From: Bradyrhizobium arachidis
GTDB lineage: Bacteria; Pseudomonadota; Alphaproteobacteria; Rhizobiales; Xanthobacteraceae
Assembly (NCBI RefSeq): GCF_024758505.1
Contig: NZ_CP077970.1
Coordinates: 62,001-126,000 of the forward strand
Direction: 5' to 3'
Length of the DNA: 64,000 nucleotides
Part shown: positions 1-64,000 of the stretch, in pieces
Layout: every line of letters begins with the position of its first letter
How positions within the stretch are numbered: position 1 is the stretch's first letter
Notes under the pieces: generated by a model
The model's input: only the letters and a program-made list of their open reading frames with translations
Databases searched by the model: none
Told to the model about the DNA's origin: nothing
Position numbers and translations under genes: made by a program

Positions 1-31
1 CATCCCGTCTTCGACGTGGGCCTGATTTCGT

Positions 32-775
32 TTGAGCCGTTTTCGAGTTGAAGCCGTGCACTCTAGCCGCCGATTGATCGTCATCGCGCTCCTGCTAACC
101 CAAACGCCGTTCGCCTCGGCACAGGCGCCGGAAAAGGACAAGGCCACGCGGGTCCGCGAGGCCTTTGCCTCGCCTTACGGCAAGGCGATGACAGCAGAGC
201 TCGGAAAATCGCTGCGTAGCAGTGCCGATCCGGCGTGCCTCGCGGACAAGGGCATCAACGCCGACCAGCTCGAGCCGCGTGGCCGCGACATCGTCATCAA
301 ATGGGGCACGCGGCTTGTGGAAGGCTTGTTGGCGCCCATCGACCGGCAGATCTCCGCCAAGCCATTTGCGGGCACGGCGGAACTCGAACGCCTGAAGGGC
401 AATGCGGACGTTAAGCGCTATCTGGCCATGGAAGAACCGATGCGCCAGGCGAAGGTTCTTGACGTGGTCTTTGAGAATTTCGATCGCTACAATCTGGTTC
501 GCCGCGTCAGGCTTCGCGCGGTATATCCCTTGGGTACCGGCAATGAAGACTTGCTTCGTCTCAATCCGAGCGATGCCACGGAAGAGGCGCTGGACAAGTT
601 CGCGGGTGACAGCCGGTCGAAGGCGCTGAAGCGCTTCCTGCAATTGTCCGAACAGGCAGCGACTGCGGAAGCGGCGATCATCAAGGCATCTCAGACCCCG
701 TCAATGACTCCGCTCAACTTCTTCGAGGGCGTCGAAGCCGATCTCGCCGAGCTCTGCATTCGCACTGGAAAATAG
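32..775 (+). CDS. Exported protein of unknown function
   Basis: I recognise no family. From a TTG codon the 247-residue product opens with a basic stretch and a hydrophobic run (LIVIALLLTQTPFASA) followed by an AQAP-like signal peptidase I site, so it is probably exported to the periplasm. The mature part is mixed, charged and probably helical, with single cysteines near residues 69 and 242 that could form one disulfide. The start is uncertain: a GTG at 56 gives a cleaner signal peptide, and neither start has a strong ribosome binding site. It ends three bases before the stop of the convergent response regulator. Confidence 0.7.
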   Translation: MSRFRVEAVHSSRRLIVIALLLTQTPFASAQAPEKDKATRVREAFASPYGKAMTAELGKSLRSSADPACLADKGINADQLEPRGRDIVIKWGTRLVEGLLAPIDRQISAKPFAGTAELERLKGNADVKRYLAMEEPMRQAKVLDVVFENFDRYNLVRRVRLRAVYPLGTGNEDLLRLNPSDATEEALDKFAGDSRSKALKRFLQLSEQAATAEAAIIKASQTPSMTPLNFFEGVEADLAELCIRTGK

Positions 776-778
776 ACG

Positions 779-1180
779 TCAGAGCTTGCGCGTCCGCAGC
801 GCCGCTTCCAGCGCATCGCTCGGACACGGCTTTTGCAGCCGCGGTACTTTGGCGAATTGCGCCGGGATGCTCACCTCGGCGCCATAGCCGGTGACGAACA
901 CGAGCGGAATCTTCAACGCCGTCAGCCGTTCGGCAATCGCAAAGCTCTTCTCGCGAACCAGCTCGACATCGAGCAGTGCGAAATCGGGCTCACGCCTCTC
1001 GATCTCCTGAAGCGCGCGTGCGACGGACGCAACCGTGCGGACGTGCTTCACGCCGAAGCTCAGCAAGCGGTCTTCGAAATCGATGGCGATGATCGGGTCG
1101 TCCTCGGCGATCAAGACGTCGGCGGGATGGTCGGGGTCGTCAGGCAAAGTGGCTATGATCTCGTTGACATAGGGCTGCAT
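779..1180 (-). CDS. Single-domain response regulator (CheY-like receiver)
   Basis: A 133-residue stand-alone receiver domain with no output domain. The acidic pocket is E26-D27-D28, the phospho-acceptor is D71 in LLDVEL, the switch threonine is T97 in FVTGYG, and the conserved lysine is K117 in LQKPCP. A roughly 20-residue N-terminal extension precedes the domain. Such regulators usually pass phosphate to or from a histidine kinase, but no kinase is encoded nearby. It is divergent from the Crp/Fnr-type gene across a 162-bp region that carries an EcfG-type promoter and a palindrome, so the two may share control. Confidence 0.88.
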   Translation of the reverse strand: MQPYVNEIIATLPDDPDHPADVLIAEDDPIIAIDFEDRLLSFGVKHVRTVASVARALQEIERREPDFALLDVELVREKSFAIAERLTALKIPLVFVTGYGAEVSIPAQFAKVPRLQKPCPSDALEAALRTRKL

Positions 1181-1240
1181 GTTTCTTCCTATCCGGAAGC
1201 CTCAACACGACACCTGCGCCCAACATGTCGGAGAGTTCCA

Positions 1241-1266
1241 GGAACGAAACTCAGCACATCGTCGTT
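1241..1266 (+). promoter_or_regulatory. EcfG-type general stress promoter
   Basis: GGAAC at 1241-1245 and CGTT at 1263-1266 are separated by 17 bases, matching the alphaproteobacterial EcfG (sigma-EcfG, PhyR-NepR cascade) consensus GGAAC-N16/17-CGTT. It points toward the Crp/Fnr-type gene, whose ATG is 76 bases further on. The match is seen directly; function is inferred. Confidence 0.6.
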
Positions 1267-1279
1267 GGTCCGTCTGTCC

Positions 1280-1295
1280 ACTTGTGCACACAAGT
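1280..1295. promoter_or_regulatory. Palindromic operator candidate
   Basis: ACTTGTG-CA-CACAAGT is a perfect 7-bp inverted repeat with a 2-base centre. It lies just downstream of the expected start of the EcfG-type transcript and about 47 bases before the ATG at 1343. An autoregulatory site for the adjacent Crp/Fnr-type protein is the simplest reading, but the binding protein is unknown. Confidence 0.45.
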
Positions 1296-1342
1296 CCTGG
1301 ACGAACCTCGCTAAACACGAAGGGGGGAGAAGGGGACCGACG

Positions 1343-2113
1343 ATGGACGTGTTGACTGGCAAGGCGGCGGAGACGACCAGCCGGCCCTACAACAATCTGC
1401 TGCGGCGATTGAACGAGGCGGACTACGCGCTGATCGCACCGCATGTCGCGCTCGAGACCGCAGATGCCAACGATCTGCTCTACAATCCCGGCGACGACGT
1501 CCAGGTCGTGCATTTTCCGTGCGGGCCCGCGCTCGCAACCTTCCTCGTTGCCAACGAGGACGGGCGCGACGTCGAGACCATTCTCGTCGGCCGCGAGGGT
1601 GCGGTTGGCGGCATCGTCAGCGAGGGTTTTCTGCCGGCCTACACCCGCATCGTCGTAAAATTCGGCGGACCCTTTGCGCGCATTCACGTCGCCAAGCTGG
1701 AAGCGGCGAAGGCGAAATCGAAAATACTGAGCAACATTTTTGCACGCTATGCCGACTGCATGCTGGCGCAGATCTTTCAGTCGACCGCATGCAACGCCAT
1801 CCACTCGATCGAGCAGCGCACCGCCAAATGGATTTTGGCCGCGATGGAGCGGACCGATGGCAACGACAGCGTGCCGCTGACACACGAGCAGCTCGCGACC
1901 CTGCTTGGCGTCGGGCGCAGCTATGCCAGCCGGGTGATCCAGTCGTTCAAGGCCGACGGCGTGATCGAGACGCGGCGGGGATCGATCCTGGTCCGCAATC
2001 GCGACGGACTGCGTCTGCGCGCCTGCCTGTGCAACGACGCGGTAAAGGCCCATTTCGAGGACGTGCTGCGCGGCGTCTATCCGACGGAGGAGACGAACAA
2101 CAGCTCGGCGTGA
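1343..2113 (+). CDS. Crp/Fnr-family transcriptional regulator
   Basis: 256 residues from the ATG at 1343, which follows a purine-rich stretch. The N-terminal half is a cyclic-nucleotide-binding-like beta barrel (about residues 20-140), then a dimer helix, then a winged helix (about 170-235) whose recognition region contains LATLLGVGRSYASRVIQ. It lacks the N-terminal cysteine cluster of true FNR, and I do not see a clear cAMP-binding arginine-serine signature, so the effector is unknown. It belongs to the group of Crp-like regulators common in Bradyrhizobium. The upstream EcfG-type promoter suggests stress-induced expression. Confidence 0.88.
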   Translation: MDVLTGKAAETTSRPYNNLLRRLNEADYALIAPHVALETADANDLLYNPGDDVQVVHFPCGPALATFLVANEDGRDVETILVGREGAVGGIVSEGFLPAYTRIVVKFGGPFARIHVAKLEAAKAKSKILSNIFARYADCMLAQIFQSTACNAIHSIEQRTAKWILAAMERTDGNDSVPLTHEQLATLLGVGRSYASRVIQSFKADGVIETRRGSILVRNRDGLRLRACLCNDAVKAHFEDVLRGVYPTEETNNSSA

Positions 2114-2126
2114 CGCACTGGTCCCT

Positions 2127-2147
2127 GCACTTCGCCCCCCGAAGTGC
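2127..2147 (+). terminator. Hairpin after the Crp/Fnr-type gene
   Basis: GCACTTCG and CGAAGTGC form an 8-bp stem around a C-rich loop, 14 bases after the stop codon. No T-run follows, so it is either a weak terminator or an mRNA 3-prime stabiliser. Confidence 0.35.
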
Positions 2148-2204
2148 GGGAAGAGTGTTCGGAATGCGTATCGCTCCTGAACGAACTCACGCTAATATCC
2201 CCCC

Positions 2205-2921
2205 ATGAGCGGGGCTGGGCTTCACATCGTCTTCGATATCGCGGCATGGCTCGCGGCGGGCGCCGCGGTGTACTGGCTGTCGCGCCGCGGGCTGAAATTC
2301 CCCTCGCAGTCGTTCGAGGTGCCCTACATCGCCGCCCTGGTGTTCGGCGCGGGCCTCGGCGCCTATCTGTTCGGATCGCTGAACCTGTGGCTATCGGGCC
2401 AGGCCGGCATCGCGCGCTCGGTCGAGGGCGCGCTTGCGGGTGGCATTGTCGGAATCGAACTCTACAAATGGTCCGCCGGCATTTCCCTGCGTACCGGTGC
2501 GCGGTTTGCGCTGCCGCTGGCGCTCGGCATCGCGATCGGACGGCTCGGCTGCTACTTCGCGGGTCTCGACGATTTTACCTACGGCACGCCGACGGCGCTG
2601 CCCTGGGGCCATGATTTCGGTGACGGAATAAGCCGTCATCCCGTGCAGCTTTATGAGAGCACCGCAATGGCGGCTTTCGCGGTCGCTTACGTGCTGGCGG
2701 TCTTGAACCGAAGCGACTTTATCGTCACTAATGGTTTCTACCTGGCGCTCGCCTATTACGGGTTGCAGCGGTTCTTGTGGGAATTCCTCAAGCCTTACGG
2801 CGCGCTGATCGGCCCCTTCACGCTGTTTCACCTGCTGTCGCTCTTCATCCTGCTCTACGCCGCCTTCATGCTGGCGACGGCATCAAAAGCGAGACCCTTA
2901 CATGAACGCGCCGCTGCGTAG
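2205..2921 (+). CDS. Prolipoprotein diacylglyceryl transferase (Lgt)-like membrane protein
   Basis: 238 residues with about seven hydrophobic segments. Lgt hallmarks are present: GRLGC at 112-116, RHPVQLYES at 144-152 (Lgt proteins have RHPxQLYE), and an RFLWEF stretch near 189-194 matching the conserved RFxxEFxR region. Lgt transfers a diacylglyceryl group from phosphatidylglycerol to lipoprotein cysteines at the inner membrane. This copy is shorter than typical Lgt and reads GRLGCYFAG where canonical Lgt has a GRxGNFxNxE-type sequence, so it is probably a paralogue with another acceptor. It overlaps the radical SAM gene by 20 bases, which argues for coupled translation and a shared lipid pathway. 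Confidence 0.8.
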   Translation: MSGAGLHIVFDIAAWLAAGAAVYWLSRRGLKFPSQSFEVPYIAALVFGAGLGAYLFGSLNLWLSGQAGIARSVEGALAGGIVGIELYKWSAGISLRTGARFALPLALGIAIGRLGCYFAGLDDFTYGTPTALPWGHDFGDGISRHPVQLYESTAMAAFAVAYVLAVLNRSDFIVTNGFYLALAYYGLQRFLWEFLKPYGALIGPFTLFHLLSLFILLYAAFMLATASKARPLHERAAA

Positions 2922-4347
2922 GTCCCGTCCCTATGTTTTCTGGGGTCAGACCCAATCGCTCTGCGAGACCTGCCTGAAGCTGGTGCCGGCCAAGATCCAG
3001 ATCGTCGGCAACGAGGTCTGGTACGAGAAGCGCTGCAAGGAGCACGGCGTGCAGTCGACGCTGATCTCGACCGATGCCGCCTATTGGCGCTTGTGCAAGG
3101 ATTTCATCAAGCCCGGCGACAGGCCGCTGCAATTCCAGCAACGCACCGAGTTCGGCTGTCCCTATGATTGCGGCCTATGCTCCGACCATGAGCAGCACTC
3201 CTGCCTGGCGCTGATCGAGATCACCGAGCACTGTAACCTCACCTGCCCGGTCTGCTTCGCGGAATCCTCGCCCGCGCGGACGCAGTTCACGCCGCTGCCC
3301 AAGATCGAGAAAATGCTCGATGCGCTGGTCGCAAGCGAGGGCGAACCGGACCTGGTGCAGATCTCCGGCGGCGAGCCGACGCTGCATCCGGACTTCTTCG
3401 AGATCCTGGACGCCGTGCGCGCTCGCCCGATCCGCCACGTCATGATCAACACCAACGGCCTGCGTATCGCCCGCGAAAAGGATTTCGTGGCGCGGCTCGC
3501 CGAGAACAGGCGTGGGCTCGAGGTCTACCTCCAGTTCGATTCGCTGGAGCGTGAGGCGCTGATCAATTTGCGCGGCGCGGATCTGCGCAAGATCCGCCAG
3601 CAGGCGCTGGAAAATCTCGAGCATTATGGCGTGTCGACGACCCTCGTTGCCACCATCAAACGCGGCGTCAACGACGGCGAGATCGGCGACATCGTTCGCC
3701 ACGCATTGACATGGAAATGCGTGCGCGGCGTCACCCTCCAGCCGGTGCAGGATGCCGGCCGCAACGAAGCCTTCAACAAGGAGACCGACCGCATCATGCT
3801 GTCGGAGATCCGCAAGCGCGTGATCGAGACCGGTGTGTTCGGCGACAAGGACATGATCCCGCTGCCCTGCAACCCCGAAAGCATTTCGATCGGTTACGGC
3901 CTGCGCAATGGCGACAAGGTTTTGCCGTTGACCTCGCTGATCCCGCAGGAGCAGCTTCTGGCCGTGATGCCAAACACCATCAGTCCGGAAAAATATCCGG
4001 TGCTGCGGGAAAAATTTGTTGATCTGTTTTCGCTGTCATCTGGGCCGCTGAACACCAGCGAGCGGGTCTGCGAATTGCTGTGCTGCCTGCCGAGCTTCCA
4101 GGTGCCCGAAGGCCTCAGTTACGAGAATGTCTTCCGCGTCACCATCGTGCAGTTTCTCGACCGCTTCAATTTCTGCGTCGGCAACGTCAAGCGGTCCTGC
4201 ATCCATTTCGTGACGGAGCAAGGAGCGATCATCCCGTTCGACACCTACAACCTGTTCTACCGCAACGGCGCCATCACCCGCATCCGCGCCGAGCTTGCCG
4301 GACAGACCTCTCGCGAGGCAAGGCAGAGCGAGGAGGCATCACAGTGA
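2902..4347 (+). CDS. Radical SAM protein of the tetraether lipid synthase (Tes/MJ0619, COG1964) type
   Basis: 481 residues. The radical SAM cluster motif is CNLTCPVC (C111, C115, C118), followed by GGEP at 156-159. A second CX3CX2C, CPYDCGLC (C86, C90, C93), with C101 just behind it, and an N-terminal CETC (C21, C24) with C45 and C65 resemble the extra Fe-S cluster and rubredoxin-like iron site of archaeal Tes. C-terminal cysteines (C390, C394, C395, C425, C433) and FDTYNLFYRN complete the family pattern. Tes joins lipid tails by carbon-carbon coupling; this bacterial homologue may modify a fatty acyl or other lipid chain, but its substrate is unknown. Overlaps genes on both sides. Confidence 0.85.
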   Translation: MNAPLRRSRPYVFWGQTQSLCETCLKLVPAKIQIVGNEVWYEKRCKEHGVQSTLISTDAAYWRLCKDFIKPGDRPLQFQQRTEFGCPYDCGLCSDHEQHSCLALIEITEHCNLTCPVCFAESSPARTQFTPLPKIEKMLDALVASEGEPDLVQISGGEPTLHPDFFEILDAVRARPIRHVMINTNGLRIAREKDFVARLAENRRGLEVYLQFDSLEREALINLRGADLRKIRQQALENLEHYGVSTTLVATIKRGVNDGEIGDIVRHALTWKCVRGVTLQPVQDAGRNEAFNKETDRIMLSEIRKRVIETGVFGDKDMIPLPCNPESISIGYGLRNGDKVLPLTSLIPQEQLLAVMPNTISPEKYPVLREKFVDLFSLSSGPLNTSERVCELLCCLPSFQVPEGLSYENVFRVTIVQFLDRFNFCVGNVKRSCIHFVTEQGAIIPFDTYNLFYRNGAITRIRAELAGQTSREARQSEEASQ

Positions 4348-4604
4348 GCGATACACCGCCGCCGGTCTTGCCACCCGTCCCAACGCCCGATCGGGCACGC
4401 AGCGGCTGCCTGACCGCGCTCATGGTGATTTTCGGGATCATCATGCTGCTGCCGGGCCTCTGCGCGCTGTTGTTCGGCGGCATGTCCGTGTTCGAGGGAG
4501 GACGGATCGATACCGACATCGCGCCGCTGGTGTTCCTGGGCCTGGTCGTGGGCGCTGTCGGAGTCGCTCTGATCTGGGCGGCCATCAGGGGACGGCGGAG
4601 CTAG
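4344..4604 (+). CDS. Small two-segment membrane protein, copy 1
   Basis: 86 residues from a GTG that overlaps the radical SAM stop codon (GTGA), with GAGGAGGC as ribosome binding site. It has a proline-rich cytosolic N-terminus and two hydrophobic segments, the first around LMVIFGIIMLLPGLCALLF and the second near the C-terminus. It is clearly paralogous to the next gene: both share TALM, PGLCAL and a basic C-terminus. No known family is recognised. Its place at the end of the Lgt-like/radical SAM operon suggests an accessory membrane subunit. Confidence 0.75.
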   Translation: MSDTPPPVLPPVPTPDRARSGCLTALMVIFGIIMLLPGLCALLFGGMSVFEGGRIDTDIAPLVFLGLVVGAVGVALIWAAIRGRRS

Positions 4605-4610
4605 GCAACG

Positions 4611-4871
4611 ATGAGCAGCACCGACAGTCCACCCCCTCCGGCGGGCCCACCGGCCAGGCGCAGCGGCTGGCGGACCGCGCTCATGATCGTGGTCGGCGTC
4701 ATCCTGTTGTTCCCGGGCCTCTGCGCGCTGGCTTTCGGGGCCGGAGGCGGCCGCGACCCCATGGTGATCATGATCGTCCTGGTCTGCCTGCTGGTGAGCG
4801 CCGGAGGAATCTGGCTGATCGCGGCGGCGATTGGCGGGCGGAACGCCAAACGACCCCCGGCCGGCCCCTAA
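4611..4871 (+). CDS. Small two-segment membrane protein, copy 2
   Basis: 86 residues, starting 6 bases after copy 1. Layout is the same: Pro-rich N-terminus, first hydrophobic segment with LLFPGLCALAFG, second segment ending in AAAIGGRN. The pair looks like a tandem duplication that has diverged, perhaps giving a heteromeric membrane partner for the operon. Function unknown. Confidence 0.75.
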   Translation: MSSTDSPPPPAGPPARRSGWRTALMIVVGVILLFPGLCALAFGAGGGRDPMVIMIVLVCLLVSAGGIWLIAAAIGGRNAKRPPAGP

Positions 4872-4922
4872 CCCCCGGAAATCCCCGGGCAAAATTCAGT
4901 CAACCAACCGGCAAAGAACACA

Positions 4923-4950
4923 TTGTTTTTTGACGGTTTTTGCATATATT
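4923..4950 (+). promoter_or_regulatory. Possible sigma-70 promoter for typA
   Basis: TTGTTT at 4923-4928 and TATATT at 4945-4950 are separated by 16 bases in an unusually AT-rich patch of an otherwise GC-rich region. If used, it gives a leader of about 155 bases before the typA ATG. Confidence 0.4.
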
Positions 4951-4972
4951 GCGCCGCAAACGCGCAAGGTGT

Positions 4973-5000
4973 GCCCGGTCGATCTGGCCGGGCTTCCTTT
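4973..5000 (+). terminator. Terminator-like hairpin in the typA leader region
   Basis: GCCCGGTC and GGCCGGGC form an 8-bp stem (one G-U pair) around GATCT, followed by TTCCTTTTT. It has the form of an intrinsic terminator. It may end the upstream operon, or act as an attenuator if the promoter at 4923-4950 is used. Confidence 0.5.
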
Positions 5001-5113
5001 TTGGGCGAAGCAGGCCCCGTTTTTCACGTTTTCAGCGTTGTCCGAGAAGAGGTCCCGGTCTGACCGGCGAGATCGCGCTTAACCCATTGTTCGAACGCAA
5101 AGAAGCTCTACCC

Positions 5114-6940
<1,827 letters not shown>

Positions 6941-6960
6941 GCCTACTAGCCAAGCCAAAT

Positions 6961-7086
6961 CGTCATGGCCGGGCTTGTCCCGGCCATCCACGTCTTCGAT
7001 ACTGGGTGGGAACTACGTGGATGCCCGGGACGTAGGCGAGCGCGGAAGCGACGCCGTCCTTCAGACGGCAATGCCCGGGCATGACG
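6961..7086. repeat. Intergenic palindromic repeat, CATGGCCGGG family
   Basis: A 126-bp element opening CGTCATGGCCGGG and closing CCCGGGCATGACG, with an inner hairpin of ATGGCCGGG and CCCGGCCAT. It fills the gap after typA and fuses in frame with the next open reading frame, creating a false N-terminal extension there. Confidence 0.75.
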
Positions 7087-7103
7087 AAGAAATAGACGGC
7101 GCA

Positions 7104-8348
7104 ATGTCCCTCCCCTCCTCCGTCGACGTCGCGATCATTGGCGCGGGCGCGGCCGGCCTCGGCGCCGCGCATGTGCTGAATGGCTCCGGCCTTTCCGTGA
7201 TCGTGCTTGAAGCGCGCGACCGGCTCGGAGGGCGAGCCTGGACGGTACAAGCCTCGCCTGACGTGACCTTCGACGTCGGCTGCGGCTGGCTGCACTCCGC
7301 AGAGCAAAATTCCTTCGTCGCAATTGCCGAGCAGCTCGGCTTCGAACTCAACAAAGACCTGCCACCCTGGCGCGAGCGCGCCTATGGCAACGCCTTTCCG
7401 CAAAGCGAGCGTGACGATTTTATGCGCGCGCTCGACGAATTTTACGATCGTCTTAGCGAAGCGGCCGAGACCGGCGAGGATCGCCCTGCTGCCACCTGCC
7501 TCGCGCCCGGCAACCGCTGGAATCCGATGATCGATGCGATCTCGACCTATGTGAACGGCTGCGAGCTCGACGAGGTCTCGATCCTCGACTGGGACGCCTA
7601 CGAGGACACCAACACCAATTGGCGCGTGCGCCGCGGCTATGGCGCGCTGATCGCAGCCTATGGCGCGCCCTGTCCGGTGGCGTTCAATTGCAACGTCACG
7701 CTGATCGATCATTCCGGCAAGCGCGTGCGGCTCGAAACGTCGCTGGGTACGCTTGCGGCAGACAAGGTGATCGTCACCGTGCCGACCAATCTGATCGCCG
7801 ACGAAGCGATCCGTTTCTCGCCGGCGCTGCGAGCCAAGGTCGATGCGGCGCGCGGCCTGCCGCTCGGTGCCGACGACAAGGTGACGCTGGCGCTGGAGGA
7901 CGCAGAGGTCTTTCCAAAGGAAGCGAACCTCCGCGGCGCCACTATGCGGACCAAGATGGGCACCTATCACATCCGCCCGTTCGGCCAGCCCTGCATCGAA
8001 GGCTTTTTCGGCGGTACGTTTGCGCAGGAACTGGAACGCGCGGGCGACGGCGCCATTGCCGCGCACAGCATTGACGAGATATCAGGCTTCCTCGGCAACG
8101 ACATCCGCCGCAAGCTAAAGCCCCTGCGCGAGTCGCGCTGGACCCTCGACCCCTTCGCCCGCGGCTCCTATTCGCACGCAATGCCGGGCCATGCGGGTGA
8201 CCGTGCGGTTCTGGCGGAGCCGGTCGACGGCCGGCTGTTCTTTGCAGGCGAAGCGACCTCGGCGAACTTCTTCTCGACGGCGCACGGGGCAAGGGACAGC
8301 GGCGAGCGAGCGGCGAAGGAAGTGCTGGCGCTTATGGCGAAGCGCTAA
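7104..8348 (+). CDS. FAD-dependent amine oxidase family protein
   Basis: 414 residues from the ATG at 7104. An N-terminal dinucleotide-binding motif (GAGAAGLGAAHVLNGSG) is followed by the LEARDRLGGRAW signature of the monoamine oxidase/phytoene desaturase superfamily, and the C-terminal FAD motif LFFAGEATS is present. Proteins of this type oxidise amines or polyamines; the substrate here cannot be told from sequence. No signal peptide is visible, so it is likely cytosolic. The open frame extends upstream to 6975, but that part is translated repeat and is excluded. Confidence 0.88.
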   Translation: MSLPSSVDVAIIGAGAAGLGAAHVLNGSGLSVIVLEARDRLGGRAWTVQASPDVTFDVGCGWLHSAEQNSFVAIAEQLGFELNKDLPPWRERAYGNAFPQSERDDFMRALDEFYDRLSEAAETGEDRPAATCLAPGNRWNPMIDAISTYVNGCELDEVSILDWDAYEDTNTNWRVRRGYGALIAAYGAPCPVAFNCNVTLIDHSGKRVRLETSLGTLAADKVIVTVPTNLIADEAIRFSPALRAKVDAARGLPLGADDKVTLALEDAEVFPKEANLRGATMRTKMGTYHIRPFGQPCIEGFFGGTFAQELERAGDGAIAAHSIDEISGFLGNDIRRKLKPLRESRWTLDPFARGSYSHAMPGHAGDRAVLAEPVDGRLFFAGEATSANFFSTAHGARDSGERAAKEVLALMAKR

Positions 8349-8358
8349 CCGCGTTCTC

Positions 8359-8440
8359 TGTCGTTGCGAGCGGAGCGAAGCAATCCAGACTGCTGCCGCG
8401 GAAGCATTTCTGGATTGCTTCGCTTCGCTCGCAACGACAG
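8359..8440. repeat. Long inverted repeat between convergent genes
   Basis: Arms of 32 bases (8359-8390 and 8409-8440) pair almost perfectly around an 18-base centre. It abuts the stop codon of the DCC-family gene and lies between two convergent genes, where it may act as a bidirectional terminator or mRNA stabiliser. Confidence 0.8.
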
Positions 8441-8848
8441 CTACTCAATCACCCGCGCCCGCAACTCCGCGTCCGGCACGAAGCACGCGTCGTACTTGCC
8501 AAAAATGCGGTAGCGGTTGCGCGCGACGAGATTGTAGACCGCGTTGCGCAGCGATTTTGGGACGGCGAACAGCACGCGCACCCAAGCCCAGCCGGGCAAT
8601 TGCGACAGCACCGTCAACGCAGCATCCGACTTGAGAAACGCTTTGCCGCCGTGGATCACGGTATTGGTATCGGGGTCATCAGGGTCGATCCCAAACGTCT
8701 GCGCGAGCCGCGTGCCGTAGCCCGACTGGATCGGCGTGAAGCGAAACCGCCGCGCAGTGTCGCGCTTGGCGACGAAGCGGACCCAGCGTGAGCAGAAGAT
8801 GCAGACGCCGTCGAACAGGATCACGTCGTCGTCGGGCCATTCGGGCAT
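8441..8848 (-). CDS. DCC-family thiol-disulfide oxidoreductase (DUF393)
   Basis: 135 residues. The family signature DGVCIFC, a thioredoxin-like CxxC near the N-terminus, is followed by a compact thioredoxin-type fold. DUF393 proteins are predicted thiol-disulfide oxidoreductases, mostly uncharacterised. Its ATG overlaps the stop codon of the SDR-DoxX gene (ATGA), so it is the last gene of a four-gene leftward operon. Confidence 0.88.
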   Translation of the reverse strand: MPEWPDDDVILFDGVCIFCSRWVRFVAKRDTARRFRFTPIQSGYGTRLAQTFGIDPDDPDTNTVIHGGKAFLKSDAALTVLSQLPGWAWVRVLFAVPKSLRNAVYNLVARNRYRIFGKYDACFVPDAELRARVIE

Positions 8849-10173
8849 CAGCGGTTATCCAGCATCAAAAGCGCGACCAGCATCAGCACGATCGCCGGGC
8901 CCGTCTTCACGAGTGCGCCGAGCGGCTCGATCCAGAGATCGGGCGTCAGGATCGCTGCACCGAACATGTAACCGAGCGAGGCGACGATACCGGCGATGAG
9001 CCCGATCGCGCAGGTCCGGCGGAAGGCGATCAAGACACCGATGCTCATGTCCATCAGGCTGGTACCAACAGTGATCGGGTCAACCAGCACCGGCGAAAAG
9101 CCGTGTGCGGTCAAAATGCCGGCGGCGGCGCGGTAGGAAACGAACAGTGCGATGAAGCCGGAGACGAGCCAGAACGCCACCAGACTCGCGATGATCAGCG
9201 CCTTCACCAGGAACAGCCGGGCGAACCATTTGTCCTGAACGGTCGCGGGATGGCGGCCGATCGTGTCGGACAGCGTCTTGGGCGTGATGCCGGTCGCGGC
9301 CATCCAGGACGCGGGATCGCCGGTGACACCGCGGCGCAGTTCGGCGATCGCGGTGGAGCGCATCGGCGGCGTCCAGCCGAGGCGATTGACGAAATCGCCG
9401 AGCCTTGCACCGCAATCGAGCAGGAACATCGGCATTGCGACATGCGGCCAGCCGGCGGTGCCGAAGCCAACGCGGAACTGCTTGATGACGCCGGCCATGG
9501 TGATCGGCTGCGCCTGCATCAGATCCCAGGTCACGGCCCTCACGGATGCATCGTCGATGTCGCAAGCGGCGAGCCACGCAATCGTGGCGGCGATATCCTC
9601 GACCGCGACCGGCTGGAATGGCGTCGCCATTTCCTTCTCCGGCAGATCGAGCGGAAACGCCGCGAGCGCGCGCAGCATGGCGCTGCCGCCATAGGCCGCC
9701 GGCGCCACCACGAAGCCGGGCCGCAGGATAGCGTGGGGAATGCCTGAGGCAGCGATCAGGCGTTCGGCCTCGCGCTTGGTCGCTGCGAAAGCGGTACGGT
9801 CTTCATCGGCCGCGCCGGGAATCGAGATGTGCACCAGCCGGATCGTGCGACCGCTGTCGCCGATCGCCTGCAACAGGCGCGCGACGAAATCGCGATGCAC
9901 GGCGTTGGTATCGCTGCCCGGACCATCCTGGAGCACGCCGAGACAGTTCACGACCATGTCGACCGCGTGCTCGCGCATGAGGTGCGCCAATGCCGCCGCG
10001 TCCAGCGACAGGATCGGCAATTCCAGATCGAGCGCGCTCATCTTCTGCGCCGCTGACAATGTGCGGGCGACGCCGACGACGCGAAAACCTCGCGCCCGCA
10101 GATCATCGGTGACGAAGCGGCCGATCAGGCCGGAGGCGCCGAGCAGGAGAATATTTTGCGAAACCTCGCCCAT
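8848..10173 (-). CDS. NAD(P)-binding SDR/NmrA-like domain fused to a DoxX-like membrane domain
   Basis: 441 residues. The N-terminal half (about 1-290) is an extended SDR/atypical Rossmann domain beginning ILLLGASGLIGRFV. The C-terminal part (about 310-435) has four hydrophobic segments like the DoxX-like (DoxX_3) family. The fusion suggests a membrane-anchored NAD(P)-linked oxidoreductase, possibly quinone-linked; the substrate is unknown. The ATG at 10173 is preceded by GAGGGAG, so I chose it over the adjacent GTG. It follows the DUF2269 gene by 7 bases and overlaps the DCC gene. Confidence 0.85.
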   Translation of the reverse strand: MGEVSQNILLLGASGLIGRFVTDDLRARGFRVVGVARTLSAAQKMSALDLELPILSLDAAALAHLMREHAVDMVVNCLGVLQDGPGSDTNAVHRDFVARLLQAIGDSGRTIRLVHISIPGAADEDRTAFAATKREAERLIAASGIPHAILRPGFVVAPAAYGGSAMLRALAAFPLDLPEKEMATPFQPVAVEDIAATIAWLAACDIDDASVRAVTWDLMQAQPITMAGVIKQFRVGFGTAGWPHVAMPMFLLDCGARLGDFVNRLGWTPPMRSTAIAELRRGVTGDPASWMAATGITPKTLSDTIGRHPATVQDKWFARLFLVKALIIASLVAFWLVSGFIALFVSYRAAAGILTAHGFSPVLVDPITVGTSLMDMSIGVLIAFRRTCAIGLIAGIVASLGYMFGAAILTPDLWIEPLGALVKTGPAIVLMLVALLMLDNR

Positions 10174-10180
10174 CACTCCC

Positions 10181-10648
10181 TCAGAACGGTTTTGCGATCA
10201 TCAACCACAGGATCAGCATCGTCGCCCCAAAGCCGGGGAAGCCGAATATGAACCAGCGGCGAAACAGCACGAAATAGCGCGGCGGAAGCGGCTCATGCAT
10301 CTCCGCCGCCTTGCGCGCGAGGTCGCGCATCTCGATTTGCATGAAGACCACGGGCACCCAGAACAGGCCAGCCACGACATACAGCGCGAGCGAGGCCGCC
10401 AGCCAGCGGTCCGCGATCGATGTCGCCGACAGCAGCATCAAGACGCCACCCGTGACCGGCTGGAGGATCACGGCCGACAGCGTGAACAGCGCATCCGCAA
10501 TGACCACGACCGATGCCGTACGGGCGATGAACGCGACATCGCGGCTCTGATGCGCCATCAGCATGAAGAAGGCGATGCCACTTCCGGTGCCCAGGATGAC
10601 GATGGCGCCGAGTACGTGCAGAAATTTGACCAGGAAATACAGCGTCAT
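10181..10648 (-). CDS. DUF2269 family integral membrane protein
   Basis: 155 residues with four predicted membrane segments; the N-terminus FLVKFLHVLGAIVILGTG is typical of DUF2269. The family has no established function. Histidine 11 in the first segment could bind heme or quinone, but that is inference. Its ATG overlaps the stop codon of the upstream hydrolase (ATGA), and the SDR-DoxX gene follows within 7 bases. Confidence 0.88.
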   Translation of the reverse strand: MTLYFLVKFLHVLGAIVILGTGSGIAFFMLMAHQSRDVAFIARTASVVVIADALFTLSAVILQPVTGGVLMLLSATSIADRWLAASLALYVVAGLFWVPVVFMQIEMRDLARKAAEMHEPLPPRYFVLFRRWFIFGFPGFGATMLILWLMIAKPF

Positions 10649-11544
10649 GGTTTTTTGGCCGCCACCGGTGGCGTCGCTCTCAGCGCCCGGTCAAGCTCGG
10701 CGCTGACCGCTTTGACGCCGGCCTCGGTCTCGATCATCCAGTGCCCCTCGCTGCCGACAGCCGGCAGCGCACGGAAATCGACCTTGTCGCCGCCGCTGCG
10801 AAACGCGGCCACCAATTGCTGCGAGAATGCGGGCGCGAAATAGGTGTCGTTGGCGGCCACGAGCCATGTCACGGTAATGCGCGCCGCCTTGCCGAATTCG
10901 GCCGCAGCCGCAACGAGCGTGTGCGGCGCGCAGATGCGGTTCGGGAAGTCATTGGCGTGCCCGCCGCGCCCCGGCGCAAAGGCCACGATGGCCGACAGGC
11001 CCTTCGGATCCACTTTTGCCAACGCGAGCGCACCCCACCCTCCGGCGGAATGGCCGAGCACGACCGCGCCATCCTTGCGGACAAAGCTTTGGCCGCGCAA
11101 AAATTCCAGCGCGAGCGAGATCTGATCGGCGGTGGCGCGGCCGGAGCTGACATAGTCGGCCTCGTCGCAGCCGCCCTGATCCTCGGCGTAGCGGCCGCCG
11201 GTCGCACCATGGCCGAGGCGCTCCGGCACCAGCACGGCAAAGCCGCGCGCGACCAGGAATGCCGCAAGCGCGCGATATTCGGGCTGCGGCATTTGCACGC
11301 GACGCAGGACGTTCTGCGTCGTGGCATGGGCGATCAAAGCCAGGCGGAACGGCCCGTCGCCGGGCGGCCGAAACAGCAGGCCCCGCGCAGGATGGTCCGC
11401 GTCTGAAGACGGCAGGCGCCATTGCTGCCTTCGATAGGGCCCGTCCTCGCCGCCCTGCGGCCCGAGCCCGTTTTGCGCCCGCGTCGGCGCGCTTGCGAAC
11501 GCGGCAAGCACGAGGATGGCGACGACGACCTTGAAGCAGCGCAT
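10645..11544 (-). CDS. Secreted alpha/beta hydrolase
   Basis: 299 residues from the ATG at 11544, which begins a good signal peptide (MRCFKVVVAILVLAAFA, cleavage near PTRA-Q). The nucleophile elbow is GHSAGGWGALAL, an acid lies in the AANDTYFAP region, and the catalytic histidine is in GSEGHWMIE. It is probably a periplasmic esterase or dienelactone-hydrolase-like enzyme. Longer starts at 11619 or 11652 are possible but put a basic tail before the signal peptide. First gene of the operon with DUF2269, SDR-DoxX and DCC. Confidence 0.82.
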   Translation of the reverse strand: MRCFKVVVAILVLAAFASAPTRAQNGLGPQGGEDGPYRRQQWRLPSSDADHPARGLLFRPPGDGPFRLALIAHATTQNVLRRVQMPQPEYRALAAFLVARGFAVLVPERLGHGATGGRYAEDQGGCDEADYVSSGRATADQISLALEFLRGQSFVRKDGAVVLGHSAGGWGALALAKVDPKGLSAIVAFAPGRGGHANDFPNRICAPHTLVAAAAEFGKAARITVTWLVAANDTYFAPAFSQQLVAAFRSGGDKVDFRALPAVGSEGHWMIETEAGVKAVSAELDRALRATPPVAAKKP

Positions 11545-11755
11545 GAATTGCCGGGGCGGGGTGCGGAGATCGCGGGCAGAGTAGCGGGCGCGAATCAACT
11601 TGGCCGCTGTTTTCTGCATGGGCTCACCATCGCTTGAAACCATCGCCGCCACGGCAGGTTTTGCACTGGTGCATGGCCGCCCGTGCCATCAAATGCGGCG
11701 TCCTGTCCTCTTTCGGTACAACATGGTTAAGATACTGATGCAGAAAATCCACACG

Positions 11756-11771
11756 TTAACCGATAATTAAC
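11756..11771. promoter_or_regulatory. CtrA-box candidate
   Basis: TTAA at 11756-11759 and TTAAC at 11767-11771 are separated by exactly 7 bases, the consensus for the cell-cycle regulator CtrA (TTAA-N7-TTAAC). The outer bases make CGTTAA-N7-TTAACG a perfect inverted repeat. It sits 45 bases before the GNAT gene and in the region divergent to the hydrolase operon. Confidence 0.5.
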
Positions 11772-11815
11772 GATAGCTCTTGCCGCCGGCGCGGCGACTT
11801 GGTTTGATCCTATCC

Positions 11816-12325
11816 ATGAGCACAACCCTGATCGAGGTCCGGCCGGCCAAGCCTGCAGATGCAACTGCGGTGGCGTCTACCCATGACGAAGCCTGGCGCT
11901 CCGCATATCAGGGCATCATCCCCGGCGCCGAGCTGGAAAAGCTGATCAACCGCCGCGGTCCGCAGTGGTGGGACAGCGCGATCCGCAAGGGCAGCCGCGT
12001 CAGCGTGCTGGTGTTCGGCGACAAGATCGCGGGCTACGCCAATTACGGCCGCAACCGCGCCCGCAGCCTGCATTTCGACGGCGAGATCTACGAGCTTTAT
12101 CTGCGTCCGGAATTCCAGGGGCTTGGCTTCGGCCGCCGCCTGTTCGCCGCCGCCCGCCGCGACCTGATGCAGAGCAACCTCAAGAGCATGGTAGTCTGGG
12201 CACTGTCCGACAACGATCCGGCGACCGAGTTCTATCGGGCACTGGGCGGCCGCATGGTTGCGCGCTCCTCCGAGCGATTCGGGCCGAAGTCGCTCGACAA
12301 GGTTGCCTTCGCCTGGACTAATTGA
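11816..12325 (+). CDS. GNAT family N-acetyltransferase
   Basis: 169 residues from the ATG at 11816. The acetyl-CoA-binding motif A reads LYLRPEFQGLGFGRRLF (QGLGFGRR being the R/QxxGxG/A loop), followed by a beta-5 region with WALSDNDPATEFYRALGG. It transfers an acetyl group from acetyl-CoA to an amine; substrate unknown. A CtrA-box candidate lies just upstream, so expression may be tied to the cell cycle. Confidence 0.9.
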   Translation: MSTTLIEVRPAKPADATAVASTHDEAWRSAYQGIIPGAELEKLINRRGPQWWDSAIRKGSRVSVLVFGDKIAGYANYGRNRARSLHFDGEIYELYLRPEFQGLGFGRRLFAAARRDLMQSNLKSMVVWALSDNDPATEFYRALGGRMVARSSERFGPKSLDKVAFAWTN

Positions 12326-12493
12326 TCTCGGGAAGCTCTGCCCTTCCGTTGATACCGTTGCGCTTTTTGCGTAGGCCGGAAGCGGAATTCATTATTTCGC
12401 GAAAGTTCGGTGGATAGCTGCAGCAAGCCCGCGTATGACAGGGCCAAATCGCTGCCGGGCGATTGAACGACCTCGGCATTAACGGAGCTTTGC

Positions 12494-13027
12494 ATGCGTA
12501 TCGACGCGGTCTCGATCGGGACCAAACCGCCACATGAAGTCAACGTCCTCATCGAAGTGCCGGTGGGCGGCGAGCCGATCAAATATGAAATGGACAAGGA
12601 GGCCGGCACGCTGGTGGTCGACCGCTTCCTCTATACGCCGATGCGCTACCCCGGCAATTACGGCTTCATCCCGCACACGCTGTCCGACGACGGCGATCCC
12701 TGCGACGTCCTGATCGTCAACACCCGCGCGATCATCCCCGGCGCCGTCATGAGCGTGCGCCCGGTCGGCGTGCTGTTCATGGAAGACGAGGCCGGCGGCG
12801 ACGAGAAGATTCTCGCGGTGCCGTCCTCGAAGCTGACGCAGCGCTACGACAAGGTGAAGTCGTATTCCGACCTGCCCGATATCACGCTGCAGCAGATCCA
12901 GCACTTCTTCGAGCACTACAAGGACCTCGAGCCGGGCAAGTGGGTGAAGATCCTGCGCTGGGGCGGCCCGGAAGACGCGCACAAGCTGATCACCGAAGGC
13001 ATCGAGCGCGCCAAAAAGAAGAAGTGA
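12494..13027 (+). CDS. ppa: Inorganic pyrophosphatase
   Basis: 177 residues, the usual length for family I soluble pyrophosphatase. The signature DDGDPCDVL carries the metal-binding aspartates, and YPGNYGFIP is the conserved substrate region. The enzyme hydrolyses pyrophosphate to drive biosynthetic reactions in the cytosol. ACGGAGC serves as ribosome binding site. It stands alone, with 168 bases of upstream region and an intergenic repeat behind it. Confidence 0.97.
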
Positions 13028-13036
13028 CGGCACCGT

Positions 13037-13139
13037 CGTCATTCCACATTGCGCAGTTGCGCAATGGGGATGGTCCGAAGGACCAGACCCGGAATCTCGA
13101 GATTCCGGGTTCGATGCTACGCATCGCCCCGGAATGACG
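13037..13139. repeat. Intergenic palindromic repeat, CGTCATTCC family
   Basis: Opens CGTCATTCC and closes GGAATGACG, with inner palindromes around GCGCAGTTGCGC and CCCGGAATCTCGAGATTCC. Same family as elements at 14652, 26897, 41616, 52083 and 57481. Confidence 0.8.
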
Positions 13140-13164
13140 GAGGTCTAGGCACGCACGCAGGCCC

Positions 13165-14646
13165 ATGCGCCGCTTTCTCAAGATCATTCGCAACATGGTT
13201 TTGCTTGTTGTCGCCGGCATCGTCATTCTCGCCGGCGTGCTCGCTTTCAACGTCATGACCCGCGGCTCGCGCCAGGTCCAGGTCGCCGCCGTTCCGCGTG
13301 CAACGGTCGATACAGAGGGCGCGGCAAAACGGCTGTCGGAGGCGATCCGCTTCCAGACCATCTCGAACTTCCTCAATCCGGAGCAGGACGCCGAAGCGCT
13401 ACGCGGCCTGGAGGCCCATATCAAGGCGAGCTTCCCGACCTTCCATGGAGCGGCGAAACGCGAGGTGATCGGCGGCCACAGCCTGCTCTACATCTGGGAA
13501 GGATCTGATCCCAAGGCGCAGCCGATCGCGCTGCTAGCGCACCAGGACGTCGTGCCGATCGCGTCCGGCACCGAGAAGGACTGGCAGCAAAAGCCGTTTG
13601 AGGGCGCCATCGCCGACGGCTACATCTGGGGCCGCGGCTCCTGGGACGACAAGGGCAACCTCTATTCGATGCTTGAGGCCGCCGAGCAGATGGCGAAGGA
13701 GGGCTTTCGCCCGAAACGCACGATCTATTTCGCCTTCGGCCATGACGAGGAAGTGGCCGGTACACGCGGTGCCAAGTCGATCGCGGCGGCGCTCGCCGCG
13801 CGCGGCGTGCGGTTCGACTTCGTGCTCGACGAAGGCCTGCTGATTGTCGAGGGCGTGATGAAGGGCCTCGACAAGCCGGCGGCGCTGATCGGGCTGTCGG
13901 AAAAGGGCTATGCCACGCTGGTACTTACGGCGCATTCGACGCCCGGCCATTCCTCGATGCCGCCGCGCGAGACCGCGATCGGCATGATGAGCGCTGCGCT
14001 GGCGCGGCTCGAGGACAACCGCCTGCCGATGCAAATTCGCGGCACCGTCGCCGAGATGTTCGACACGCTGGCGCCGGAGATGAGCGGGTTCAACCGCGTG
14101 GTGCTGTCGAACCTCTGGCTGTTCAGGCCGCTGGTGCTGCGCGAGTTCGAGAAGACCGGCCCGGCGGAGGCGACGGTCCGCACCACGACGGCGCTGACGA
14201 TCTTCAACGCCGGCGACAAGGACAACGTGCTGCCCGGCAATGCGGAGGCCACCGTCAATTTCCGCCTGCTGCCCGGCGACACCCAGGACAGCGTCACCGA
14301 TCACGTCCGCACCACGATCAAGAACGAAAAAATCTCGATCGCGCCGTTTCCCGGCAACACCAATCCGCCGCCGGTCACGGGCACGTCGAGCAAATCCTAT
14401 CAGGCGCTGACCCGGACCATCCGCGAGATCTTCCCCGACGTCGTCGTCGCGCCCGGTCTGATGGTGGCCGCGACCGACTCGCGTCACTATGCCGATATCA
14501 CCGACAACATCTTCCGCTTCTCGCCGGTGCGCGCCAATTCGGAAGACCTCAAGCGCTTCCACGGCACCAATGAGCGCCTCAGCATCGAAGGCTATGCCGA
14601 CATGATCCGGTTCTACCGGCGGCTGATCGAGAATACGGCGGGGTGA
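13165..14646 (+). CDS. Membrane-anchored M20 family metallopeptidase (carboxypeptidase S / PM20D1 type)
   Basis: 493 residues with an N-terminal membrane anchor (about residues 10-30). Metal ligands of the di-zinc M20 fold are visible: LLAHQDVVP, the bridging aspartate in GRGSWDDKGN, the glutamate pair in FGHDEEVAG and a later aspartate in FVLDEG. The dimerisation lid and a C-terminal ligand region (TDSRHYADI) follow. The length and N-terminal anchor match the carboxypeptidase S / PM20D1 branch, which hydrolyses peptides or N-acyl amino acids. The catalytic part probably faces the periplasm. Confidence 0.9.
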   Translation: MRRFLKIIRNMVLLVVAGIVILAGVLAFNVMTRGSRQVQVAAVPRATVDTEGAAKRLSEAIRFQTISNFLNPEQDAEALRGLEAHIKASFPTFHGAAKREVIGGHSLLYIWEGSDPKAQPIALLAHQDVVPIASGTEKDWQQKPFEGAIADGYIWGRGSWDDKGNLYSMLEAAEQMAKEGFRPKRTIYFAFGHDEEVAGTRGAKSIAAALAARGVRFDFVLDEGLLIVEGVMKGLDKPAALIGLSEKGYATLVLTAHSTPGHSSMPPRETAIGMMSAALARLEDNRLPMQIRGTVAEMFDTLAPEMSGFNRVVLSNLWLFRPLVLREFEKTGPAEATVRTTTALTIFNAGDKDNVLPGNAEATVNFRLLPGDTQDSVTDHVRTTIKNEKISIAPFPGNTNPPPVTGTSSKSYQALTRTIREIFPDVVVAPGLMVAATDSRHYADITDNIFRFSPVRANSEDLKRFHGTNERLSIEGYADMIRFYRRLIENTAG

Positions 14647-14651
14647 GTGTC

Positions 14652-14747
14652 TGTCGTTCCGGGGCGCGAAGCGAACCCCAATGCGCAATTGCGCATTGTG
14701 GAACCTCGAGATTCCGGGTTCGATGTTGCGCATCGCCCGGAATGACA
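14652..14747. repeat. Intergenic palindromic repeat, CGTCATTCC family
   Basis: Opens TGTCGTTCCGGGGC and closes GCCCGGAATGACA, with the inner palindrome ATGCGCAATTGCGCAT. It lies between the convergent M20 peptidase and folD genes. Confidence 0.8.
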
Positions 14748-14752
14748 ACCGG

Positions 14753-15637
14753 TTACACCCCCGGCTTCGGCAAGCCTGCGATCGCGCAGGCGGCGCGCAG
14801 CGTGTTCACGAGCAGGCAGGCCACCGTCATCTGGCCGACGCCGCCGGGCACCGGCGTGACCGCGCCGGCGACGTTGAGCGCTTCCTGATAGGCGACGTCG
14901 CCGACGAGCCTGGTCTTGCCGTCGTCCCTGGGGATGCGGTTGATGCCGACATCGATCACGGTCGCACCCGGCTTCAGCCAGTCGCCGCGCACCATCTCCG
15001 GCTTGCCGACGGCGGCGTAGACGAGATCGGCTTGCCTTACCAGACCCGGCAGATCGCGTGAGCGCGAATGCGCGATCGTCACCGTCGCGTTCTCGTTCAG
15101 CAACAACTGCACCAGCGGACGGCCGACCAGATTGGAGCGGCCGATGACGATGGCGTTCATGCCTTCGAGCGAGGCATGCACGCTCTTGGTCAGGATGATG
15201 CAGCCGAGCGGCGTGCACGGCGACAGCGCCTGAAAGCCGCCGGCGAGCCGGCCGGCATTGTTCGGATGCAGGCCGTCGACATCCTTGGCGGGATCGATCG
15301 CATTGATGACGGCCTCGGTGTTGAGCCCCTTCGGCAGCGGCAATTGCACGAGGATGCCGTGCACGGCGGGATCGCGGTTGAGCTTTGCAACGAGCGCCAG
15401 CAGATCCGCCTGCGAGACATCGGCCGGCAGCTTGTGCTCGAACGAGGCCATGCCGGCGCCTTGCGTCTGGGTGTGCTTGGAGCGGACGTAGACCTCGGAG
15501 GCGGGATCATTGCCGACCAGGACAACTGCGAGACCCGGCACCAGATTGTGCTCGCGCTTGACCCGGGCGACCTCGTCGGCGACGCGAGCGCGCAGCTCGG
15601 CGGCAATGACTTTCCCATCGATGATCTTGGCCGTCAT
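14753..15637 (-). CDS. folD: Methylenetetrahydrofolate dehydrogenase / methenyltetrahydrofolate cyclohydrolase
   Basis: 294 residues. The catalytic lysine region [13 protein letters not shown], the QLPLPKGLN and DVDGLHPNN signatures, the NADP-binding [10 protein letters not shown] loop and the C-terminal [10 protein letters not shown] motif (usually PGGVGP) are all present. FolD interconverts 5,10-methylene-, methenyl- and 10-formyl-tetrahydrofolate in the cytosol and so supplies purine synthesis, including purH in this window. Its ATG overlaps the stop codon of the upstream DUF167 gene. Confidence 0.97.
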
Positions 15638-15966
15638 TTCGATTCCTTTGGTTCGGACGAGGTGAGCCGGCGCAGGGCCTCGCCCAGACGCACCGGATCG
15701 CCATCCACCGCAATCTGCTTCAATCGCGACGTGGCCCCGGACACAAGCCGCACGCTGGCCTTGGGCACGCCGAGCGACTTTGCCAACAGACCCAAGACCG
15801 CGCGGTTGGCCTCGCCGCCATCGGCGATGGCCCGCACCCGCACCTTGAGCACGCTGCGGCCGTCGGCAAGCTGCTCGATCCCGTCGATATCGTCGCGGCC
15901 ACCGCGCGGCGTCACTCGAATCGCAACGCTGATGCCTGTCGCTGAATAGCGCCAGGGCTCCTTCAA
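15634..15966 (-). CDS. DUF167 (YggU) family protein
   Basis: 110 residues. The conserved core [33 protein letters not shown] and [15 protein letters not shown] is typical of the DUF167/YggU family. Function is not established. It is transcribed in an order seen widely in Rhizobiales: YggT, DUF167, folD. Start could be a few codons later, since this region repeats GGCTCCTTCAACGA upstream. Confidence 0.9.
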
Positions 15967-16029
15967 CGATAAGGCTCCTTCAACGACGAGGCTCCTTCAG
16001 CGACAACGCGGAGACTCCGCTCGACTGGG

Positions 16030-16329
16030 CTAAATCACGTTCGGGTAGATGTAGTACATGATCACCCGCTCCAGGAACATGATGATCAGGATCAGGATGA
16101 TCGGCGAGATGTCGATGCCGCCGAGGCTGGGCAGGAAGTTGCGGATCGGCGCCAGCACCGGCTCGGTAATGCGGTACAGGAATTCCGCGACCGCCGAGAC
16201 GAACTGGTTGCGGGTGTTCACAACGTTGAACGCGATCAGCCAGGACAGGATCGCCGAGGCGATCAACAGCCAGACGTAGAGGTCGAGCACGATAATGACG
16301 ATGTCGAGAACGGCACGCATGGCGGTCAA
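16030..16329 (-). CDS. YggT family integral membrane protein
   Basis: 99 residues with two hydrophobic segments (about 8-30 and 70-92) and the family motif TEPVLAPIRNFLP between them. YggT proteins are linked to cell-shape and division or to osmotic tolerance in other bacteria, without a settled mechanism. First gene of a leftward YggT-DUF167-folD unit. Confidence 0.9.
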   Translation of the reverse strand: MTAMRAVLDIVIIVLDLYVWLLIASAILSWLIAFNVVNTRNQFVSAVAEFLYRITEPVLAPIRNFLPSLGGIDISPIILILIIMFLERVIMYYIYPNVI

Positions 16330-16441
16330 AACTCTGGCTTCGGGGCGGGGGGCAGTGGACTTTTGCTAGATATCGGTTCCCCCCGGCTCAAACAAGGGAA
16401 GTTCCGGCGAAGTTGAGGCTAAAACCCCGTCACGCCCGTCC

Positions 16442-16469
16442 TTGACTTGACCTTGGCGGCGACTTAAAT
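16442..16469 (+). promoter_or_regulatory. Promoter of the tRNA-Ala gene
   Basis: TTGACT at 16442-16447 and TTAAAT at 16464-16469 with a 16-base spacer lie 42 bases upstream of the tRNA, a suitable distance for a short 5-prime leader. Confidence 0.5.
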
Positions 16470-16511
16470 GGCGGCCGATTGTTGGCCGCATTCCACCAGA
16501 GCGGCCACGAC

Positions 16512-16587
<76 letters not shown>

Positions 16588-16657
16588 GCCTTCGCTCGCT
16601 TCGCGAGCTACGGCTCGGCAAGCCTGGGAAGTCCCTCGTAGCGAAGTGAGCGAAGGC
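16588..16657. repeat. Inverted repeat directly after tRNA-Ala
   Basis: GCCTTCGCTC at 16588 onward and GAGCGAAGGC ending at 16657 form near-perfect arms of about 21-25 bases. It begins at the base after the tRNA CCA and may serve as its terminator. Confidence 0.65.
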
Positions 16658-16706
16658 TGCCACGCCATAGCCCGAAGGGCGACGGCGGGCTTCCTCCCAA
16701 ATCCCC

Positions 16707-17519
16707 CTATTTCCCCGTAAACCGCGGCGGCCGCTTCTCCATAAAACTCGCCACGCCTTCCCGGAAATCGCTGCCGTTCAGCGCGACCATCATTTCCCGG
16801 TTGGCCTCGATCGTGGCTTCCCCGAGCGTCTGGAACGGCACCTCGTAGAGCTGCCGCTTGATCACGGCCATGGCGCTGGGCGAGACGAAATCGGCGAGGT
16901 CGCGGGCATAGGCATAGGTTTCTTCGCGCAGCTTCTCGGGTGGGCAGAGTCGGTTGACGAGACCGATCCGCAGCGCCTCCTCGCTGGAGACGCGGCGCGC
17001 CGACATCAGGAGGTCCAGCGCATTGGCATGGCCGACGATGCGCGGCAGCATCCAGGAGATTCCATGTTCGGCAATAAGTCCGCGCCGTGCGAAGGCGGTG
17101 GTGAAGACGGTATTATCGGCCGCAAAACGCAGGTCGCAATAGAGCGCGTGGACGAGGCCGATCCCGGCGGTGGCGCCATTGAGCATGGCGATGACCGGCT
17201 TGCCAATCGAAGGGTAGTAGCCGTAGCGGGTCTGCCAGTCCGGTCGGCGGTTCATGTCGAAGGACGGCAGGCTCGAGGCGCGCCTGATGTCATTGGGATC
17301 AAGCCCCATCAACGCGTCCATGTCGGCGCCGGCGCAGAAGGCGCGGCCTGCGCCCGTGATGATGATGACGCGGACATTGTCGTCGCTGGCTGCCGCCTCC
17401 ATCGCGCGGCGGACGTCGCGCTCCATGATCGGCGTCCACGCATTCATGCGGTCGGGACGGTTCAGCGTGATGGTCGCGATCTTCTCGTCGACGTCATAGA
17501 GGATGTGTTCGTAGCTCAC
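16707..17519 (-). CDS. Enoyl-CoA hydratase/isomerase family protein
   Basis: 270 residues of the crotonase superfamily. The oxyanion-hole segments are AFCAGADMDAL and GATAGIGLVHAL, and a glutamate in GLIAEHGISW lies where one catalytic glutamate of hydratases is found. It probably acts on a CoA thioester in fatty-acid or aromatic degradation, but the exact substrate is not visible. The NTF2-like gene lies 41 bases upstream on the same strand and may be cotranscribed. Confidence 0.92.
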   Translation of the reverse strand: MSYEHILYDVDEKIATITLNRPDRMNAWTPIMERDVRRAMEAAASDDNVRVIIITGAGRAFCAGADMDALMGLDPNDIRRASSLPSFDMNRRPDWQTRYGYYPSIGKPVIAMLNGATAGIGLVHALYCDLRFAADNTVFTTAFARRGLIAEHGISWMLPRIVGHANALDLLMSARRVSSEEALRIGLVNRLCPPEKLREETYAYARDLADFVSPSAMAVIKRQLYEVPFQTLGEATIEANREMMVALNGSDFREGVASFMEKRPPRFTGK

Positions 17520-17560
17520 GGCGGTTTTCTCCCTTCTTGTTAGCTTAGCTTCCTATTAGC

Positions 17561-18064
17561 TTAGCTTCTTGCGCGCGAGCCTTTTGGCCGCGCGAGATAG
17601 GCCTGCGTTTCCGGCTGCTCGTTCAGCCAGCCGCTCCAGCGTGAAAACACTTTTGCCATGCGTGCCGGCTCGACACCGAGCTGCGCCATCGCAACGCCGC
17701 CATTGACGGATTCGCGGTACTCCGCGATCAGACCGTCGCGGATGACAAAGCGGCTCATGCCGTCGCTGTCGATGCGCTTGCCGGCAAATTGCGGGATGGT
17801 CGAGGTGAAGCTCGACAGCGACCAGGCATAGCCCTGATGGCCGTCGAAGACGGGATCGAACATCTCCCAGCGATAGTCAGTGGCGTCACGGTGAAACAGG
17901 CCTTGCATCATGTGCGCGATATCTGCGCGTCCGCGATGCGGACCGTAGATGTAATCGTAGTAGACGCCGTCCTCGGTGAAGTGCTGAGCAAACCGGGCGC
18001 CGTCGCCGGATTCCGCCGCGTGCGTGAACGCATCGAGCAGTGTTGCAAAATCCTCGCCGGTCAT
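17561..18064 (-). CDS. NTF2-like / SnoaL-like family protein
   Basis: 167 residues with the alpha+beta cone pattern of nuclear transport factor 2-like proteins: an N-terminal helix (LLDAFTHAAESGDGARFAQHF), then DGVYYDYIYGPHRGRADIAH. The fold serves isomerases, hydratases and small ligand binders. Its position upstream of an enoyl-CoA hydratase suggests a role with the same CoA pathway. Function not proven. Confidence 0.78.
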   Translation of the reverse strand: MTGEDFATLLDAFTHAAESGDGARFAQHFTEDGVYYDYIYGPHRGRADIAHMMQGLFHRDATDYRWEMFDPVFDGHQGYAWSLSSFTSTIPQFAGKRIDSDGMSRFVIRDGLIAEYRESVNGGVAMAQLGVEPARMAKVFSRWSGWLNEQPETQAYLARPKGSRARS

Positions 18065-18166
18065 GGGGGCCTCCCTCGCGCATGCCTCTTGGGGGCTGCT
18101 TATGAGGACGACCCTAACACATCTGCCGATTTGGCGAGGACTGTGGCAAGCGGCGAGGTGCCGCGA

Positions 18167-18964
18167 CTATTCTGCGGCCTGCGCCAGCACCGGCCGGCAC
18201 GCAAGCCAGCCGTCGACAAACTGCTTCAACCAGGCGCGTTCCACGACGTCGTAGACGGCACGGTCTGCAAAGTGATGGTGACGCGCCCGCGCACCGGGTG
18301 CGCCAAAACCGTCATATCCGCGCGTGGTCCAGCAATGCATCATCGCGTAGGTCACGTCGGGATGAAACTGGAAGCCGAAGGCATGGCCGGCGCGAAACGC
18401 CTGCACCGGAAAGTCATCGCCCTCGGCGAGCAGCTCGGCGCCAGTCGGCAACTCAAAGCCTTCGCGGTGCCAGTGATAGACCTGATCCGGCCAATCCGGA
18501 CACAGCGTGTGGCCCGCGGCGGTCGGACGGATCGGATAGTAGCCGATCTGGGTCAGCGCATCCGGATGGGGCGCAACGCGCGCGCCAAGCTGTTTTGCGA
18601 GCATCTGCGCGCCCAGGCAAATGCCGAGGAAGGGCCGTTGTTCACGGAGCGGAATTTCGATCCAGTCGATCTCGCGGCGGACATAGTCATCGGAATCGTT
18701 GGCGCTCATCGGCCCGCCAAAAATCACGGCGCCGGCGTGCCGGTCGAGCGTGTCGGGCAAGGGATCGCCGAAGCGCGGACGACGGATGTCGAGCCGGTGG
18801 CCGAGCGCACGCAGCGCATTGCCGACGCGGCCGGGTGTCGAGGATTCCTGATGCAGAACGATGAGAACGGGCAAGGGATCGCGGTGAGCGGCGGTCGCGC
18901 CTGGCGTCCTTCCCGGGAAGGGCACCAGATTTGCGCCACCAACGCTGAGGGACCGGAACGACAT
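18167..18964 (-). CDS. Class I glutamine amidotransferase-like protein
   Basis: 265 residues. The nucleophile elbow GICLGAQMLA holds the catalytic cysteine, and FQFHPDVT supplies the histidine of the triad. It resembles stand-alone GATase1 proteins annotated as GMP synthase-like or gamma-glutamyl hydrolases. An N-terminal extension of about 30 residues precedes the fold, so the true start may be further in. No synthase partner is adjacent. Confidence 0.88.
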   Translation of the reverse strand: MSFRSLSVGGANLVPFPGRTPGATAAHRDPLPVLIVLHQESSTPGRVGNALRALGHRLDIRRPRFGDPLPDTLDRHAGAVIFGGPMSANDSDDYVRREIDWIEIPLREQRPFLGICLGAQMLAKQLGARVAPHPDALTQIGYYPIRPTAAGHTLCPDWPDQVYHWHREGFELPTGAELLAEGDDFPVQAFRAGHAFGFQFHPDVTYAMMHCWTTRGYDGFGAPGARARHHHFADRAVYDVVERAWLKQFVDGWLACRPVLAQAAE

Positions 18965-19085
18965 TGCCTTTCCGAAAAACTGAGTTCAGACCGCCAGCAT
19001 AACTAAGCGATCGTTAATTTCGTGTGAGTTCGCGCACACAGGGTTCGCAAAGCAAACCACGGGCCAGTACGGGGATTTTGGCGCC

Positions 19086-19142
19086 AGAGCGTTTTCGAGC
19101 GAAGTGGGGACCGGTTCGCGTTCAAGAAAACGCGTCAAAACT
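19086..19142. repeat. Intergenic repeat, GAGCGTTTTCGAGCGAAGTGG family
   Basis: A 57-bp element containing AGCGTTTTCGAGCG and AAGAAAACGCGTCAAAAC, in which CGTTTTC and GAAAACG can pair. It has the form of a short dispersed element and lies just behind the SDR stop codon. Confidence 0.6.
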
Positions 19143-19148
19143 GGGAGT

Positions 19149-19928
19149 CTAGCGCTTGCGCATCTGGAACCGGCCGACCGCGGCGAGGATGAAGCCGCGC
19201 GGAAAGAAGCGCAGCAGGAACGGCACGATCTTGATGCCGAGACCGGGCAGCACGGCCCGTTTATTGGCCATCAGGCCGCGATAGGCATCCCGCGCGACAT
19301 CAGCAGCCGAGACATTGAGAACCGCCGAATCGACACCGGGCATAAAGCCTGCGCGCGCCTGAAATTCCGACGGGACCGGACCCGGGCAAAGCACGGTGAC
19401 GCGGACGCCGCGCGGCCCAAGCTCGCCGCGCAAGGCTTCCGTGAACGAGATCACATAGGCCTTGGAGGCATAGTAGACGGCCATGCCGGGGCCCGGCAAA
19501 AAGCCCGCGACCGAGCCGACATTGAGGATGCCGCCGCGATTTTTGACGAGCTGATCGGCAAAGCGCAGACAGAGATCGGTGAGCGCGCGGATATTGACGT
19601 CGATGATGCCGAGCTGCTCCGCACGGTCGCGCTTGCAGGCTTCGCCGAACACGCCGAAGCCGGCATTGTTGACGAGATGGTCGAGCTCGACGCCTTCGGC
19701 GGCGAGGGTCGCGGCGATCTTGTCGCCGGCATTGGCCTCCTCGAGATCGCAGGCGATCACGATTGGCTTGGTACCGCCCTTGGCGGCAATCTCGCTCGCC
19801 AGCCCTTCCAGTCGATCGACACGGCGCGCGGCCAGGGCCAGACGATGGCCATTCGCAGCGAACACACGCGCCAGCTCCGCGCCGATACCCGCCGAGGCAC
19901 CGGTAATCAGCGTCACACGCTCAGTCAC
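19149..19928 (-). CDS. Short-chain dehydrogenase/reductase
   Basis: 259 residues from a GTG at 19928, chosen because the Rossmann strand VTLITGASAGIG follows directly and AAGAGA lies upstream; the open frame to 20003 adds only non-conserved sequence. Classical SDR motifs are TGASAGIG, NNAG and YYASK (Tyr and Lys catalytic). The C-terminus carries a hydrophobic and basic stretch that could touch the membrane. Uses NAD(P)H; substrate unknown. Confidence 0.92.
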   Translation of the reverse strand: MTERVTLITGASAGIGAELARVFAANGHRLALAARRVDRLEGLASEIAAKGGTKPIVIACDLEEANAGDKIAATLAAEGVELDHLVNNAGFGVFGEACKRDRAEQLGIIDVNIRALTDLCLRFADQLVKNRGGILNVGSVAGFLPGPGMAVYYASKAYVISFTEALRGELGPRGVRVTVLCPGPVPSEFQARAGFMPGVDSAVLNVSAADVARDAYRGLMANKRAVLPGLGIKIVPFLLRFFPRGFILAAVGRFQMRKR

Positions 19929-20152
19929 GATGAAGTCTCTTGAATGCAAGCAAATTGGAAGAAAACAAAACTGACGAGAGCATAGGCTTAGCGAGCGGCG
20001 CAAGCCGTCTCAGCGCATGGCGTCGTGAGCACCGGATAGCGTACGCAGGAAAATGCCAAGTTTTGCAGGGCTCTTCGAGAGCCCGGCAATCATCTGAAAC
20101 ATTAAAGTTTCGTCATGTCGGCGATACACGCGCCGGTCGCAGGCGCGATCGG

Positions 20153-20659
20153 TCAGCCGCCGGCGACGGTTTCCTTGACCTGGCCGGTGCGACGGTTGGC
20201 AACGATGTGCTTCAGATCGATCCGGTCCCGCTGCGATACGGCGAGAAGATCCGACGCGCGCCAGAGCACGTTGTCCTCGAACTCGGTAACGTGGCCGTCG
20301 GCATAGACCAGCTCCCACATCATCTCGACGATGCGCTTGCGGCCTTCCTCGTCGAGCGCGCGCATGATGACGCTGGTGAAGCGATAGAGATCGACGGCTT
20401 CGCCTTCGACTTCCGTTGCAGATGCAATCAGGCGGTCGGCGGTACCGCGATCCAGACCGAAATGACTTTCGATCAGGCCGTGCAGCTTGCGCTTTTCGGT
20501 CGGTGTCGGCTCGCCGTCCAGCGAGATCACGTGGATGAGCAATGCGGTGGCGGCCAGGCGATAATCGCTATCGCCGAAGGCGCGATCCTGCGCCTGAGGG
20601 GAAACGATGTCAGAGATGAATTGGCGCAATCCGTCGAGCATTACGTCCTGCCGTATCAT
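20153..20659 (-). CDS. TerB-family (tellurite resistance TerB-like) protein
   Basis: 168 residues, all-helical. The TerB-like pattern is seen in LAATALLIHVISLDGEPTPTEK and MMWELVYADGHVTEFEDNVLWR, where the aspartate-glutamate pairs form a metal-binding pocket. Many TerB-like proteins are of unknown role and are not linked to tellurite. It lies downstream of the adenylate cyclase on the same strand, 128 bases away. The start could also be the ATG at 20641. Confidence 0.85.
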   Translation of the reverse strand: MIRQDVMLDGLRQFISDIVSPQAQDRAFGDSDYRLAATALLIHVISLDGEPTPTEKRKLHGLIESHFGLDRGTADRLIASATEVEGEAVDLYRFTSVIMRALDEEGRKRIVEMMWELVYADGHVTEFEDNVLWRASDLLAVSQRDRIDLKHIVANRRTGQVKETVAGG

Positions 20660-20787
20660 GATTGGGGCGCCGCGGGGGCGGCTTCGACTAGCTCTTATAT
20701 GAGCGTGAAAACCAACAGGCGCAACGTGCGTCAGGTCCCCGCATTGCATTACGTTTCGGCAATCTGGGACGACACACCTAAATGGAC

Positions 20788-22200
20788 TTACGGTATTTCG
20801 TACACCACCATCTTGTCGGCGATGCCGCGCAGCGCGGCCTGTTTTTGAATCGGCCTGATCGAGCGCTGCTCGAGAATCTCGGCCACGGCCGGCGCGTCGA
20901 GCACGGGACCGGTGATGTGGATCTCCTGGGCCGTCGACAGGCTCTGCACACGCGCCGCGATGTTGACGGTCTGGCCAAAATAGTCCTGCCGCTCGTTGAG
21001 CATCACGGCGAGGCACGGGCCTTCGTGGATGCCGATCTTGACGATGAGATCGTCCGTGCCGCGCCGCTTGTTCAACTCGTCCATGGCCGCCCGCATCTTT
21101 AGGCCCGCGACGATCGCGTGCTCGGGGCGGATGAACGTCGCCATCACGGCGTCGCCGATGGTCTTGACGACGGCGCCCTTCTCGGACGCGATGATTTCCA
21201 GGAGCGCGTGGAAATGCGCGCGCACGAGGTCGAAGGCGGCGAGATCGCCGACGCGCTCGTAGAGCGCGGTCGAGCCCTTCAAATCCGTGAACAGGAAGGT
21301 CAGCGAAGTGATCTTCAGCCGCTGGTCGACGCTGAGATTGTCGGCCTTGAACACGTCGCGAAACGTCTGGTTGGACAGCATCCGCTTCGCGGTGAGGAAC
21401 GGTTTGCGCTTGCCGATCAGATGATGCATCGCCTCACCCGCGACGAACACGGACGGCAGTACGCGCTGGTCAGCCTGATTGTCGAGCGACAGCCGCAGCG
21501 GTCCGGGACGCATGGTCCGCGTGCCGCCGGTCGGCGTCGGCGTCTTGGTGTAGACCAGCGATAGCTGCTGCCGCTCCTTGATCGGCTCGCCCTGCACGTC
21601 GATGAATTGCGCCGAATGCGTCACCGGCTCGAAGATGATGATGAACTCCTTCGGCAGTTGCAGCGACAGCACCGCCTTCTCGCCCGCCGGCAGCTCGAGC
21701 GTATCGAGCGTCACCTCGTCGGCCAGCGTCGAAAAGCCTTCCACGTTGAAGTCGACGCCCGAGCTCCAGAAGATCTGCTTGTAATAATCCCAGACCGGCA
21801 GTGTGTTGGGATCATGCGCTGCGATGCGGCGCACCCGCGGGCTGACGGTGAAGGCGACCTCGACCTGCTCGTCGACAGAGGCCTCGTAGCCGCAGGCGCA
21901 CAGGCCGCAATGGTAGTCGTCGGGCTTCAGCGACTTCAGCGTCGAATGCGCGCCCAGCACGCCTCCGCAGCCGGGACACAGCACGTTCCAGGTCAGGTCG
22001 AACAGCCCCAGCCTCGACGAGTGAAGAAAGCCGGAGATGACCTTCTCCTCGTCGAGCCCGCCCTGCTTGGCGAAGTCGATCGCGTTGATGCGATTGAGCT
22101 CGGGATCGGCACCCTTCTCCACCAGATGCTCGATCGCGTCGGCCACCGTCGCATCCGCGGTCTGTCTCAGCAGCGCAAACTGAGCCTTGATGTCACTCAT
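20788..22200 (-). CDS. DUF5939 / class III adenylate cyclase with zinc ribbon
   Basis: 470 residues. The N-terminal half is a DUF5939-like region with a zinc-ribbon-like CPGC (C75, C78) and CGLC (C98, C101). The C-terminal cyclase domain (about 295-465) has metal aspartates D306 (FTDLKGS) and D350 (IGDAV), K347 in VVKTIGD suited to adenine, and D407, N413 and R417 in DYFGQTVNIAARV. All catalytic residues are present, so cAMP synthesis is likely. No membrane segment is visible; the zinc ribbon may sense metal or redox state. The P450 gene lies 51 bases upstream. Confidence 0.9.
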   Translation of the reverse strand: MSDIKAQFALLRQTADATVADAIEHLVEKGADPELNRINAIDFAKQGGLDEEKVISGFLHSSRLGLFDLTWNVLCPGCGGVLGAHSTLKSLKPDDYHCGLCACGYEASVDEQVEVAFTVSPRVRRIAAHDPNTLPVWDYYKQIFWSSGVDFNVEGFSTLADEVTLDTLELPAGEKAVLSLQLPKEFIIIFEPVTHSAQFIDVQGEPIKERQQLSLVYTKTPTPTGGTRTMRPGPLRLSLDNQADQRVLPSVFVAGEAMHHLIGKRKPFLTAKRMLSNQTFRDVFKADNLSVDQRLKITSLTFLFTDLKGSTALYERVGDLAAFDLVRAHFHALLEIIASEKGAVVKTIGDAVMATFIRPEHAIVAGLKMRAAMDELNKRRGTDDLIVKIGIHEGPCLAVMLNERQDYFGQTVNIAARVQSLSTAQEIHITGPVLDAPAVAEILEQRSIRPIQKQAALRGIADKMVVYEIP

Positions 22201-22251
22201 TGCGGTACCTCTCGAGGTAAGGATCGAGCGAATGCCCGACCGGGCCTTCCG

Positions 22252-23640
22252 TCAGCGAGGCGTGATCGAAAACATCGGCGAATAGTCTGGCTGCGTCGTC
22301 ACGACACCAATCGCCATCACCGGCTTCTTGTCGATCAGGGCGAAGCGGAACGCACCGATCAGTTTTGCGAGCGCAAGCGTCGCCTCGACCAGCGCAAATT
22401 GCGCGCCGATGCAGACGCGCGGCCCGACGCCGAACGGCAGATAAGCGAATCGGTCCGGCTGCGGTGCGCCCGGCATGAAGCGCGCGGGGATGAAGGCGTC
22501 CGGATCGGTCCAGAGCTTTTCGTGCCGATGCAGCAGCCAGGGCGAGATGAGGATGACGTCGCCCTTGCGCACCTGTTTGTCGCCGATGGTGTCGGGCGCT
22601 GCGGCCGCGCGCGCGATCAGAAACACCGACGGATAGAGCCGCATGGTCTCGTCGATGACCGCGCGGGTGAATTTTAGCCGGTCGAGCTCGAGCGCACCGG
22701 CAGCCATTGCGTTCTTCACCTCAGCGGCGACCTCATCCTGCGTCGCCGGATCAAGCGACAGCAGGTACAGCGCCCAGAACAGCGCGGTGGCGGTCGTCTC
22801 GTGGCCGGCGAGGATCATGGTCGCGGCCTCGTCGCGCAACTGTTCCTCGGTGAACGCCGCGCCGGTCTCGGGATCGCGCGCAGCGTCAAGCAGGTCGAAC
22901 AGATCGCGCGGCGGCGCACCCTCCTGCTTGCCGATGGCACGGCGCTCGGTCATGACCGTCGTCATGAACTCCATCCAGCGCTTGCTGAAGCGCGCGCGGG
23001 CGAAATCCTGCGGGCTCGGCCAGCTCAACGGCAACAACAGGTCGAGCGGATGCGGCCGCGCGAGGTTCTCGCCATACTCCATGATGAGCTCGCGCAGCGT
23101 GGTGCCGTGGCGCCCCATCTCGAAAGAGAACATGGTGCGGCCAGCGATCTCCAAGGTCATGCGCTGCATGGCGTCGCGGATGTCGACCGGCTGGTTGCTA
23201 TTCGCTTTCAGCTTTTCGATCGCCTCGTCGACGCCGGCGATCATGTGCGGCACCAAAGTGGTGACGGCACGCGGCACGAATGCCGGCGCCAGCGTGCGCC
23301 GCTGGTGCTTCCATTTGCGCCCTTCAGCGATCAGCACGCCCTCGCCGAGAATTGGGCGCAGCACACGGATGCCGGGTGCCGTCCGCGTGTAGTTCTCGTA
23401 ATTGTCGACCAGCACATGCTTGATGGCGTCGGGCCGGTTGACGATGAAATTGCTGCGCAGGAAGAAGCGCGCCTGGATCAGATCCTCCTGATAGGCGCGC
23501 GGTCCCCAGGTGGAGATGACGCTGTCGCGCATCGCCATGATGCGGCCGATCGTCCCCATGCCTTCGGGCGCACGGGGCGGGCTCGGCGGGACCAGGGGCC
23601 GACGTGCCACCGGAACGTCAAAGGCTTCGGCGATGCTCAT
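22252..23640 (-). CDS. Cytochrome P450
   Basis: 462 residues. The heme loop FGVGPRVCIG carries the thiolate cysteine, the I-helix AGHETTA has the oxygen-activating acid-threonine pair, and ETMR is the ExxR of helix K. No membrane anchor, so it is soluble as usual in bacteria. No ferredoxin or reductase gene is adjacent. Substrate unknown; the sequence looks like the fatty-acid or terpenoid-hydroxylating class common in bradyrhizobia. Confidence 0.95.
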   Translation of the reverse strand: MSIAEAFDVPVARRPLVPPSPPRAPEGMGTIGRIMAMRDSVISTWGPRAYQEDLIQARFFLRSNFIVNRPDAIKHVLVDNYENYTRTAPGIRVLRPILGEGVLIAEGRKWKHQRRTLAPAFVPRAVTTLVPHMIAGVDEAIEKLKANSNQPVDIRDAMQRMTLEIAGRTMFSFEMGRHGTTLRELIMEYGENLARPHPLDLLLPLSWPSPQDFARARFSKRWMEFMTTVMTERRAIGKQEGAPPRDLFDLLDAARDPETGAAFTEEQLRDEAATMILAGHETTATALFWALYLLSLDPATQDEVAAEVKNAMAAGALELDRLKFTRAVIDETMRLYPSVFLIARAAAAPDTIGDKQVRKGDVILISPWLLHRHEKLWTDPDAFIPARFMPGAPQPDRFAYLPFGVGPRVCIGAQFALVEATLALAKLIGAFRFALIDKKPVMAIGVVTTQPDYSPMFSITPR

Positions 23641-23676
23641 GGCTCTCTCCGCGGCAGACGCGCTGCAAGAAAATAG

Positions 23677-25047
23677 CTAGTAAGTCAGTTCGGCAACCGC
23701 AATCCTGTTCTCCTGGGCAGGCCAGGCCCGTGCCACAATCCGTTCTTCGTTGAACTCTGCCACGATGTTACGTCCAACGTCCGAGGCCGGGAGCCGCAGG
23801 GTGGCGTCTGAGTTCGTGGGTACGCCCGGCTTGACGTCGGCCGGCTCCTTGCCGTCGAACAGCACGACGTCCCGCGGCAAGCCGAAATAGCCCCGCGGCC
23901 GGGACATGATCACGACCGCGCCCGCGCCGGCATCGGCCGGCCCGAGCGGGCGTGCAGCCCGAAGATGCACGACGGCTGACGAGCGCGCGAAGGGCGAGCG
24001 ATAGATATGGGTCGTCGGCGCGTCGGGCGACGTCAGGACGAATTCGAGGAACGCGGTGGGATCGACCTGCAACGGCCCCCAGCGGCCGTCGGCCGCCGTC
24101 TTGATGCTGTACAGTGGATCGCCCCTGCGCTCACCGCTTTCTGGATCGACGCGGAAGACTTCGACGGAGGCACCGGCCACCGGGCGATTGGTCGGCGTGG
24201 CGCCAGCCATCCCCGTCACCAGGCCGCTCAGCTTGACGCTCGCTTCGGGCACGATCGCGATGCGCGTCGGCTCGCGGCCGGCGATGAACTTGTAGATCTC
24301 GCGAAAAGCGCGCGGATGCAATGCGACCTCGCGATGATCGAGCACACCAAGCACAAGATTGGTGGCGCCCTTGAGCTCCGGGCCCTCTACGGTGACGCCC
24401 GTCGGCACGCCCGGTTTGCCGATGAAGCGGCCATCGGCCTGCGCATATTTGTCCATGCCGTCGCTGCGCAGCGTGAGGAACGCCGGCCCGGGCGTCACCT
24501 CGCTTTCGCCTTCGTTCAGGCCGCGCAGGAACGCGCCGCGTCCGTTGAATTCGCTGCCGATCAGATCGTCGATGGCAAAGACCCCATGATTGGGCGTGCC
24601 GCCAAGCACCGCATGACTGACGTCGCCAGCGCCGCCATTCTTGATGACGTTGCGGATGGCGTAGCCGCCGCGGGAGAGGCCGACCAGCGCGACGCGGTCT
24701 GCTCCGGTGCGGCGCTTCAGCTCGGCAATGGCCGCAGCCAGTTCGCGGCGTTGATCTTCCGCCGAGGAACGATTGGCCTGTTCCACCCGGTCATCGTCGC
24801 GCGCGTTGGGATTCGTGAAATTGATGGCCGACATGCGATCCCGCGCGACGCCATTGGACTCCATCCGCCATAACGTCGTCATCCAGACTGCATCGCAGTC
24901 GCCATTGCCATGGACGAACAGGATCGGCGGCACTTCAGCTGTCGGGGCCGCAGGCGCAGTCTGCGCCCACGCCATTGTTCCGAATTTCGCAGTCGCGAAA
25001 GGCAGCGCGCTCGCGCCCAGCAGAATCGTCCGTCGCGACAGTTTCAT
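23677..25047 (-). CDS. Tat-exported alpha/beta hydrolase (lipase-like)
   Basis: 456 residues from the ATG at 25047, preceded by GGGAGGGACGAG. The N-terminus KLSRRTILLGASALPFA is a twin-arginine signal, so the enzyme is exported folded. ILFVHGNGDCDAVW forms the oxyanion region and VGLSRGGYAI the nucleophile elbow. Two beta-rich C-terminal parts with carbohydrate-binding-like features follow the hydrolase core. It probably hydrolyses an ester outside the cytoplasm; substrate unknown. Confidence 0.85.
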   Translation of the reverse strand: MKLSRRTILLGASALPFATAKFGTMAWAQTAPAAPTAEVPPILFVHGNGDCDAVWMTTLWRMESNGVARDRMSAINFTNPNARDDDRVEQANRSSAEDQRRELAAAIAELKRRTGADRVALVGLSRGGYAIRNVIKNGGAGDVSHAVLGGTPNHGVFAIDDLIGSEFNGRGAFLRGLNEGESEVTPGPAFLTLRSDGMDKYAQADGRFIGKPGVPTGVTVEGPELKGATNLVLGVLDHREVALHPRAFREIYKFIAGREPTRIAIVPEASVKLSGLVTGMAGATPTNRPVAGASVEVFRVDPESGERRGDPLYSIKTAADGRWGPLQVDPTAFLEFVLTSPDAPTTHIYRSPFARSSAVVHLRAARPLGPADAGAGAVVIMSRPRGYFGLPRDVVLFDGKEPADVKPGVPTNSDATLRLPASDVGRNIVAEFNEERIVARAWPAQENRIAVAELTY

Positions 25048-25197
25048 TCTCGTCCCTCCCTGAACTTTCAAGCGTTCAAAACCTGTCCGCTGGGTCGCTT
25101 ATAACCGCCTAAACACTGGACAGCGAAGGACTTTCGCAGGCATCAGTGGAGGGGCAGGAATCGTCCGACGTCGCTCACCATGCAGGTGGAAGGGGAT

Positions 25198-26886
25198 ATG
25201 ACCGAGCAGCCGAAACGTCAGAGAAGTACCGGCGACGGCATCACCGCCCCGCTGCGATATACTGTGTTCCGGCGCATCTGGCTCGCCAGCCTGCTCTCCA
25301 ATCTCGGGCTCTTGATCCAGGGCGTGGGCGCGGCCTGGGCGATGACGCAGATGGCGGCCTCGGCGGACAAGGTGGCGCTGGTGCAAACCGCCCTGATGCT
25401 GCCGATCATGCTGATCTCGATGCCGGCCGGCGCCATCGCCGACATGTATGACCGGCGCATCGTGACGCTGGTCTCGCTCTCGATCGCGCTGATCGGCGCG
25501 ACCGCGCTCACCGTGCTCGCCTGGCTCAAGCTGATCACCCCGGAAACCCTGCTCGCCTTCTGCTTCATCGTCGGCAGCGGCAATGCGCTGTTCGGTCCGG
25601 CATGGCAGTCCTCGGTCAGTGAGCAGGTGCCACCGGACGCGCTACCTTCGGCAGTGGCGCTGAACGGCATCAGCTACAACATCGCGCGCAGCTTTGGTCC
25701 CGCGATCGGCGGCGTCATCGTCGCGTCCCTCGGTGCCGTGGCGGCCTTTGCCTGCAACGCGATTCTTTATCTGCCGCTGTTCGTGGTGCTGATCCTGTGG
25801 CGGCGCACCACCGAGCCCTCGCGCCTGCCGCGGGAAAAGCTCAACCGTGCCATGGTCTCCGGCTTTCGCTACATCACCAACTCGCCGCCGATCAAGATCG
25901 TGCTGTTGCGCACACTGGTGATGGGTCTGATCGGCGGTGCTGTCATGGCGCTGATGCCGCTGATCGCACGCGACCTCCTGCATGGCGGCGCGCAGACCTA
26001 CGGCATCTTATTGGGTGCGTTCGGCATGGGCGCGGTGGTCGGCGCGCTCAACATCCACGAGCTGCGCAAGCGCATGAGCGGCGAGTCGGCGATCCGTGCC
26101 TGCACGATCTCGATGGCCTTTGCGATGGCCGCGCTCGCGATCAGTACGGAGCCGGTGCTCACGGCGGCAGCCCTGGTGCTAGCCGGCGCCGTCTGGATGG
26201 CTGCGGTGGCGCTGTTCAACATCGGCGTGCAGCTCTCGGCGCCACGCTGGGTCGCGGGGCGCTCGCTCGCGGCGTTTCAGGCCGCGATCGCTGGCGGCAT
26301 CGCGATCGGCGCCTGGGGCTGGGGTCACCTTACCGACTTTGCCGGCGTCGAGGTCGCGCTGCTGGTGGCCGCGAGCCTGATGCTGGTCTCACCGCTGCTC
26401 GGATTCTGGCTCGCGATGCCGCGTGTCGGCGCGCGCAATGAAGACGCGGACGTGCTGGCCGATCCCGAGGTGAAACTGTCGCTCACGGCGCGCAGCGGGC
26501 CGCTGGTGGTCGAGATCGAGTATCGGGTCAGCCAAGAGAACGCGCGCGCCTTCCACAATGTGATGCAGGACGTGCAGCTCTCCAGGCAACGCAACGGCGC
26601 CTATGGCTGGTCGATCGCGCGCGACATCGCCGATCCGGAATTGTGGACCGAGCGCTATCACTGTCCGACCTGGCTCGATTACCTGCGCCAGCGCAACCGC
26701 TCGACGCAGTCCGAGCGCGCGCTGCATCAGCAGGCGATCGATTTCCATATGGGGCCGGAGCCGGTGCGCATCCGCCGCATGCTGGAGCGTCCGTTCGGCT
26801 CGGTGCGCTGGAAAGAGGAGACGCCGGACCGCGCCGCAAGCGAGGTGCTGCCTGTCGTCGCGAGCGCGGCGGGAAGCAGCACGTAA
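25198..26886 (+). CDS. MFS transporter of the MFS_3 (transmembrane secretion effector) family
   Basis: 562 residues from the ATG at 25198, with GGAAGGGG upstream. About 12 membrane segments fill residues 20-405; the loop motif ADMYDRRIV is the MFS signature between segments 2 and 3. After the transporter core comes a soluble domain of about 150 residues starting VVEIEYRVSQENARAF, which resembles an antibiotic-biosynthesis-monooxygenase-like ferredoxin fold and is typical of MFS_3. Enterobactin-exporter-like proteins share the core. Export substrate unknown. Confidence 0.88.
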   Translation: MTEQPKRQRSTGDGITAPLRYTVFRRIWLASLLSNLGLLIQGVGAAWAMTQMAASADKVALVQTALMLPIMLISMPAGAIADMYDRRIVTLVSLSIALIGATALTVLAWLKLITPETLLAFCFIVGSGNALFGPAWQSSVSEQVPPDALPSAVALNGISYNIARSFGPAIGGVIVASLGAVAAFACNAILYLPLFVVLILWRRTTEPSRLPREKLNRAMVSGFRYITNSPPIKIVLLRTLVMGLIGGAVMALMPLIARDLLHGGAQTYGILLGAFGMGAVVGALNIHELRKRMSGESAIRACTISMAFAMAALAISTEPVLTAAALVLAGAVWMAAVALFNIGVQLSAPRWVAGRSLAAFQAAIAGGIAIGAWGWGHLTDFAGVEVALLVAASLMLVSPLLGFWLAMPRVGARNEDADVLADPEVKLSLTARSGPLVVEIEYRVSQENARAFHNVMQDVQLSRQRNGAYGWSIARDIADPELWTERYHCPTWLDYLRQRNRSTQSERALHQQAIDFHMGPEPVRIRRMLERPFGSVRWKEETPDRAASEVLPVVASAAGSST

Positions 26887-26896
26887 ATCATCACAA

Positions 26897-26973
26897 CGTC
26901 ATTCCGGGGCATCGCGCAGCGATGAACCCGGAATCCAGAGATTGTGGCGCGAGATTCCAGGTTCGCGATGACG
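26897..26973. repeat. Intergenic palindromic repeat, CGTCATTCC family
   Basis: Opens CGTCATTCCGGGGC and closes with GCGATGACG; inner palindrome ATCGCGCAGCGAT. Lies between the convergent MFS gene and the small cysteine-rich gene. Confidence 0.75.
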
Positions 26974-26982
26974 AGAAGACTT

Positions 26983-27192
26983 CTACTGCCCGTGCTCGGT
27001 CAGCACCTTGTCGCATGCCTTGCTCAGGCGGGAGCGATTCTGCTTGAGGCACGACAGCACGGCCATATCGCCATTGTTCATCACGGCGCGGCAGAAGCGC
27101 GAGACATCGCGCGCGCAGGCATCGTGCCCCTGCTGCGCTGATGCGCCCGATGCAACGAGAATAAAGGGAATAACAAAAAGAAACCTGGTCAT
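26983..27192 (-). CDS. Small secreted cysteine-rich protein, copy 1
   Basis: 69 residues from the ATG at 27192. A signal peptide (FLFVIPFILVASGASA-QQ) precedes a mature region of about 50 residues with four cysteines in the pattern C-x7-C-x13-C-x11-C, close to one cysteine-rich (GLG1-type) repeat. It is probably a periplasmic disulfide-stabilised protein. Related to the gene at 27386-27694, which has the same spacing. Function unknown. Confidence 0.8.
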   Translation of the reverse strand: MTRFLFVIPFILVASGASAQQGHDACARDVSRFCRAVMNNGDMAVLSCLKQNRSRLSKACDKVLTEHGQ

Positions 27193-27385
27193 CGCGTGAC
27201 GCCTCTTACCCGGACAATAGGCGGGCGAAGCTAGTGCGACGGTTCCATCACCGCAACGACTTTGTGAAGCGATGATCTTGGAGATGATCTTGGACAAGTC
27301 ACCCCGGCTTGCGCCGGGGCACTTGCACGACGGTAGGGAGCTCAAGGACGTGATGGCTGCGTCGCCACCACGAAGGACCGATGTC

Positions 27386-27694
27386 TTACTTGGCGCTCTC
27401 CTTGGCGCTCTCGTTCGCGTCGGCGACCTTGCGGGTCGCGCTCTTGGCGAGATCCTTGTCCATCACGGCGCGGCAGCCGGGGCTGAGGTCGGCGCGGTGC
27501 TTCATCATGCAGGCGGTGATCTTCGGGATGTTGGGGATTTCCGACGAGCACAGGCGGAAGGCGTCGCCGGTGCACATCTGCTGCGCCTCGGCGGTGTAGG
27601 CGAAGCTGGAGGTCGACGAGATGATCGAGACGAGGGCGGCAAAGCCCAGGGCCAGGCTGGAGTCGCGGATCTTGGCAATCAGAGACGTATTCAT
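27386..27694 (-). CDS. Small secreted cysteine-rich protein, copy 2
   Basis: 102 residues from the ATG at 27694 (GGGAGC upstream). A signal peptide (LALGFAALVSIISSTSSFA) precedes CTGDAFRLC, a middle cysteine and LSPGCRAVM, the same four-cysteine cysteine-rich repeat as in copy 1. It has an extra lysine- and serine-rich C-terminal tail. Two CRP-like sites lie 79-124 bases upstream, suggesting cAMP control. Confidence 0.82.
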   Translation of the reverse strand: MNTSLIAKIRDSSLALGFAALVSIISSTSSFAYTAEAQQMCTGDAFRLCSSEIPNIPKITACMMKHRADLSPGCRAVMDKDLAKSATRKVADANESAKESAK

Positions 27695-27772
27695 TTGAAG
27701 CTCCCATTGGCACCGCATCTGCGGGGCCCGTTGTTAATGGGAACTACGATGCTCCACGAAAACCGTTTCCAC

Positions 27773-27788
27773 TGTGATGACGGTCACG
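27773..27788. promoter_or_regulatory. CRP-like binding site 1
   Basis: TGTGA-TGACGG-TCACG matches the CRP consensus TGTGA-N6-TCACA at nine of ten defined bases. Site 2 lies 30 bases further, centre to centre, on the same DNA face. Both sit between the divergent cysteine-rich and deacetylase genes. Confidence 0.55.
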
Positions 27789-27802
27789 AGCGACCCGCTG
27801 AC

Positions 27803-27818
27803 TGTGACGTCGGTCACG
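27803..27818. promoter_or_regulatory. CRP-like binding site 2
   Basis: TGTGA-CGTCGG-TCACG, same form as site 1. The 30-base spacing equals about three helical turns, which suits cooperative binding. Confidence 0.55.
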
Positions 27819-27945
27819 CTAGGAATCCACCTGAAATTCCTCCGCAATCGCCGTCGTGTTGGTGTCACGTTAACTGTTCCTTCGCATTAATGGCTGGGCG
27901 CGAGGGAAAAGCGCTTGTTTGGTTGCGTATTTGGAAAGAGCAGCG

Positions 27946-28998
27946 ATGCGTAATGCGTTGGGCCTGATGGTGGCCAGTGTGATTGCGGCGGTCGTGATCG
28001 CCGGAGGTTGGTTTTTCTATTCCTCGCGCGCCGAAACGGCCGCTCCCCAGACCACAGCCGCGCGCAAGCCCGATACTGCGCCGGCAAAACTCACCGCAAA
28101 GGACGACGTCGAGATCACGGCGGCACTGTCCGGCAAGCAGGTCGCTGCGGCCGCGCCACCCCCGCAGCCAGCGCCTCCCCCGGCCCCCGTTGCGCAAAAG
28201 CCGGCCTGCGCCAATCCGAACGCGCTCGGCGTTGCCCGCGTGGTCGAGATCGACACCACAGGCGGCCCCGGCTTCGGCTTCGATCATTTCAAGCAGTTCG
28301 ACTTCCTCACCGAGAAGGAAGTCGTGCTGACCTTCGACGACGGCCCGTGGCCGAACAACACGCCTGCGGTGCTGAAGGCGCTCGCCGATGAATGCACGAA
28401 AGGCCTGTTCTTCTCGGTCGGCAAGCATGCGACCTATCATCCGGAAATCCTGCGCCAGGTGCTGGCACAGGGCCACACCGTCGGCACGCACACCTGGTCG
28501 CACGTCAATCTGAACGGCAAGAAGATGACGGAGCAGCAGGCCAAGGATGAGGTCGAGAAGGGGTTTAGCGCGGTAAAGTACGCGCTCGGCACCAACCCGG
28601 CGCCGTTCTTCCGCTTCCCGCAGCTTCAGCACAATCCGGCGATCGTGAATTATTTCGGCACCCGCAACGTCGCGATGTTCTCGACCGACATCGACTCCTT
28701 CGACTTCAGAAAGGGCGCCACGCCGGAAAAGATCGTCGAGACTGTCATGACCAGGCTCGACAAGCTCGGCAAGGGCATCATCCTGATGCACGATTTCCAG
28801 AAGCACACCGGCGAAGCGCTGCCGACTCTGCTCGCGCGCCTCAAGGCCGGCGGCTACAAGGTCGTGCAGATGAAGGCCAAGACGACCTTCCAGACGCTGC
28901 CGGAATATGACGAGGCGCTGATGAAGGATCTCAAGGTGCCGACTGCTGCGTCGAACGCGCGCCCGATCTCGAGCGTGGTGCAAACGGTCTCGCAGTAG
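27946..28998 (+). CDS. Polysaccharide deacetylase (NodB-homology, CE4)
   Basis: 350 residues from the ATG at 27946 after GGAAAGAG. An N-terminal membrane segment (about 5-25) and a proline-alanine-rich linker tether a CE4 domain. Motif 1 LTFDDGPW holds the catalytic and metal aspartates, motif 2 is HTWSH (metal histidines), motif 3 RFPQ, and the late LMHDF carries the last histidine. CE4 enzymes remove N-acetyl or O-acetyl groups from peptidoglycan or other cell-wall glycans; substrate not visible. Divergent to the cysteine-rich gene across two CRP-like sites. Confidence 0.92.
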   Translation: MRNALGLMVASVIAAVVIAGGWFFYSSRAETAAPQTTAARKPDTAPAKLTAKDDVEITAALSGKQVAAAAPPPQPAPPPAPVAQKPACANPNALGVARVVEIDTTGGPGFGFDHFKQFDFLTEKEVVLTFDDGPWPNNTPAVLKALADECTKGLFFSVGKHATYHPEILRQVLAQGHTVGTHTWSHVNLNGKKMTEQQAKDEVEKGFSAVKYALGTNPAPFFRFPQLQHNPAIVNYFGTRNVAMFSTDIDSFDFRKGATPEKIVETVMTRLDKLGKGIILMHDFQKHTGEALPTLLARLKAGGYKVVQMKAKTTFQTLPEYDEALMKDLKVPTAASNARPISSVVQTVSQ

Positions 28999-29025
28999 CG
29001 CGTCAAATCAGCGCACAGATGCGTC

Positions 29026-29049
29026 ATGGCCGGGCTCGCGCCCGGCCAT
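29026..29049. terminator. Perfect 10-bp hairpin between convergent genes
   Basis: ATGGCCGGGC and GCCCGGCCAT pair around a TCGC loop, 27 bases after the deacetylase stop codon. The core belongs to the CATGGCCGGG repeat family. It lies between convergent genes and probably serves both, but there is no T-run. Confidence 0.55.
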
Positions 29050-29082
29050 TGTCGTTTCTGGGAGAGCGCGTTTAGCTCTTAC

Positions 29083-29484
29083 TTACCAGTAGATGCCGTG
29101 GCGATGCAGCTCGCTGATGATCCGGCCTTCGGTCCAATAGGCCTTGTGCTTCGGCTTGCTCGCCTTTGCAGTCGTCTTGGTCGGGGTTTGGGTGATCGGC
29201 TGCGCCGTCGTGGTGGTGGCAGCCTGGGTTTGCGTGGTCGCAGGCGCTGAATTTGTGGTCGGGGCCGCGGCGGGCGCCGGGGTGGAGACGGCGGAGGGCC
29301 GCTCGACATAGGCCGGCGTCTCGGCAGGCTTGGCCGCATCGGTCGACTGCGCCACCGTCATGTTGGTCGTGGTCGGCGGCGTGGCGGCCGGCTCATTGCT
29401 TGCCAGCGACAGGCTGCGGGGACCGGCAGCCTGGGCGGACGCCGAGGCGAGAACCAGGGCGGCAATCAGAAGGATTTTGCGCAT
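29083..29484 (-). CDS. Small exported Ala/Pro/Thr-rich protein
   Basis: 133 residues from the ATG at 29484. The signal peptide is RKILLIAALVLASASAQA with cleavage before AGPR. The mature region is low-complexity, rich in Thr, Ala and Pro, and ends in a more conserved-looking basic C-terminus (KHKAYWTEGRIISELHRHG). This type occurs in bradyrhizobia as a short exported protein of unknown role. A CRP-like site sits 57-72 bases upstream. Confidence 0.8.
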   Translation of the reverse strand: MRKILLIAALVLASASAQAAGPRSLSLASNEPAATPPTTTNMTVAQSTDAAKPAETPAYVERPSAVSTPAPAAAPTTNSAPATTQTQAATTTTAQPITQTPTKTTAKASKPKHKAYWTEGRIISELHRHGIYW

Positions 29485-29540
29485 GTTGTGTCTCCCGTTT
29501 TTGGCGTGGTGGCAAACTAGGAGATGCGCGCGCGGGGTTA

Positions 29541-29556
29541 TGTGACGCGCGTCACG
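29541..29556. promoter_or_regulatory. CRP-like binding site 3
   Basis: TGTGA-CGCGCG-TCACG is a perfect inverted repeat of the CRP type, upstream of the small exported protein gene on the minus strand. It has the same arms as sites 1 and 2. Confidence 0.55.
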
Positions 29557-29710
29557 CAAATGCGCGGCCCCATTGAACCGACTCGAGATGAGCCTCAGCA
29601 GCCACGCCGATATCCGATCGGCCGCGCAACGCGTCGTCACGACCGCGCTATGCGCAGGACGTGACAGCCAACTCGTCGCAAACAGCCTGTGAAGAGGGGA
29701 TTCAAGGCGC

Positions 29711-29786
29711 TGGTGCCGCAAGAGGGATTCGAACCCCCGACCCCGTCATTACGAATGACGTGCTCTACCGACTGAGCTATTGCGGC
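29711..29786 (-). tRNA. tRNA-Thr(CGT)
   Basis: 76 bases on the minus strand with encoded CCA. Acceptor stem GCCGCAA/TTGCGGC, D arm GCTCAGTCGGTAGAGC, anticodon loop TTCGTAA giving CGT (reads ACG, threonine), and T loop GGTTCGAATCC. No integrase or attachment-site duplication is seen next to it. Confidence 0.94.
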
Positions 29787-29880
29787 GGACCATGAGCAGG
29801 GCCGGTGCCGGCCCCCTACGCGCGCCCCTGATATCGGGCATGGCCCGAATTGGCAAGGAGAAGCGGGCCCGGGACGCCGA

Positions 29881-31689
29881 TCAGGCGCCCCAGCGGGACC
29901 AGAATCCGCGCCAGCCACCGGCCTGGGCCTTTGGCGTGCCGATTTGTTCCGTAAATTCGTCGGCCGGACCCTCGTCATCGATGCCGGGATCGTCTGGCGC
30001 ACGGACAATCGGGATGACGGCGGGAATCGGCACTGGCGCTGGCTTGCCGAGATCGGGTCGGGCCCGGAACACGGGCGTAGCCGCCACCGGCGCTGATTCG
30101 ACCGGCTCCGGGGCCGGTTTGGCCGGCTCGGCGGGCGCAGGCTCGATGACCTTGGTCTCGGAAGCCCTGGTTTCGGAAACCTTTGGCTCGGAAGGCTTGG
30201 TCTCGGACGGCTTGGTCTCGGTCTCAGGCGCCTTTGCTGCGGGCGGAGAATTGTCCTGGGGTGCCGGCGCTGGAGCCGGGTCTGCCACGGATGCCTCGTG
30301 AATCGGTTCCGGGTTCGCGGCGCCAGCCGTGACCCGTTTCGGCGGCGGGGCGGCCAGCATGGCCTCCTCGAACGGGGAGGATTCGATCGTGGTGCCCTTG
30401 TCTGACGGCAGGCTCGCCACTGGCGTCTGCCACTGGAAGGCGTCGAGGCGGCCCGTGACCGGGGAGACCGGACGCCAGCGGTCGCTGACATAGCCGTCCG
30501 CGGTCCAGGCGGGGTCGTGGCGGGCGCGCACGGCGCGCAAGGTCCAGGCGCGGGCACGGCCGCTGTCGCCATGCTCGGTGCGCTCGACCTCGGCCATCAG
30601 CAGCGCGACGCGCTGGGTCGGATCGGCCACGAACGGCGCCAGTGCCTCGCGAGCGCGGGCGAACTCGGACGCATCGATCGCGGCGCGCGCGATCGCCAGC
30701 GCGCCCTCGATATGGCCAGGCGTCTTCGCGGCAAGCGTCTCGACGCGCTGCAAGCGCTGGCGGGCGGAGTCGCCGAGCTTCACATGCGCATAGGCGTCCG
30801 CGAGATCGGGATGCGGATGCGCGAGCCACGCCGCCTCCACCATCTTCATGGCACGGCGTACCTGGTGCGCCTCGCTCTCGAATTTTGCGGCGAGCACAGC
30901 CGCCGGCACCAGGGTCGGCGCGAGTTTTACCGCCTCCATCACGCTCTCGCGCGCGACGTCGCGGTCCATCGTTTCCAGTTCGAGCGCGCGCGCCGTGAGC
31001 AGCACGCCACGCTGACGGCGATAGGTCGCCCTGTCGATCAGCCCCGCGGACAGGTTGGAGCTGAGGATCGCAAGCGCGCCGCTCCAGTCGCTGCGCGCGC
31101 AACGGAAGCCGAGCACCGCATGCGACGCCCAGGTCGACGACGGTGACAGCTTGATCGCCTCTTCGGCGATCATCACGGCCGAGACCGCATCGTCGGCGCG
31201 CTGCGCCTCGATGAAGAGGCCGCGCAGACCGAGCAGGCGCGTGTCCTCGCGCTCGGCCATGGCGCGGAAGGCGCGCTGCGCCTCTTCGCGGTTGCCTTCG
31301 AGCTGCGCCGATTGCGCGTGCAGCAACAGCGCGAGCGGATCGCTCGGCGTGTGGCGGCGCGCCGCGGCCGCGTGACGGCGCGCGGCCGCCGTGTCGCCGT
31401 GTCCGATCGCGAGCAGGCCGTGGGTGATGGCGTGACGGCCGCGCGCGTGGCGCTTCTCGTGACGCCGGCGGCGCAACCGACCCGGCATGCGCCAGATCAC
31501 GGTCAGGATGCTCCAGAGGAAGACGACTGCTACGGCGAACAGGCCGAGGCCGAGCGCGAACACCGGAATGCTTGGTGATGCCCGAAAAACGCCCCAGGTC
31601 ATCACGACATCGCCGGGCTGGTCGGCGACCCAGGCTGCGCCGGCCCCAGCCAGAGCGATCAGGATGAGAAACAGAACGACGCGAAGCAT
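29881..31689 (-). CDS. HemY-family TPR membrane protein
   Basis: 602 residues from the ATG at 31689. Two N-terminal membrane segments (about 2-22 and 40-65) match the HemY N-terminal family, followed by TPR-like helical repeats (about 90-410) and a long acidic Pro/Ala-rich tail containing repeated SETKP/SEPK units. The family carries the HemY name for its position in hem operons, but it is not protoporphyrinogen oxidase and its function is unclear. It starts 7 bases after the Mic60-like gene, so the two are cotranscribed with hemD. Confidence 0.88.
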   Translation of the reverse strand: MLRVVLFLILIALAGAGAAWVADQPGDVVMTWGVFRASPSIPVFALGLGLFAVAVVFLWSILTVIWRMPGRLRRRRHEKRHARGRHAITHGLLAIGHGDTAAARRHAAAARRHTPSDPLALLLHAQSAQLEGNREEAQRAFRAMAEREDTRLLGLRGLFIEAQRADDAVSAVMIAEEAIKLSPSSTWASHAVLGFRCARSDWSGALAILSSNLSAGLIDRATYRRQRGVLLTARALELETMDRDVARESVMEAVKLAPTLVPAAVLAAKFESEAHQVRRAMKMVEAAWLAHPHPDLADAYAHVKLGDSARQRLQRVETLAAKTPGHIEGALAIARAAIDASEFARAREALAPFVADPTQRVALLMAEVERTEHGDSGRARAWTLRAVRARHDPAWTADGYVSDRWRPVSPVTGRLDAFQWQTPVASLPSDKGTTIESSPFEEAMLAAPPPKRVTAGAANPEPIHEASVADPAPAPAPQDNSPPAAKAPETETKPSETKPSEPKVSETRASETKVIEPAPAEPAKPAPEPVESAPVAATPVFRARPDLGKPAPVPIPAVIPIVRAPDDPGIDDEGPADEFTEQIGTPKAQAGGWRGFWSRWGA

Positions 31690-31696
31690 GAAAATC

Positions 31697-32908
31697 CTAT
31701 TGCGCAGCTTTGGCGAGATCCGCCATGGCATCGTCGGCGAATTTGCGGGAGGCGGCGAGGGCCGCATCGCGCGCATCGGTCTTGTCGAGCCATGCTTTTG
31801 CCGGCTCGCGCTCGGCCTCGGGCAAGGTCTTCAATTCGCGGCGCGCTTCGTTGAAGTCATTGCGCAGCGCTGCGGCGGTCACCCGCGCGACGATGGCGCC
31901 GCGGTCGTTGCCGACGGCATCGGTGCGCTCGATGCGGACGAGCTTTGACGCGCCGGCCTGAAGGCGTTCGACGATACCGGTGCCGCTGGTCTGCGCCTCC
32001 GCGGGCGGTGACAGCTTTGGCACGATGTTGAGCAGCTCCCGGCTCAGCGCGACCGGGGTCGGAATGCCCGACGCCGCGAAGGCGTCGAGCGGCTTCAGTG
32101 CGGCGGGATCGGCAGAGAACGAACGTGCCGCCGCAAGCTGCGCGGCATAGCCGTCGCCGTGACGAACGGCGACATCGAGCAGCGACGCCGCCACGACGCG
32201 GCGCAGCGGCTTGTCATCGGCAGGCTTTGCGTCGGCGATTTTTTCGCCCTGCTGTGCGAGCTCGGCGCGCTCGGCCTTGATGCTCTTTTCGAGCTGGGCG
32301 ATGCGATCGTTGACAGCGGAGATATCCGGCGCGGCCGCCGCATCGCGCGGCGCCGCCTTCACCGCGTCCACGGTGCTCGCGAGCTTGTCCGACTGCGTAC
32401 GGACCGCGGAGATATCGCTGCGCAGACCCGCAACGGTTTTCTCAAGCGCATCGACGCGCGCGGCCGCGGCTGGATCCGCGGCGGGCTTGCTGACCTTGGC
32501 CTCGACGCTGGCGACGCGGCCGCTCAACGCGTCGACGGCGGCTGACGTGACCTGCGGCGCAGCGGGCGGCGCCTGCACCGCGGGCCAGCCCAGCATCCAG
32601 CCGACCGCAATGACGAGTGCGGCCGCCACTGCGCCCGACAGCGGCGCGATCACCCAGGGCGACACTGGTGCCGGCGGAACGGCCGTCGTGGCTTCGCGCC
32701 GCTCCGGTTCGGATTCAGCCTTGACCTGCTCGCTTGCAGCCTCCGCATTTGTCTCAACGTGCTCGGGCTGCGGCTCCGGCGGCGCCTCACCCGCCTGCTG
32801 CGGTTGGGTGGAAACTTCCGTGGCTTCGAGATCGATGGTGGGCGGCGTGCGCTTGGCACGGCCGGATTCGGGGGCCAATCCTGCGTCTTCAGGCTTGTCA
32901 TCGGCCAT
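31697..32908 (-). CDS. Alphaproteobacterial Mic60 (mitofilin) homologue, COG4223
   Basis: 403 residues. Acidic, proline-rich N-terminus; one membrane segment (about 85-105, WVIAPLSGAVAAALVIAVGW); a coiled-coil region (about 125-230, with DALEKTVAGLRSDI); and a helical C-terminal mitofilin-signature-like domain ending in LAKAAQ. Homologues shape inner-membrane invaginations in alphaproteobacteria and are the bacterial relatives of mitochondrial Mic60. The ATG at 32908 was preferred over a GTG six bases upstream. It lies between hemD and the HemY-like gene. Confidence 0.85.
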   Translation of the reverse strand: MADDKPEDAGLAPESGRAKRTPPTIDLEATEVSTQPQQAGEAPPEPQPEHVETNAEAASEQVKAESEPERREATTAVPPAPVSPWVIAPLSGAVAAALVIAVGWMLGWPAVQAPPAAPQVTSAAVDALSGRVASVEAKVSKPAADPAAAARVDALEKTVAGLRSDISAVRTQSDKLASTVDAVKAAPRDAAAAPDISAVNDRIAQLEKSIKAERAELAQQGEKIADAKPADDKPLRRVVAASLLDVAVRHGDGYAAQLAAARSFSADPAALKPLDAFAASGIPTPVALSRELLNIVPKLSPPAEAQTSGTGIVERLQAGASKLVRIERTDAVGNDRGAIVARVTAAALRNDFNEARRELKTLPEAEREPAKAWLDKTDARDAALAASRKFADDAMADLAKAAQ

Positions 32909-32976
32909 CGCCACGTTTCCCTCAACTGCAAAGCGTACTGATCCGGACCCTTTTTCGTCGGATTCGGCCCGTTCTC

Positions 32977-33723
32977 TTACGCCAAACGGGTCCGCAAAGC
33001 ACGCTCCAAGGTTTCAAACAGGGCATTTTCGTCCGGCGACGCCGCGACGGTGACCTGTGTCGCACCCGCCTCGCGCAGGACGGCGGCGACATTCTCGGAC
33101 AGGCAGCATTGCGGGATGGCCAGTGCGGAGATTTCGACGCCCTCTCCGCGCGCCGCCTCAAGGAAGGCCCGCGCGGTGCGGCGGGAATAATGCAGGACGG
33201 CCTCGATGCCGTGGGCGGCAAAGCCGTCGCAGACCTCGCGGGGCAGATGCCTGACCGGCGCCATGCGGTAGGTCGTCTGCGTGACCACATCAAAACCGTC
33301 GGCGCCGAGCTCGCCGGCGAGATCGCGCGACAGGTCAGCCCCGGCGAGATAGAGCAGCGTGCTTTTCTTCTTCAACCGCTTGTCGCGCGCGCTCGTCAGC
33401 ACCGTGTCACGCAAGGCGGCCGCATCGCCGCCGGCGACGATCACCTCGACGAACCCGGCCTCGCGGGCGACCGAAGCGGTGTGTTCGCCGACCGCGAACA
33501 GCGGCAGTTTCAACAGCTTCAGTTCCGCCAATTGCGGCACGATGGCGCGGATCGCGTTGGCCGAGGAGACGATGACACCGCCATATTTGGTCTCGCCCGA
33601 ATCGTGGAACGCGACGGGCTCGAACTTCAGGAGCGGCGCAAGGTGCACGTCGAAACCACGCGCGCGCAAGGCGACCGCGGTGGTCTCATTGTCAGGATGC
33701 GGCCGTGTCACAAGAATGGCCAT
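32977..33723 (-). CDS. hemD: Uroporphyrinogen-III synthase
   Basis: 248 residues with the two-lobed HemD pattern: an N-terminal LVTRPHPDNETTAVALRARG, a central TTYRMAPV, and a conserved tyrosine in VLHYSRRTARAF. It closes linear hydroxymethylbilane to uroporphyrinogen III on the way to heme. Such genes diverge strongly, so the neighbourhood (Mic60- and HemY-like genes downstream, tsaD divergent) adds weight. HemC, often placed directly upstream, is not in this window. Confidence 0.9.
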   Translation of the reverse strand: MAILVTRPHPDNETTAVALRARGFDVHLAPLLKFEPVAFHDSGETKYGGVIVSSANAIRAIVPQLAELKLLKLPLFAVGEHTASVAREAGFVEVIVAGGDAAALRDTVLTSARDKRLKKKSTLLYLAGADLSRDLAGELGADGFDVVTQTTYRMAPVRHLPREVCDGFAAHGIEAVLHYSRRTARAFLEAARGEGVEISALAIPQCCLSENVAAVLREAGATQVTVAASPDENALFETLERALRTRLA

Positions 33724-33874
33724 GGTCTATATTCCCGGGCATGTCGTGGTGAAGCTTCAAGGGATAAAGACAAAGCGTGACAATTGCGCTTGGCGACCCC
33801 GGAATGCTACCGGACGTACCAGAACTCTGCTTTACGGATGAGCGCAAGGCCGCAAATTGGATAACGATTCGCCA

Positions 33875-34948
33875 ATGCTGGTGCTGGGTATCGAAACCAC
33901 CTGCGACGAGACCGCCGCGGCGGTGATCGAGCGCGCGGCTGACGGCAGCGGAACGATCCGCTCCAACATCGTGCGCTCGCAGGTGGACGAGCACGCCCGC
34001 TTCGGCGGCGTGGTGCCGGAAATCGCCGCGCGCGCGCATGTCGACCTGCTCGACGGTATCATCGAACGCGCCATGAAAGAGGCCGGGGTCGGGTTTGCCG
34101 AGCTGTCCGGCGTCGCCGCCGCCGCGGGTCCGGGGCTGATCGGTGGCGTCATCGTAGGGCTCACCACGGCAAAAGCCATCGCGATGGTGCACGGCACGCC
34201 GCTCGTCGCCGTGAACCATCTCGAGGCGCATGCGCTGACGCCGCGCCTGACCGACCGGCTCGATTTTCCCTACTGCCTGTTCCTTGCCTCCGGCGGTCAC
34301 ACGCAGATCGTCGCTGTCGTGGGCGTCGGCCAATATGTGCGGCTCGGTACCACCGTCGACGACGCCATCGGCGAAGCCTTCGACAAGGTCGCGAAGATGC
34401 TGGGGCTGCCTTACCCGGGCGGACCGCAAGTCGAACGCGCGGCTGGCAACGGCGATGCCGCGCGCTTTGCGTTGCCGCGGCCGATGCTGGGACGCGCGGA
34501 CGCAAATTTCTCGCTGTCAGGCCTCAAGACCGCCGTGCGTAACGAAGCGAGTCGCATTGTGCCGCTGGAGCCACAGGACATCAGCGATCTCTGCGCGAGC
34601 TTTCAGGCCGCGGTGCTGGAATCGACCGCCGACCGGCTGAGCGTCGGCCTCAAACTCTTCCGCGAGCAGTTCGGTGCGCCGCACGCGCTCGTCGCCGCCG
34701 GCGGCGTCGCCGCCAACCAAGCGATCCGCAGCGCATTGCAGGACGTCGCCGACAAGGCACAGACGCAGCTCATCATGCCGCCGCCGGCGCTCTGCACCGA
34801 CAATGGCGCCATGATCGCCTGGGCCGGCGCCGAGCGCCTCGCGCTCGGCCTGACCGATACGATGGAAGCGCAGCCGAGGGCGCGCTGGCTGCTCGACGCG
34901 AACGCCACGGCGCCCGCCGGCTACAGCAACACGCGCGCGGGATACTAG
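33875..34948 (+). CDS. tsaD: tRNA N6-adenosine threonylcarbamoyltransferase subunit TsaD
   Basis: 357 residues from the ATG at 33875, giving the canonical start [13 protein letters not shown]; an upstream TTG at 33857 is an alternative. The ASKHA ATPase fold shows NHLEAHAL (metal-binding histidines), the [10 protein letters not shown] loop and SGGHTQIV. TsaD, with TsaB, TsaC and TsaE, makes t6A at position 37 of ANN-decoding tRNAs. It is divergent from hemD and leads the tsaD-gpsA-EVE operon. Confidence 0.96.
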
Positions 34949-34950
34949 CC

Positions 34951-35931
34951 ATGCCGGCATTCCAATCCGTCGCGGTGATCGGCGCCGGCGCCTGGGGAAC
35001 GGCGCTGGCAACCGTCGCGGCGCGCGCAGGGCGCAGCGTCACGCTCTGGGCGCGCAACGCGGAGCACGCCGCGCGCATCGCCTCGACACGCGACAATCCG
35101 CGGCTGCCGGGCGTGATGCTCACGCCAGACATCGTGGTGACGAGCGAGCTGGCCTTGGCGGCGCGCGCCGACATGATCCTGATCGCAACGCCCGCGCAGC
35201 ATCTGCGCGGCGCGGTCAACGCGCTTGCATCGCATCTGACAGGGCCCGTGCCGATCATCGCCTGCGCCAAGGGCATCGAGCACGGCACGCACAAGTTCAT
35301 GACCGACGTGATCGCGGAAGCCGCGCCCGCCGCGCAGCCCGCGATCCTGTCCGGCCCGAGCTTTGCCGACGACGTCGCGCGCGGCCTGCCGACCGCAGTC
35401 ACGCTCGCCGCGAAGGATGAGCAGCTCGCAAGCGCCCTGGTGCAGGCGCTGGGTTCGCCGACCTTCCGGCCCTATCACTCCACGGACGTGCGCGGTGTCG
35501 AGATCGGCGGCGCGGCGAAGAACGTGCTGGCGATCGCGGTGGGCATCGCGGTTGGACGCAAGCTCGGCGCGTCGGCACAGGCCGCACTCACCACGCGCGG
35601 CTTTGCCGAGCTCGCCAGGTTCGGCCGCACGCTTGGCGCGCGCGGCGAAACCTTGGGCGGCCTGTCGGGCCTCGGCGACCTGATCCTGACCTGCTCGAGC
35701 CCGCAATCGCGCAACTTTGCGCTCGGGCTCGCGCTCGGTCGCGGCGAGAAGGCGCCGGCCGGCAAGCTTGCCGAGGGCGAGTCGACCGCACCGGTGCTGA
35801 TTGAACTTGCGGCTTCGCAAAATATCGAGATGCCGGTATCACAGGCGGTGGCGGCGATCCTCGATGGCAAGACCACGATCGACGCCGCGATTTCAGGACT
35901 TTTGACGCGCCCCTTCAAGGCTGAGGAATGA
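34951..35931 (+). CDS. gpsA: NAD(P)-dependent glycerol-3-phosphate dehydrogenase
   Basis: 326 residues. The N-terminal Rossmann motif is [10 protein letters not shown], the substrate region [14 protein letters not shown] precedes the catalytic lysine in [13 protein letters not shown], and the C-terminal helical domain contains [11 protein letters not shown]. The enzyme reduces dihydroxyacetone phosphate to sn-glycerol 3-phosphate for phospholipid synthesis. It starts 2 bases after tsaD and its stop overlaps the EVE gene start (ATGA). Confidence 0.96.
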
Positions 35932-36347
35932 GCATGGCGTACTGGCTGGTGAAATCCGAACCGTCCGTCTGGTCCTGGGACCAGCAGGTCGCCAAGGGCG
36001 CAAAGGGCGAGGCATGGACCGGCGTGCGCAATTTTACCGCGCGCCAAAATCTCGTGGCCATGAAGAAGGGCGACAAGGCGTTCTTCTATCATTCCAACGA
36101 AGGCAAGGAGATCGTCGGCATCGCCGAGATCATCAAGGAGGCCTATCCGGATCCGACCGACAAGACCGAAAAATTCGTCTGCGTCGACATCAAGGCCGAC
36201 AAGCCCTTGAAGACGCCGGTGACGATGGCCGCGATCAAGGCGGACAGGAAGCTCGCCGACATGGCGCTGGTGAAATATTCGCGGCTGTCGGTGCAGCCGG
36301 TGACGGCGGACGAGTGGAAACTCGTCTGCAAAATGGGCGGGCTGTAG
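35928..36347 (+). CDS. EVE domain-containing protein
   Basis: 139 residues, made up of a single EVE domain ([14 protein letters not shown] at the start, FFYHSN in the middle). EVE is related to YTH and PUA domains that bind modified bases in RNA or DNA. Its start codon overlaps the gpsA stop codon, so it is translationally coupled to tsaD and gpsA. A link to the t6A modification made by TsaD is tempting but unproven. Confidence 0.92.
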
Positions 36348-36366
36348 TTGCTGCCGTAGACGCAGA

Positions 36367-37455
36367 TCACGCGTCCGGCAGCGCAAACACCGCACATGGC
36401 GATGCGATCCCGCGCAGCGCATGCGTTCCGAGATCAATCAACTGCGCGTCGGTCTCGGCGGCGAGCGCGCCTGAGACGAGCACGGTCTTGCCGAGCGGCC
36501 GGCACAATCCCTCGAGCCGGCTTGCCAGATTGACGGCGGATCCGATCGCGGTGAAGTCCAGGCGGTTGGCGGCGCCGATATTGCCCCAGAGCATTTCGCC
36601 GAGATGCAGCGCCGCACCGAAGGACAAAAGCGGCAGCCCCTGCCGATGACGCTCCTCGTTCAGATGCGCCATGCCGGCTTGCGCAGCGGCCGCCGCGCGC
36701 AAGGCTGCCTGGCAGGCACGACGCGGCGGCTCATCGACTACCGGAAAGATCGCAAGCACGCCGTCACCGATGAATTTCAAGACCTCGCCGCCGAAGGCGT
36801 GAACCGCACCGGCGATGCGGTCGAACCAGGCGTCGAGTGCCGCGATGACGGCGGCAGGCGGGTTGCTTTCCGACAGCGCCGTAAAGCTGCGCAGATCGGC
36901 ATAGAGCAGCGCGGCCTGAATGGTCTCGCCGAGGTCGCGGCGCAGAGGTGCTGCCAGCACGCGCGCGGCACTGCGCCGGCCGAGATAGGCTTCGAGCGTT
37001 GCAAACAGCGTGGCACGCGCGGCGAGGACGGCCAAGGGTGCAGCGGCGAAACGCGCGGCTTGCTTCAATTCGTCGATCTCGTCCGACGTGAAGGCACGTG
37101 GTCCGATCCAGCCGAGCGACGGGCCATCTTGCCGCGCCCCGATCACGTCTTCGTGCACGATGCCGCCTGCGATATCGCCGAGCCAGCGGCGGCCGGCATC
37201 ACCGGGCGCTTGCGGCGCAAACGCTGCTGCGCCCGAGGCAAAGCCCAGAGCTTCGATGACCGCGCCGCTGTCGGCGCGCCACAGCCAGGTTCGTCGCGCG
37301 ATCAGGGGATGCGGCACGTCGAGGGTCAGCGCACCGGCTGCGAGCGGCAGTCCGTCCGCGACCAGATGCGCACCAAGTTCCGCGAGCAGACGGTCCGCGC
37401 TCCCGGTCTCCGCTCCGGAATCGACGAGCCAGGCGAGCGTGGAGGAAAGTTTCAT
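36367..37455 (-). CDS. Class III adenylate/guanylate cyclase
   Basis: 362 residues from the ATG at 37455. The N-terminal half is a divergent, possibly sensory domain. The cyclase domain (about 175-350) has metal aspartates in LYADLRSFT and FIGDGVLAIF, a lysine in LKFIGD suited to adenine, and transition-state residues in AIGSAVNLASRLE. No transmembrane segment. It is the second complete cyclase of the window and is convergent with the EVE gene. Confidence 0.9.
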   Translation of the reverse strand: MKLSSTLAWLVDSGAETGSADRLLAELGAHLVADGLPLAAGALTLDVPHPLIARRTWLWRADSGAVIEALGFASGAAAFAPQAPGDAGRRWLGDIAGGIVHEDVIGARQDGPSLGWIGPRAFTSDEIDELKQAARFAAAPLAVLAARATLFATLEAYLGRRSAARVLAAPLRRDLGETIQAALLYADLRSFTALSESNPPAAVIAALDAWFDRIAGAVHAFGGEVLKFIGDGVLAIFPVVDEPPRRACQAALRAAAAAQAGMAHLNEERHRQGLPLLSFGAALHLGEMLWGNIGAANRLDFTAIGSAVNLASRLEGLCRPLGKTVLVSGALAAETDAQLIDLGTHALRGIASPCAVFALPDA

Positions 37456-37557
37456 GACGCGATCATGGCGTCCGCCCGCCCTCTTTGTCACGGCCTATCC
37501 TTGACGATACGGGTTGGCGCCGCCATCTCCGAGAGCGCAACGGAGAACGCAGCTGCA

Positions 37558-38016
37558 ATGACCGAGCCGTTCATAGTTCGACGCGAAACCCAGATCGCGG
37601 CCCCGCGTGCCACCGTTTTTGCTTTCCTGACGGATCCCGACAAGATTTTGAGCTGGATGGGCACCGAGGCGACGATGGAGCCGCACCCCGACGGGCTCTA
37701 TCTGCTGAAGGGCATCGGCCCGCGCAGCGGCGTGGCCCGCGGCGCATTCCGCGAGGTCGTGCCGGTGCATCGTCTGGCCTACACCTTCGGCTGGGACGGC
37801 GGCCAGGAAGTGCCGCCCGGCTCCAGCCTGGTCGAGATCGATCTCTTTGAGCGCGACGGCGGCACCTTGCTGTGCATGACCCATAGCGGCCTGCCCAACG
37901 AAGCGCAGTGCATCAGCCACAGCAAAGGTTGGGCACATTATCTGGGACGGCTGACGAGCGCAGCCGCCGGCCGCAATCCGGGCCCCGACAAGGGCCTGCC
38001 GAACGAGAAGATGTAA
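37558..38016 (+). CDS. SRPBCC (AHSA1/START-like) family protein
   Basis: 152 residues. The sequence shows the AHSA1-type pattern: IAAPRATVFAFLTDPDKI at the start, followed by GAFREVVPVHRLAYTFGW and a C-terminal helix (HYLGRLTSAA). Such helix-grip proteins bind hydrophobic ligands or act as stress-related co-chaperones. Divergent from the cyclase with 102 bases between. Start supported by GGAG 12 bases upstream. Confidence 0.88.
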   Translation: MTEPFIVRRETQIAAPRATVFAFLTDPDKILSWMGTEATMEPHPDGLYLLKGIGPRSGVARGAFREVVPVHRLAYTFGWDGGQEVPPGSSLVEIDLFERDGGTLLCMTHSGLPNEAQCISHSKGWAHYLGRLTSAAAGRNPGPDKGLPNEKM

Positions 38017-38020
38017 GCTA

Positions 38021-38069
38021 GAGCATGATCCGGAAAAGTGTGAAGCGACTTTCCGAAAAGGTCATGCTC
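38021..38069. repeat. Intergenic inverted repeat, GAGCATGATCCGGAAAAGTG family
   Basis: GAGCATGA and TCATGCTC arms enclose GAAAAGTGTGAAGCGACTTTCCG. It lies between the convergent SRPBCC and topoisomerase genes and has the form of a short dispersed element. Confidence 0.75.
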
Positions 38070-38080
38070 AAACTAAAGAC

Positions 38081-39250
38081 CTAAACCGCTGCCGTTGCCA
38101 CGACCTGCGCCAGAAGCTGCTCGCGTCGCGCCTGCGAGCGCTGGCCCTTCATGGTCGCGGCAAAGCGCTCGAGGATGCCGTCCTCGAAGGCCGTGACGAT
38201 GGTGTCGTGCACGTAGCTCTTGCGGCAGATCGCCGGCGTGTTGGAGAGCTTGTCGGCCGCGGCGCGGATCGCATCCAGCACCTGCTTCTTGCGGCCGCGC
38301 TGACTGGTGGCCGGCGTGATCCGCGACAGCGATTCAACCACCACCGCCGATGCCATCAGCGTGCGAAAATCCTTCAGCGAAATCTTGATGCCGGCGATCT
38401 CGCGCAAAAACGCGTTCACCTGCGTGGTGTTCACCGCGCGCACGATGCCGTTCGCGTCGCGATACTGGAACATGCGCTTGCCCGGCACGCCGCGCAGAAT
38501 GCCGATGGCGCGCACGAGCTTGGCTGCGTCGCACTCCTTCCGCACGGCCTTGCCGCCCTTGGCCTTGAACGTCAGCACGAAGCAATCGTCCTCCAGCGTG
38601 ACGTTGGACTTGAGCAGCGTGGTGGCGCCGCGGGTGCCGTTGAGGCGCGCATAGGATTCATTACCCGGACGGATCGCGGTGCGAGCGATCAGCTCGATCA
38701 CCGCCGAAAGCGCGAATTCGCGCGTCGGCTCGTCGCCGGACAGGAACGCCGAAACCTTGCGCCGGATTTTTGGCAGCGCGCCGACGAGCTTCTCCAGGCG
38801 ATGCGCCTTGCGCTGCTCGCGGACCTTTTCCCAGTCGGCGTGATAGCGATATTGCAGCCGGCCTGCGGCATCGCGACCCACGGCCTGGAGATGCGAGCTG
38901 GGATCGGCCGAATAGCGCACCTCGCGATAGGCCGGCGGAACCGCCATGGCGTGCAGACGGCGGATGGTCCGGGCGTCGCGGATGTGCGCGCCGTTGGGGC
39001 GGACGAAGGAATAGCCCTTGCCGCGCCTGATGCGGCGGATGGTCAGCTCGTTCTGGTCGCCGAGGCGCAGCCCCAGCTCCCGGGCGAGGGCTTCCACCGT
39101 GGCCGGAGGGGTGGCGTCGTAGGTCTTTTTCGGGCTGGGGCGACGAAAAGGGGCCGGTTTGGGCCATTGTCCGAGCGCCTTTGCCAGCGCAATAGCGGCG
39201 GGATCGGCCGAAGCGGGCTGAAGAGCCCCCAAATTCTGCTGATCCATCAT
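38081..39250 (-). CDS. DNA topoisomerase IB (poxvirus/eukaryotic type)
   Basis: 389 residues, close to other bacterial topoisomerase IB proteins. The N-terminal DNA-binding part contains RRIRRGKGYSFVRPNG; the catalytic core carries arginine and lysine residues around RPGNESYARLNGTRGATTLL and FKAKGGKAVRK; the active-site tyrosine is in SNTPAICRKSYVHD. It relaxes supercoils through a 3-prime phosphotyrosyl intermediate. The enzyme is optional in bacteria but frequent in rhizobia. Confidence 0.93.
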   Translation of the reverse strand: MMDQQNLGALQPASADPAAIALAKALGQWPKPAPFRRPSPKKTYDATPPATVEALARELGLRLGDQNELTIRRIRRGKGYSFVRPNGAHIRDARTIRRLHAMAVPPAYREVRYSADPSSHLQAVGRDAAGRLQYRYHADWEKVREQRKAHRLEKLVGALPKIRRKVSAFLSGDEPTREFALSAVIELIARTAIRPGNESYARLNGTRGATTLLKSNVTLEDDCFVLTFKAKGGKAVRKECDAAKLVRAIGILRGVPGKRMFQYRDANGIVRAVNTTQVNAFLREIAGIKISLKDFRTLMASAVVVESLSRITPATSQRGRKKQVLDAIRAAADKLSNTPAICRKSYVHDTIVTAFEDGILERFAATMKGQRSQARREQLLAQVVATAAV

Positions 39251-39654
39251 AGTCTTACGCCTTAGCTCCGCCTGTTACCCGTCAATGCCGTTGTTTTGGC
39301 TTTTGTTCCCGCCGGGCTTCGTTGAACCCGGTTTGGCCATTTAGGGGCTTCCGAACCGCATTGCGAGTCCCGAATCGGTGACATACGGTTTCTAAATACC
39401 GCCGCTGGCCGCATAGGGGGTTTGCAGCGGCGCTTCCCGATATCTCGGTAAAGAGCCCAGCCTCTCGCGCCAAGCCAGTCTCCGCCCCTGTTTCAGATTT
39501 GCGACAGGCCTCGCGCGCAGCTTGATCCTGCGCATGGTGGCGTGCCCGCCGAAGGTCCAGCTTGTCCTCCTTGTCGGGTGCGGTTAGCCCGACGCATACT
39601 CACGTCAATGATGATGTCGGCGTTGCGTTAAGCTTGCCGCATGTGGAGGGAAAC
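39251..39654. other. 404-bp intergenic region before acs
   Basis: No coding sequence supported. It holds the divergent control regions of topoisomerase IB and acs. Hairpins are visible near 39313-39332 (CCGGG/CCCGG) and at 39573-39593 (GTCGGG/CCCGAC), the latter inside the likely acs leader. I recognise no riboswitch class. Confidence 0.6.
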
Positions 39655-41607
39655 ATGTCCGAGAAGATCTACGATGTGCCGGCTGAGTGGGCGAAGCGCG
39701 CCTGGGTGGACCAGGGCAAGTACAAGGACATGTACGCCCGCTCGATCTCGGACCCGAACGGCTTCTGGGCCGAGCAGGCCAAGCGCATCGACTGGATGAA
39801 GGCGCCCCACAAGATCGAGAACGTCTCCTTCGCGCCGGGCAACGTCTCCATCAAATGGTTCGAGGACGGCGTCCTCAACGTCGCCTGGAACTGTATCGAC
39901 CGGCATCTTCACAGCCGAGCAAATCAAACCGCAATCATCTGGGAGGGCGACGATCCCTCGCAATCCCGGCACATCACCTACAAGGAACTGCACGACGAAG
40001 TGTGCCGGATGGCCAACATCCTGCGCACGCGCAACGTCAAGAAGGGCGACCGCGTCACCATCTATCTGCCGATGATCCCGGAAGCGGCCTACGCGATGCT
40101 CGCCTGCGCGCGGATCGGCGCCATCCACTCCGTGGTGTTCGCGGGCTTCTCGCCGGACAGCCTCGCGCAGCGCATCAACGACTGCAAATCCAAGGTGATC
40201 ATCACCGCCGACGAAGGCCTGCGCGGCGGCAAGAAGGTGCCGCTGAAGGCCAATGTCGACGCGGCGCTTGCCAAGGCCGACGGCGTCGACTGGGTCGTCG
40301 TGGTGAAGCGCACCGGCGGCAAGATCGACATGAACCCGTCGCGCGACCTCTGGTATCACGAGGCGGCCGCGATGGTGACGACGGAATGCCCCGCCGAGCA
40401 CATGCACGCCGAGGACCCGCTGTTCATCCTCTACACGTCGGGCTCGACCGGCACACCGAAGGGCGTGCTGCACACCTCCGGCGGCTATCTCGTCTATGCC
40501 TCGATGACGCATCAATACGTCTTCGACTATCACGATGGCGACATCTACTGGTGCACCGCCGACGTCGGCTGGGTGACCGGCCACAGCTATATTCTCTATG
40601 GGCCGCTCGCCAACGGCGCGACCACGCTGATGTTCGAAGGCGTGCCGAACTATCCGGACAATTCCCGGTTCTGGCAGGTCATCGACAAGCACAAGGTCAA
40701 CATCTTCTACACCGCGCCGACCGCGATCCGCGCGCTGATGCAGGGCGGCGACGAGCCCGTGAAGAAGACCTCGCGCGCCTCGCTCCGCCTGCTCGGCTCG
40801 GTCGGCGAGCCCATCAATCCGGAAGCCTGGGAATGGTATCACCGCGTGGTCGGCGAGGACCGCTGCCCGATCGTCGACACCTGGTGGCAGACCGAAACCG
40901 GCGGCATCCTGATCACGCCGCTGCCGGGCGCAACCAAACTGAAGCCGGGTTCGGCGACACTGCCGTTCTTCGGCGTCGTGCCTGAAATCGTCGACGCCGA
41001 CGGCAAGGTGCTGGATGGCGAGACGTCAGGCAATCTCTGCCTCACCCGGTCCTGGCCGGGTATGATGCGCACGGTGTATGGCGACCACGCCCGCTTCGAG
41101 CAGACCTATTTCTCGACCTACAAGGGCAAGTATTTTACCGGCGACGGCTGCCGCCGCGATGCCGACGGCTATTACTGGATCACCGGCCGCGTCGACGACG
41201 TCATCAACGTCTCCGGCCACCGCATGGGCACGGCCGAGGTCGAGAGCGCGCTGGTCGCACATGAGAAGGTCTCGGAAGCCGCCGTCGTCGGCTTCCCGCA
41301 CGACATCAAGGGCCAGGGCATCTACGCCTATGTGACCCTGATGGCCGGCGTTGAGCCAACCGAGGATCTGCGCAAGGAGCTCGTGACCTGGGTGCGCAAG
41401 GAGATCGGCCCGATCGCCTCGCCCGACCAGATCCAGTTCGCGCCGGGCCTGCCAAAGACCCGCTCCGGCAAGATCATGCGCCGCATCCTGCGCAAGATCG
41501 CCGAGGACGAGCCGGGCAGCCTGGGCGACACCTCGACGCTGGCCGATCCCGCCGTGGTCGACGACCTCGTCAAGAACCGGCAGAACAAGAAGAACGCGTC
41601 GGCTTGA
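39655..41607 (+). CDS. acs: Acetyl-CoA synthetase (AMP-forming)
   Basis: 650 residues, the normal length. The ATG at 39655 follows GGAGGG. Adenylate-forming motifs include [15 protein letters not shown], the [11 protein letters not shown] core and [14 protein letters not shown]; the C-terminal catalytic lysine is in [10 protein letters not shown], a known acetylation control site in the family. It activates acetate to acetyl-CoA, needed for growth on acetate and for scavenging. Monocistronic, with a long upstream region. Confidence 0.97.
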
Positions 41608-41615
41608 TTTGCAGC

Positions 41616-41698
41616 CGTCATTCCGGGGCGATGCGCAAGCATCGAACCCGGAATCTCGAGATTCCGGGTTCGCGACTTCGTCGCGCCCCGGAATGACG
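41616..41698. repeat. Intergenic palindromic repeat, CGTCATTCC family
   Basis: Opens CGTCATTCCGGGGCGATGCG and closes with CGCCCCGGAATGACG; inner palindrome CCGGAATCTCGAGATTCCGG. Confidence 0.85.
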
Positions 41699-41853
41699 AT
41701 CCAAAATTTGCACCCTCACGCACTTGTCAGGGGCGCCTCCCGCGCCGCCTGCCGTTTCCGGCCGAGTGTTGTTTTCAGGTCATTTACTTTAATTCGAACA
41801 TTTCCTTTGTTCCCCGCCGTAAGGTAGGCCCCACACCGGACGTGGAAACCATC

Positions 41854-41875
41854 CGGTTAAGACACGCGGTTAAGA
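41854..41875. repeat. Tandem CGGTTAAGA direct repeat
   Basis: CGGTTAAGA occurs at 41854-41862 and 41867-41875, a 13-base period. It precedes the L,D-transpeptidase ATG by about 92 bases. TTAA spacing is 9, not the 7 expected for CtrA, so the binding factor is unclear. Confidence 0.35.
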
Positions 41876-41967
41876 ATGCGTGGGTGAGAGGCCGGCAGGA
41901 CCCGGTTCAGGCGGTCTGCGCGACGATTTGAGGCCCCGCGAGGGGCGGCTGGGAAGTGGAGCAGATT

Positions 41968-42483
41968 ATGTCGATGAGGATTGCGGTGGCATTGGCCGCC
42001 ACCATCGGGGCGGGGGTCTTGATGTCGACGGCGGCCGAGGCGCGGCCGGAAATGGTGGGGATGCGCTCGGCCGAGTATTCGCCAGGCACCATCGTGGTCC
42101 GGACCAATGAACGCCGGCTCTATCTCATTCTCGATACCGATCATGCCGTGCGTTATCCGGTCGGCGTCGGCAAGTCCGGCAAGCAATGGGCCGGCACCAC
42201 CCGCGTCGACGGCAAATACCGCAACCCGGCCTGGTCGCCGCCCGCCGAGGTGAAGCGCGACAAGCCGAGCATTCCCGACGTGATCCCCGGCGGCTCGCCG
42301 CGCAACCCGATGGGCGTTGCGGCAATGACGCTCGCCGGCGGCGAATATGCGATTCACGGCACCAACGTCCCGGGCTCGGTCGGCGGCTTCGTCTCCTATG
42401 GCTGCATCCGCATGCTCAACGACGACATCACCGATCTCTATTCGCGCGTGTCGGTCGGCACGACCGTGGTCGTGACGCGCTGA
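41968..42483 (+). CDS. L,D-transpeptidase (YkuD family)
   Basis: 171 residues from the ATG at 41968; GGGAAGTGGAG lies upstream. A signal peptide (MRIAVALAATIGAGVLMSTA) sends it to the periplasm. The catalytic region IHGTN and SYGCIRM carries the nucleophile cysteine; many family members have SHGC at this place. Enzymes of this family form 3-3 peptidoglycan cross-links or attach lipoproteins to the wall. Short YkuD-only form without LysM or PG-binding domain. A strong terminator follows. Confidence 0.9.
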   Translation: MSMRIAVALAATIGAGVLMSTAAEARPEMVGMRSAEYSPGTIVVRTNERRLYLILDTDHAVRYPVGVGKSGKQWAGTTRVDGKYRNPAWSPPAEVKRDKPSIPDVIPGGSPRNPMGVAAMTLAGGEYAIHGTNVPGSVGGFVSYGCIRMLNDDITDLYSRVSVGTTVVVTR

Positions 42484-42508
42484 CAGCTCCGATCAGGTTG
42501 AGGGAGAA

Positions 42509-42535
42509 AAGCCGCGTTGCGACGCGGCTTTTTTA
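42509..42535. terminator. Intrinsic terminator
   Basis: AAGCCGCGT and ACGCGGCTT form a 9-bp stem around TGCG, followed by a T-run on the plus strand and an A-rich flank that gives T-rich sequence on the other strand. It can end both the L,D-transpeptidase and the convergent nuclease gene, overlapping the latter's stop codon. Confidence 0.85.
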
Positions 42536-43141
42536 TTGCCAGAAGCGCCAGCCTCGCGCGCACCAGCCGTCGCGATGGCCGCCATTGTAGCTGCGGACAT
42601 GGCCGCTTGCGAGAAGCGCCGCCGACACGCTTGCGGTGCGTTTGGTCGCGACATCGGCGACGACGCGGCCTTCATATTTGTCCGGTCCGATGTTGTAGAT
42701 GGTAACGCCGCCCTGGCCGAGCAGCGCGCGCAGCGCGTCGGTCGCGGCCTCGGCCTTCGTCAGTTCGTCCTGGCAGGACGCCTTCAATTCAGGCGCGTCG
42801 ATGCCGCGCAGGCGAACCCGCGTCACGAGATCGCGCCCCTCGCGTTGATGCACGCGCGCAAGAAAGGTGTCGCCATCGATGGTGCGGATGACGTCCACGG
42901 CCTGGCGCGTGTCCGGATTGCCGGCGTGCTGCAGGACGATTGCGGCATCCTGCGCCCGGACGTCGTCCGACCGCGACAACGGCCAGTTCAGCCCATGCCG
43001 AAAGGTCAGCACCACCGCGAACGCAATGCCGACCACAAACATCCACGGCAGCAGCCCTGCGAAACGGCGGCCGAACGGCGAACCGCGAAACGACGACCGA
43101 TACGGATTGGGTCGATGCGGGATCTGATCTTGGGGGGACAT
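42533..43141 (-). CDS. Thermonuclease (SNase-like) family protein
   Basis: 202 residues with a single N-terminal membrane segment (about 32-48). The SNase fold shows VIRTIDGDTFLARV and RVRLRGIDAPELKA, which carry the calcium-binding aspartates and catalytic arginine of staphylococcal nuclease, and a later GPDKYEGRVVADV. It is probably an envelope-anchored nuclease facing the periplasm. Substrate preference unknown. Confidence 0.88.
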   Translation of the reverse strand: MSPQDQIPHRPNPYRSSFRGSPFGRRFAGLLPWMFVVGIAFAVVLTFRHGLNWPLSRSDDVRAQDAAIVLQHAGNPDTRQAVDVIRTIDGDTFLARVHQREGRDLVTRVRLRGIDAPELKASCQDELTKAEAATDALRALLGQGGVTIYNIGPDKYEGRVVADVATKRTASVSAALLASGHVRSYNGGHRDGWCARGWRFWQ

Positions 43142-43202
43142 CAGCCGACGCTGGACTGAGTCGGGCGAGCCGGCAAGGGAAGGTCAAGAGACGGCCTGGA
43201 CT

Positions 43203-43415
43203 TTAGAAGTCCGAGGCGATGCCTTTGCGTTCCCAGTCGCCGTAGCGCGTGGGCTCCGGCCCTTTCGGACCCTGCATTTCCTTCGGCCGCGCCTTGTCTC
43301 GAGCCTCGGCTTCGGCCGCCGCGGCGGCCTGCCGGCGCGCCTCCGCCTCGGCCAGCGCCCGCTGGGCGGCCGGAGGCAAGGATTTCCGTTCCGGTGAAGA
43401 AGAATTGTCGCTCAT
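43203..43415 (-). CDS. DUF1674 / succinate dehydrogenase assembly factor 4-like protein
   Basis: 70 residues from the ATG at 43415. The C-terminal signature GPEPTRYGDWERKGIASDF defines the DUF1674/SdhAF4 family, which helps flavinate or protect SdhA in mitochondria and alphaproteobacteria. The N-terminal half is a charged, alanine-rich helix. The sdh genes are not in this window. Confidence 0.9.
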   Translation of the reverse strand: MSDNSSSPERKSLPPAAQRALAEAEARRQAAAAAEAEARDKARPKEMQGPKGPEPTRYGDWERKGIASDF

Positions 43416-43616
43416 CAAGAGGCTCTTTACCCCAGGACCGCGCCCCGCGCGATCCCCCAAGAGGTCGTCCAAAAGATCGTCCACGACGGTCGTCACGATC
43501 GGATGAAAAAACCAGAGGCGATTCTTACATTTGGCATATTCGCATGCCACTGATGCGGATCATCAGGCATGCGCCCTAGCGGCGGAACTGCCGCTCGCTC
43601 AGAACCTTACTTCCGC

Positions 43617-44963
43617 ATGCCGTCTCAACGTTTCGCTCCCCCGACTGAAGTGCCTGGTCTCGCGGCACGACGTATCGCCGCCGACATCGTCGATGGTGTC
43701 CTGCACAAGCACCGCACGCTCGACGACCAACTCGACGGTGCCGGTGCCCATCCCGGACTGAAGACGCTGGCCGATCGCGACCGTGCGCTGATGCGCCGCC
43801 TGGTCGCGACCATTTTGCGCAAGCTCGGCACGCTCGGCCACGTGCTGTCGCGACTGCTCGACAAGGGCATTCCCTCCGACGCACCGCGCGCGCAGAGCGC
43901 GCTTCTCATCGGCGCCGCGCAGATCCTCTGGATGGATGTTCCCGATCACGCCGCGGTCGATCTCTCGGTCCGCCTCGTGCAATCCGATCGCCGCGCGGCG
44001 CGCTATGCCGGTCTCGTCAACGCCGTGCTGCGGCGCTGCGCGCGCGAGGGCAAGGCGCTGGTGGAAGAGGTCGCCACGCAATCGCTCGACATGCCGCCAT
44101 GGCTGCTGGCGCGCTGGACCGCGCATTATGGCGAGGCCTCCGCACGCGACATGGCGCTGGCGCTCGGCCACGAACCCTCGCTCGATCTCACGGTGAAGTC
44201 CGACGCCGCGCAATGGGCGAGCCGGCTGCATGGCGAGGTGTTGCCTACGGGGTCGGTACGCACGCTGCTGCACGGCTCGGTGACCATGTTGCCCGGATTC
44301 GGCGACGGCCAATGGTGGGTGCAGGACGCCGCCGCCGCATTGCCCGCGCGTCTGTTCGGCGACATCGCCGGCAAATCCATCGCCGACCTCTGCGCGGCAC
44401 CCGGCGGCAAGACGGCGCAGCTGGCGCAGGCCGGCGCCAAAGTCACCGCCATCGACCGTTCGCCGGCCCGTGTCGCGCGGCTGCGCGAAAATCTCGCGCG
44501 CCTGACGCTCCAGGCGGAGACCGTGGTCGCTGATGCCGTGGAATGGCAGGGGCCCGCCGAAGGGTTCGACGGCATTTTGATCGACGCCCCCTGCACCTCG
44601 ACCGGCACGATTCGCCGCCACCCCGACGTCGCCTGGCTGCGGCAGGAATCCGACATCGCGTCGTTGGCCGCGCTCCAGCAGCGGCTGCTGCGAAAATCCG
44701 TCACGCTGCTCAAGTCGGGCGGCATGCTGATCTACTGCACCTGCTCCCTGGAACCCGAGGAGGGCGAGCAGGCGATATCAGCGCTGCTCGCCGCGGAGCC
44801 CGCGCTGCGCCGCGTCCCGATCGCCGCGTCCGAGGTCGCAGGCCTTTCCGAGATCATCACCGCCGACGGCGACCTGCGTACCCTGCCCTGCCATCTGCCG
44901 CATGCCGACCCGAGGCTCGGCGGGCTCGACGGATTTTTCGCCGCCCGGCTCGTTAAATCCTGA
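43617..44963 (+). CDS. rsmB: RsmB/NOP-family rRNA (cytosine-5) methyltransferase
   Basis: 448 residues from the ATG at 43617; the open frame begins at 43569. An N-terminal NusB-like helical domain (about 10-140) is followed by the SAM-dependent methyltransferase: CAAPGGKTAQLA (motif I), DAPCTSTG (motif IV, with one catalytic cysteine) and YCTCSLEPEEGE (motif VI, the second). It methylates C967 of 16S rRNA in E. coli. The neighbours heparinase-like and purH are a common rhizobial order. Confidence 0.92.
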   Translation: MPSQRFAPPTEVPGLAARRIAADIVDGVLHKHRTLDDQLDGAGAHPGLKTLADRDRALMRRLVATILRKLGTLGHVLSRLLDKGIPSDAPRAQSALLIGAAQILWMDVPDHAAVDLSVRLVQSDRRAARYAGLVNAVLRRCAREGKALVEEVATQSLDMPPWLLARWTAHYGEASARDMALALGHEPSLDLTVKSDAAQWASRLHGEVLPTGSVRTLLHGSVTMLPGFGDGQWWVQDAAAALPARLFGDIAGKSIADLCAAPGGKTAQLAQAGAKVTAIDRSPARVARLRENLARLTLQAETVVADAVEWQGPAEGFDGILIDAPCTSTGTIRRHPDVAWLRQESDIASLAALQQRLLRKSVTLLKSGGMLIYCTCSLEPEEGEQAISALLAAEPALRRVPIAASEVAGLSEIITADGDLRTLPCHLPHADPRLGGLDGFFAARLVKS

Positions 44964-45080
44964 TTTTGCACCGGATTTTGCTCCCCCGACACTGATTCGC
45001 GCGGTTTCAAGGTGGTGTCTTGCGGCCGATTTTGGGATTAAAAGGATTCGTCGGAATCCTCTCCCCCTTCAAGGCAAGGC

Positions 45081-46838
45081 GTGTCGGTCGCTCAACGCAG
45101 ACGCATCTCGACGCTGGTCATGAACCGCTTCGCGCGGAACGTGCTTGCGCGCGCGAGCGGCGGACCGGTTGCGCTGTCGCGGCTCTGGCCCGGCCGCACC
45201 GACCGGCTGATCATCGCGCCGCATGATCTGCGCACCGCGGACGCCACCCGCGCCGCCGAGATCTATGCCGGACGCTTCGTCTTCGCCGGCAAGATCGTCA
45301 ATTGCCACGGCCGCTCGATCTTCGATCTCGAGCCGCCGTCGGAAGACTGGGAGGTCGCGCTCCTCGGCTTCGGCTGGCTGCGCCATCTCCGCGCCGCCGA
45401 CACCGCCCTGACCCGGGCCAATGCGCGTGCCCTGGTCGAGGACTGGATCTCCAATCCGACCAACAAGCGCCGCCCGGTCGCGCGGCGCGCCGACGTGCTG
45501 GCGCGGCGCGTGATCTCGCTGTTGTCGCAGGCGCCACTGGTGCTGGGCGATACCGACAACAAGTTCTATCGCCGTTACTTGCGCGGCCTCGCGCGTGAGA
45601 TCCGCTATCTCCGCTACACCATGGTCGACATCCCCGACGGGGTGCCGCGCCTGCAAGTGTTGATCGCACTGTGCTACACCGCGCTGTGCCTCGCCAACCA
45701 GGCGCGCCACATCCGCAGCGTCTCGCGAAAACTCTCCGACGAGTTGCAGCGTCAGATCCTGCCGGACGGCGGGCACGTCTCCCGCAATCCCGGCGCGCTG
45801 ATCGAGCTGTTGATCGACCTGCTGCCGCTGCGGCAGACCTTTGCCGCGCGCAACATCGCGCCGCCGCCGGCGCTGCTCAACGCCATCGACCGCATGATGC
45901 CGATGCTGCGCTTCTTCCGGCACGGCGACGGCAACTTTGCGCTGTTCAACGGCATGAGCGCGACGGCGTCGGATCTGCTCGCCACGCTGCTCGCCTATGA
46001 CGACACCCACGGCGCGCCGATGGCGAACATGCCGCATACCGGTTTCCAGCGCCTCGATGCCGGACAGTTGACGCTGATCATGGACACCGGTGCGCCGCCG
46101 CCGCCCAATGTCAGCCACGATGCGCATGCCGGTTGTCTGTCGTTCGAATTGTCCTCAGGGATAAGCCGCATCGTAACCAATTGCGGCATGCCGACGACGG
46201 GCCGCGACAATTGGCGGCCCTTTGCGCGCGGCACCGCGGCGCATTCGACGCTGACCTATCACGACACGTCGTCGTGCCAGTTCGTCGAATTGTCGGCGAT
46301 GAAGAAGCTGCTGCACGGCGCGCCCGTCGTCAGCGGGCCGTCCGAGGTCGAGAGCTATCGCGAAATCGTGCAGAACGGCACGCTGCTCACGGCCTCGCAT
46401 GACGGCTATCTCGCAAAATTCGGCGTGATCCATCGCCGTGTCGTGATGGTCGCCGATGACGGTACGCGGCTCGACGGCGAGGACACGTTGTCGCCGCCGC
46501 AGGGCGGGCGCCTCAAGGGCGCCAACGCCGATTTCGCGCTGCGCTTCCATTTGCACCCGGCAGTGAAAGCAAGCCGCTTGTCGGATGCCCGCGGCGTCAT
46601 GCTGGTGCTGCCGAACCGCGACGTCTGGACGTTTGAAGCGCTCGACGACAAGGTCGACCTCGAGGACAGCGTGTTCCTGGCCGGCAATGATGGCCCCCGC
46701 CGCACCGCGCAGATCGTGATCCGGCAGGACGCCCGCCAGGCCCCCTCGATCCGCTGGAGTTTTGTCCGCTCGACGGCCTCGCCGGCGGTCACCAATGCCC
46801 GCCGCAACGCGCGGCGGGAGCCGGAACTTCCGCTGTGA
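45081..46838 (+). CDS. Heparinase II/III family protein
   Basis: 585 residues from a GTG after AAGGCAAGG. An alpha/alpha toroid-like helical N-terminal half (about 20-300) with LLGFGWLRHL is followed by a beta-sandwich C-terminal domain containing HDAHAGCLSFELS and TAHSTLTYHDTSSC, as in polysaccharide lyase families 12/15/17/21. Family members cleave acidic polysaccharides by beta-elimination; the usual catalytic Tyr/His cannot be assigned with confidence. No signal peptide is visible, which is odd for a lyase and suggests an internal role. Confidence 0.85.
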   Translation: MSVAQRRRISTLVMNRFARNVLARASGGPVALSRLWPGRTDRLIIAPHDLRTADATRAAEIYAGRFVFAGKIVNCHGRSIFDLEPPSEDWEVALLGFGWLRHLRAADTALTRANARALVEDWISNPTNKRRPVARRADVLARRVISLLSQAPLVLGDTDNKFYRRYLRGLAREIRYLRYTMVDIPDGVPRLQVLIALCYTALCLANQARHIRSVSRKLSDELQRQILPDGGHVSRNPGALIELLIDLLPLRQTFAARNIAPPPALLNAIDRMMPMLRFFRHGDGNFALFNGMSATASDLLATLLAYDDTHGAPMANMPHTGFQRLDAGQLTLIMDTGAPPPPNVSHDAHAGCLSFELSSGISRIVTNCGMPTTGRDNWRPFARGTAAHSTLTYHDTSSCQFVELSAMKKLLHGAPVVSGPSEVESYREIVQNGTLLTASHDGYLAKFGVIHRRVVMVADDGTRLDGEDTLSPPQGGRLKGANADFALRFHLHPAVKASRLSDARGVMLVLPNRDVWTFEALDDKVDLEDSVFLAGNDGPRRTAQIVIRQDARQAPSIRWSFVRSTASPAVTNARRNARREPELPL

Positions 46839-46903
46839 ACGCGCGCGATTCGCACCGTTCCGCGTTATTGTAGAGATCGCCGAAAGCTGCTAACGAGCCT
46901 TCG

Positions 46904-46975
46904 CTCGCGCGACTGGCGACCTTGGATGGAGCACCATCGGGAAGCGCGGGACATATCTGCCGCGCGCCTGGGCAT
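46904..46975 (+). ncRNA. ZTP riboswitch (pfl motif)
   Basis: P1 pairs CGCGC (46906-46910) with GCGCG (46944-46948). The conserved GACTGGCGA internal loop follows at 46911-46919. P2 pairs GATGG (46925-46929) with CCATC (46934-46938), followed by the GGGAAGC segment. The terminal domain CGCCTGGGCA (46965-46974) ends the motif; its CGCC can pair with GGCG (46915-46918) as the pseudoknot. ZTP and ZMP bind this class; it regulates purine and folate genes. It stands 30 bases before the purH ATG, so translational control is likely. Confidence 0.88.
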
Positions 46976-47004
46976 AGGGACTCCCTGAACAGAGGATCTT
47001 GCTC

Positions 47005-48597
47005 ATGACTGACCATCCCCGCCGCGTCACCCGCGCCCTTCTCTCCGTTTCCGACAAGACCGGCCTGATCGAGTTCGCCCAGGCGCTCGCTTCGCACGGC
47101 GTCGAGCTGGTTTCGACGGGCGGCACCGCAAAAGCGATCGCCGCCGCCGGCCTCAAGGTGAAGGACGTCTCCGAACTGACCGGCTTCCCTGAGATGATGG
47201 ACGGCCGCGTCAAGACGCTGCATCCGAAGGTGCATGGCGGGCTGCTCGCGATCCGCGACAATGCCGAGCACGCTTCCGCGATGAAGACGCATGGCATCGC
47301 GCCGATCGACCTGCTCGTCGTCAACCTCTATCCGTTCGAGGCAACCGTCGACAAAGGCGCCGGCTTCGAGGAGTGCATCGAGAACATCGATATCGGCGGT
47401 CCCGCGATGATCCGCGCCGCCGCGAAGAACCATGACGATGTCGCCGTCGTGGTCGAGGCGCAGGACTATCAGGCCGTACTCGACGAGCTCGCCGCCAACA
47501 ACGGCGCGACGACGCTGAAGCTGCGCCGGCGCCTCGCCGCCAAGGCCTATGCACGCACCGGCGCCTATGACGCCGCGATCTCGAACTGGTTTTCGCGTCA
47601 GCTCGAGATCGATGCGCCCGACTTCCGCGCCTTCGGCGGCCGGCTGATCCAGGCGCTGCGTTACGGCGAGAACCCGCACCAGACCGCGGCGTTCTATGCG
47701 CTGCCGGACAAGCGCCCGGGCGTCTCCACCGCGCGGCAGTTGCAGGGCAAGGAGCTGTCCTACAACAACATCAACGACACCGATGCGGCCTATGAGTGCA
47801 TCGGCGAATTCGATGCCAAGCGCACCGCGGCCTGCGTGATCGTCAAGCACGCCAATCCCTGCGGCGTCGCCGAAGGCCCCGACCTGGTCAGCGCCTATCG
47901 CCGGGCGCTCGCCTGCGACTCGACCTCAGCGTTCGGTGGGATCATCGCGATGAACCGCGCGCTGGATGCGGACACTGCGCGCGAGATCACAAAGATCTTC
48001 ACCGAGGTGATCATCGCACCGGATGCCAGCGAGGAAGCGATCGCCATCATCGGCGCCCGGAAGAATTTGCGCCTGCTGCTCGCAGGCAGCCTGCCCGATC
48101 CGCGCGCGGCCGGCTTCACCGCGAAGACGGTCGCGGGCGGTCTGCTGGTGCAGAGCCGCGACAACGCTGTTGTCGACGACATGACTTTCAAGGTGGTGAC
48201 GAGGCGCGCGCCGACCGACGCTGAAATGCGCGACCTGAAATTTGCGTTCCGGGTCGCAAAGCACGTCAAGTCCAACACCATCATCTACGCCAAGGATCTC
48301 GCCACCGTCGGCATCGGCGCGGGCCAGATGAGCCGGGTGGATTCGGCGCGGATCGCGGCACGCAAGGCCCAGGACGCGGCCAACGAATTGAAGCTTGCGG
48401 AGCCGCTGACCAAGGGCTCGGTCGTGGCCTCAGATGCGTTCTTCCCGTTCGCCGACGGCATGCTCGCCTGCATCGAAGCCGGCGCCACCGCCGTGGTGCA
48501 GCCCGGCGGCTCGATGCGCGACGACGAGGTGATCAAGGCCGCCGACGAGCACGGCATCGCCATGGTGTTCACGGGGACGCGGCATTTCAGGCATTGA
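47005..48597 (+). CDS. purH: Bifunctional AICAR formyltransferase / IMP cyclohydrolase
   Basis: 530 residues. The N-terminal IMP cyclohydrolase (MGS-like) domain starts [15 protein letters not shown]; the AICAR transformylase domain carries the KHANPCG signature (catalytic Lys-His). The enzyme does the last two steps of IMP synthesis and uses 10-formyl-THF supplied through FolD. Its substrate AICAR/ZMP is the ligand of the upstream riboswitch, a direct feedback loop. The ATG at 47005 follows AGAGG; a TTG two codons earlier was rejected. Confidence 0.97.
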
Positions 48598-48602
48598 CCG
48601 GT

Positions 48603-48792
48603 TGTCGTCCCGGACAAGCGCAGTTCCTGACAACGCATGGCGTTGTCAGGAACGAAGCGCAGATCCGGGACCCATAGCCACAGGAAGTGGTTGTGGCACA
48701 AGATGCGCGTTACCGAGTCTTCGTCAAACTCGATCCTGTGGTCATGGGTCCCGGATCTGCGCGCGCTTGAGGCGCGCTTGTCCGGGACGACA
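48603..48792. repeat. Long intergenic palindromic element, TGTCGTCCCGG family
   Basis: A 190-bp compound element opening TGTCGTCCCGGACAAGCG and closing CGCTTGTCCGGGACGACA, with inner palindromes TCCTGACAACGC/GCGTTGTCAGGA and ATCCGGGACCCAT/ATGGGTCCCGGAT. It fills the gap between convergent purH and MFS genes. Confidence 0.85.
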
Positions 48793-48798
48793 GGGGAG

Positions 48799-50154
48799 TT
48801 ACTTCTCTTTCACCCGCATCAACAACCCGAGCCCCGCGACGAAGAACACCACCAGCACCGCCATGCCGGCTTTCTGGCTGGCGGTGGCCGCAGTGATCAT
48901 ACCGATCAGCAGTGGGCCGACGAAGGACGTCACCTTGCCGGTCAGCGCGAACAAACCGAAATACTGGGCGATGCGGTCCTTCGGCGCGAGGCGGATCAGC
49001 ATGGTGCGCGAGGCCGCCTGCAAGGGACCTCCGGCGGCGCCGATCAGGCACCCCAGCACGAGATAGGCGCGTTCGGCCGCGCCCGAGAACAGGGGGCCGC
49101 CGGGCACGGGCGGCGCGACCTTGACGAACAGGACGCTGTCCTTGTCGACCATCAGGATCGCAGCCAGCGACAACAGCAGGATCAGCATGCTGCCGGCGAT
49201 CACGCGCTTGGGCCCCAATGAATCGTCCAGCTTGCCACCGAGCCAGGCGCCGAACGTGCCGGCGATCGCCAGCATGATGCCAAAAGTGCCGATCTGGATC
49301 GTGTGCCAGCCAAAGGTGCCGGCCGCGTAAATGCCGCCGAAGGCGAACAGCGATACCAGGCCGTCGGTGTAGATCATGTTTGCGAGCAGGAACGCCGCGA
49401 GCGATTTCTGTTTCGGCAACTCAGCGAGCGATTGCTTCAGCTCCGACAGTCCTTCGCGCAAGGCCTCACGCATCGGGCGCTTGGCCGGATAATCCGGCGT
49501 GAACAGGAACATCGGCGTCACGAAGATGACGAACCACAACGCCGTCAGCGGTCCGGTGATGCGGTCGCCCTGATGCGAGACCGGGTCGAGCCCGAATAGC
49601 GGTTCGAAGCCGAGCAGCGTGCGGCCGGTCTCGGGATTGGCGGCGAGGAAGCCGAGCACGATGATCAGACTGACGATGCCGCCGACATAGCCGGTGGCCC
49701 AGCCGGTGCCCGAGAGCCGGCCGATCCGTTCCGGCGGCACCAGCGTCGGCATCATCGCATTGTTGAAGACGGTGGCGAACTCCGCACCGACGCTCGCAAG
49801 CGCGAGCGCCGTGAGCAGCGGAGGGATGATGCTGGCATCGCCGGGCTTGCCGATCCACATCGTGCAGGAGCCGATCACCAAGAGTGTGCCGAAAGCGGCG
49901 ATCCACGGCTTGCGGCGACCGGAGGCGTCCGCAATTGCCCCGAGCACCGGCGACAGAAGCGCGATGGCCATGCCGGCGGCCGCCATCGCAAATCCCCACA
50001 GCGACTGCCCGGTCGCGGGGTCCGGCGCGATGTTGGTGGCGAAATAGGGGGCGAAGACGAAGGTCGTGATCAGCGTGAAGTAGGGCTGCGCGGCCCAATC
50101 GAAAAAGATCCAGCTGACGACGGCAGCACGTGGCGGATAGGTCCGCCTGGCCAT
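48799..50154 (-). CDS. MFS transporter, UMF1 (Atg22-like) type
   Basis: 451 residues from the ATG at 50154, which has GGAGGTGAGC directly upstream; an ATG at 50181 was rejected. About 12 membrane segments. The N-terminus [17 protein letters not shown] and the loop [15 protein letters not shown] match the UMF1/Atg22-like branch, whose eukaryotic relatives export amino acids from the vacuole. Substrate here unknown. Divergent from the gamma-glutamyltransferase gene, so a role with amino-acid or peptide breakdown products is possible. Confidence 0.87.
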
Positions 50155-50283
50155 GCTCACCTCCGTGGCGATCGTCGTCATCGTCTATTCCTCATCACGA
50201 ACAGGCGTTTTGCCTGACTTTGCGCAAACCGTATAGCATCATGTCACACGGTGGGGTTGGTCCGAAGGCACGGCGAAAGTGTG

Positions 50284-52032
50284 ATGATGTCGTCTTATCA
50301 AACACGGCGAAAATTCCTCGCGACGATCGCGTTTCTGCTTGCGGGAATCCTGCCCGCCACCGCGCAAGAACGGCGCGTCTATGTACCGCCTTCGCTCGAC
50401 TCGGTCCACGCCATCAGTGCCGAACATGGCATGGTGGTGGCACAGGAGAAGATATCGGCCCAAGTGGGCGCCGATATCCTGCGGCGCGGCGGCAACGCCG
50501 TGGATGCCGCTGTCGCCACCGGCTTTGCCATGGCCGTCACCTATCCGCGCGCCGGCAATATCGGCGGCGGCGGCTTCATGGTGATCCACTCGGCGGAACG
50601 CAAGGAAGCCGTCGCGATCGACTATCGCGAGACCGCACCGGCCGCGACCACGGCAAACATCTTCCTCGGCGACGACGGAAGGCCCGACATCGCCAAATCG
50701 CGCGATTCGGCACTCGGCATCGGTATTCCCGGTACGGTTGCCGGATTGGCACTGGCGCTTGAGAAATACGGCTCGGGCCAGTTCACGCTGGCCGAATTGC
50801 TGCAACCGGCAATCGCGCTGGCGCGCGACGGTTTTGTCATCAGCGATGACATGGCCGACACCCTGCCGAGCTGGCACCGGCGGCTGGCGCGCTGGCCCTC
50901 CTCCGCAAAAATCTTTTCGCGGCCGGATGGCACGCCGCTCCGCGAGGATGATCGCCTGGTGCAAAGCGATCTTGCGGAAACGCTGATGGCCATTGCTGCG
51001 CAAGGGCCCCGCGGATTCTACGAGGGGCCCGTTGCCGAGAAGCTCGCCAAGGCCATCAGCGACGCCGGCGGCATCATCACGTCGGACGATCTCAGATCGT
51101 ACCGAGCCGTGATCCGCGAGCCCGTGCGCGGCACCTATCGCGGCCACGACATCGTGTCGATGCCGCAGCCGTCGTCCGGCGGCATAGTGCTGGTGGAAAC
51201 ACTCAACATTCTGGAAGGCTTTCCACTCTCCGACCTGAAACAGGGCTCGCCTGCATCGCTGCACCTGCTGATCGAGGCGATGAAGCGCGCCTATGCGGAT
51301 CGTGCGCGCTACCTCGGCGATCCCGCCTACGTCAGGGCGCCGATCCAGACCCTGATCGCAAAGGATTATGCGGACAGACTGCGCGCCGGCATCAAGGCCG
51401 ATAGCGCCACGCCGTCGCGCGAGATCGTCGCGGCCGCGACGCCGCCGCGCGAAGGCAGCAACACCACGCACTACTCCGTCGTCGACAGCCGCGGCAATGC
51501 CGTGAGCAACACCTACACGCTCAACTTCAGTTACGGCGTCGGCCTCGTTGCCGAGGGCACCGGTGTGCTGCTCAACAACGAGCTCGACGATTTCACCGCC
51601 GCGGTCGGCGCATCCAACGCCTATGGCCTCGTCGGCTACGAGGCCAATTTGCCCGGCCCCGGCAAGCGGCCGCTATCCTCGATGTCGCCAACCATCGTGC
51701 TCAGGGATGGCAAGCCGGTGCTGGTCACGGGCTCGCCCGGCGGCAGCCGCATCATCTCGAGCGTGCTCCAGGTGATCGTCAACGTGCTCGACTACAAGAT
51801 GGACGTCGCCGCCGCGGTCGCCGCGCCACGGCTGCATCATCAATGGCTGCCCGATGAAGTCAGGATGGAGCGCGGCTTTTCCGACGATGCAATCAATGAG
51901 CTGAAGCGCTTGGGCCACGCCATCGGCGGGACCATGGAACAGACCTCGGCCAATTCGATCGCGGTGACGCCGAACGGTCCGCTCGGCGCGCCCGATCCGC
52001 GCACCCGCGGCGCGGAGGCGGCTGGGCAATAG
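50284..52032 (+). CDS. ggt: Gamma-glutamyltransferase
   Basis: 582 residues from tandem ATG codons at 50284/50287. The N-terminus YQTRRKFLATIAFLLAG is a twin-arginine-type signal, so export to the periplasm is likely. The autocatalytic cleavage and nucleophile threonine is in SNTTHYSVVD; the later SPGGSRIISS and GKRPLSSMSPT match the gamma-glutamyl and oxyanion sites. It hydrolyses glutathione and other gamma-glutamyl compounds. Divergent from the UMF1-type MFS gene. Confidence 0.94.
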   Translation: MMSSYQTRRKFLATIAFLLAGILPATAQERRVYVPPSLDSVHAISAEHGMVVAQEKISAQVGADILRRGGNAVDAAVATGFAMAVTYPRAGNIGGGGFMVIHSAERKEAVAIDYRETAPAATTANIFLGDDGRPDIAKSRDSALGIGIPGTVAGLALALEKYGSGQFTLAELLQPAIALARDGFVISDDMADTLPSWHRRLARWPSSAKIFSRPDGTPLREDDRLVQSDLAETLMAIAAQGPRGFYEGPVAEKLAKAISDAGGIITSDDLRSYRAVIREPVRGTYRGHDIVSMPQPSSGGIVLVETLNILEGFPLSDLKQGSPASLHLLIEAMKRAYADRARYLGDPAYVRAPIQTLIAKDYADRLRAGIKADSATPSREIVAAATPPREGSNTTHYSVVDSRGNAVSNTYTLNFSYGVGLVAEGTGVLLNNELDDFTAAVGASNAYGLVGYEANLPGPGKRPLSSMSPTIVLRDGKPVLVTGSPGGSRIISSVLQVIVNVLDYKMDVAAAVAAPRLHHQWLPDEVRMERGFSDDAINELKRLGHAIGGTMEQTSANSIAVTPNGPLGAPDPRTRGAEAAGQ

Positions 52033-52082
52033 CGCCTCGTTGGGCCGCGCGTCAGGGAGGTGATCGCGGCGGTGAACTAGGT

Positions 52083-52162
52083 CGTCATTCCGGGATGGTG
52101 CGCTAGCACCAGACCCGGAATCTCGAGATTCCGGGTTCACGCTTCGCGTGCCCCGGAATGAC
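52083..52162. repeat. Intergenic palindromic repeat, CGTCATTCC family
   Basis: Opens CGTCATTCCGGGATGGTGCG and closes GCCCCGGAATGAC; inner palindrome CCGGAATCTCGAGATTCCGG, identical to the one at 41616-41698. Between convergent ggt and GST genes. Confidence 0.85.
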
Positions 52163-52165
52163 AAT

Positions 52166-52831
52166 CTACCGCGCCAGCTCGTACGGCCCGCCCTTCTGCA
52201 GCGCGCGTTGATAGGCGGGACGCGCGTGGATGCGCTCGAGGAACGCCATCGCCTTCGGATGGCCCTGCTCCAGACCGCCGCGCGACTGCGCGGCTTCCAG
52301 CGGAAAGCTCATCTGGATGTCGGCCGCGGTGAACTCATTGCCTGCGAACCATTCGCTCTTGCCGAGCTCGCCTTCCCAATAGTCCATGTGCTGCTTAAGC
52401 TGCGGATTGACCAGCGACGTTAGCGCCGTGTTCGAGACCTTGCGCACCAGAGGACGCAACAGCGCCGGCGCGCGCTTCGGCATCAGCGTGAACAACAGTT
52501 TGAGCAGCAGCGGCTGCATCGCGGATCCCTCCGCATAGTGCAGCCAATAGGTGTAGCGCAGCCGTTCCGGCGTGTTCGGCGGCGGGACGAGCCTGCCGTT
52601 GCCGTAGGTGCTGACGATGTAGTCGATGATCGCGCCTGACTCGGCGACGGTGTTGCCGTTGTCGGTGATGACAGGCGACTTGCCGAGCGGATGGATGGCG
52701 CGCAGCTCTTTTGGCGCGCGCATGTCCGGCTGGCGCTGATAGCGCACGATCTCGTACGGCACGCCCAGCTCCTCGAGCAGCCACAGCACGCGCTGCGAGC
52801 GCGAATTGTTGAGGTGATGAACGGTCAGCAT
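52166..52831 (-). CDS. Glutathione S-transferase family protein
   Basis: 221 residues. The N-terminal thioredoxin-like domain has a serine-rich active loop (HHLNNSRSQRVLW) and KSPVITDNGNTVAESGAI, the glutathione-binding Pro and Glu-Ser. A helical C-terminal domain follows. It conjugates or reduces electrophiles with glutathione; substrate unknown. Divergent from the DUF2239 gene across a region with operator-like repeats, so it may be controlled together with it. Confidence 0.92.
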   Translation of the reverse strand: MLTVHHLNNSRSQRVLWLLEELGVPYEIVRYQRQPDMRAPKELRAIHPLGKSPVITDNGNTVAESGAIIDYIVSTYGNGRLVPPPNTPERLRYTYWLHYAEGSAMQPLLLKLLFTLMPKRAPALLRPLVRKVSNTALTSLVNPQLKQHMDYWEGELGKSEWFAGNEFTAADIQMSFPLEAAQSRGGLEQGHPKAMAFLERIHARPAYQRALQKGGPYELAR

Positions 52832-52913
52832 CGCTTTGATCCCCGGTCGCGTGGTCGATTGGCCCGCGTTCGTGCCAGCCCGGCGGGGGAATGTCGAGCC
52901 ACCCGCCGATGGA

Positions 52914-52928
52914 ATTTTACCCGGGCAT
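52914..52928. promoter_or_regulatory. Operator-like repeat 1 (ATTTTACCCGGGCAT)
   Basis: Nearly identical to repeat 2 at 52941-52955, 27 bases apart. It lies just upstream of the -35 box. The core TACCCGGGCA is close to a palindrome. Regulator unknown. Confidence 0.55.
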
Positions 52929-52929
52929 A

Positions 52930-52958
52930 TTGACGGGACTATTTTATCCGGGTATTAA
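52930..52958 (+). promoter_or_regulatory. Sigma-70 promoter of the DUF2239 gene
   Basis: TTGACG (52930-52935) and TATTAA (52953-52958) with an ideal 17-base spacer. This is the best sigma-70 match I see in the window. It is flanked and overlapped by two operator-like repeats, as expected for a repressible promoter. Confidence 0.65.
52941..52955. promoter_or_regulatory. Operator-like repeat 2 (ATTTTATCCGGGTAT)
   Basis: Occupies the spacer and the first bases of the -10 box, so a bound protein would block RNA polymerase. Core TATCCGGGTA is nearly palindromic. Confidence 0.55.
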
Positions 52959-52982
52959 TCCGTCGAACTGATCAAATTGGCA

Positions 52983-53576
52983 ATGATTCCAATGACTGAC
53001 ACTTTCACAGCCTTCGCCGGCCAGCGGCGCCTGGCATCCGGACCGATGACCGAAGTCGCGCTCGCGGTGAAGCGGGCGCAGGCCCGGGGCAACGAGCCGA
53101 TCGTGATCTTCACCGATGCGACGGGACGCCCGATCGATTTCGACCTGCGCGGCGATGAACGCGAGGTGGTGGCGCGGCTGGCGAAACTCGCGCCGCCTCC
53201 TTCCGCCCAAGCAACCGAGCCGCCGAGCGAACCGCGCGGCCGCGGCCGGCCAAAACTCGGCGTGGTCGCGCGCGAGGTGACATTGCTGCCGCGGCATTGG
53301 GAGTGGCTCAACGACCAGCCGGGCGGCGCATCCGTTGCGCTGCGCAAGCTCGTCGACGACGCGCGACGTGCGAGCGGCGACAAGGATCGCGAGCGTCAGG
53401 CGCGCGATGCCGCCTACCACTTCATGGCGACCATGGCGGGCAATCTTGCGAATTTCGAGGAGGCTTCGCGCGCCTTGTTCGCGGATGACCGGCGACGCTT
53501 CGTCGGACTGATCGCGGATTGGCCCACCGACATCCGCGACCACATCGTCAAGCTCGCCTGCAGCGACCGCGCCTAG
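52983..53576 (+). CDS. DUF2239 family protein
   Basis: 197 residues. The conserved parts are FTAFAGQRRLASG near the N-terminus and, in the middle, RGRPKLGVVAREVTLLPRHWEWL, a basic stretch followed by a probable helix-turn-helix-like region; the C-terminus is helical. Family function is not established; the AT-hook-like RGRGRPK followed by LLPRHWEWL hints at nucleic-acid binding or a link with transcription factors. The start could be the ATG at 52992. The MATE gene lies 88 bases downstream on the same strand and could share its transcript. Confidence 0.85.
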   Translation: MIPMTDTFTAFAGQRRLASGPMTEVALAVKRAQARGNEPIVIFTDATGRPIDFDLRGDEREVVARLAKLAPPPSAQATEPPSEPRGRGRPKLGVVAREVTLLPRHWEWLNDQPGGASVALRKLVDDARRASGDKDRERQARDAAYHFMATMAGNLANFEEASRALFADDRRRFVGLIADWPTDIRDHIVKLACSDRA

Positions 53577-53664
53577 GCGAGCCTCACTCTCACACTGATC
53601 GACGGCCCAAGCCGCGCGCACCTCGCGCGGCAACGGCTTCGCACGCCCATTGAAAGGAAGACCC

Positions 53665-55014
53665 ATGTCCGCCCCCCATTTACTCTGGAAGACGTTCCTC
53701 GCCTTCCTCACACCTTTGATGCTGAGCAACGCCCTACAGTCGCTGTTCGGGACCGTCAGCAATGTCTATCTCGGCCACATGATCGGGGTCGACGCGCTCG
53801 CGGCCGTGTCGGTGTTCTTCCCGGTGATGTTCTTCCTGTTCGCCTTCGTCATGGGGCTCAGCACGGGTGCGACCGTGTTGATCGGCCAGGCCTGGGGCGC
53901 CGGCGCACACGACAAGATCAAGGCTGTCGCCGGTACTACGCTTGCAGTCGGGCTCCTGCTTGCGAGCGCGGTCGCGCTGTTCGGCGGCCTGTTCAGCCGG
54001 CAATTGATGACGGCGCTCGCAACGCCGCCTGACATTCTCGACCAGGCCAGCCACTACGCGCGCATCATGCTGCTCACGATGCCGCTCGGCTTCGCTTTTC
54101 TGTTGTCGACGGCGATGATCCGCGGCGTGGGCGACACGCTGACGCCTCTGCTGGCGCTGGCGTTGTCGACCTTCATCGGCCTCGTGCTGACGCCGGTCCT
54201 GATCCGCGGCTGGTTCGGACTGCCGACGTCCGGCATCGCCGGTCCGGCTTGGGCGTCCGCGATCTCGAATGCGCTGACGCTCGTCGTGCTCACGATATAC
54301 CTTCGCCGCAAGAAGCATGCGCTGGCGCCGGACGCGGCGCTCGCGCGTCATCTGCGGATCGATGGCGCCGTGCTCGGCAAGGTCCTCGGCATCGGGCTCC
54401 CGAGCGCCGTCGGCATGGTCGCGATGGCGATCGCCGAGCTGGTGCTGCTCGGCCTCGTCAACGGCTTTGGCTCGGCTGCGACCGCGGCCTATGGCGCCGT
54501 CAACCAGGTGATGGGCTACACGCAGTTCACCGCGATGTCGATTTCGATCTCGGTGTCGATCCTCGGCGCCCAGGCCATCGGCGGCGGCAATGCGAACAGG
54601 TTGAACGAGATCGTGCGAACCGGCCTCATGTTCAACCTGTTCCTGACCGGCGGATTGGTGGCGCTGATCTATCTCGCACCGCGCGCGGTGCTCGGCATCT
54701 TCATCACCGATGCCGCGGTGCTCGATCTCGCGAAGGGACTGCTCTACATCGCCTTGTGGAGCTCGGTGCCGTTCGGCATGGCGACCGTGTTCTCGGGCGC
54801 CATGCGGGCCGGCGGCGTCGCGCTGACGCCGATGCTGCTGTCGACCCTGGCCATCGTCGCGATCGAGTTGCCGTCCGCGATCATCCTGAGCCGCAGCATC
54901 GGCATCCAGGGCGTCTGGGCCGCCTACCCGATCGTGTTCTCCGCCATGCTCATCCTGCAGATGGGCTATTACATGCTGGTGTGGCGGAAACGCGCAATCC
55001 GGCGCCTGATCTGA
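53665..55014 (+). CDS. MATE family efflux transporter
   Basis: 449 residues with about 12 membrane segments; ATG at 53665 after AAAGGAAG. The first segments (PLMLSNALQSLFGTVSN and GLSTGATVLIGQAWGAG) carry MATE-typical motifs. It exports cationic or hydrophobic compounds in exchange for Na+ or H+. The upstream DUF2239 gene has a repressible-looking promoter, so the pair may form a drug-inducible unit. Confidence 0.93.
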   Translation: MSAPHLLWKTFLAFLTPLMLSNALQSLFGTVSNVYLGHMIGVDALAAVSVFFPVMFFLFAFVMGLSTGATVLIGQAWGAGAHDKIKAVAGTTLAVGLLLASAVALFGGLFSRQLMTALATPPDILDQASHYARIMLLTMPLGFAFLLSTAMIRGVGDTLTPLLALALSTFIGLVLTPVLIRGWFGLPTSGIAGPAWASAISNALTLVVLTIYLRRKKHALAPDAALARHLRIDGAVLGKVLGIGLPSAVGMVAMAIAELVLLGLVNGFGSAATAAYGAVNQVMGYTQFTAMSISISVSILGAQAIGGGNANRLNEIVRTGLMFNLFLTGGLVALIYLAPRAVLGIFITDAAVLDLAKGLLYIALWSSVPFGMATVFSGAMRAGGVALTPMLLSTLAIVAIELPSAIILSRSIGIQGVWAAYPIVFSAMLILQMGYYMLVWRKRAIRRLI

Positions 55015-55114
55015 TCGAACGCGGGCCGCTTAGGTATTATGACCGTCATTAAACGATGGACCTCCGCTCGGCCCTGCGCGACAATGCGATGAAGAAGATG
55101 TCATGGAGGTAACA

Positions 55115-55723
55115 TTGACGCGCGCGGCCCCACAGTTCCTGTTCGATTTCGGCAGCCCCAATGCCTATCTCAGCCATGAGGCGATCCCGGCGATCGAGCA
55201 GCGGATCGGTGTAAAGTTCGCGTATGTACCGGTGCTGCTCGGCGGCATCTTCAAGGCTACCAACAACAAATCGCCGGCCGAGACGCTCGCCGGCATCAAG
55301 AACAAGCGCGAATTCCACGCCGTCGAGACCGAGCGTTTCCTCAAACGCTTCCACGTCCAGCCCTATGTATGGAACCCCGACTTTCCCATCAACACGCTGA
55401 ACCTGATGCGCGCGGCGGTCGCCGCACAGCGCGAAGGCGTGTTCGAAAAATATGTCGAGGCCGCCTTCCACCACATGTGGCGCGAGCCGAAGAAGATGGA
55501 TGACCCGGACATCGCGATGAAGGCGCTCGCCGCCTCCGGGCTCGATGCCCAAAAGCTGTTCGCCCGTGCGCAGGAGCCCGAGATCAAGGCCATCCTGATC
55601 AAGAACACCGAAGACGCCGTCGCCCGCGGCGCGTTCGGCTCGCCGACCTTCTTCGTCGGCAAGGAGATGTTTTTTGGCAAGGAGCAGTTGCGCGAGGTCG
55701 AGGAAATGGTGATGGGGAAGTGA
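55115..55723 (+). CDS. 2-hydroxychromene-2-carboxylate isomerase / DsbA-like family protein
   Basis: 202 residues from a TTG at 55115, chosen because GGAGGT sits 4 bases upstream; an in-frame ATG at 55103 contains that site. The thioredoxin-like fold starts FLFDFGSPNAYLS, with the serine in place of the DsbA CxxC as in HCCA isomerases, and ends GSPTFFVGKEMFFGKEQL, the cis-proline region. The family isomerises naphthalene-pathway intermediates with glutathione; here it is likely a glutathione-dependent isomerase of unknown substrate. Confidence 0.88.
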   Translation: MTRAAPQFLFDFGSPNAYLSHEAIPAIEQRIGVKFAYVPVLLGGIFKATNNKSPAETLAGIKNKREFHAVETERFLKRFHVQPYVWNPDFPINTLNLMRAAVAAQREGVFEKYVEAAFHHMWREPKKMDDPDIAMKALAASGLDAQKLFARAQEPEIKAILIKNTEDAVARGAFGSPTFFVGKEMFFGKEQLREVEEMVMGK

Positions 55724-55727
55724 GAGT

Positions 55728-55801
55728 GCGAATGGCGGGTGGCGAATAGCGAATGACCGCCGGATTGTGCTATGCGCTACTCCCTATTCGCCATTCGCCC
55801 C
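55728..55801. repeat. Intergenic inverted repeat, GCGAATGGCGAATAG family
   Basis: GCGAATGGCGGGTGGCGAATAG on the left and CTATTCGCCATTCGCC on the right pair around a central spacer. Lies between same-strand genes. Confidence 0.7.
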
Positions 55802-55833
55802 TTTCCGAAGAACAACAATAACGGAGTTCTCCC

Positions 55834-56757
55834 ATGCGTATCCTCGTGGTCGGCGCCGGTGCCATTGGCGGTTATTTTGGCGGCAGGCTGTTGCAGGCCG
55901 GCCGCGACGTCACCTTCCTGGTACGGCCGCGGCGCGCCCAGGAGCTTGCCAGTGCAGGGCTCGTCATCAAGAGCCCGAACGGCGACTCCACGCTGAAGAA
56001 TCCGCCGGCCGTGCAGGCGGACAAGCTCACCGAAAAATTCGACGTTGTGCTGCTGAGCTGCAAGGCGTTCGATCTCGACGACGCCATCAAATCCTTCGCG
56101 CCGGCCGTCGGTCCCTCGACCACGATCGTCCCCGTGCTCAACGGCATGCGGCATCTCGACGTGCTCGACCAAAGATTCGGCGCCGACCGGGTGCTGGGCG
56201 GGCTCTGTGCGATTGCCGCGACGCTGAACGAGCAGCGCGAGGTGGTGCAGCTCCAGCCGATGCAGTCGATCAATTACGGCGAGCGCGACGGCAAACTGTC
56301 GGACCGTGTGAAGGCGATCGACGAGGCCTTCAAGAGCGGCATCGCGGGCGCCGGCGCCAGCCAGAACATTTTGCAGGACATGTGGGAGAAGTGGGTCTTT
56401 TTGTCGTCGCTCGCCGCTTCAACCAGCCTGATGCGCACCTCCGTCGGCAACATCCTCGCCGTGCCTGGCGGCAAGGATTTTCTGCTCGGCATGCTCGACG
56501 AGACCAGCGCGATCGCAACCGCGTCTGGCTATACGCCGGCCGGGCCGTTCTTCGAGCGCGTCAAGGGCATGATCACCACCGAGGGCTCGCCGATGACGGC
56601 ATCAATGTTCCGTGACATCAAGGCCGGTCTGCCGGTGGAGGCCGATCACGTCATCGGCGACCTCATCGCGCGCGCGGACGCGGCGAAAGTGCCGGTGCCA
56701 AAGCTGCGCATCGCCTATACGCATCTCAAGGCGTATGAGAAGCAGCGAGCGGATTAG
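55834..56757 (+). CDS. Ketopantoate reductase (ApbA/PanE) family protein
   Basis: 307 residues. The NADPH-binding motif GAGAIGGYFGGRLLQAG opens the protein; VVLLSCKAFDLDDAI holds the conserved lysine, and NGMRH the conserved asparagine loop. The C-terminal helical domain contains KWVFLSSLAAST. PanE reduces 2-dehydropantoate in CoA synthesis, but paralogues with other 2-oxoacid substrates are common in bradyrhizobia, so no symbol is given. Confidence 0.9.
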   Translation: MRILVVGAGAIGGYFGGRLLQAGRDVTFLVRPRRAQELASAGLVIKSPNGDSTLKNPPAVQADKLTEKFDVVLLSCKAFDLDDAIKSFAPAVGPSTTIVPVLNGMRHLDVLDQRFGADRVLGGLCAIAATLNEQREVVQLQPMQSINYGERDGKLSDRVKAIDEAFKSGIAGAGASQNILQDMWEKWVFLSSLAASTSLMRTSVGNILAVPGGKDFLLGMLDETSAIATASGYTPAGPFFERVKGMITTEGSPMTASMFRDIKAGLPVEADHVIGDLIARADAAKVPVPKLRIAYTHLKAYEKQRAD

Positions 56758-56768
56758 CCGCAAACTCC

Positions 56769-56846
56769 GCTGTCGTCCCGGATCAGCGCTCCCGCTCTGG
56801 ACAACGCTACGCGTTGCCAGGAACTGCGCTTGTCCGGGACGACAGC
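56769..56846. repeat. Intergenic palindromic repeat, TGTCGTCCCGG family
   Basis: Opens GCTGTCGTCCCGGATCAGCG and closes TTGTCCGGGACGACAGC with inner ACAACGCTACGCGTTG. Short form of the compound element at 48603. Confidence 0.8.
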
Positions 56847-56869
56847 AGAATTTGCCGCTACACCTACCA

Positions 56870-57454
56870 CTACTTCAAATGCGCCAAGTAATGCGCGACG
56901 GCCGTGATTTCCTCATCGCTCATGTGATAGGCGACGTCGGCCATCGCGGCGACACCGCCGCCGACGCGCTGGCCGGCTTTGTAGTCGTGCAGCGCCTTGA
57001 CCAGATATTCCTCGCGCTGGCCCGCGAGACGCGCGACGGCCTTGGTGCCGGCATAGCTATCCGTATGGCATGAGGCGCAGCGGCGGCCGACGGCAACTTG
57101 TGCGCCCTTCTTCGATAAGTCCGGATCCTTGTCCTCAGCACCCTTCGGCGGCGTCATCTGCGAAAAATAGGCGCCGAAACTGCGGATGTCCTCGTTGGTG
57201 ACTTCTTCGGCGACCGGCTGCATCTGCTCGTTCTTGCGCGAGCCGGCGCGGAAGAACACGAGCTGCCACTGGATGAATTGGTCCGGCTGGCCCGCGAGCG
57301 AGGGGATGTTCTCGGTCTGCGAAATACCGTTGTCGCCATGGCAGCCGGCACAGACCGCGGCCTTCTCCCTGATGTCGACAGCGTGGGCCGGGACGCAGGC
57401 GAGCGCTACGAGCGCAAGCGCGCTGATGGCATGCGAAACGATCGGCCGGCGCAT
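56870..57454 (-). CDS. Diheme class I cytochrome c (c4/c553-like)
   Basis: 194 residues from the ATG at 57454. A signal peptide (ISALALVALACVPAHA) precedes two heme domains with CAGCH and CASCH motifs, each followed by a methionine that can serve as the sixth ligand. It is a periplasmic electron carrier. The upstream gene on the same strand encodes a PQQ-type dehydrogenase, so it is a likely electron acceptor for that enzyme, although a terminator and a repeat separate them. Confidence 0.92.
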   Translation of the reverse strand: MRRPIVSHAISALALVALACVPAHAVDIREKAAVCAGCHGDNGISQTENIPSLAGQPDQFIQWQLVFFRAGSRKNEQMQPVAEEVTNEDIRSFGAYFSQMTPPKGAEDKDPDLSKKGAQVAVGRRCASCHTDSYAGTKAVARLAGQREEYLVKALHDYKAGQRVGGGVAAMADVAYHMSDEEITAVAHYLAHLK

Positions 57455-57480
57455 GATCGGAAATCCACTCTCTAAGGGTT

Positions 57481-57596
57481 CGTCATTCCACATTACGCAA
57501 TTGTGCAATGGGGCGCCCGAAGGGCGAGCCCGGAATCCATAACCCCCGTTCGTGGTTATGGGTTCCGGACTCGCGCTTCGCGCGATCCGGAACGAC
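57481..57596. repeat. Intergenic palindromic repeat, CGTCATTCC family
   Basis: Opens CGTCATTCCACATTACGCAA and closes GATCCGGAACGAC; inner palindromes GCGCCCGAAGGGCG and CCATAACCCCCGTTCGTGGTTATGG (partial). It sits in the promoter side of the cytochrome gene. Confidence 0.75.
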
Positions 57597-57603
57597 ACTG
57601 TCC

Positions 57604-57651
57604 AAAAAAAAATCAAGAGGCTGCGGCCGCCCTTCGGCCACCGCAGCCTCT
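57604..57651 (-). terminator. Intrinsic terminator of the sorbosone-dehydrogenase-like gene
   Basis: On the minus strand GAGGCTGCGG and CCGCAGCCTC form a 10-bp stem, extended inside by GGCCGAAGGGCGG, and are followed by TTGATTTTTTTTT. It is 16 bases after the stop codon. Confidence 0.9.
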
Positions 57652-57666
57652 CGTTCACATCGTCAG

Positions 57667-58941
57667 CTACTTCTTGCTGTAGCTGATGCGATAGATCGCG
57701 CCGGCCCAATCGTCGGCGACGAGGATCGAGCCATCCTTGGCGAGGATGATGTCGTTGGGACGGCCGAGATAGCCCTGATCACCCTCGAGCCAGCCGGAGG
57801 CAAAGATCTCCTGCTTGGCGTTCTTGCCGTCGGGCCCGACGATCACGCGCTTGATGCGCGCGCCCTGGTACTTGTGTCGGTTCCAGGAGCCGTGCTCAGC
57901 AATCAAAATGTTGTTCTTGTACTCGGCGGGGAATTGGTCGCCGGTGTAGAACTTCATGCCGAGCGGAGCGACGTGTGCGCCGAGATTCGCCACGGGCGGC
58001 GTGAACTCGGAGCATTTGTGGCCCATCGCGAACTTGTCGTCAGGCAGATTACCCTGGTGGCAGTACGGATAACCAAAATGCTCGCCGATCTTCGAGATCA
58101 TGTTGAGCTTGTCGCTCGGCAGATCGTCGCTGATCCAGTCGCGGGCGTTTTCGGTGAACCAGTACTTGCCGGTGCGCGGATCGACGTCGCCGCCGACCGA
58201 GTTGCGGACGCCGAGCGCATAGATCTCGGCATTGCCGGTCTTGGGATCGACGCGCCGGATCTGCGAGACGCTGGTCGGCGGAATGCCGATGTTGAAGGGC
58301 GGTCCGAACGGCAGATAGAACCAGCCGTCCTTGTCCACCGCGATGTACTTCCAGCCATGCGCGGCATAGGACGGCATATCGTCATAGACGACCTTGCCCT
58401 GGCCGAGATTGTCCACGTTGGCTTCGGCGTTGTCGTAGCGAATCAGCTTGTCGGTCGCGATGACGTAGAGTGCGCCATCCTTGAAGGCGAGGCCGGTCGG
58501 CATGTTCAGGCCCTTGAGGACCGTCTTGACTTCGCGTTTGCCGCCATTGTCCTTGATCGCATAGACGTTGCCGAGGCCGAACGAGCCGACGAACAGCGTG
58601 CCCTTGTCACCCCAGGCCATCTGCCGCGCGGCCAGCACGCCGGGCGCCCAGACCTCGATCTTGAAGCCGGCCGGTAGCTTGATCTTCTTCATCATGGCGG
58701 CGAGCTCTGCCTCCGACGCGCCGGTCGGCGGGCCCGAAGGCGGCGCGAGGCCCTTCTGCGCCTCGGTCTCGTCGCCGAGGAACCAGTCATCCGGCGGATG
58801 GGTCCAGAATTCCTTGGTGCCGGATTCGTACTTCTTCAGCGCGCGGTTCTTGTCCTGTTGCTGCGCATTGCCGGCGCTTGTCCCTGCGAGAAGGGCAACC
58901 GCTGCTAGCGCCAGGACCGATTGAAAGAATACCGATTTCAT
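57667..58941 (-). CDS. PQQ-dependent sugar / L-sorbosone dehydrogenase-like protein
   Basis: 424 residues from the ATG at 58941. A signal peptide (FFQSVLALAAVALLAGTSAG) sends it to the periplasm. A six-bladed beta-propeller follows, with repeats like GTLFVGSF, GLGVRN-type loops (YALGVRNSVGGDVDP) and AEHGSWNRHKYQGARI, as in soluble glucose dehydrogenase/sorbosone dehydrogenase. These oxidise sugars or aldehydes with PQQ. The paired cytochrome c may accept the electrons. No pqq genes in the window. Confidence 0.87.
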   Translation of the reverse strand: MKSVFFQSVLALAAVALLAGTSAGNAQQQDKNRALKKYESGTKEFWTHPPDDWFLGDETEAQKGLAPPSGPPTGASEAELAAMMKKIKLPAGFKIEVWAPGVLAARQMAWGDKGTLFVGSFGLGNVYAIKDNGGKREVKTVLKGLNMPTGLAFKDGALYVIATDKLIRYDNAEANVDNLGQGKVVYDDMPSYAAHGWKYIAVDKDGWFYLPFGPPFNIGIPPTSVSQIRRVDPKTGNAEIYALGVRNSVGGDVDPRTGKYWFTENARDWISDDLPSDKLNMISKIGEHFGYPYCHQGNLPDDKFAMGHKCSEFTPPVANLGAHVAPLGMKFYTGDQFPAEYKNNILIAEHGSWNRHKYQGARIKRVIVGPDGKNAKQEIFASGWLEGDQGYLGRPNDIILAKDGSILVADDWAGAIYRISYSKK

Positions 58942-59321
58942 CGCGTCACTCCCCTGAGCCAGCCGCATGGACTGGCAGTTATTTGTTTTGGCTATTCGAG
59001 AGACGAAGTTCGGAGTCTGTCGAAACGACAGATGCGAAAAAGGTTAGCACATCTGCAAGCGGTGAGAAGCGCAGCCCGCCCGTCGCAATTGGGCTCAGCA
59101 AAAATTGAGACGGAAACAAAAGTGGTGAAGTGGCCTTGCGGGCCTGATCGTGTCAGCCGGTCGCGCTGCAGCGCAATATTTGGCCGGTGCTAACGCGCAC
59201 CTGGGATCGGTCAAGGTTGAGGCAACGGCGCCCGCGCTCCTCCCACAGATCACGACGCCACGTCACCCACCTCGCAACCTTGGGCAGCCTCCGCTGCAAC
59301 GCAGAATTTGCCGACGGACGC
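58942..59321. other. 380-bp intergenic region
   Basis: No gene supported on either strand and no repeat family recognised. It holds the promoter side of the sorbosone-dehydrogenase-like gene (minus strand). A short inverted repeat CTGTCGAAACGACAG occurs at 59018-59032. The sequence is less GC-rich than the neighbours near 59090-59130. Confidence 0.5.
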
Positions 59322-59807
59322 TTAGCCGCCGCTCAGTGAATGACTTATTCGTGTGACGATTGCGTCCCACTGCCGCTTCTCGGCTGCTGGGTAGTTGATC
59401 AGGACACATTGGGCGTAACCGCCACCGAAGTTGCAGCGGTTATACCAAATCTTGTCGCGCTTGATGCTGGAGACGACGAAAAAACGTGGTGTGACCCGCT
59501 TGTAGATGATGCCGGCCGGCGGATTCTTGCTGGCGAGGAAAGCCGCCGGCGATACACCGGGCTCAATCGGAGTGGACTGCACGCTCAGAACGGCCTGGCC
59601 GTCCGCCCTGCGCAGCCGCAGGCCGCCTCCGTCCATCTGGCCCCCGTCCTCGGTAAAAACGGAAGATGGAATATCCACGGACCCTCCGGTGTCGGGGATC
59701 CGATAGTTCATCCAGGTCTCCGCGGAGACAGGCGCGCACATTGCGGTCAACGCAAGTGCAATCACGGCAAGCTTCGTTCCAAGGTTCGTTCGATATTTCT
59801 GCATCAT
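59322..59807 (-). CDS. Exported protein of unknown function
   Basis: 161 residues; start ATG at 59807 or 59804. A signal peptide (LAVIALALTAMCAPVSA) precedes a beta-rich mature domain with IWYNRCNFGGGYAQCVLI, whose two cysteines could form a disulfide. Related proteins of this size occur in bradyrhizobia near other envelope genes. Its start overlaps the stop codon of the 75-residue gene upstream, so it is the third gene of the L,D-transpeptidase operon. Confidence 0.82.
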   Translation of the reverse strand: MMQKYRTNLGTKLAVIALALTAMCAPVSAETWMNYRIPDTGGSVDIPSSVFTEDGGQMDGGGLRLRRADGQAVLSVQSTPIEPGVSPAAFLASKNPPAGIIYKRVTPRFFVVSSIKRDKIWYNRCNFGGGYAQCVLINYPAAEKRQWDAIVTRISHSLSGG

Positions 59808-60031
59808 CGTTGATCCGTTCGTGGAATCAGGCGGAGCTCCAGCAGAGCGAGCCGCGCTAACGACTCGACGTTACGCTCACCGGCGCTGGCGGAGCGTAGA
59901 ATGGACTCCGCGACTAGGTTGACGTGCCGTGATTGAATCGGCTCCGGCAGGGTGGCGATCGCAGCTTCCAATGCAGCGGTCATGATCTCGATGACCTCGG
60001 GAGAAAATGCGGTGTTGGAAAGGTTCTTCAT
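59804..60031 (-). CDS. Small helical protein of unknown function
   Basis: 75 residues from the ATG at 60031; MKNLSNTAFSPEVIEIM begins a predicted two- to three-helix protein with no signal or membrane segment. The pattern SRHVNLVAESILRSA and NVESLARLALLEL is seen in short conserved rhizobial proteins. It lies between the L,D-transpeptidase and the exported protein, overlapping the latter, so likely cotranscribed. Confidence 0.75.
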   Translation of the reverse strand: MKNLSNTAFSPEVIEIMTAALEAAIATLPEPIQSRHVNLVAESILRSASAGERNVESLARLALLELRLIPRTDQR

Positions 60032-60063
60032 GATGTCAGATCGGACCGCCGCTTGCGCGCCGC

Positions 60064-61068
60064 TCAGCGCGTCCTTTCGACGAAAGCGACCTGTGTACCC
60101 TTGGCTACGCGTTCTGCGACCCGTTCGGCATCCCAGTTCGTCAGTCGCACACAACCGTGTGACTCCCCCTTCGAGACCTTTCCCGGATGCGGCGTGCCAT
60201 GGATGCCGTACCCGTCGGCCGAGAGGTTGATCCATATTGTCCCGACCGGGTTGTTCGGGCCGGGCCTGATCTTGAAGGGCCTGCGCGCGTGAACGCCCCT
60301 AAAATGATAGTCGGGATTGTAGCGATAGGTCGGGTTACGATTGACTTCGGTCACCTTCAGCGTGCCGGAGGGCGATGGCTTTTCCTCACTTCCGACCGTC
60401 GCGGGATAAAAGCCGATCAGGGCATCCGCCTTGTCGAACAGCCTCACGGTTTGCCGACCCTTGTCGACCTCGATCCTCTCGGCCTTGGCGGCAGAAGGAT
60501 CTTGTCCGCCACTCGTATCGACGACGATGATCTTGTCTCCCGCGCGGTCAAAACGTTGGCCAGGGTTCAGGACTGAGAGAAGTTGTTCGCTCATGTGGAA
60601 TTTTTCGGCGAGCGCTTCCCGCGCGCTGGTGAAGCCCAGCTTGGGAATGTCCTTCATGTCCTCCATCCTGGAGGGCAGTTTCGCCAGGAAGGGTCCCGAA
60701 ACATCTTTGTCCGTGATCGTGTAGTCAGCGAGCACAGGCCGGTCGTCGGCGACCAACCTCTTCCAGAGCTCGTCGGTCACGGTATCGCCGCTCGGCAGTT
60801 GCAGGGCCTCAGCATAGGCCCGCAGCGCCTTCCTGGCGTTCTCTCCGAACTTGCCGTCGATCTCGCCCGGCGAGAAGTGCGCGCGATCCAGGAGGACCTG
60901 AAGACGAATGCCCAAAGGGCTCGCCTTCTCGCTCGACAGAGCTTTTGCAGGGGATTGTGCCGAATTGATCGCGTCCGGCTTCATCTCCGCGCCTGATGCC
61001 GAACTCCCTATCAGGGCAAACACAAGCCCGACACAGATGCGCCTCGCGCGGAGCGCCATGCCAAACAT
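60064..61068 (-). CDS. L,D-transpeptidase with peptidoglycan-binding domain
   Basis: 334 residues (start 61068 or 61059). Signal peptide RICVGLVFALIGSSASG; then a PG-binding-1-like domain (about 50-105, LLDRAHFSPGEIDGKFGENARKAL split here for length: SPGEIDGKFG), then a YkuD catalytic domain with GYGIHGTPHP and SHGCVRLTNWD, whose cysteine is the nucleophile. It makes 3-3 cross-links or anchors proteins in the wall. An EcfG-like promoter lies just upstream, and two small genes follow in the operon. Confidence 0.93.
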   Translation of the reverse strand: MFGMALRARRICVGLVFALIGSSASGAEMKPDAINSAQSPAKALSSEKASPLGIRLQVLLDRAHFSPGEIDGKFGENARKALRAYAEALQLPSGDTVTDELWKRLVADDRPVLADYTITDKDVSGPFLAKLPSRMEDMKDIPKLGFTSAREALAEKFHMSEQLLSVLNPGQRFDRAGDKIIVVDTSGGQDPSAAKAERIEVDKGRQTVRLFDKADALIGFYPATVGSEEKPSPSGTLKVTEVNRNPTYRYNPDYHFRGVHARRPFKIRPGPNNPVGTIWINLSADGYGIHGTPHPGKVSKGESHGCVRLTNWDAERVAERVAKGTQVAFVERTR

Positions 61069-61093
61069 TCCCTGTTGTCCTCGCCATCATTGA

Positions 61094-61118
61094 GAACATC
61101 GGTCGGGGCTTACCGTTC
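61094..61118 (-). promoter_or_regulatory. EcfG-like promoter of the L,D-transpeptidase operon
   Basis: On the minus strand GGAAC (61118-61114), 16 bases, then TGTT (61097-61094), one base off the CGTT consensus. The transcript would start some 20-30 bases before the start codon. Suggests stress-induced wall remodelling. Confidence 0.4.
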
Positions 61119-61161
61119 CCAAGCCGGGACGGAAGTTGCCGAGTTTTCCCAACCATCCGGG

Positions 61162-62148
61162 TCACGAGGCGACGGGGTAAGGTCCATCGTCAAAGACGGC
61201 GTCGTGATATCCCTTCGCGCCAACCTGGCGCGCCAGCTCGCTGCGAAAATCCCGTTCCGCGCGAAGGCTATTCAGAACATGGGCAAAGTCGAACCTGGGT
61301 TGCCAGCCCAGTTCGCGGCGCGCGCGATCGTTGACGTAGACGCGGTCGATCTCGTCGAACAGACGCCAGCCGCGCCTCGCGTAGAGAGAATCGCACTCCG
61401 GATAGAGTTTTCGCACCACGCCGGCCGCATCGCGCGGAAGAGCGGCAAGGTGACGTTGCGTGAAGGGGCTCGTCGCCGACACGATGTAACGCGCAAAGCC
61501 GATCTCGCCTGCCTTCTTGCTTGCCAGGAGATGCGCCGTCACCGCGTCCTCGATATCGAGGCGGCGATAGAGGAGCTCATTCGCCTGCGCATTGTCCAGC
61601 ACGTAGCTGGCACGCGCGACCGGATCGTCATCGTCTTCGGGGAAGAAGCGCGACGTTCGCAGTACGATGACGGGAAGACGATGCTCGCGGAAGAACAGCT
61701 CGCACAGATTCTCCGCCATCAGCTTTGTGGTGCCATAAATGTTCTTCGGCACCGACGGCAATTCTTCGGTGACCCAGACAGCAGCGCCGCCTGTGTCAGG
61801 CTTCAGCATCGAGCCGAATGCGCTCGTCGTGCTCGTGAACACAAAGCTCCGCACACCGGCGGCAACGGCCGCCTCGAGCAGATTGAGTGTGCCGGTGACG
61901 TTGGTGTCGATGAAGTCCCGCTTCGAATGCGTCGCGACATGCGGCTTGTGCAGCGTCGCCGTGTGGAGGACGGACGTGACGTCCTTCATCTGCGCGCGGA
62001 CGAAGCCGGCGTGGACGATGGAGCCGGTGGCATCGGTGAAGGCCGACGGCTTCAGGTCGATCCCGCGCGCGGCCATGCCCCGTGCGCGCAGTGTCCGGAG
62101 GATCGCTTCCCCGAGATGGCCCGCGCTGCCGGTGACCAGGATCGTCAT
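61162..62148 (-). CDS. NAD-dependent epimerase/dehydratase (extended SDR)
   Basis: 328 residues. The Rossmann loop TGSAGHLGEAIL opens the protein, and YGTTK is the catalytic Tyr-Lys pair; a serine/threonine triad member is in FTSTTSAFG. Nucleotide-sugar epimerases and related reductases share this form. No glycosyl-transfer genes are adjacent, so the substrate is open. Confidence 0.9.
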   Translation of the reverse strand: MTILVTGSAGHLGEAILRTLRARGMAARGIDLKPSAFTDATGSIVHAGFVRAQMKDVTSVLHTATLHKPHVATHSKRDFIDTNVTGTLNLLEAAVAAGVRSFVFTSTTSAFGSMLKPDTGGAAVWVTEELPSVPKNIYGTTKLMAENLCELFFREHRLPVIVLRTSRFFPEDDDDPVARASYVLDNAQANELLYRRLDIEDAVTAHLLASKKAGEIGFARYIVSATSPFTQRHLAALPRDAAGVVRKLYPECDSLYARRGWRLFDEIDRVYVNDRARRELGWQPRFDFAHVLNSLRAERDFRSELARQVGAKGYHDAVFDDGPYPVAS

Positions 62149-62228
62149 TGCAATTCCATGCGTCCCCGGACGAACGGCAGGACCGACGGAGGATCCGTCT
62201 CAGTCACGCCAGACGCTTGGGGGAAAAT

Positions 62229-62303
<75 letters not shown>

Positions 62304-62580
62304 GTCCTGTGTCGGTCGCATGACGCGCCGGCAACGGCTGTCGTATGCCAAAAGCCGCCGGCGAATGCAACAGCTACCGGCGACATAGAATCGCATTCGA
62401 AGACCCCATATGGGCCCCAAACCGAAGAAAACGAGGTCGAATTGGCCTGGAAGCACCCGAATCGGTTCCGGCGGATTGAAAATCGGCCGGCCCGGCCCAA
62501 TTTAGGGGCCGGTACGGCAGCATCCGCCTTGGCGGCGTGCTAAAGACCGCCCAGTTCATTTGGATAAGACGAGGGACCCC

Positions 62581-63504
62581 GTGACGATCATCGACCAGGG
62601 TAACGGAGCCACGGGCCAGGCTGCGGCCGATCTGATCAAGGACACGACCACCCAGACCTTCGTGAAGGACGTCATCGAGGAATCGAAGCGCCAGCCGGTG
62701 CTGATCGACTTCTGGGCCGAGTGGTGCGGACCGTGCAAGCAGCTCACCCCCGTGCTGGAAAAGGCGGTCAAGGCGGCCAAGGGCAAGGTCAAGCTGGTCA
62801 AGATGAACATTGACCAGCATCCGGCGATACCCGGCCAGATGGGTATTCAGTCGATTCCCGCCGTGATCGCCTTCGTCAACGGCCAGCCGGCCGACGGTTT
62901 CATGGGCGCGGTGCCTGAGAGCCAGGTCAACGCCTTCATCGAGCGGCTGACCAAGGGCGTCACGGCGCCCGGCGAGGTCAATGTCGCCGAGATCATCCAG
63001 GAGGCCGAGGCCGTGCTCGCCGAAGGCGACGCCGCGGCCGCAGCCCAGATCTATGCCGAGGCGCTGCAGGTCGATTCGACCAACATCGCCGCGCTTGCGG
63101 GCCTCGCCAAATGCTACGTCGTCTCGGGCGCGATCGAGCAGGCCAAGCAGACGCTTGCCATGGTGCCGGAATCCAAGCGCAATGACGCCGCCGTGAAGGC
63201 CGTGCAGGCCTCGATCGATCTCGCCGAGCAGGCACAGTCGCTCGGTCCCGTTGCCGAGCTGGAACAGAAAGTCGCCGCAAACCCGCTCGATCATCAGGCA
63301 CGTTTCGACCTCGCGACCGCGCTCAACGCGCAGGGCGACCGGGCGGCGGCAACCGACCAATTGCTGGCGATCGTCAAGCGCGACCGCAAATGGAACGACG
63401 ACGGCGCGCGCAAGCAGCTCGTGCAGTTCTTCGAGGCCTGGGGCGGCACGGATGATGCAACCGTCGACGGACGCAAGAAGCTGTCGACCATCCTGTTTTC
63501 TTAG
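62581..63504 (+). CDS. YbbN-like thioredoxin with TPR (co-chaperone)
   Basis: 307 residues from a GTG at 62581 with GAGGGA upstream; the frame opens at a TTG at 62560. The thioredoxin domain (about 20-130) has WAEWCGPCKQL, the full CGPC site, unlike E. coli YbbN (CnoX), which lacks the second cysteine. A C-terminal tetratricopeptide region (about 140-300) follows. Family members hold oxidised proteins for GroEL or DnaK. The Lon-N-domain gene follows after 40 bases, a frequent pair in rhizobia. Confidence 0.93.
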   Translation: MTIIDQGNGATGQAAADLIKDTTTQTFVKDVIEESKRQPVLIDFWAEWCGPCKQLTPVLEKAVKAAKGKVKLVKMNIDQHPAIPGQMGIQSIPAVIAFVNGQPADGFMGAVPESQVNAFIERLTKGVTAPGEVNVAEIIQEAEAVLAEGDAAAAAQIYAEALQVDSTNIAALAGLAKCYVVSGAIEQAKQTLAMVPESKRNDAAVKAVQASIDLAEQAQSLGPVAELEQKVAANPLDHQARFDLATALNAQGDRAAATDQLLAIVKRDRKWNDDGARKQLVQFFEAWGGTDDATVDGRKKLSTILFS

Positions 63505-63544
63505 GCAGGCTATGCGCTAACAAGACCACCGGGGACGGCTCCAG

Positions 63545-64000
63545 ATGCCGATCAACATCGAATATCGCGGGCCCGCCGATCTTCCGGAAATCATCCCGGT
63601 GTTTCCGTTGCCGGGTGCGCTACTGCTGCCGCGCGGCCAAATGCCGCTCAACATTTTTGAGCCGCGCTATCTCGCCATGGTCGACGATTCCTTCCGCGAC
63701 GGCCATCGGTTGATCGGCATGATCCAGCCCGATGTGGCGCATTCGCCGAAGGATTCGGACAAGCCGACGCTATTCCAGGTCGGCTGCGTCGGCCGCATCA
63801 CCCAGCTCGCCGAATCCGGCGACGGCCGCTACATCCTCGAACTGACCGGCGTCGCGCGCTTCAAGGTGGTCCAGGAGCTCGAGGTGCTTACCGCCTACCG
63901 GCAGTGCAAGGTGGACTTCTTCGCCTTCACTGACGATTTTACCGCGCGCAAGGGCGAGGACGAGGTCAATCGCGATGCGCTGCTCGTCGCACTGGCGGAA
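63545..64000 (+). CDS. Lon N-terminal (substrate-binding) domain protein, partial
   Basis: 152 codons are visible, with no stop before the window ends. The sequence IPVFPLPGALLLPRGQMPLN and FEPRYLAMVDD is the LON N-domain signature. Stand-alone LON-domain proteins of about 220 residues lack the ATPase and protease parts of Lon. Probably cotranscribed with the YbbN-like gene. Confidence 0.92.
   Translation, partial: MPINIEYRGPADLPEIIPVFPLPGALLLPRGQMPLNIFEPRYLAMVDDSFRDGHRLIGMIQPDVAHSPKDSDKPTLFQVGCVGRITQLAESGDGRYILELTGVARFKVVQELEVLTAYRQCKVDFFAFTDDFTARKGEDEVNRDALLVALAE

Follow-up and report, generated by a model that had tools for sequence, protein, structure and literature searches.

Tes is a soluble enzyme. 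It joins lipid tails by means of an iron–sulfur cluster, as described in passages of PMC9433317. Lgt takes the diacylglyceryl group of phosphatidylglycerol and attaches it to a Cys at the outer face of a helix (passages of PMC4728403 and PMC8689077); the Lgt active site faces the periplasm (a passage of PMC4728403). Bacterial homologues of Tes were noted in 2022, their function not being known, in parts of PMC8941075 and PMC9433317, and have been counted in Black Sea genomes (part of PMC11868695). TrsS is listed in a selenoprotein table of 2026 (an excerpt of PMC13188914). Among bacterial enzymes of membrane-spanning lipids, Mss couples two fatty acids, as told in part of PMC11868695; Mss and Ger are compared with the present genes by description only. 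For the pairing of Lgt with a radical SAM/Tes enzyme, no description was found among the papers listed in searches of the open-licence literature, in line with the original prediction of an undescribed system, and a search of the same literature for COG1964 found nothing relevant.

Organization of the locus

A locus of Bradyrhizobium arachidis combines counterparts of these two enzymes with two small membrane proteins. The window, the whole stretch of DNA analysed, comprises 64,000 nucleotides of a 9.43-Mb genome. The closest named relatives of the encoded proteins are from Bradyrhizobium. The genes are as follows.

2205..2921, plus strand: Lgt paralogue (PF01790), 238 aa, proposed lipid transferase
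2902..4347, plus strand: Tes-like radical SAM enzyme, 481 aa, with lipid tails as its proposed substrate
4344..4604, plus strand: small two-TM protein 1, 86 aa, GTG start, proposed acceptor, conserved Cys40 at 4461-4463
4611..4871, plus strand: small two-TM protein 2, 86 aa, proposed acceptor, conserved Cys38 at 4722-4724

Gene order and tight packing are as first claimed: the Lgt-like and radical SAM ORFs overlap by 20 bp, the radical SAM ORF overlaps that of small protein 1 by 4 bp, and 6 bp separate the two small-protein genes. Pfam matches at the four-gene locus include PF04055 (76 bits, cut-off 29.5) and PF23545 (62.3 bits, cut-off 27). The borders are defined by sites that lack the genes. 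In 5/5 module-free complete genomes checked, a Crp-like gene (75–82% identical) ends 259–367 bp upstream of typA, the distances being taken between match ends. The module is thus a 2.7-kb cassette, because the Crp-like gene and typA adjoin in genomes without it, and these empty sites exclude both flanking genes as module parts. The Crp-type regulator (window 1343-2113) matches HTH_Crp_2 and gives no match to a Pfam cyclic-nucleotide domain; it lies upstream of typA in Bradyrhizobium genomes both with and without the module. The four genes almost certainly form a functional unit.

The Lgt paralogue

The structure model of the first protein has the Lgt fold (PF01790, PDB 5AZB) when aligned with VIA-align; Foldseek alone gave no Lgt match for this model. 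The protein scores 63.6–64.5 bits against PF01790, above the gathering cut-off of 24.9, and 23 bits against TIGR00544, below the equivalog cut-off of 118.9. The label of paralogue, assigned from the outset, is correct because a canonical lgt with a score of 242.5 bits sits elsewhere in the genome. Another, higher-scoring Lgt gene is also present in 12/12 other module genomes checked, and the cassette gene is therefore ruled out as the cell's ordinary lgt.

Residue equivalents follow from motifs and spacing in comparison with L001, the canonical Lgt of the same genome. Arg143, Arg239 and Tyr235 of Lgt are kept as R113, R189 and Y185 in 77/77 Lgt-like ORFs from the best 80 of at least 584 relatives, and Glu243 corresponds to Glu or Asp. 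Two further Lgt residues are absent: the equivalent of His103 (HGGL) is His in 0/77 of these ORFs, and the place of Asn146 is taken by Cys in 77/77, within a signature whose Arg is invariant.

2541..2552, plus strand: R113-L-G-C116, altered Lgt signature from the alignment with L001 (canonical GRLGN; Arg143 kept, Asn146 replaced by Cys)

For the E. coli enzyme, complementation fails with mutants at His103 (part of PMC4728403) and Asn146Ala abolishes activity (part of PMC8689077). The absence of both residues argues against an unchanged Lgt reaction in the paralogue. It does not prove a loss of activity, because L197, the presumed housekeeping Lgt of the Bacteroidota genome G728, has Tyr and Cys at these places (YGGL and GRIGCH, not HGGL and GRLGN). 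Judging from L197, the catalytic residues given for Lgt in textbooks may not be shared by every Lgt.

The radical SAM enzyme

The radical SAM protein adopts the full-length Tes fold in structure alignment, as the original prediction anticipated, and is 28–29% identical in such alignments to Tes/GDGT-MAS (MJ0619, PDB 7TOL, 7TOM). Tes is archaeal, whereas the cassette enzyme is bacterial and nearly always clustered with an Lgt paralogue. The following motifs were compared among the best 80 of at least 584 relatives.

2962..3045, plus strand: rubredoxin-like iron motif C21-X2-C24-X20-C45-X2-H48, kept in 78/80, the other 2 gapped
3157..3198, plus strand: N-terminal auxiliary cluster motif C86, C90, C93 with H96/H99, in all rows with letters (78 or 79/80)
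3232..3255, plus strand: radical SAM CX3CX2C motif C111, C115, C118, in 79/80, 1 gapped
3868..4242, plus strand: C-terminal domain signature of the subfamily, comprising C323 (3868-3870), C394-C395 (4081-4086), S432-C433 (4195-4200) and D447 (4240-4242)

The first three motifs are shared with Tes, namely the rubredoxin-type site, the N-terminal C-X3-C-X2-C with His and the radical SAM motif. The mononuclear iron site of Tes is given as C9-X2-C12-X20-C33-X2-H36 in a passage of PMC9433317. Of the Cys groups first proposed as Tes-like, CPYDCGLC, CNLTCPVC and C45 hold, whereas "C65" is not conserved and the fourth ligand position is H48.

The C-terminal domain differs. C323, C394, C395 and C433 are present in 80/80 of the best 80 of at least 584 relatives; position 432 is Ser in 79 and Thr in 1, and position 447 is Asp in 60 and Glu in 20. 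In Tes, positions 432, 433 and 447 are all matched by Cys, RCC and PFC aligning with S-C433 and Asp/Glu447 of the cassette enzyme; the role of Cys as ligand in this Tes set is our own assignment. The Cys of Tes HQHC, placed by hand at 327, is Cys in 15/80 of the same relatives and another residue in 65/80. Met439 and Tyr459 are the residues named for Tes in the pertinent passages of PMC9433317. Among the best 80, the Met439 column holds Val in 39, Met in 22 and others in 19, and the Tyr459 column Phe in 52, Ile in 27 and Met in 1.

Curated NCBIfam cut-offs rule out membership of either Tes or TrsS. The protein scores 263.8 bits against NF045702 (Tes, cut-off 450); its best match is TrsS NF045646, where the cut-off of 490 exceeds the scores of the cassette enzyme (302.5 bits), L153 (316.6) and L150 (339.4). 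A separate group of Tes/TrsS-like radical SAM enzymes adjoins a methyltransferase gene. It comprises L025:8583-10954 in Bradyrhizobium genome G043, L193 on a Mycolicibacterium plasmid and L194 on a haloarchaeal plasmid. NCBIfam scores do not separate these three from the cassette subfamily: TrsS NF045646 is again the best match, at 325–339 bits and below cut-off. Unlike the cassette subfamily, they keep Cys at 432, 433 and 447, and the cassette enzyme adjoins Lgt-like and small TM genes without a methyltransferase. The G043 radical SAM relative is 37% identical; the neighbouring methyltransferase, at 142.8, falls below the DVU_1556 methyltransferase cut-off of 155, and the only Lgt of this genome is the canonical one.

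Small membrane proteins

Identity between the two small proteins is 48.5% over 68 aa, in agreement with their early description as duplicated two-segment membrane proteins, and they are the only matches to their family in the window's genome at E 0.01. None of the family members tested reached a Pfam or NCBIfam cut-off. Matches to holin, NorM, a 'lipo-invert' tail and other families are weak, all below cut-off, and are not believed; a literature search for 'lipo-invert' found nothing.

In the relatives, small proteins were detected by rule (45–150 aa, at least two TM segments, Cys in one of them, Lgt and Tes pieces excluded). A passing ORF occurs in 74/80 loci (best 80 of at least 584) against 4/80 in an antisense window of similar size (about 3 kb) and 10/69 in a 1-kb window further downstream; the rule is crude, since it picks ORFs without the aligned Cys in L138 and L122 and includes a few situated more than 2 kb upstream. 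By this rule, 51 of the best 80 loci carry one copy, 21 carry two, two carry three and six carry none. L088 and L137 fail the rule, yet such proteins are visible there by eye, and L079 shows four copies by eye. No rule-passing ORF was found in L108, L131, L141 or L143 (the last cut upstream), nor any small TM ORF with Cys within 1.5 kb in L155, L158, L159, L160 or L166; these loci count against the module proposed below.

Three shapes were distinguished by hand. Class A, mostly from Pseudomonadota, has its Cys mostly in the first TM segment; class B, from Bacteroidota, in the last TM segment near the C-terminus; and class C, from Bacillota, Cyanobacteriota and Melainabacteria, in TM3. In loci among the best 80 of at least 584, the aligned Cys is present in 69/73 class A, 12/12 class B and 13/14 class C proteins, and in classes A and B no column but that of the start Met is as conserved. 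It follows an uncharged run with a median length of 20, 16 and 20 residues (ranges 10–36, 14–20 and 2–21) in A, B and C. The side before the Cys is the more positive in 64/69, 12/12 and 12/13 of these proteins respectively, or 88/94 overall, when the net charge of the 12 residues before the run is compared with that of the 25 after the Cys.

A charged stretch, a hydrophobic run and a Cys in a helix predicted to run from inside to outside are features shared with lipoprotein signal peptides. The lipobox itself is [LV][ASTVI][GAS]C (part of PMC8689077), and both window proteins depart from it, reading PGLC; among the 94 small proteins from the best 80 loci, Gly stands at -2 in 67 and Leu at -1 in 38. 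In contrast to a signal peptide with a lipobox, the Cys lies inside a TM helix of a protein with two to three such segments, and near the C-terminus in two of the classes. The small proteins thus show the geometry of a lipobox Cys, in predicted orientation, without the lipobox consensus. In our view the conserved Cys makes them the likeliest candidate acceptors; the original prediction had given them no role.

Distribution and gene pairing

An alignment of eight members led to at least 584 confirmed relatives in GTDB genomes, of which the best 80 were kept; about 20 of these are Bradyrhizobium loci. By NCBI phylum, the best 80 comprise Pseudomonadota (51), Bacteroidota (10), Bacillota (8), Cyanobacteriota (5), Melainabacteria (2), Acidobacteriota, Verrucomicrobiota and Planctomycetota (1 each) and one without a phylum name. 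The system is not particular to this alphaproteobacterium: the same cassette occurs in several phyla. L119, on a contig labelled Planctomycetaceae, may be misbinned; its radical SAM gene nests in Sphingomonadaceae in a tree made by a quick method, with 19 near-duplicate or partial rows left out and long outgroup branches.

An Lgt-like ORF lies upstream of the radical SAM gene in 77/80 loci (best 80 of at least 584), and because the pair recurs in so many loci from other genomes, the pairing suspected at the outset goes beyond chance. Two conditions named at the outset as refuting the idea, a pairing confined to this genome and a radical SAM protein without a Tes-like fold, are thus both contradicted. 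In the three exceptions (L101, L105 and L143) the contig extends less than 330 bp further upstream, a stretch that in L143 holds the end of a Sel1-like gene. The Lgt-like ORF is 0.8 to 3.2 kb upstream in L131, L136, L137 and L141, with unrelated-looking genes between in L131 and L137. Within the genome itself and 99 relatives, the radical SAM gene is found in 22/60 genomes of the genus at 89% identity or more, and in two other genomes of the order at 58–63%. The same 24 genomes carry the Lgt-like gene, adjacent in each; one further genome has only a 27% match.

Three samples were drawn regardless of pairing. (i) Among Pseudomonadota, 12/398 genomes have a radical SAM match at E 1e-25, and the Lgt-like gene is in the cluster in 12/12, with one intervening gene in G265. 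(ii) Around Cylindrospermum, 9/194 genomes match, eight of core type, and seven of these eight have the Lgt-like gene in the cluster. G531 retains only the end of an Lgt-like gene before the contig stops, and two contigs each hold part of the radical SAM gene of G686. G505, of core type, has no Lgt paralogue anywhere in its genome, which counts against a module. (iii) Around Flavobacterium, 18/198 genomes match, 14 of core type, with the Lgt-like gene in the cluster in 13/14; in G728 the Lgt paralogue lies far from the radical SAM gene, again a point against a module. The other four matches in this sample are weaker. In G815 and G850 (437–462 bits), some 1 kb downstream, there is an Lgt-like gene and, after it, one for a small TM protein with Cys; the neighbour in G790 (235 bits) resembles Lgt weakly, and G760 lacks any such neighbour.

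Some loci contain additional genes. The intervening gene of G265 (L070:6835-7653, Pseudomonadota) encodes a Sel1-repeat protein with a lipoprotein-like start, and L143 has a comparable partial gene ahead of its radical SAM gene. In G505, a 67-codon ORF (L185:7902-8105) immediately upstream of the radical SAM gene encodes one TM segment and a Cys directly after it. Between its radical SAM and Lgt-like genes, the divergent module of G850 (L188:3435-6941) has a methyltransferase gene of the ICMT/PEMT family (4784-5377); a small TM protein encoded in this module ends in IIIFILIFGSCLSILFNPK.

The Lgt paralogue, the Tes-fold radical SAM enzyme and the small TM proteins with Cys are three kinds of gene that travel together.

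Proposed mechanism and alternatives

Lgt and Tes chemistry beside a small protein with a conserved helix Cys suggests Cys lipidation combined with a radical step on lipid chains. The best explanation, held tentatively and at slightly less than an even chance, is a self-contained, widely distributed module for protein lipidation or lipid remodelling. The proposed steps are as follows. (i) The Lgt paralogue, which keeps Arg143 and Arg239 (phospholipid binding and activation in Lgt), would move a diacylglyceryl or similar lipid to the Cys of the small protein. (ii) By the positive-inside rule, this Cys would occupy the outer half of an inside-to-outside helix, as a lipobox Cys does. (iii) Unlike a lipobox Cys it lies within the helix, so that the small protein would stay embedded in the membrane. 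(iv) The radical SAM enzyme would abstract hydrogen from alkyl chains, either those of the donor lipid or those on the lipidated protein, forming a new bond as Tes does, for example a tail-to-tail link inside one diacylglyceryl group.

That the small protein is the lipid acceptor is slightly favoured; that the radical step acts on lipid chains is evenly poised. We infer that transfer is the likelier half of the mechanism, the radical step being less sure because the C-terminal cysteines are altered relative to Tes. As aligned, the C-terminal Tes cysteines are not kept at the same places in the cassette enzyme, which is a point against the module. The ambiguous order of steps also counts against it, since Tes is soluble and the Lgt active site is periplasmic. 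In its most specific form, the proposal becomes a second bacterial protein-lipidation pathway in at least four phyla: the Lgt paralogue would link a lipid by a thioether to the intramembrane Cys of small hairpin proteins, and the Tes-like enzyme would then couple or cyclise the tails through a putative rebuilt C-terminal cluster, giving a covalently locked lipid–protein anchor. This form is possible but doubtful. We know of no precedent for such an anchor.

Alternatively, and nearer to the original prediction, the product of the two enzymes would be an unusual membrane lipid, perhaps one with coupled tails, and the small proteins would serve as accessory subunits or docking factors. Free lipids are the substrates of Tes, whose crystal contained E. 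coli phospholipids (part of PMC9433317); a role in making branched GDGTs has been suggested for its bacterial homologues (part of PMC8941075); and some loci have no visible small protein. Tail coupling, however, needs no Lgt-type transferase, and one to three diverging small-protein copies with a top-conserved Cys (classes A and B, best 80 of at least 584) suit substrates better than a subunit of fixed stoichiometry. Free-lipid synthesis is rather unlikely. Less likely again, and improbable, is that the radical SAM enzyme acts on the small protein, for instance joining Cys sulfur to carbon as in sactipeptides, before the Lgt paralogue attaches or positions a lipid.

Cleavage of the lipidated small protein at its Cys, yielding short lipopeptides, has still lower probability. 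It would suit the 4–12 residues that follow the Cys in 25/25 class B and C proteins with Cys (Bacteroidota, Bacillota, Cyanobacteriota) in loci among the best 80 of at least 584, as well as the methyltransferase gene at L188, but 30–98 residues follow the Cys in class A and the Bradyrhizobium cassette has no peptidase gene. Chance adjacency of unrelated genes has next to no probability: each enzyme superfamily is known on its own, but the pair's recurrence in at least four phyla, a Mantel r of 0.959 and clean empty sites in genomes without the module already contradict it.

Implications

The cassette hints that bacteria have an undescribed way of attaching or altering lipids. A large branch of bacterial Tes homologues is now tied to a lipid transferase and to a small candidate substrate with one conserved Cys, and culturable genera, among them Bradyrhizobium, Sphingomonas, Paenibacillus and Cylindrospermum, allow the role of these homologues to be tested directly. 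If the Cys is lipidated, the Lgt fold would have a second role in modifying proteins. If tails are coupled, the module would bear on which bacteria produce the unusual lipids that serve as geological markers.
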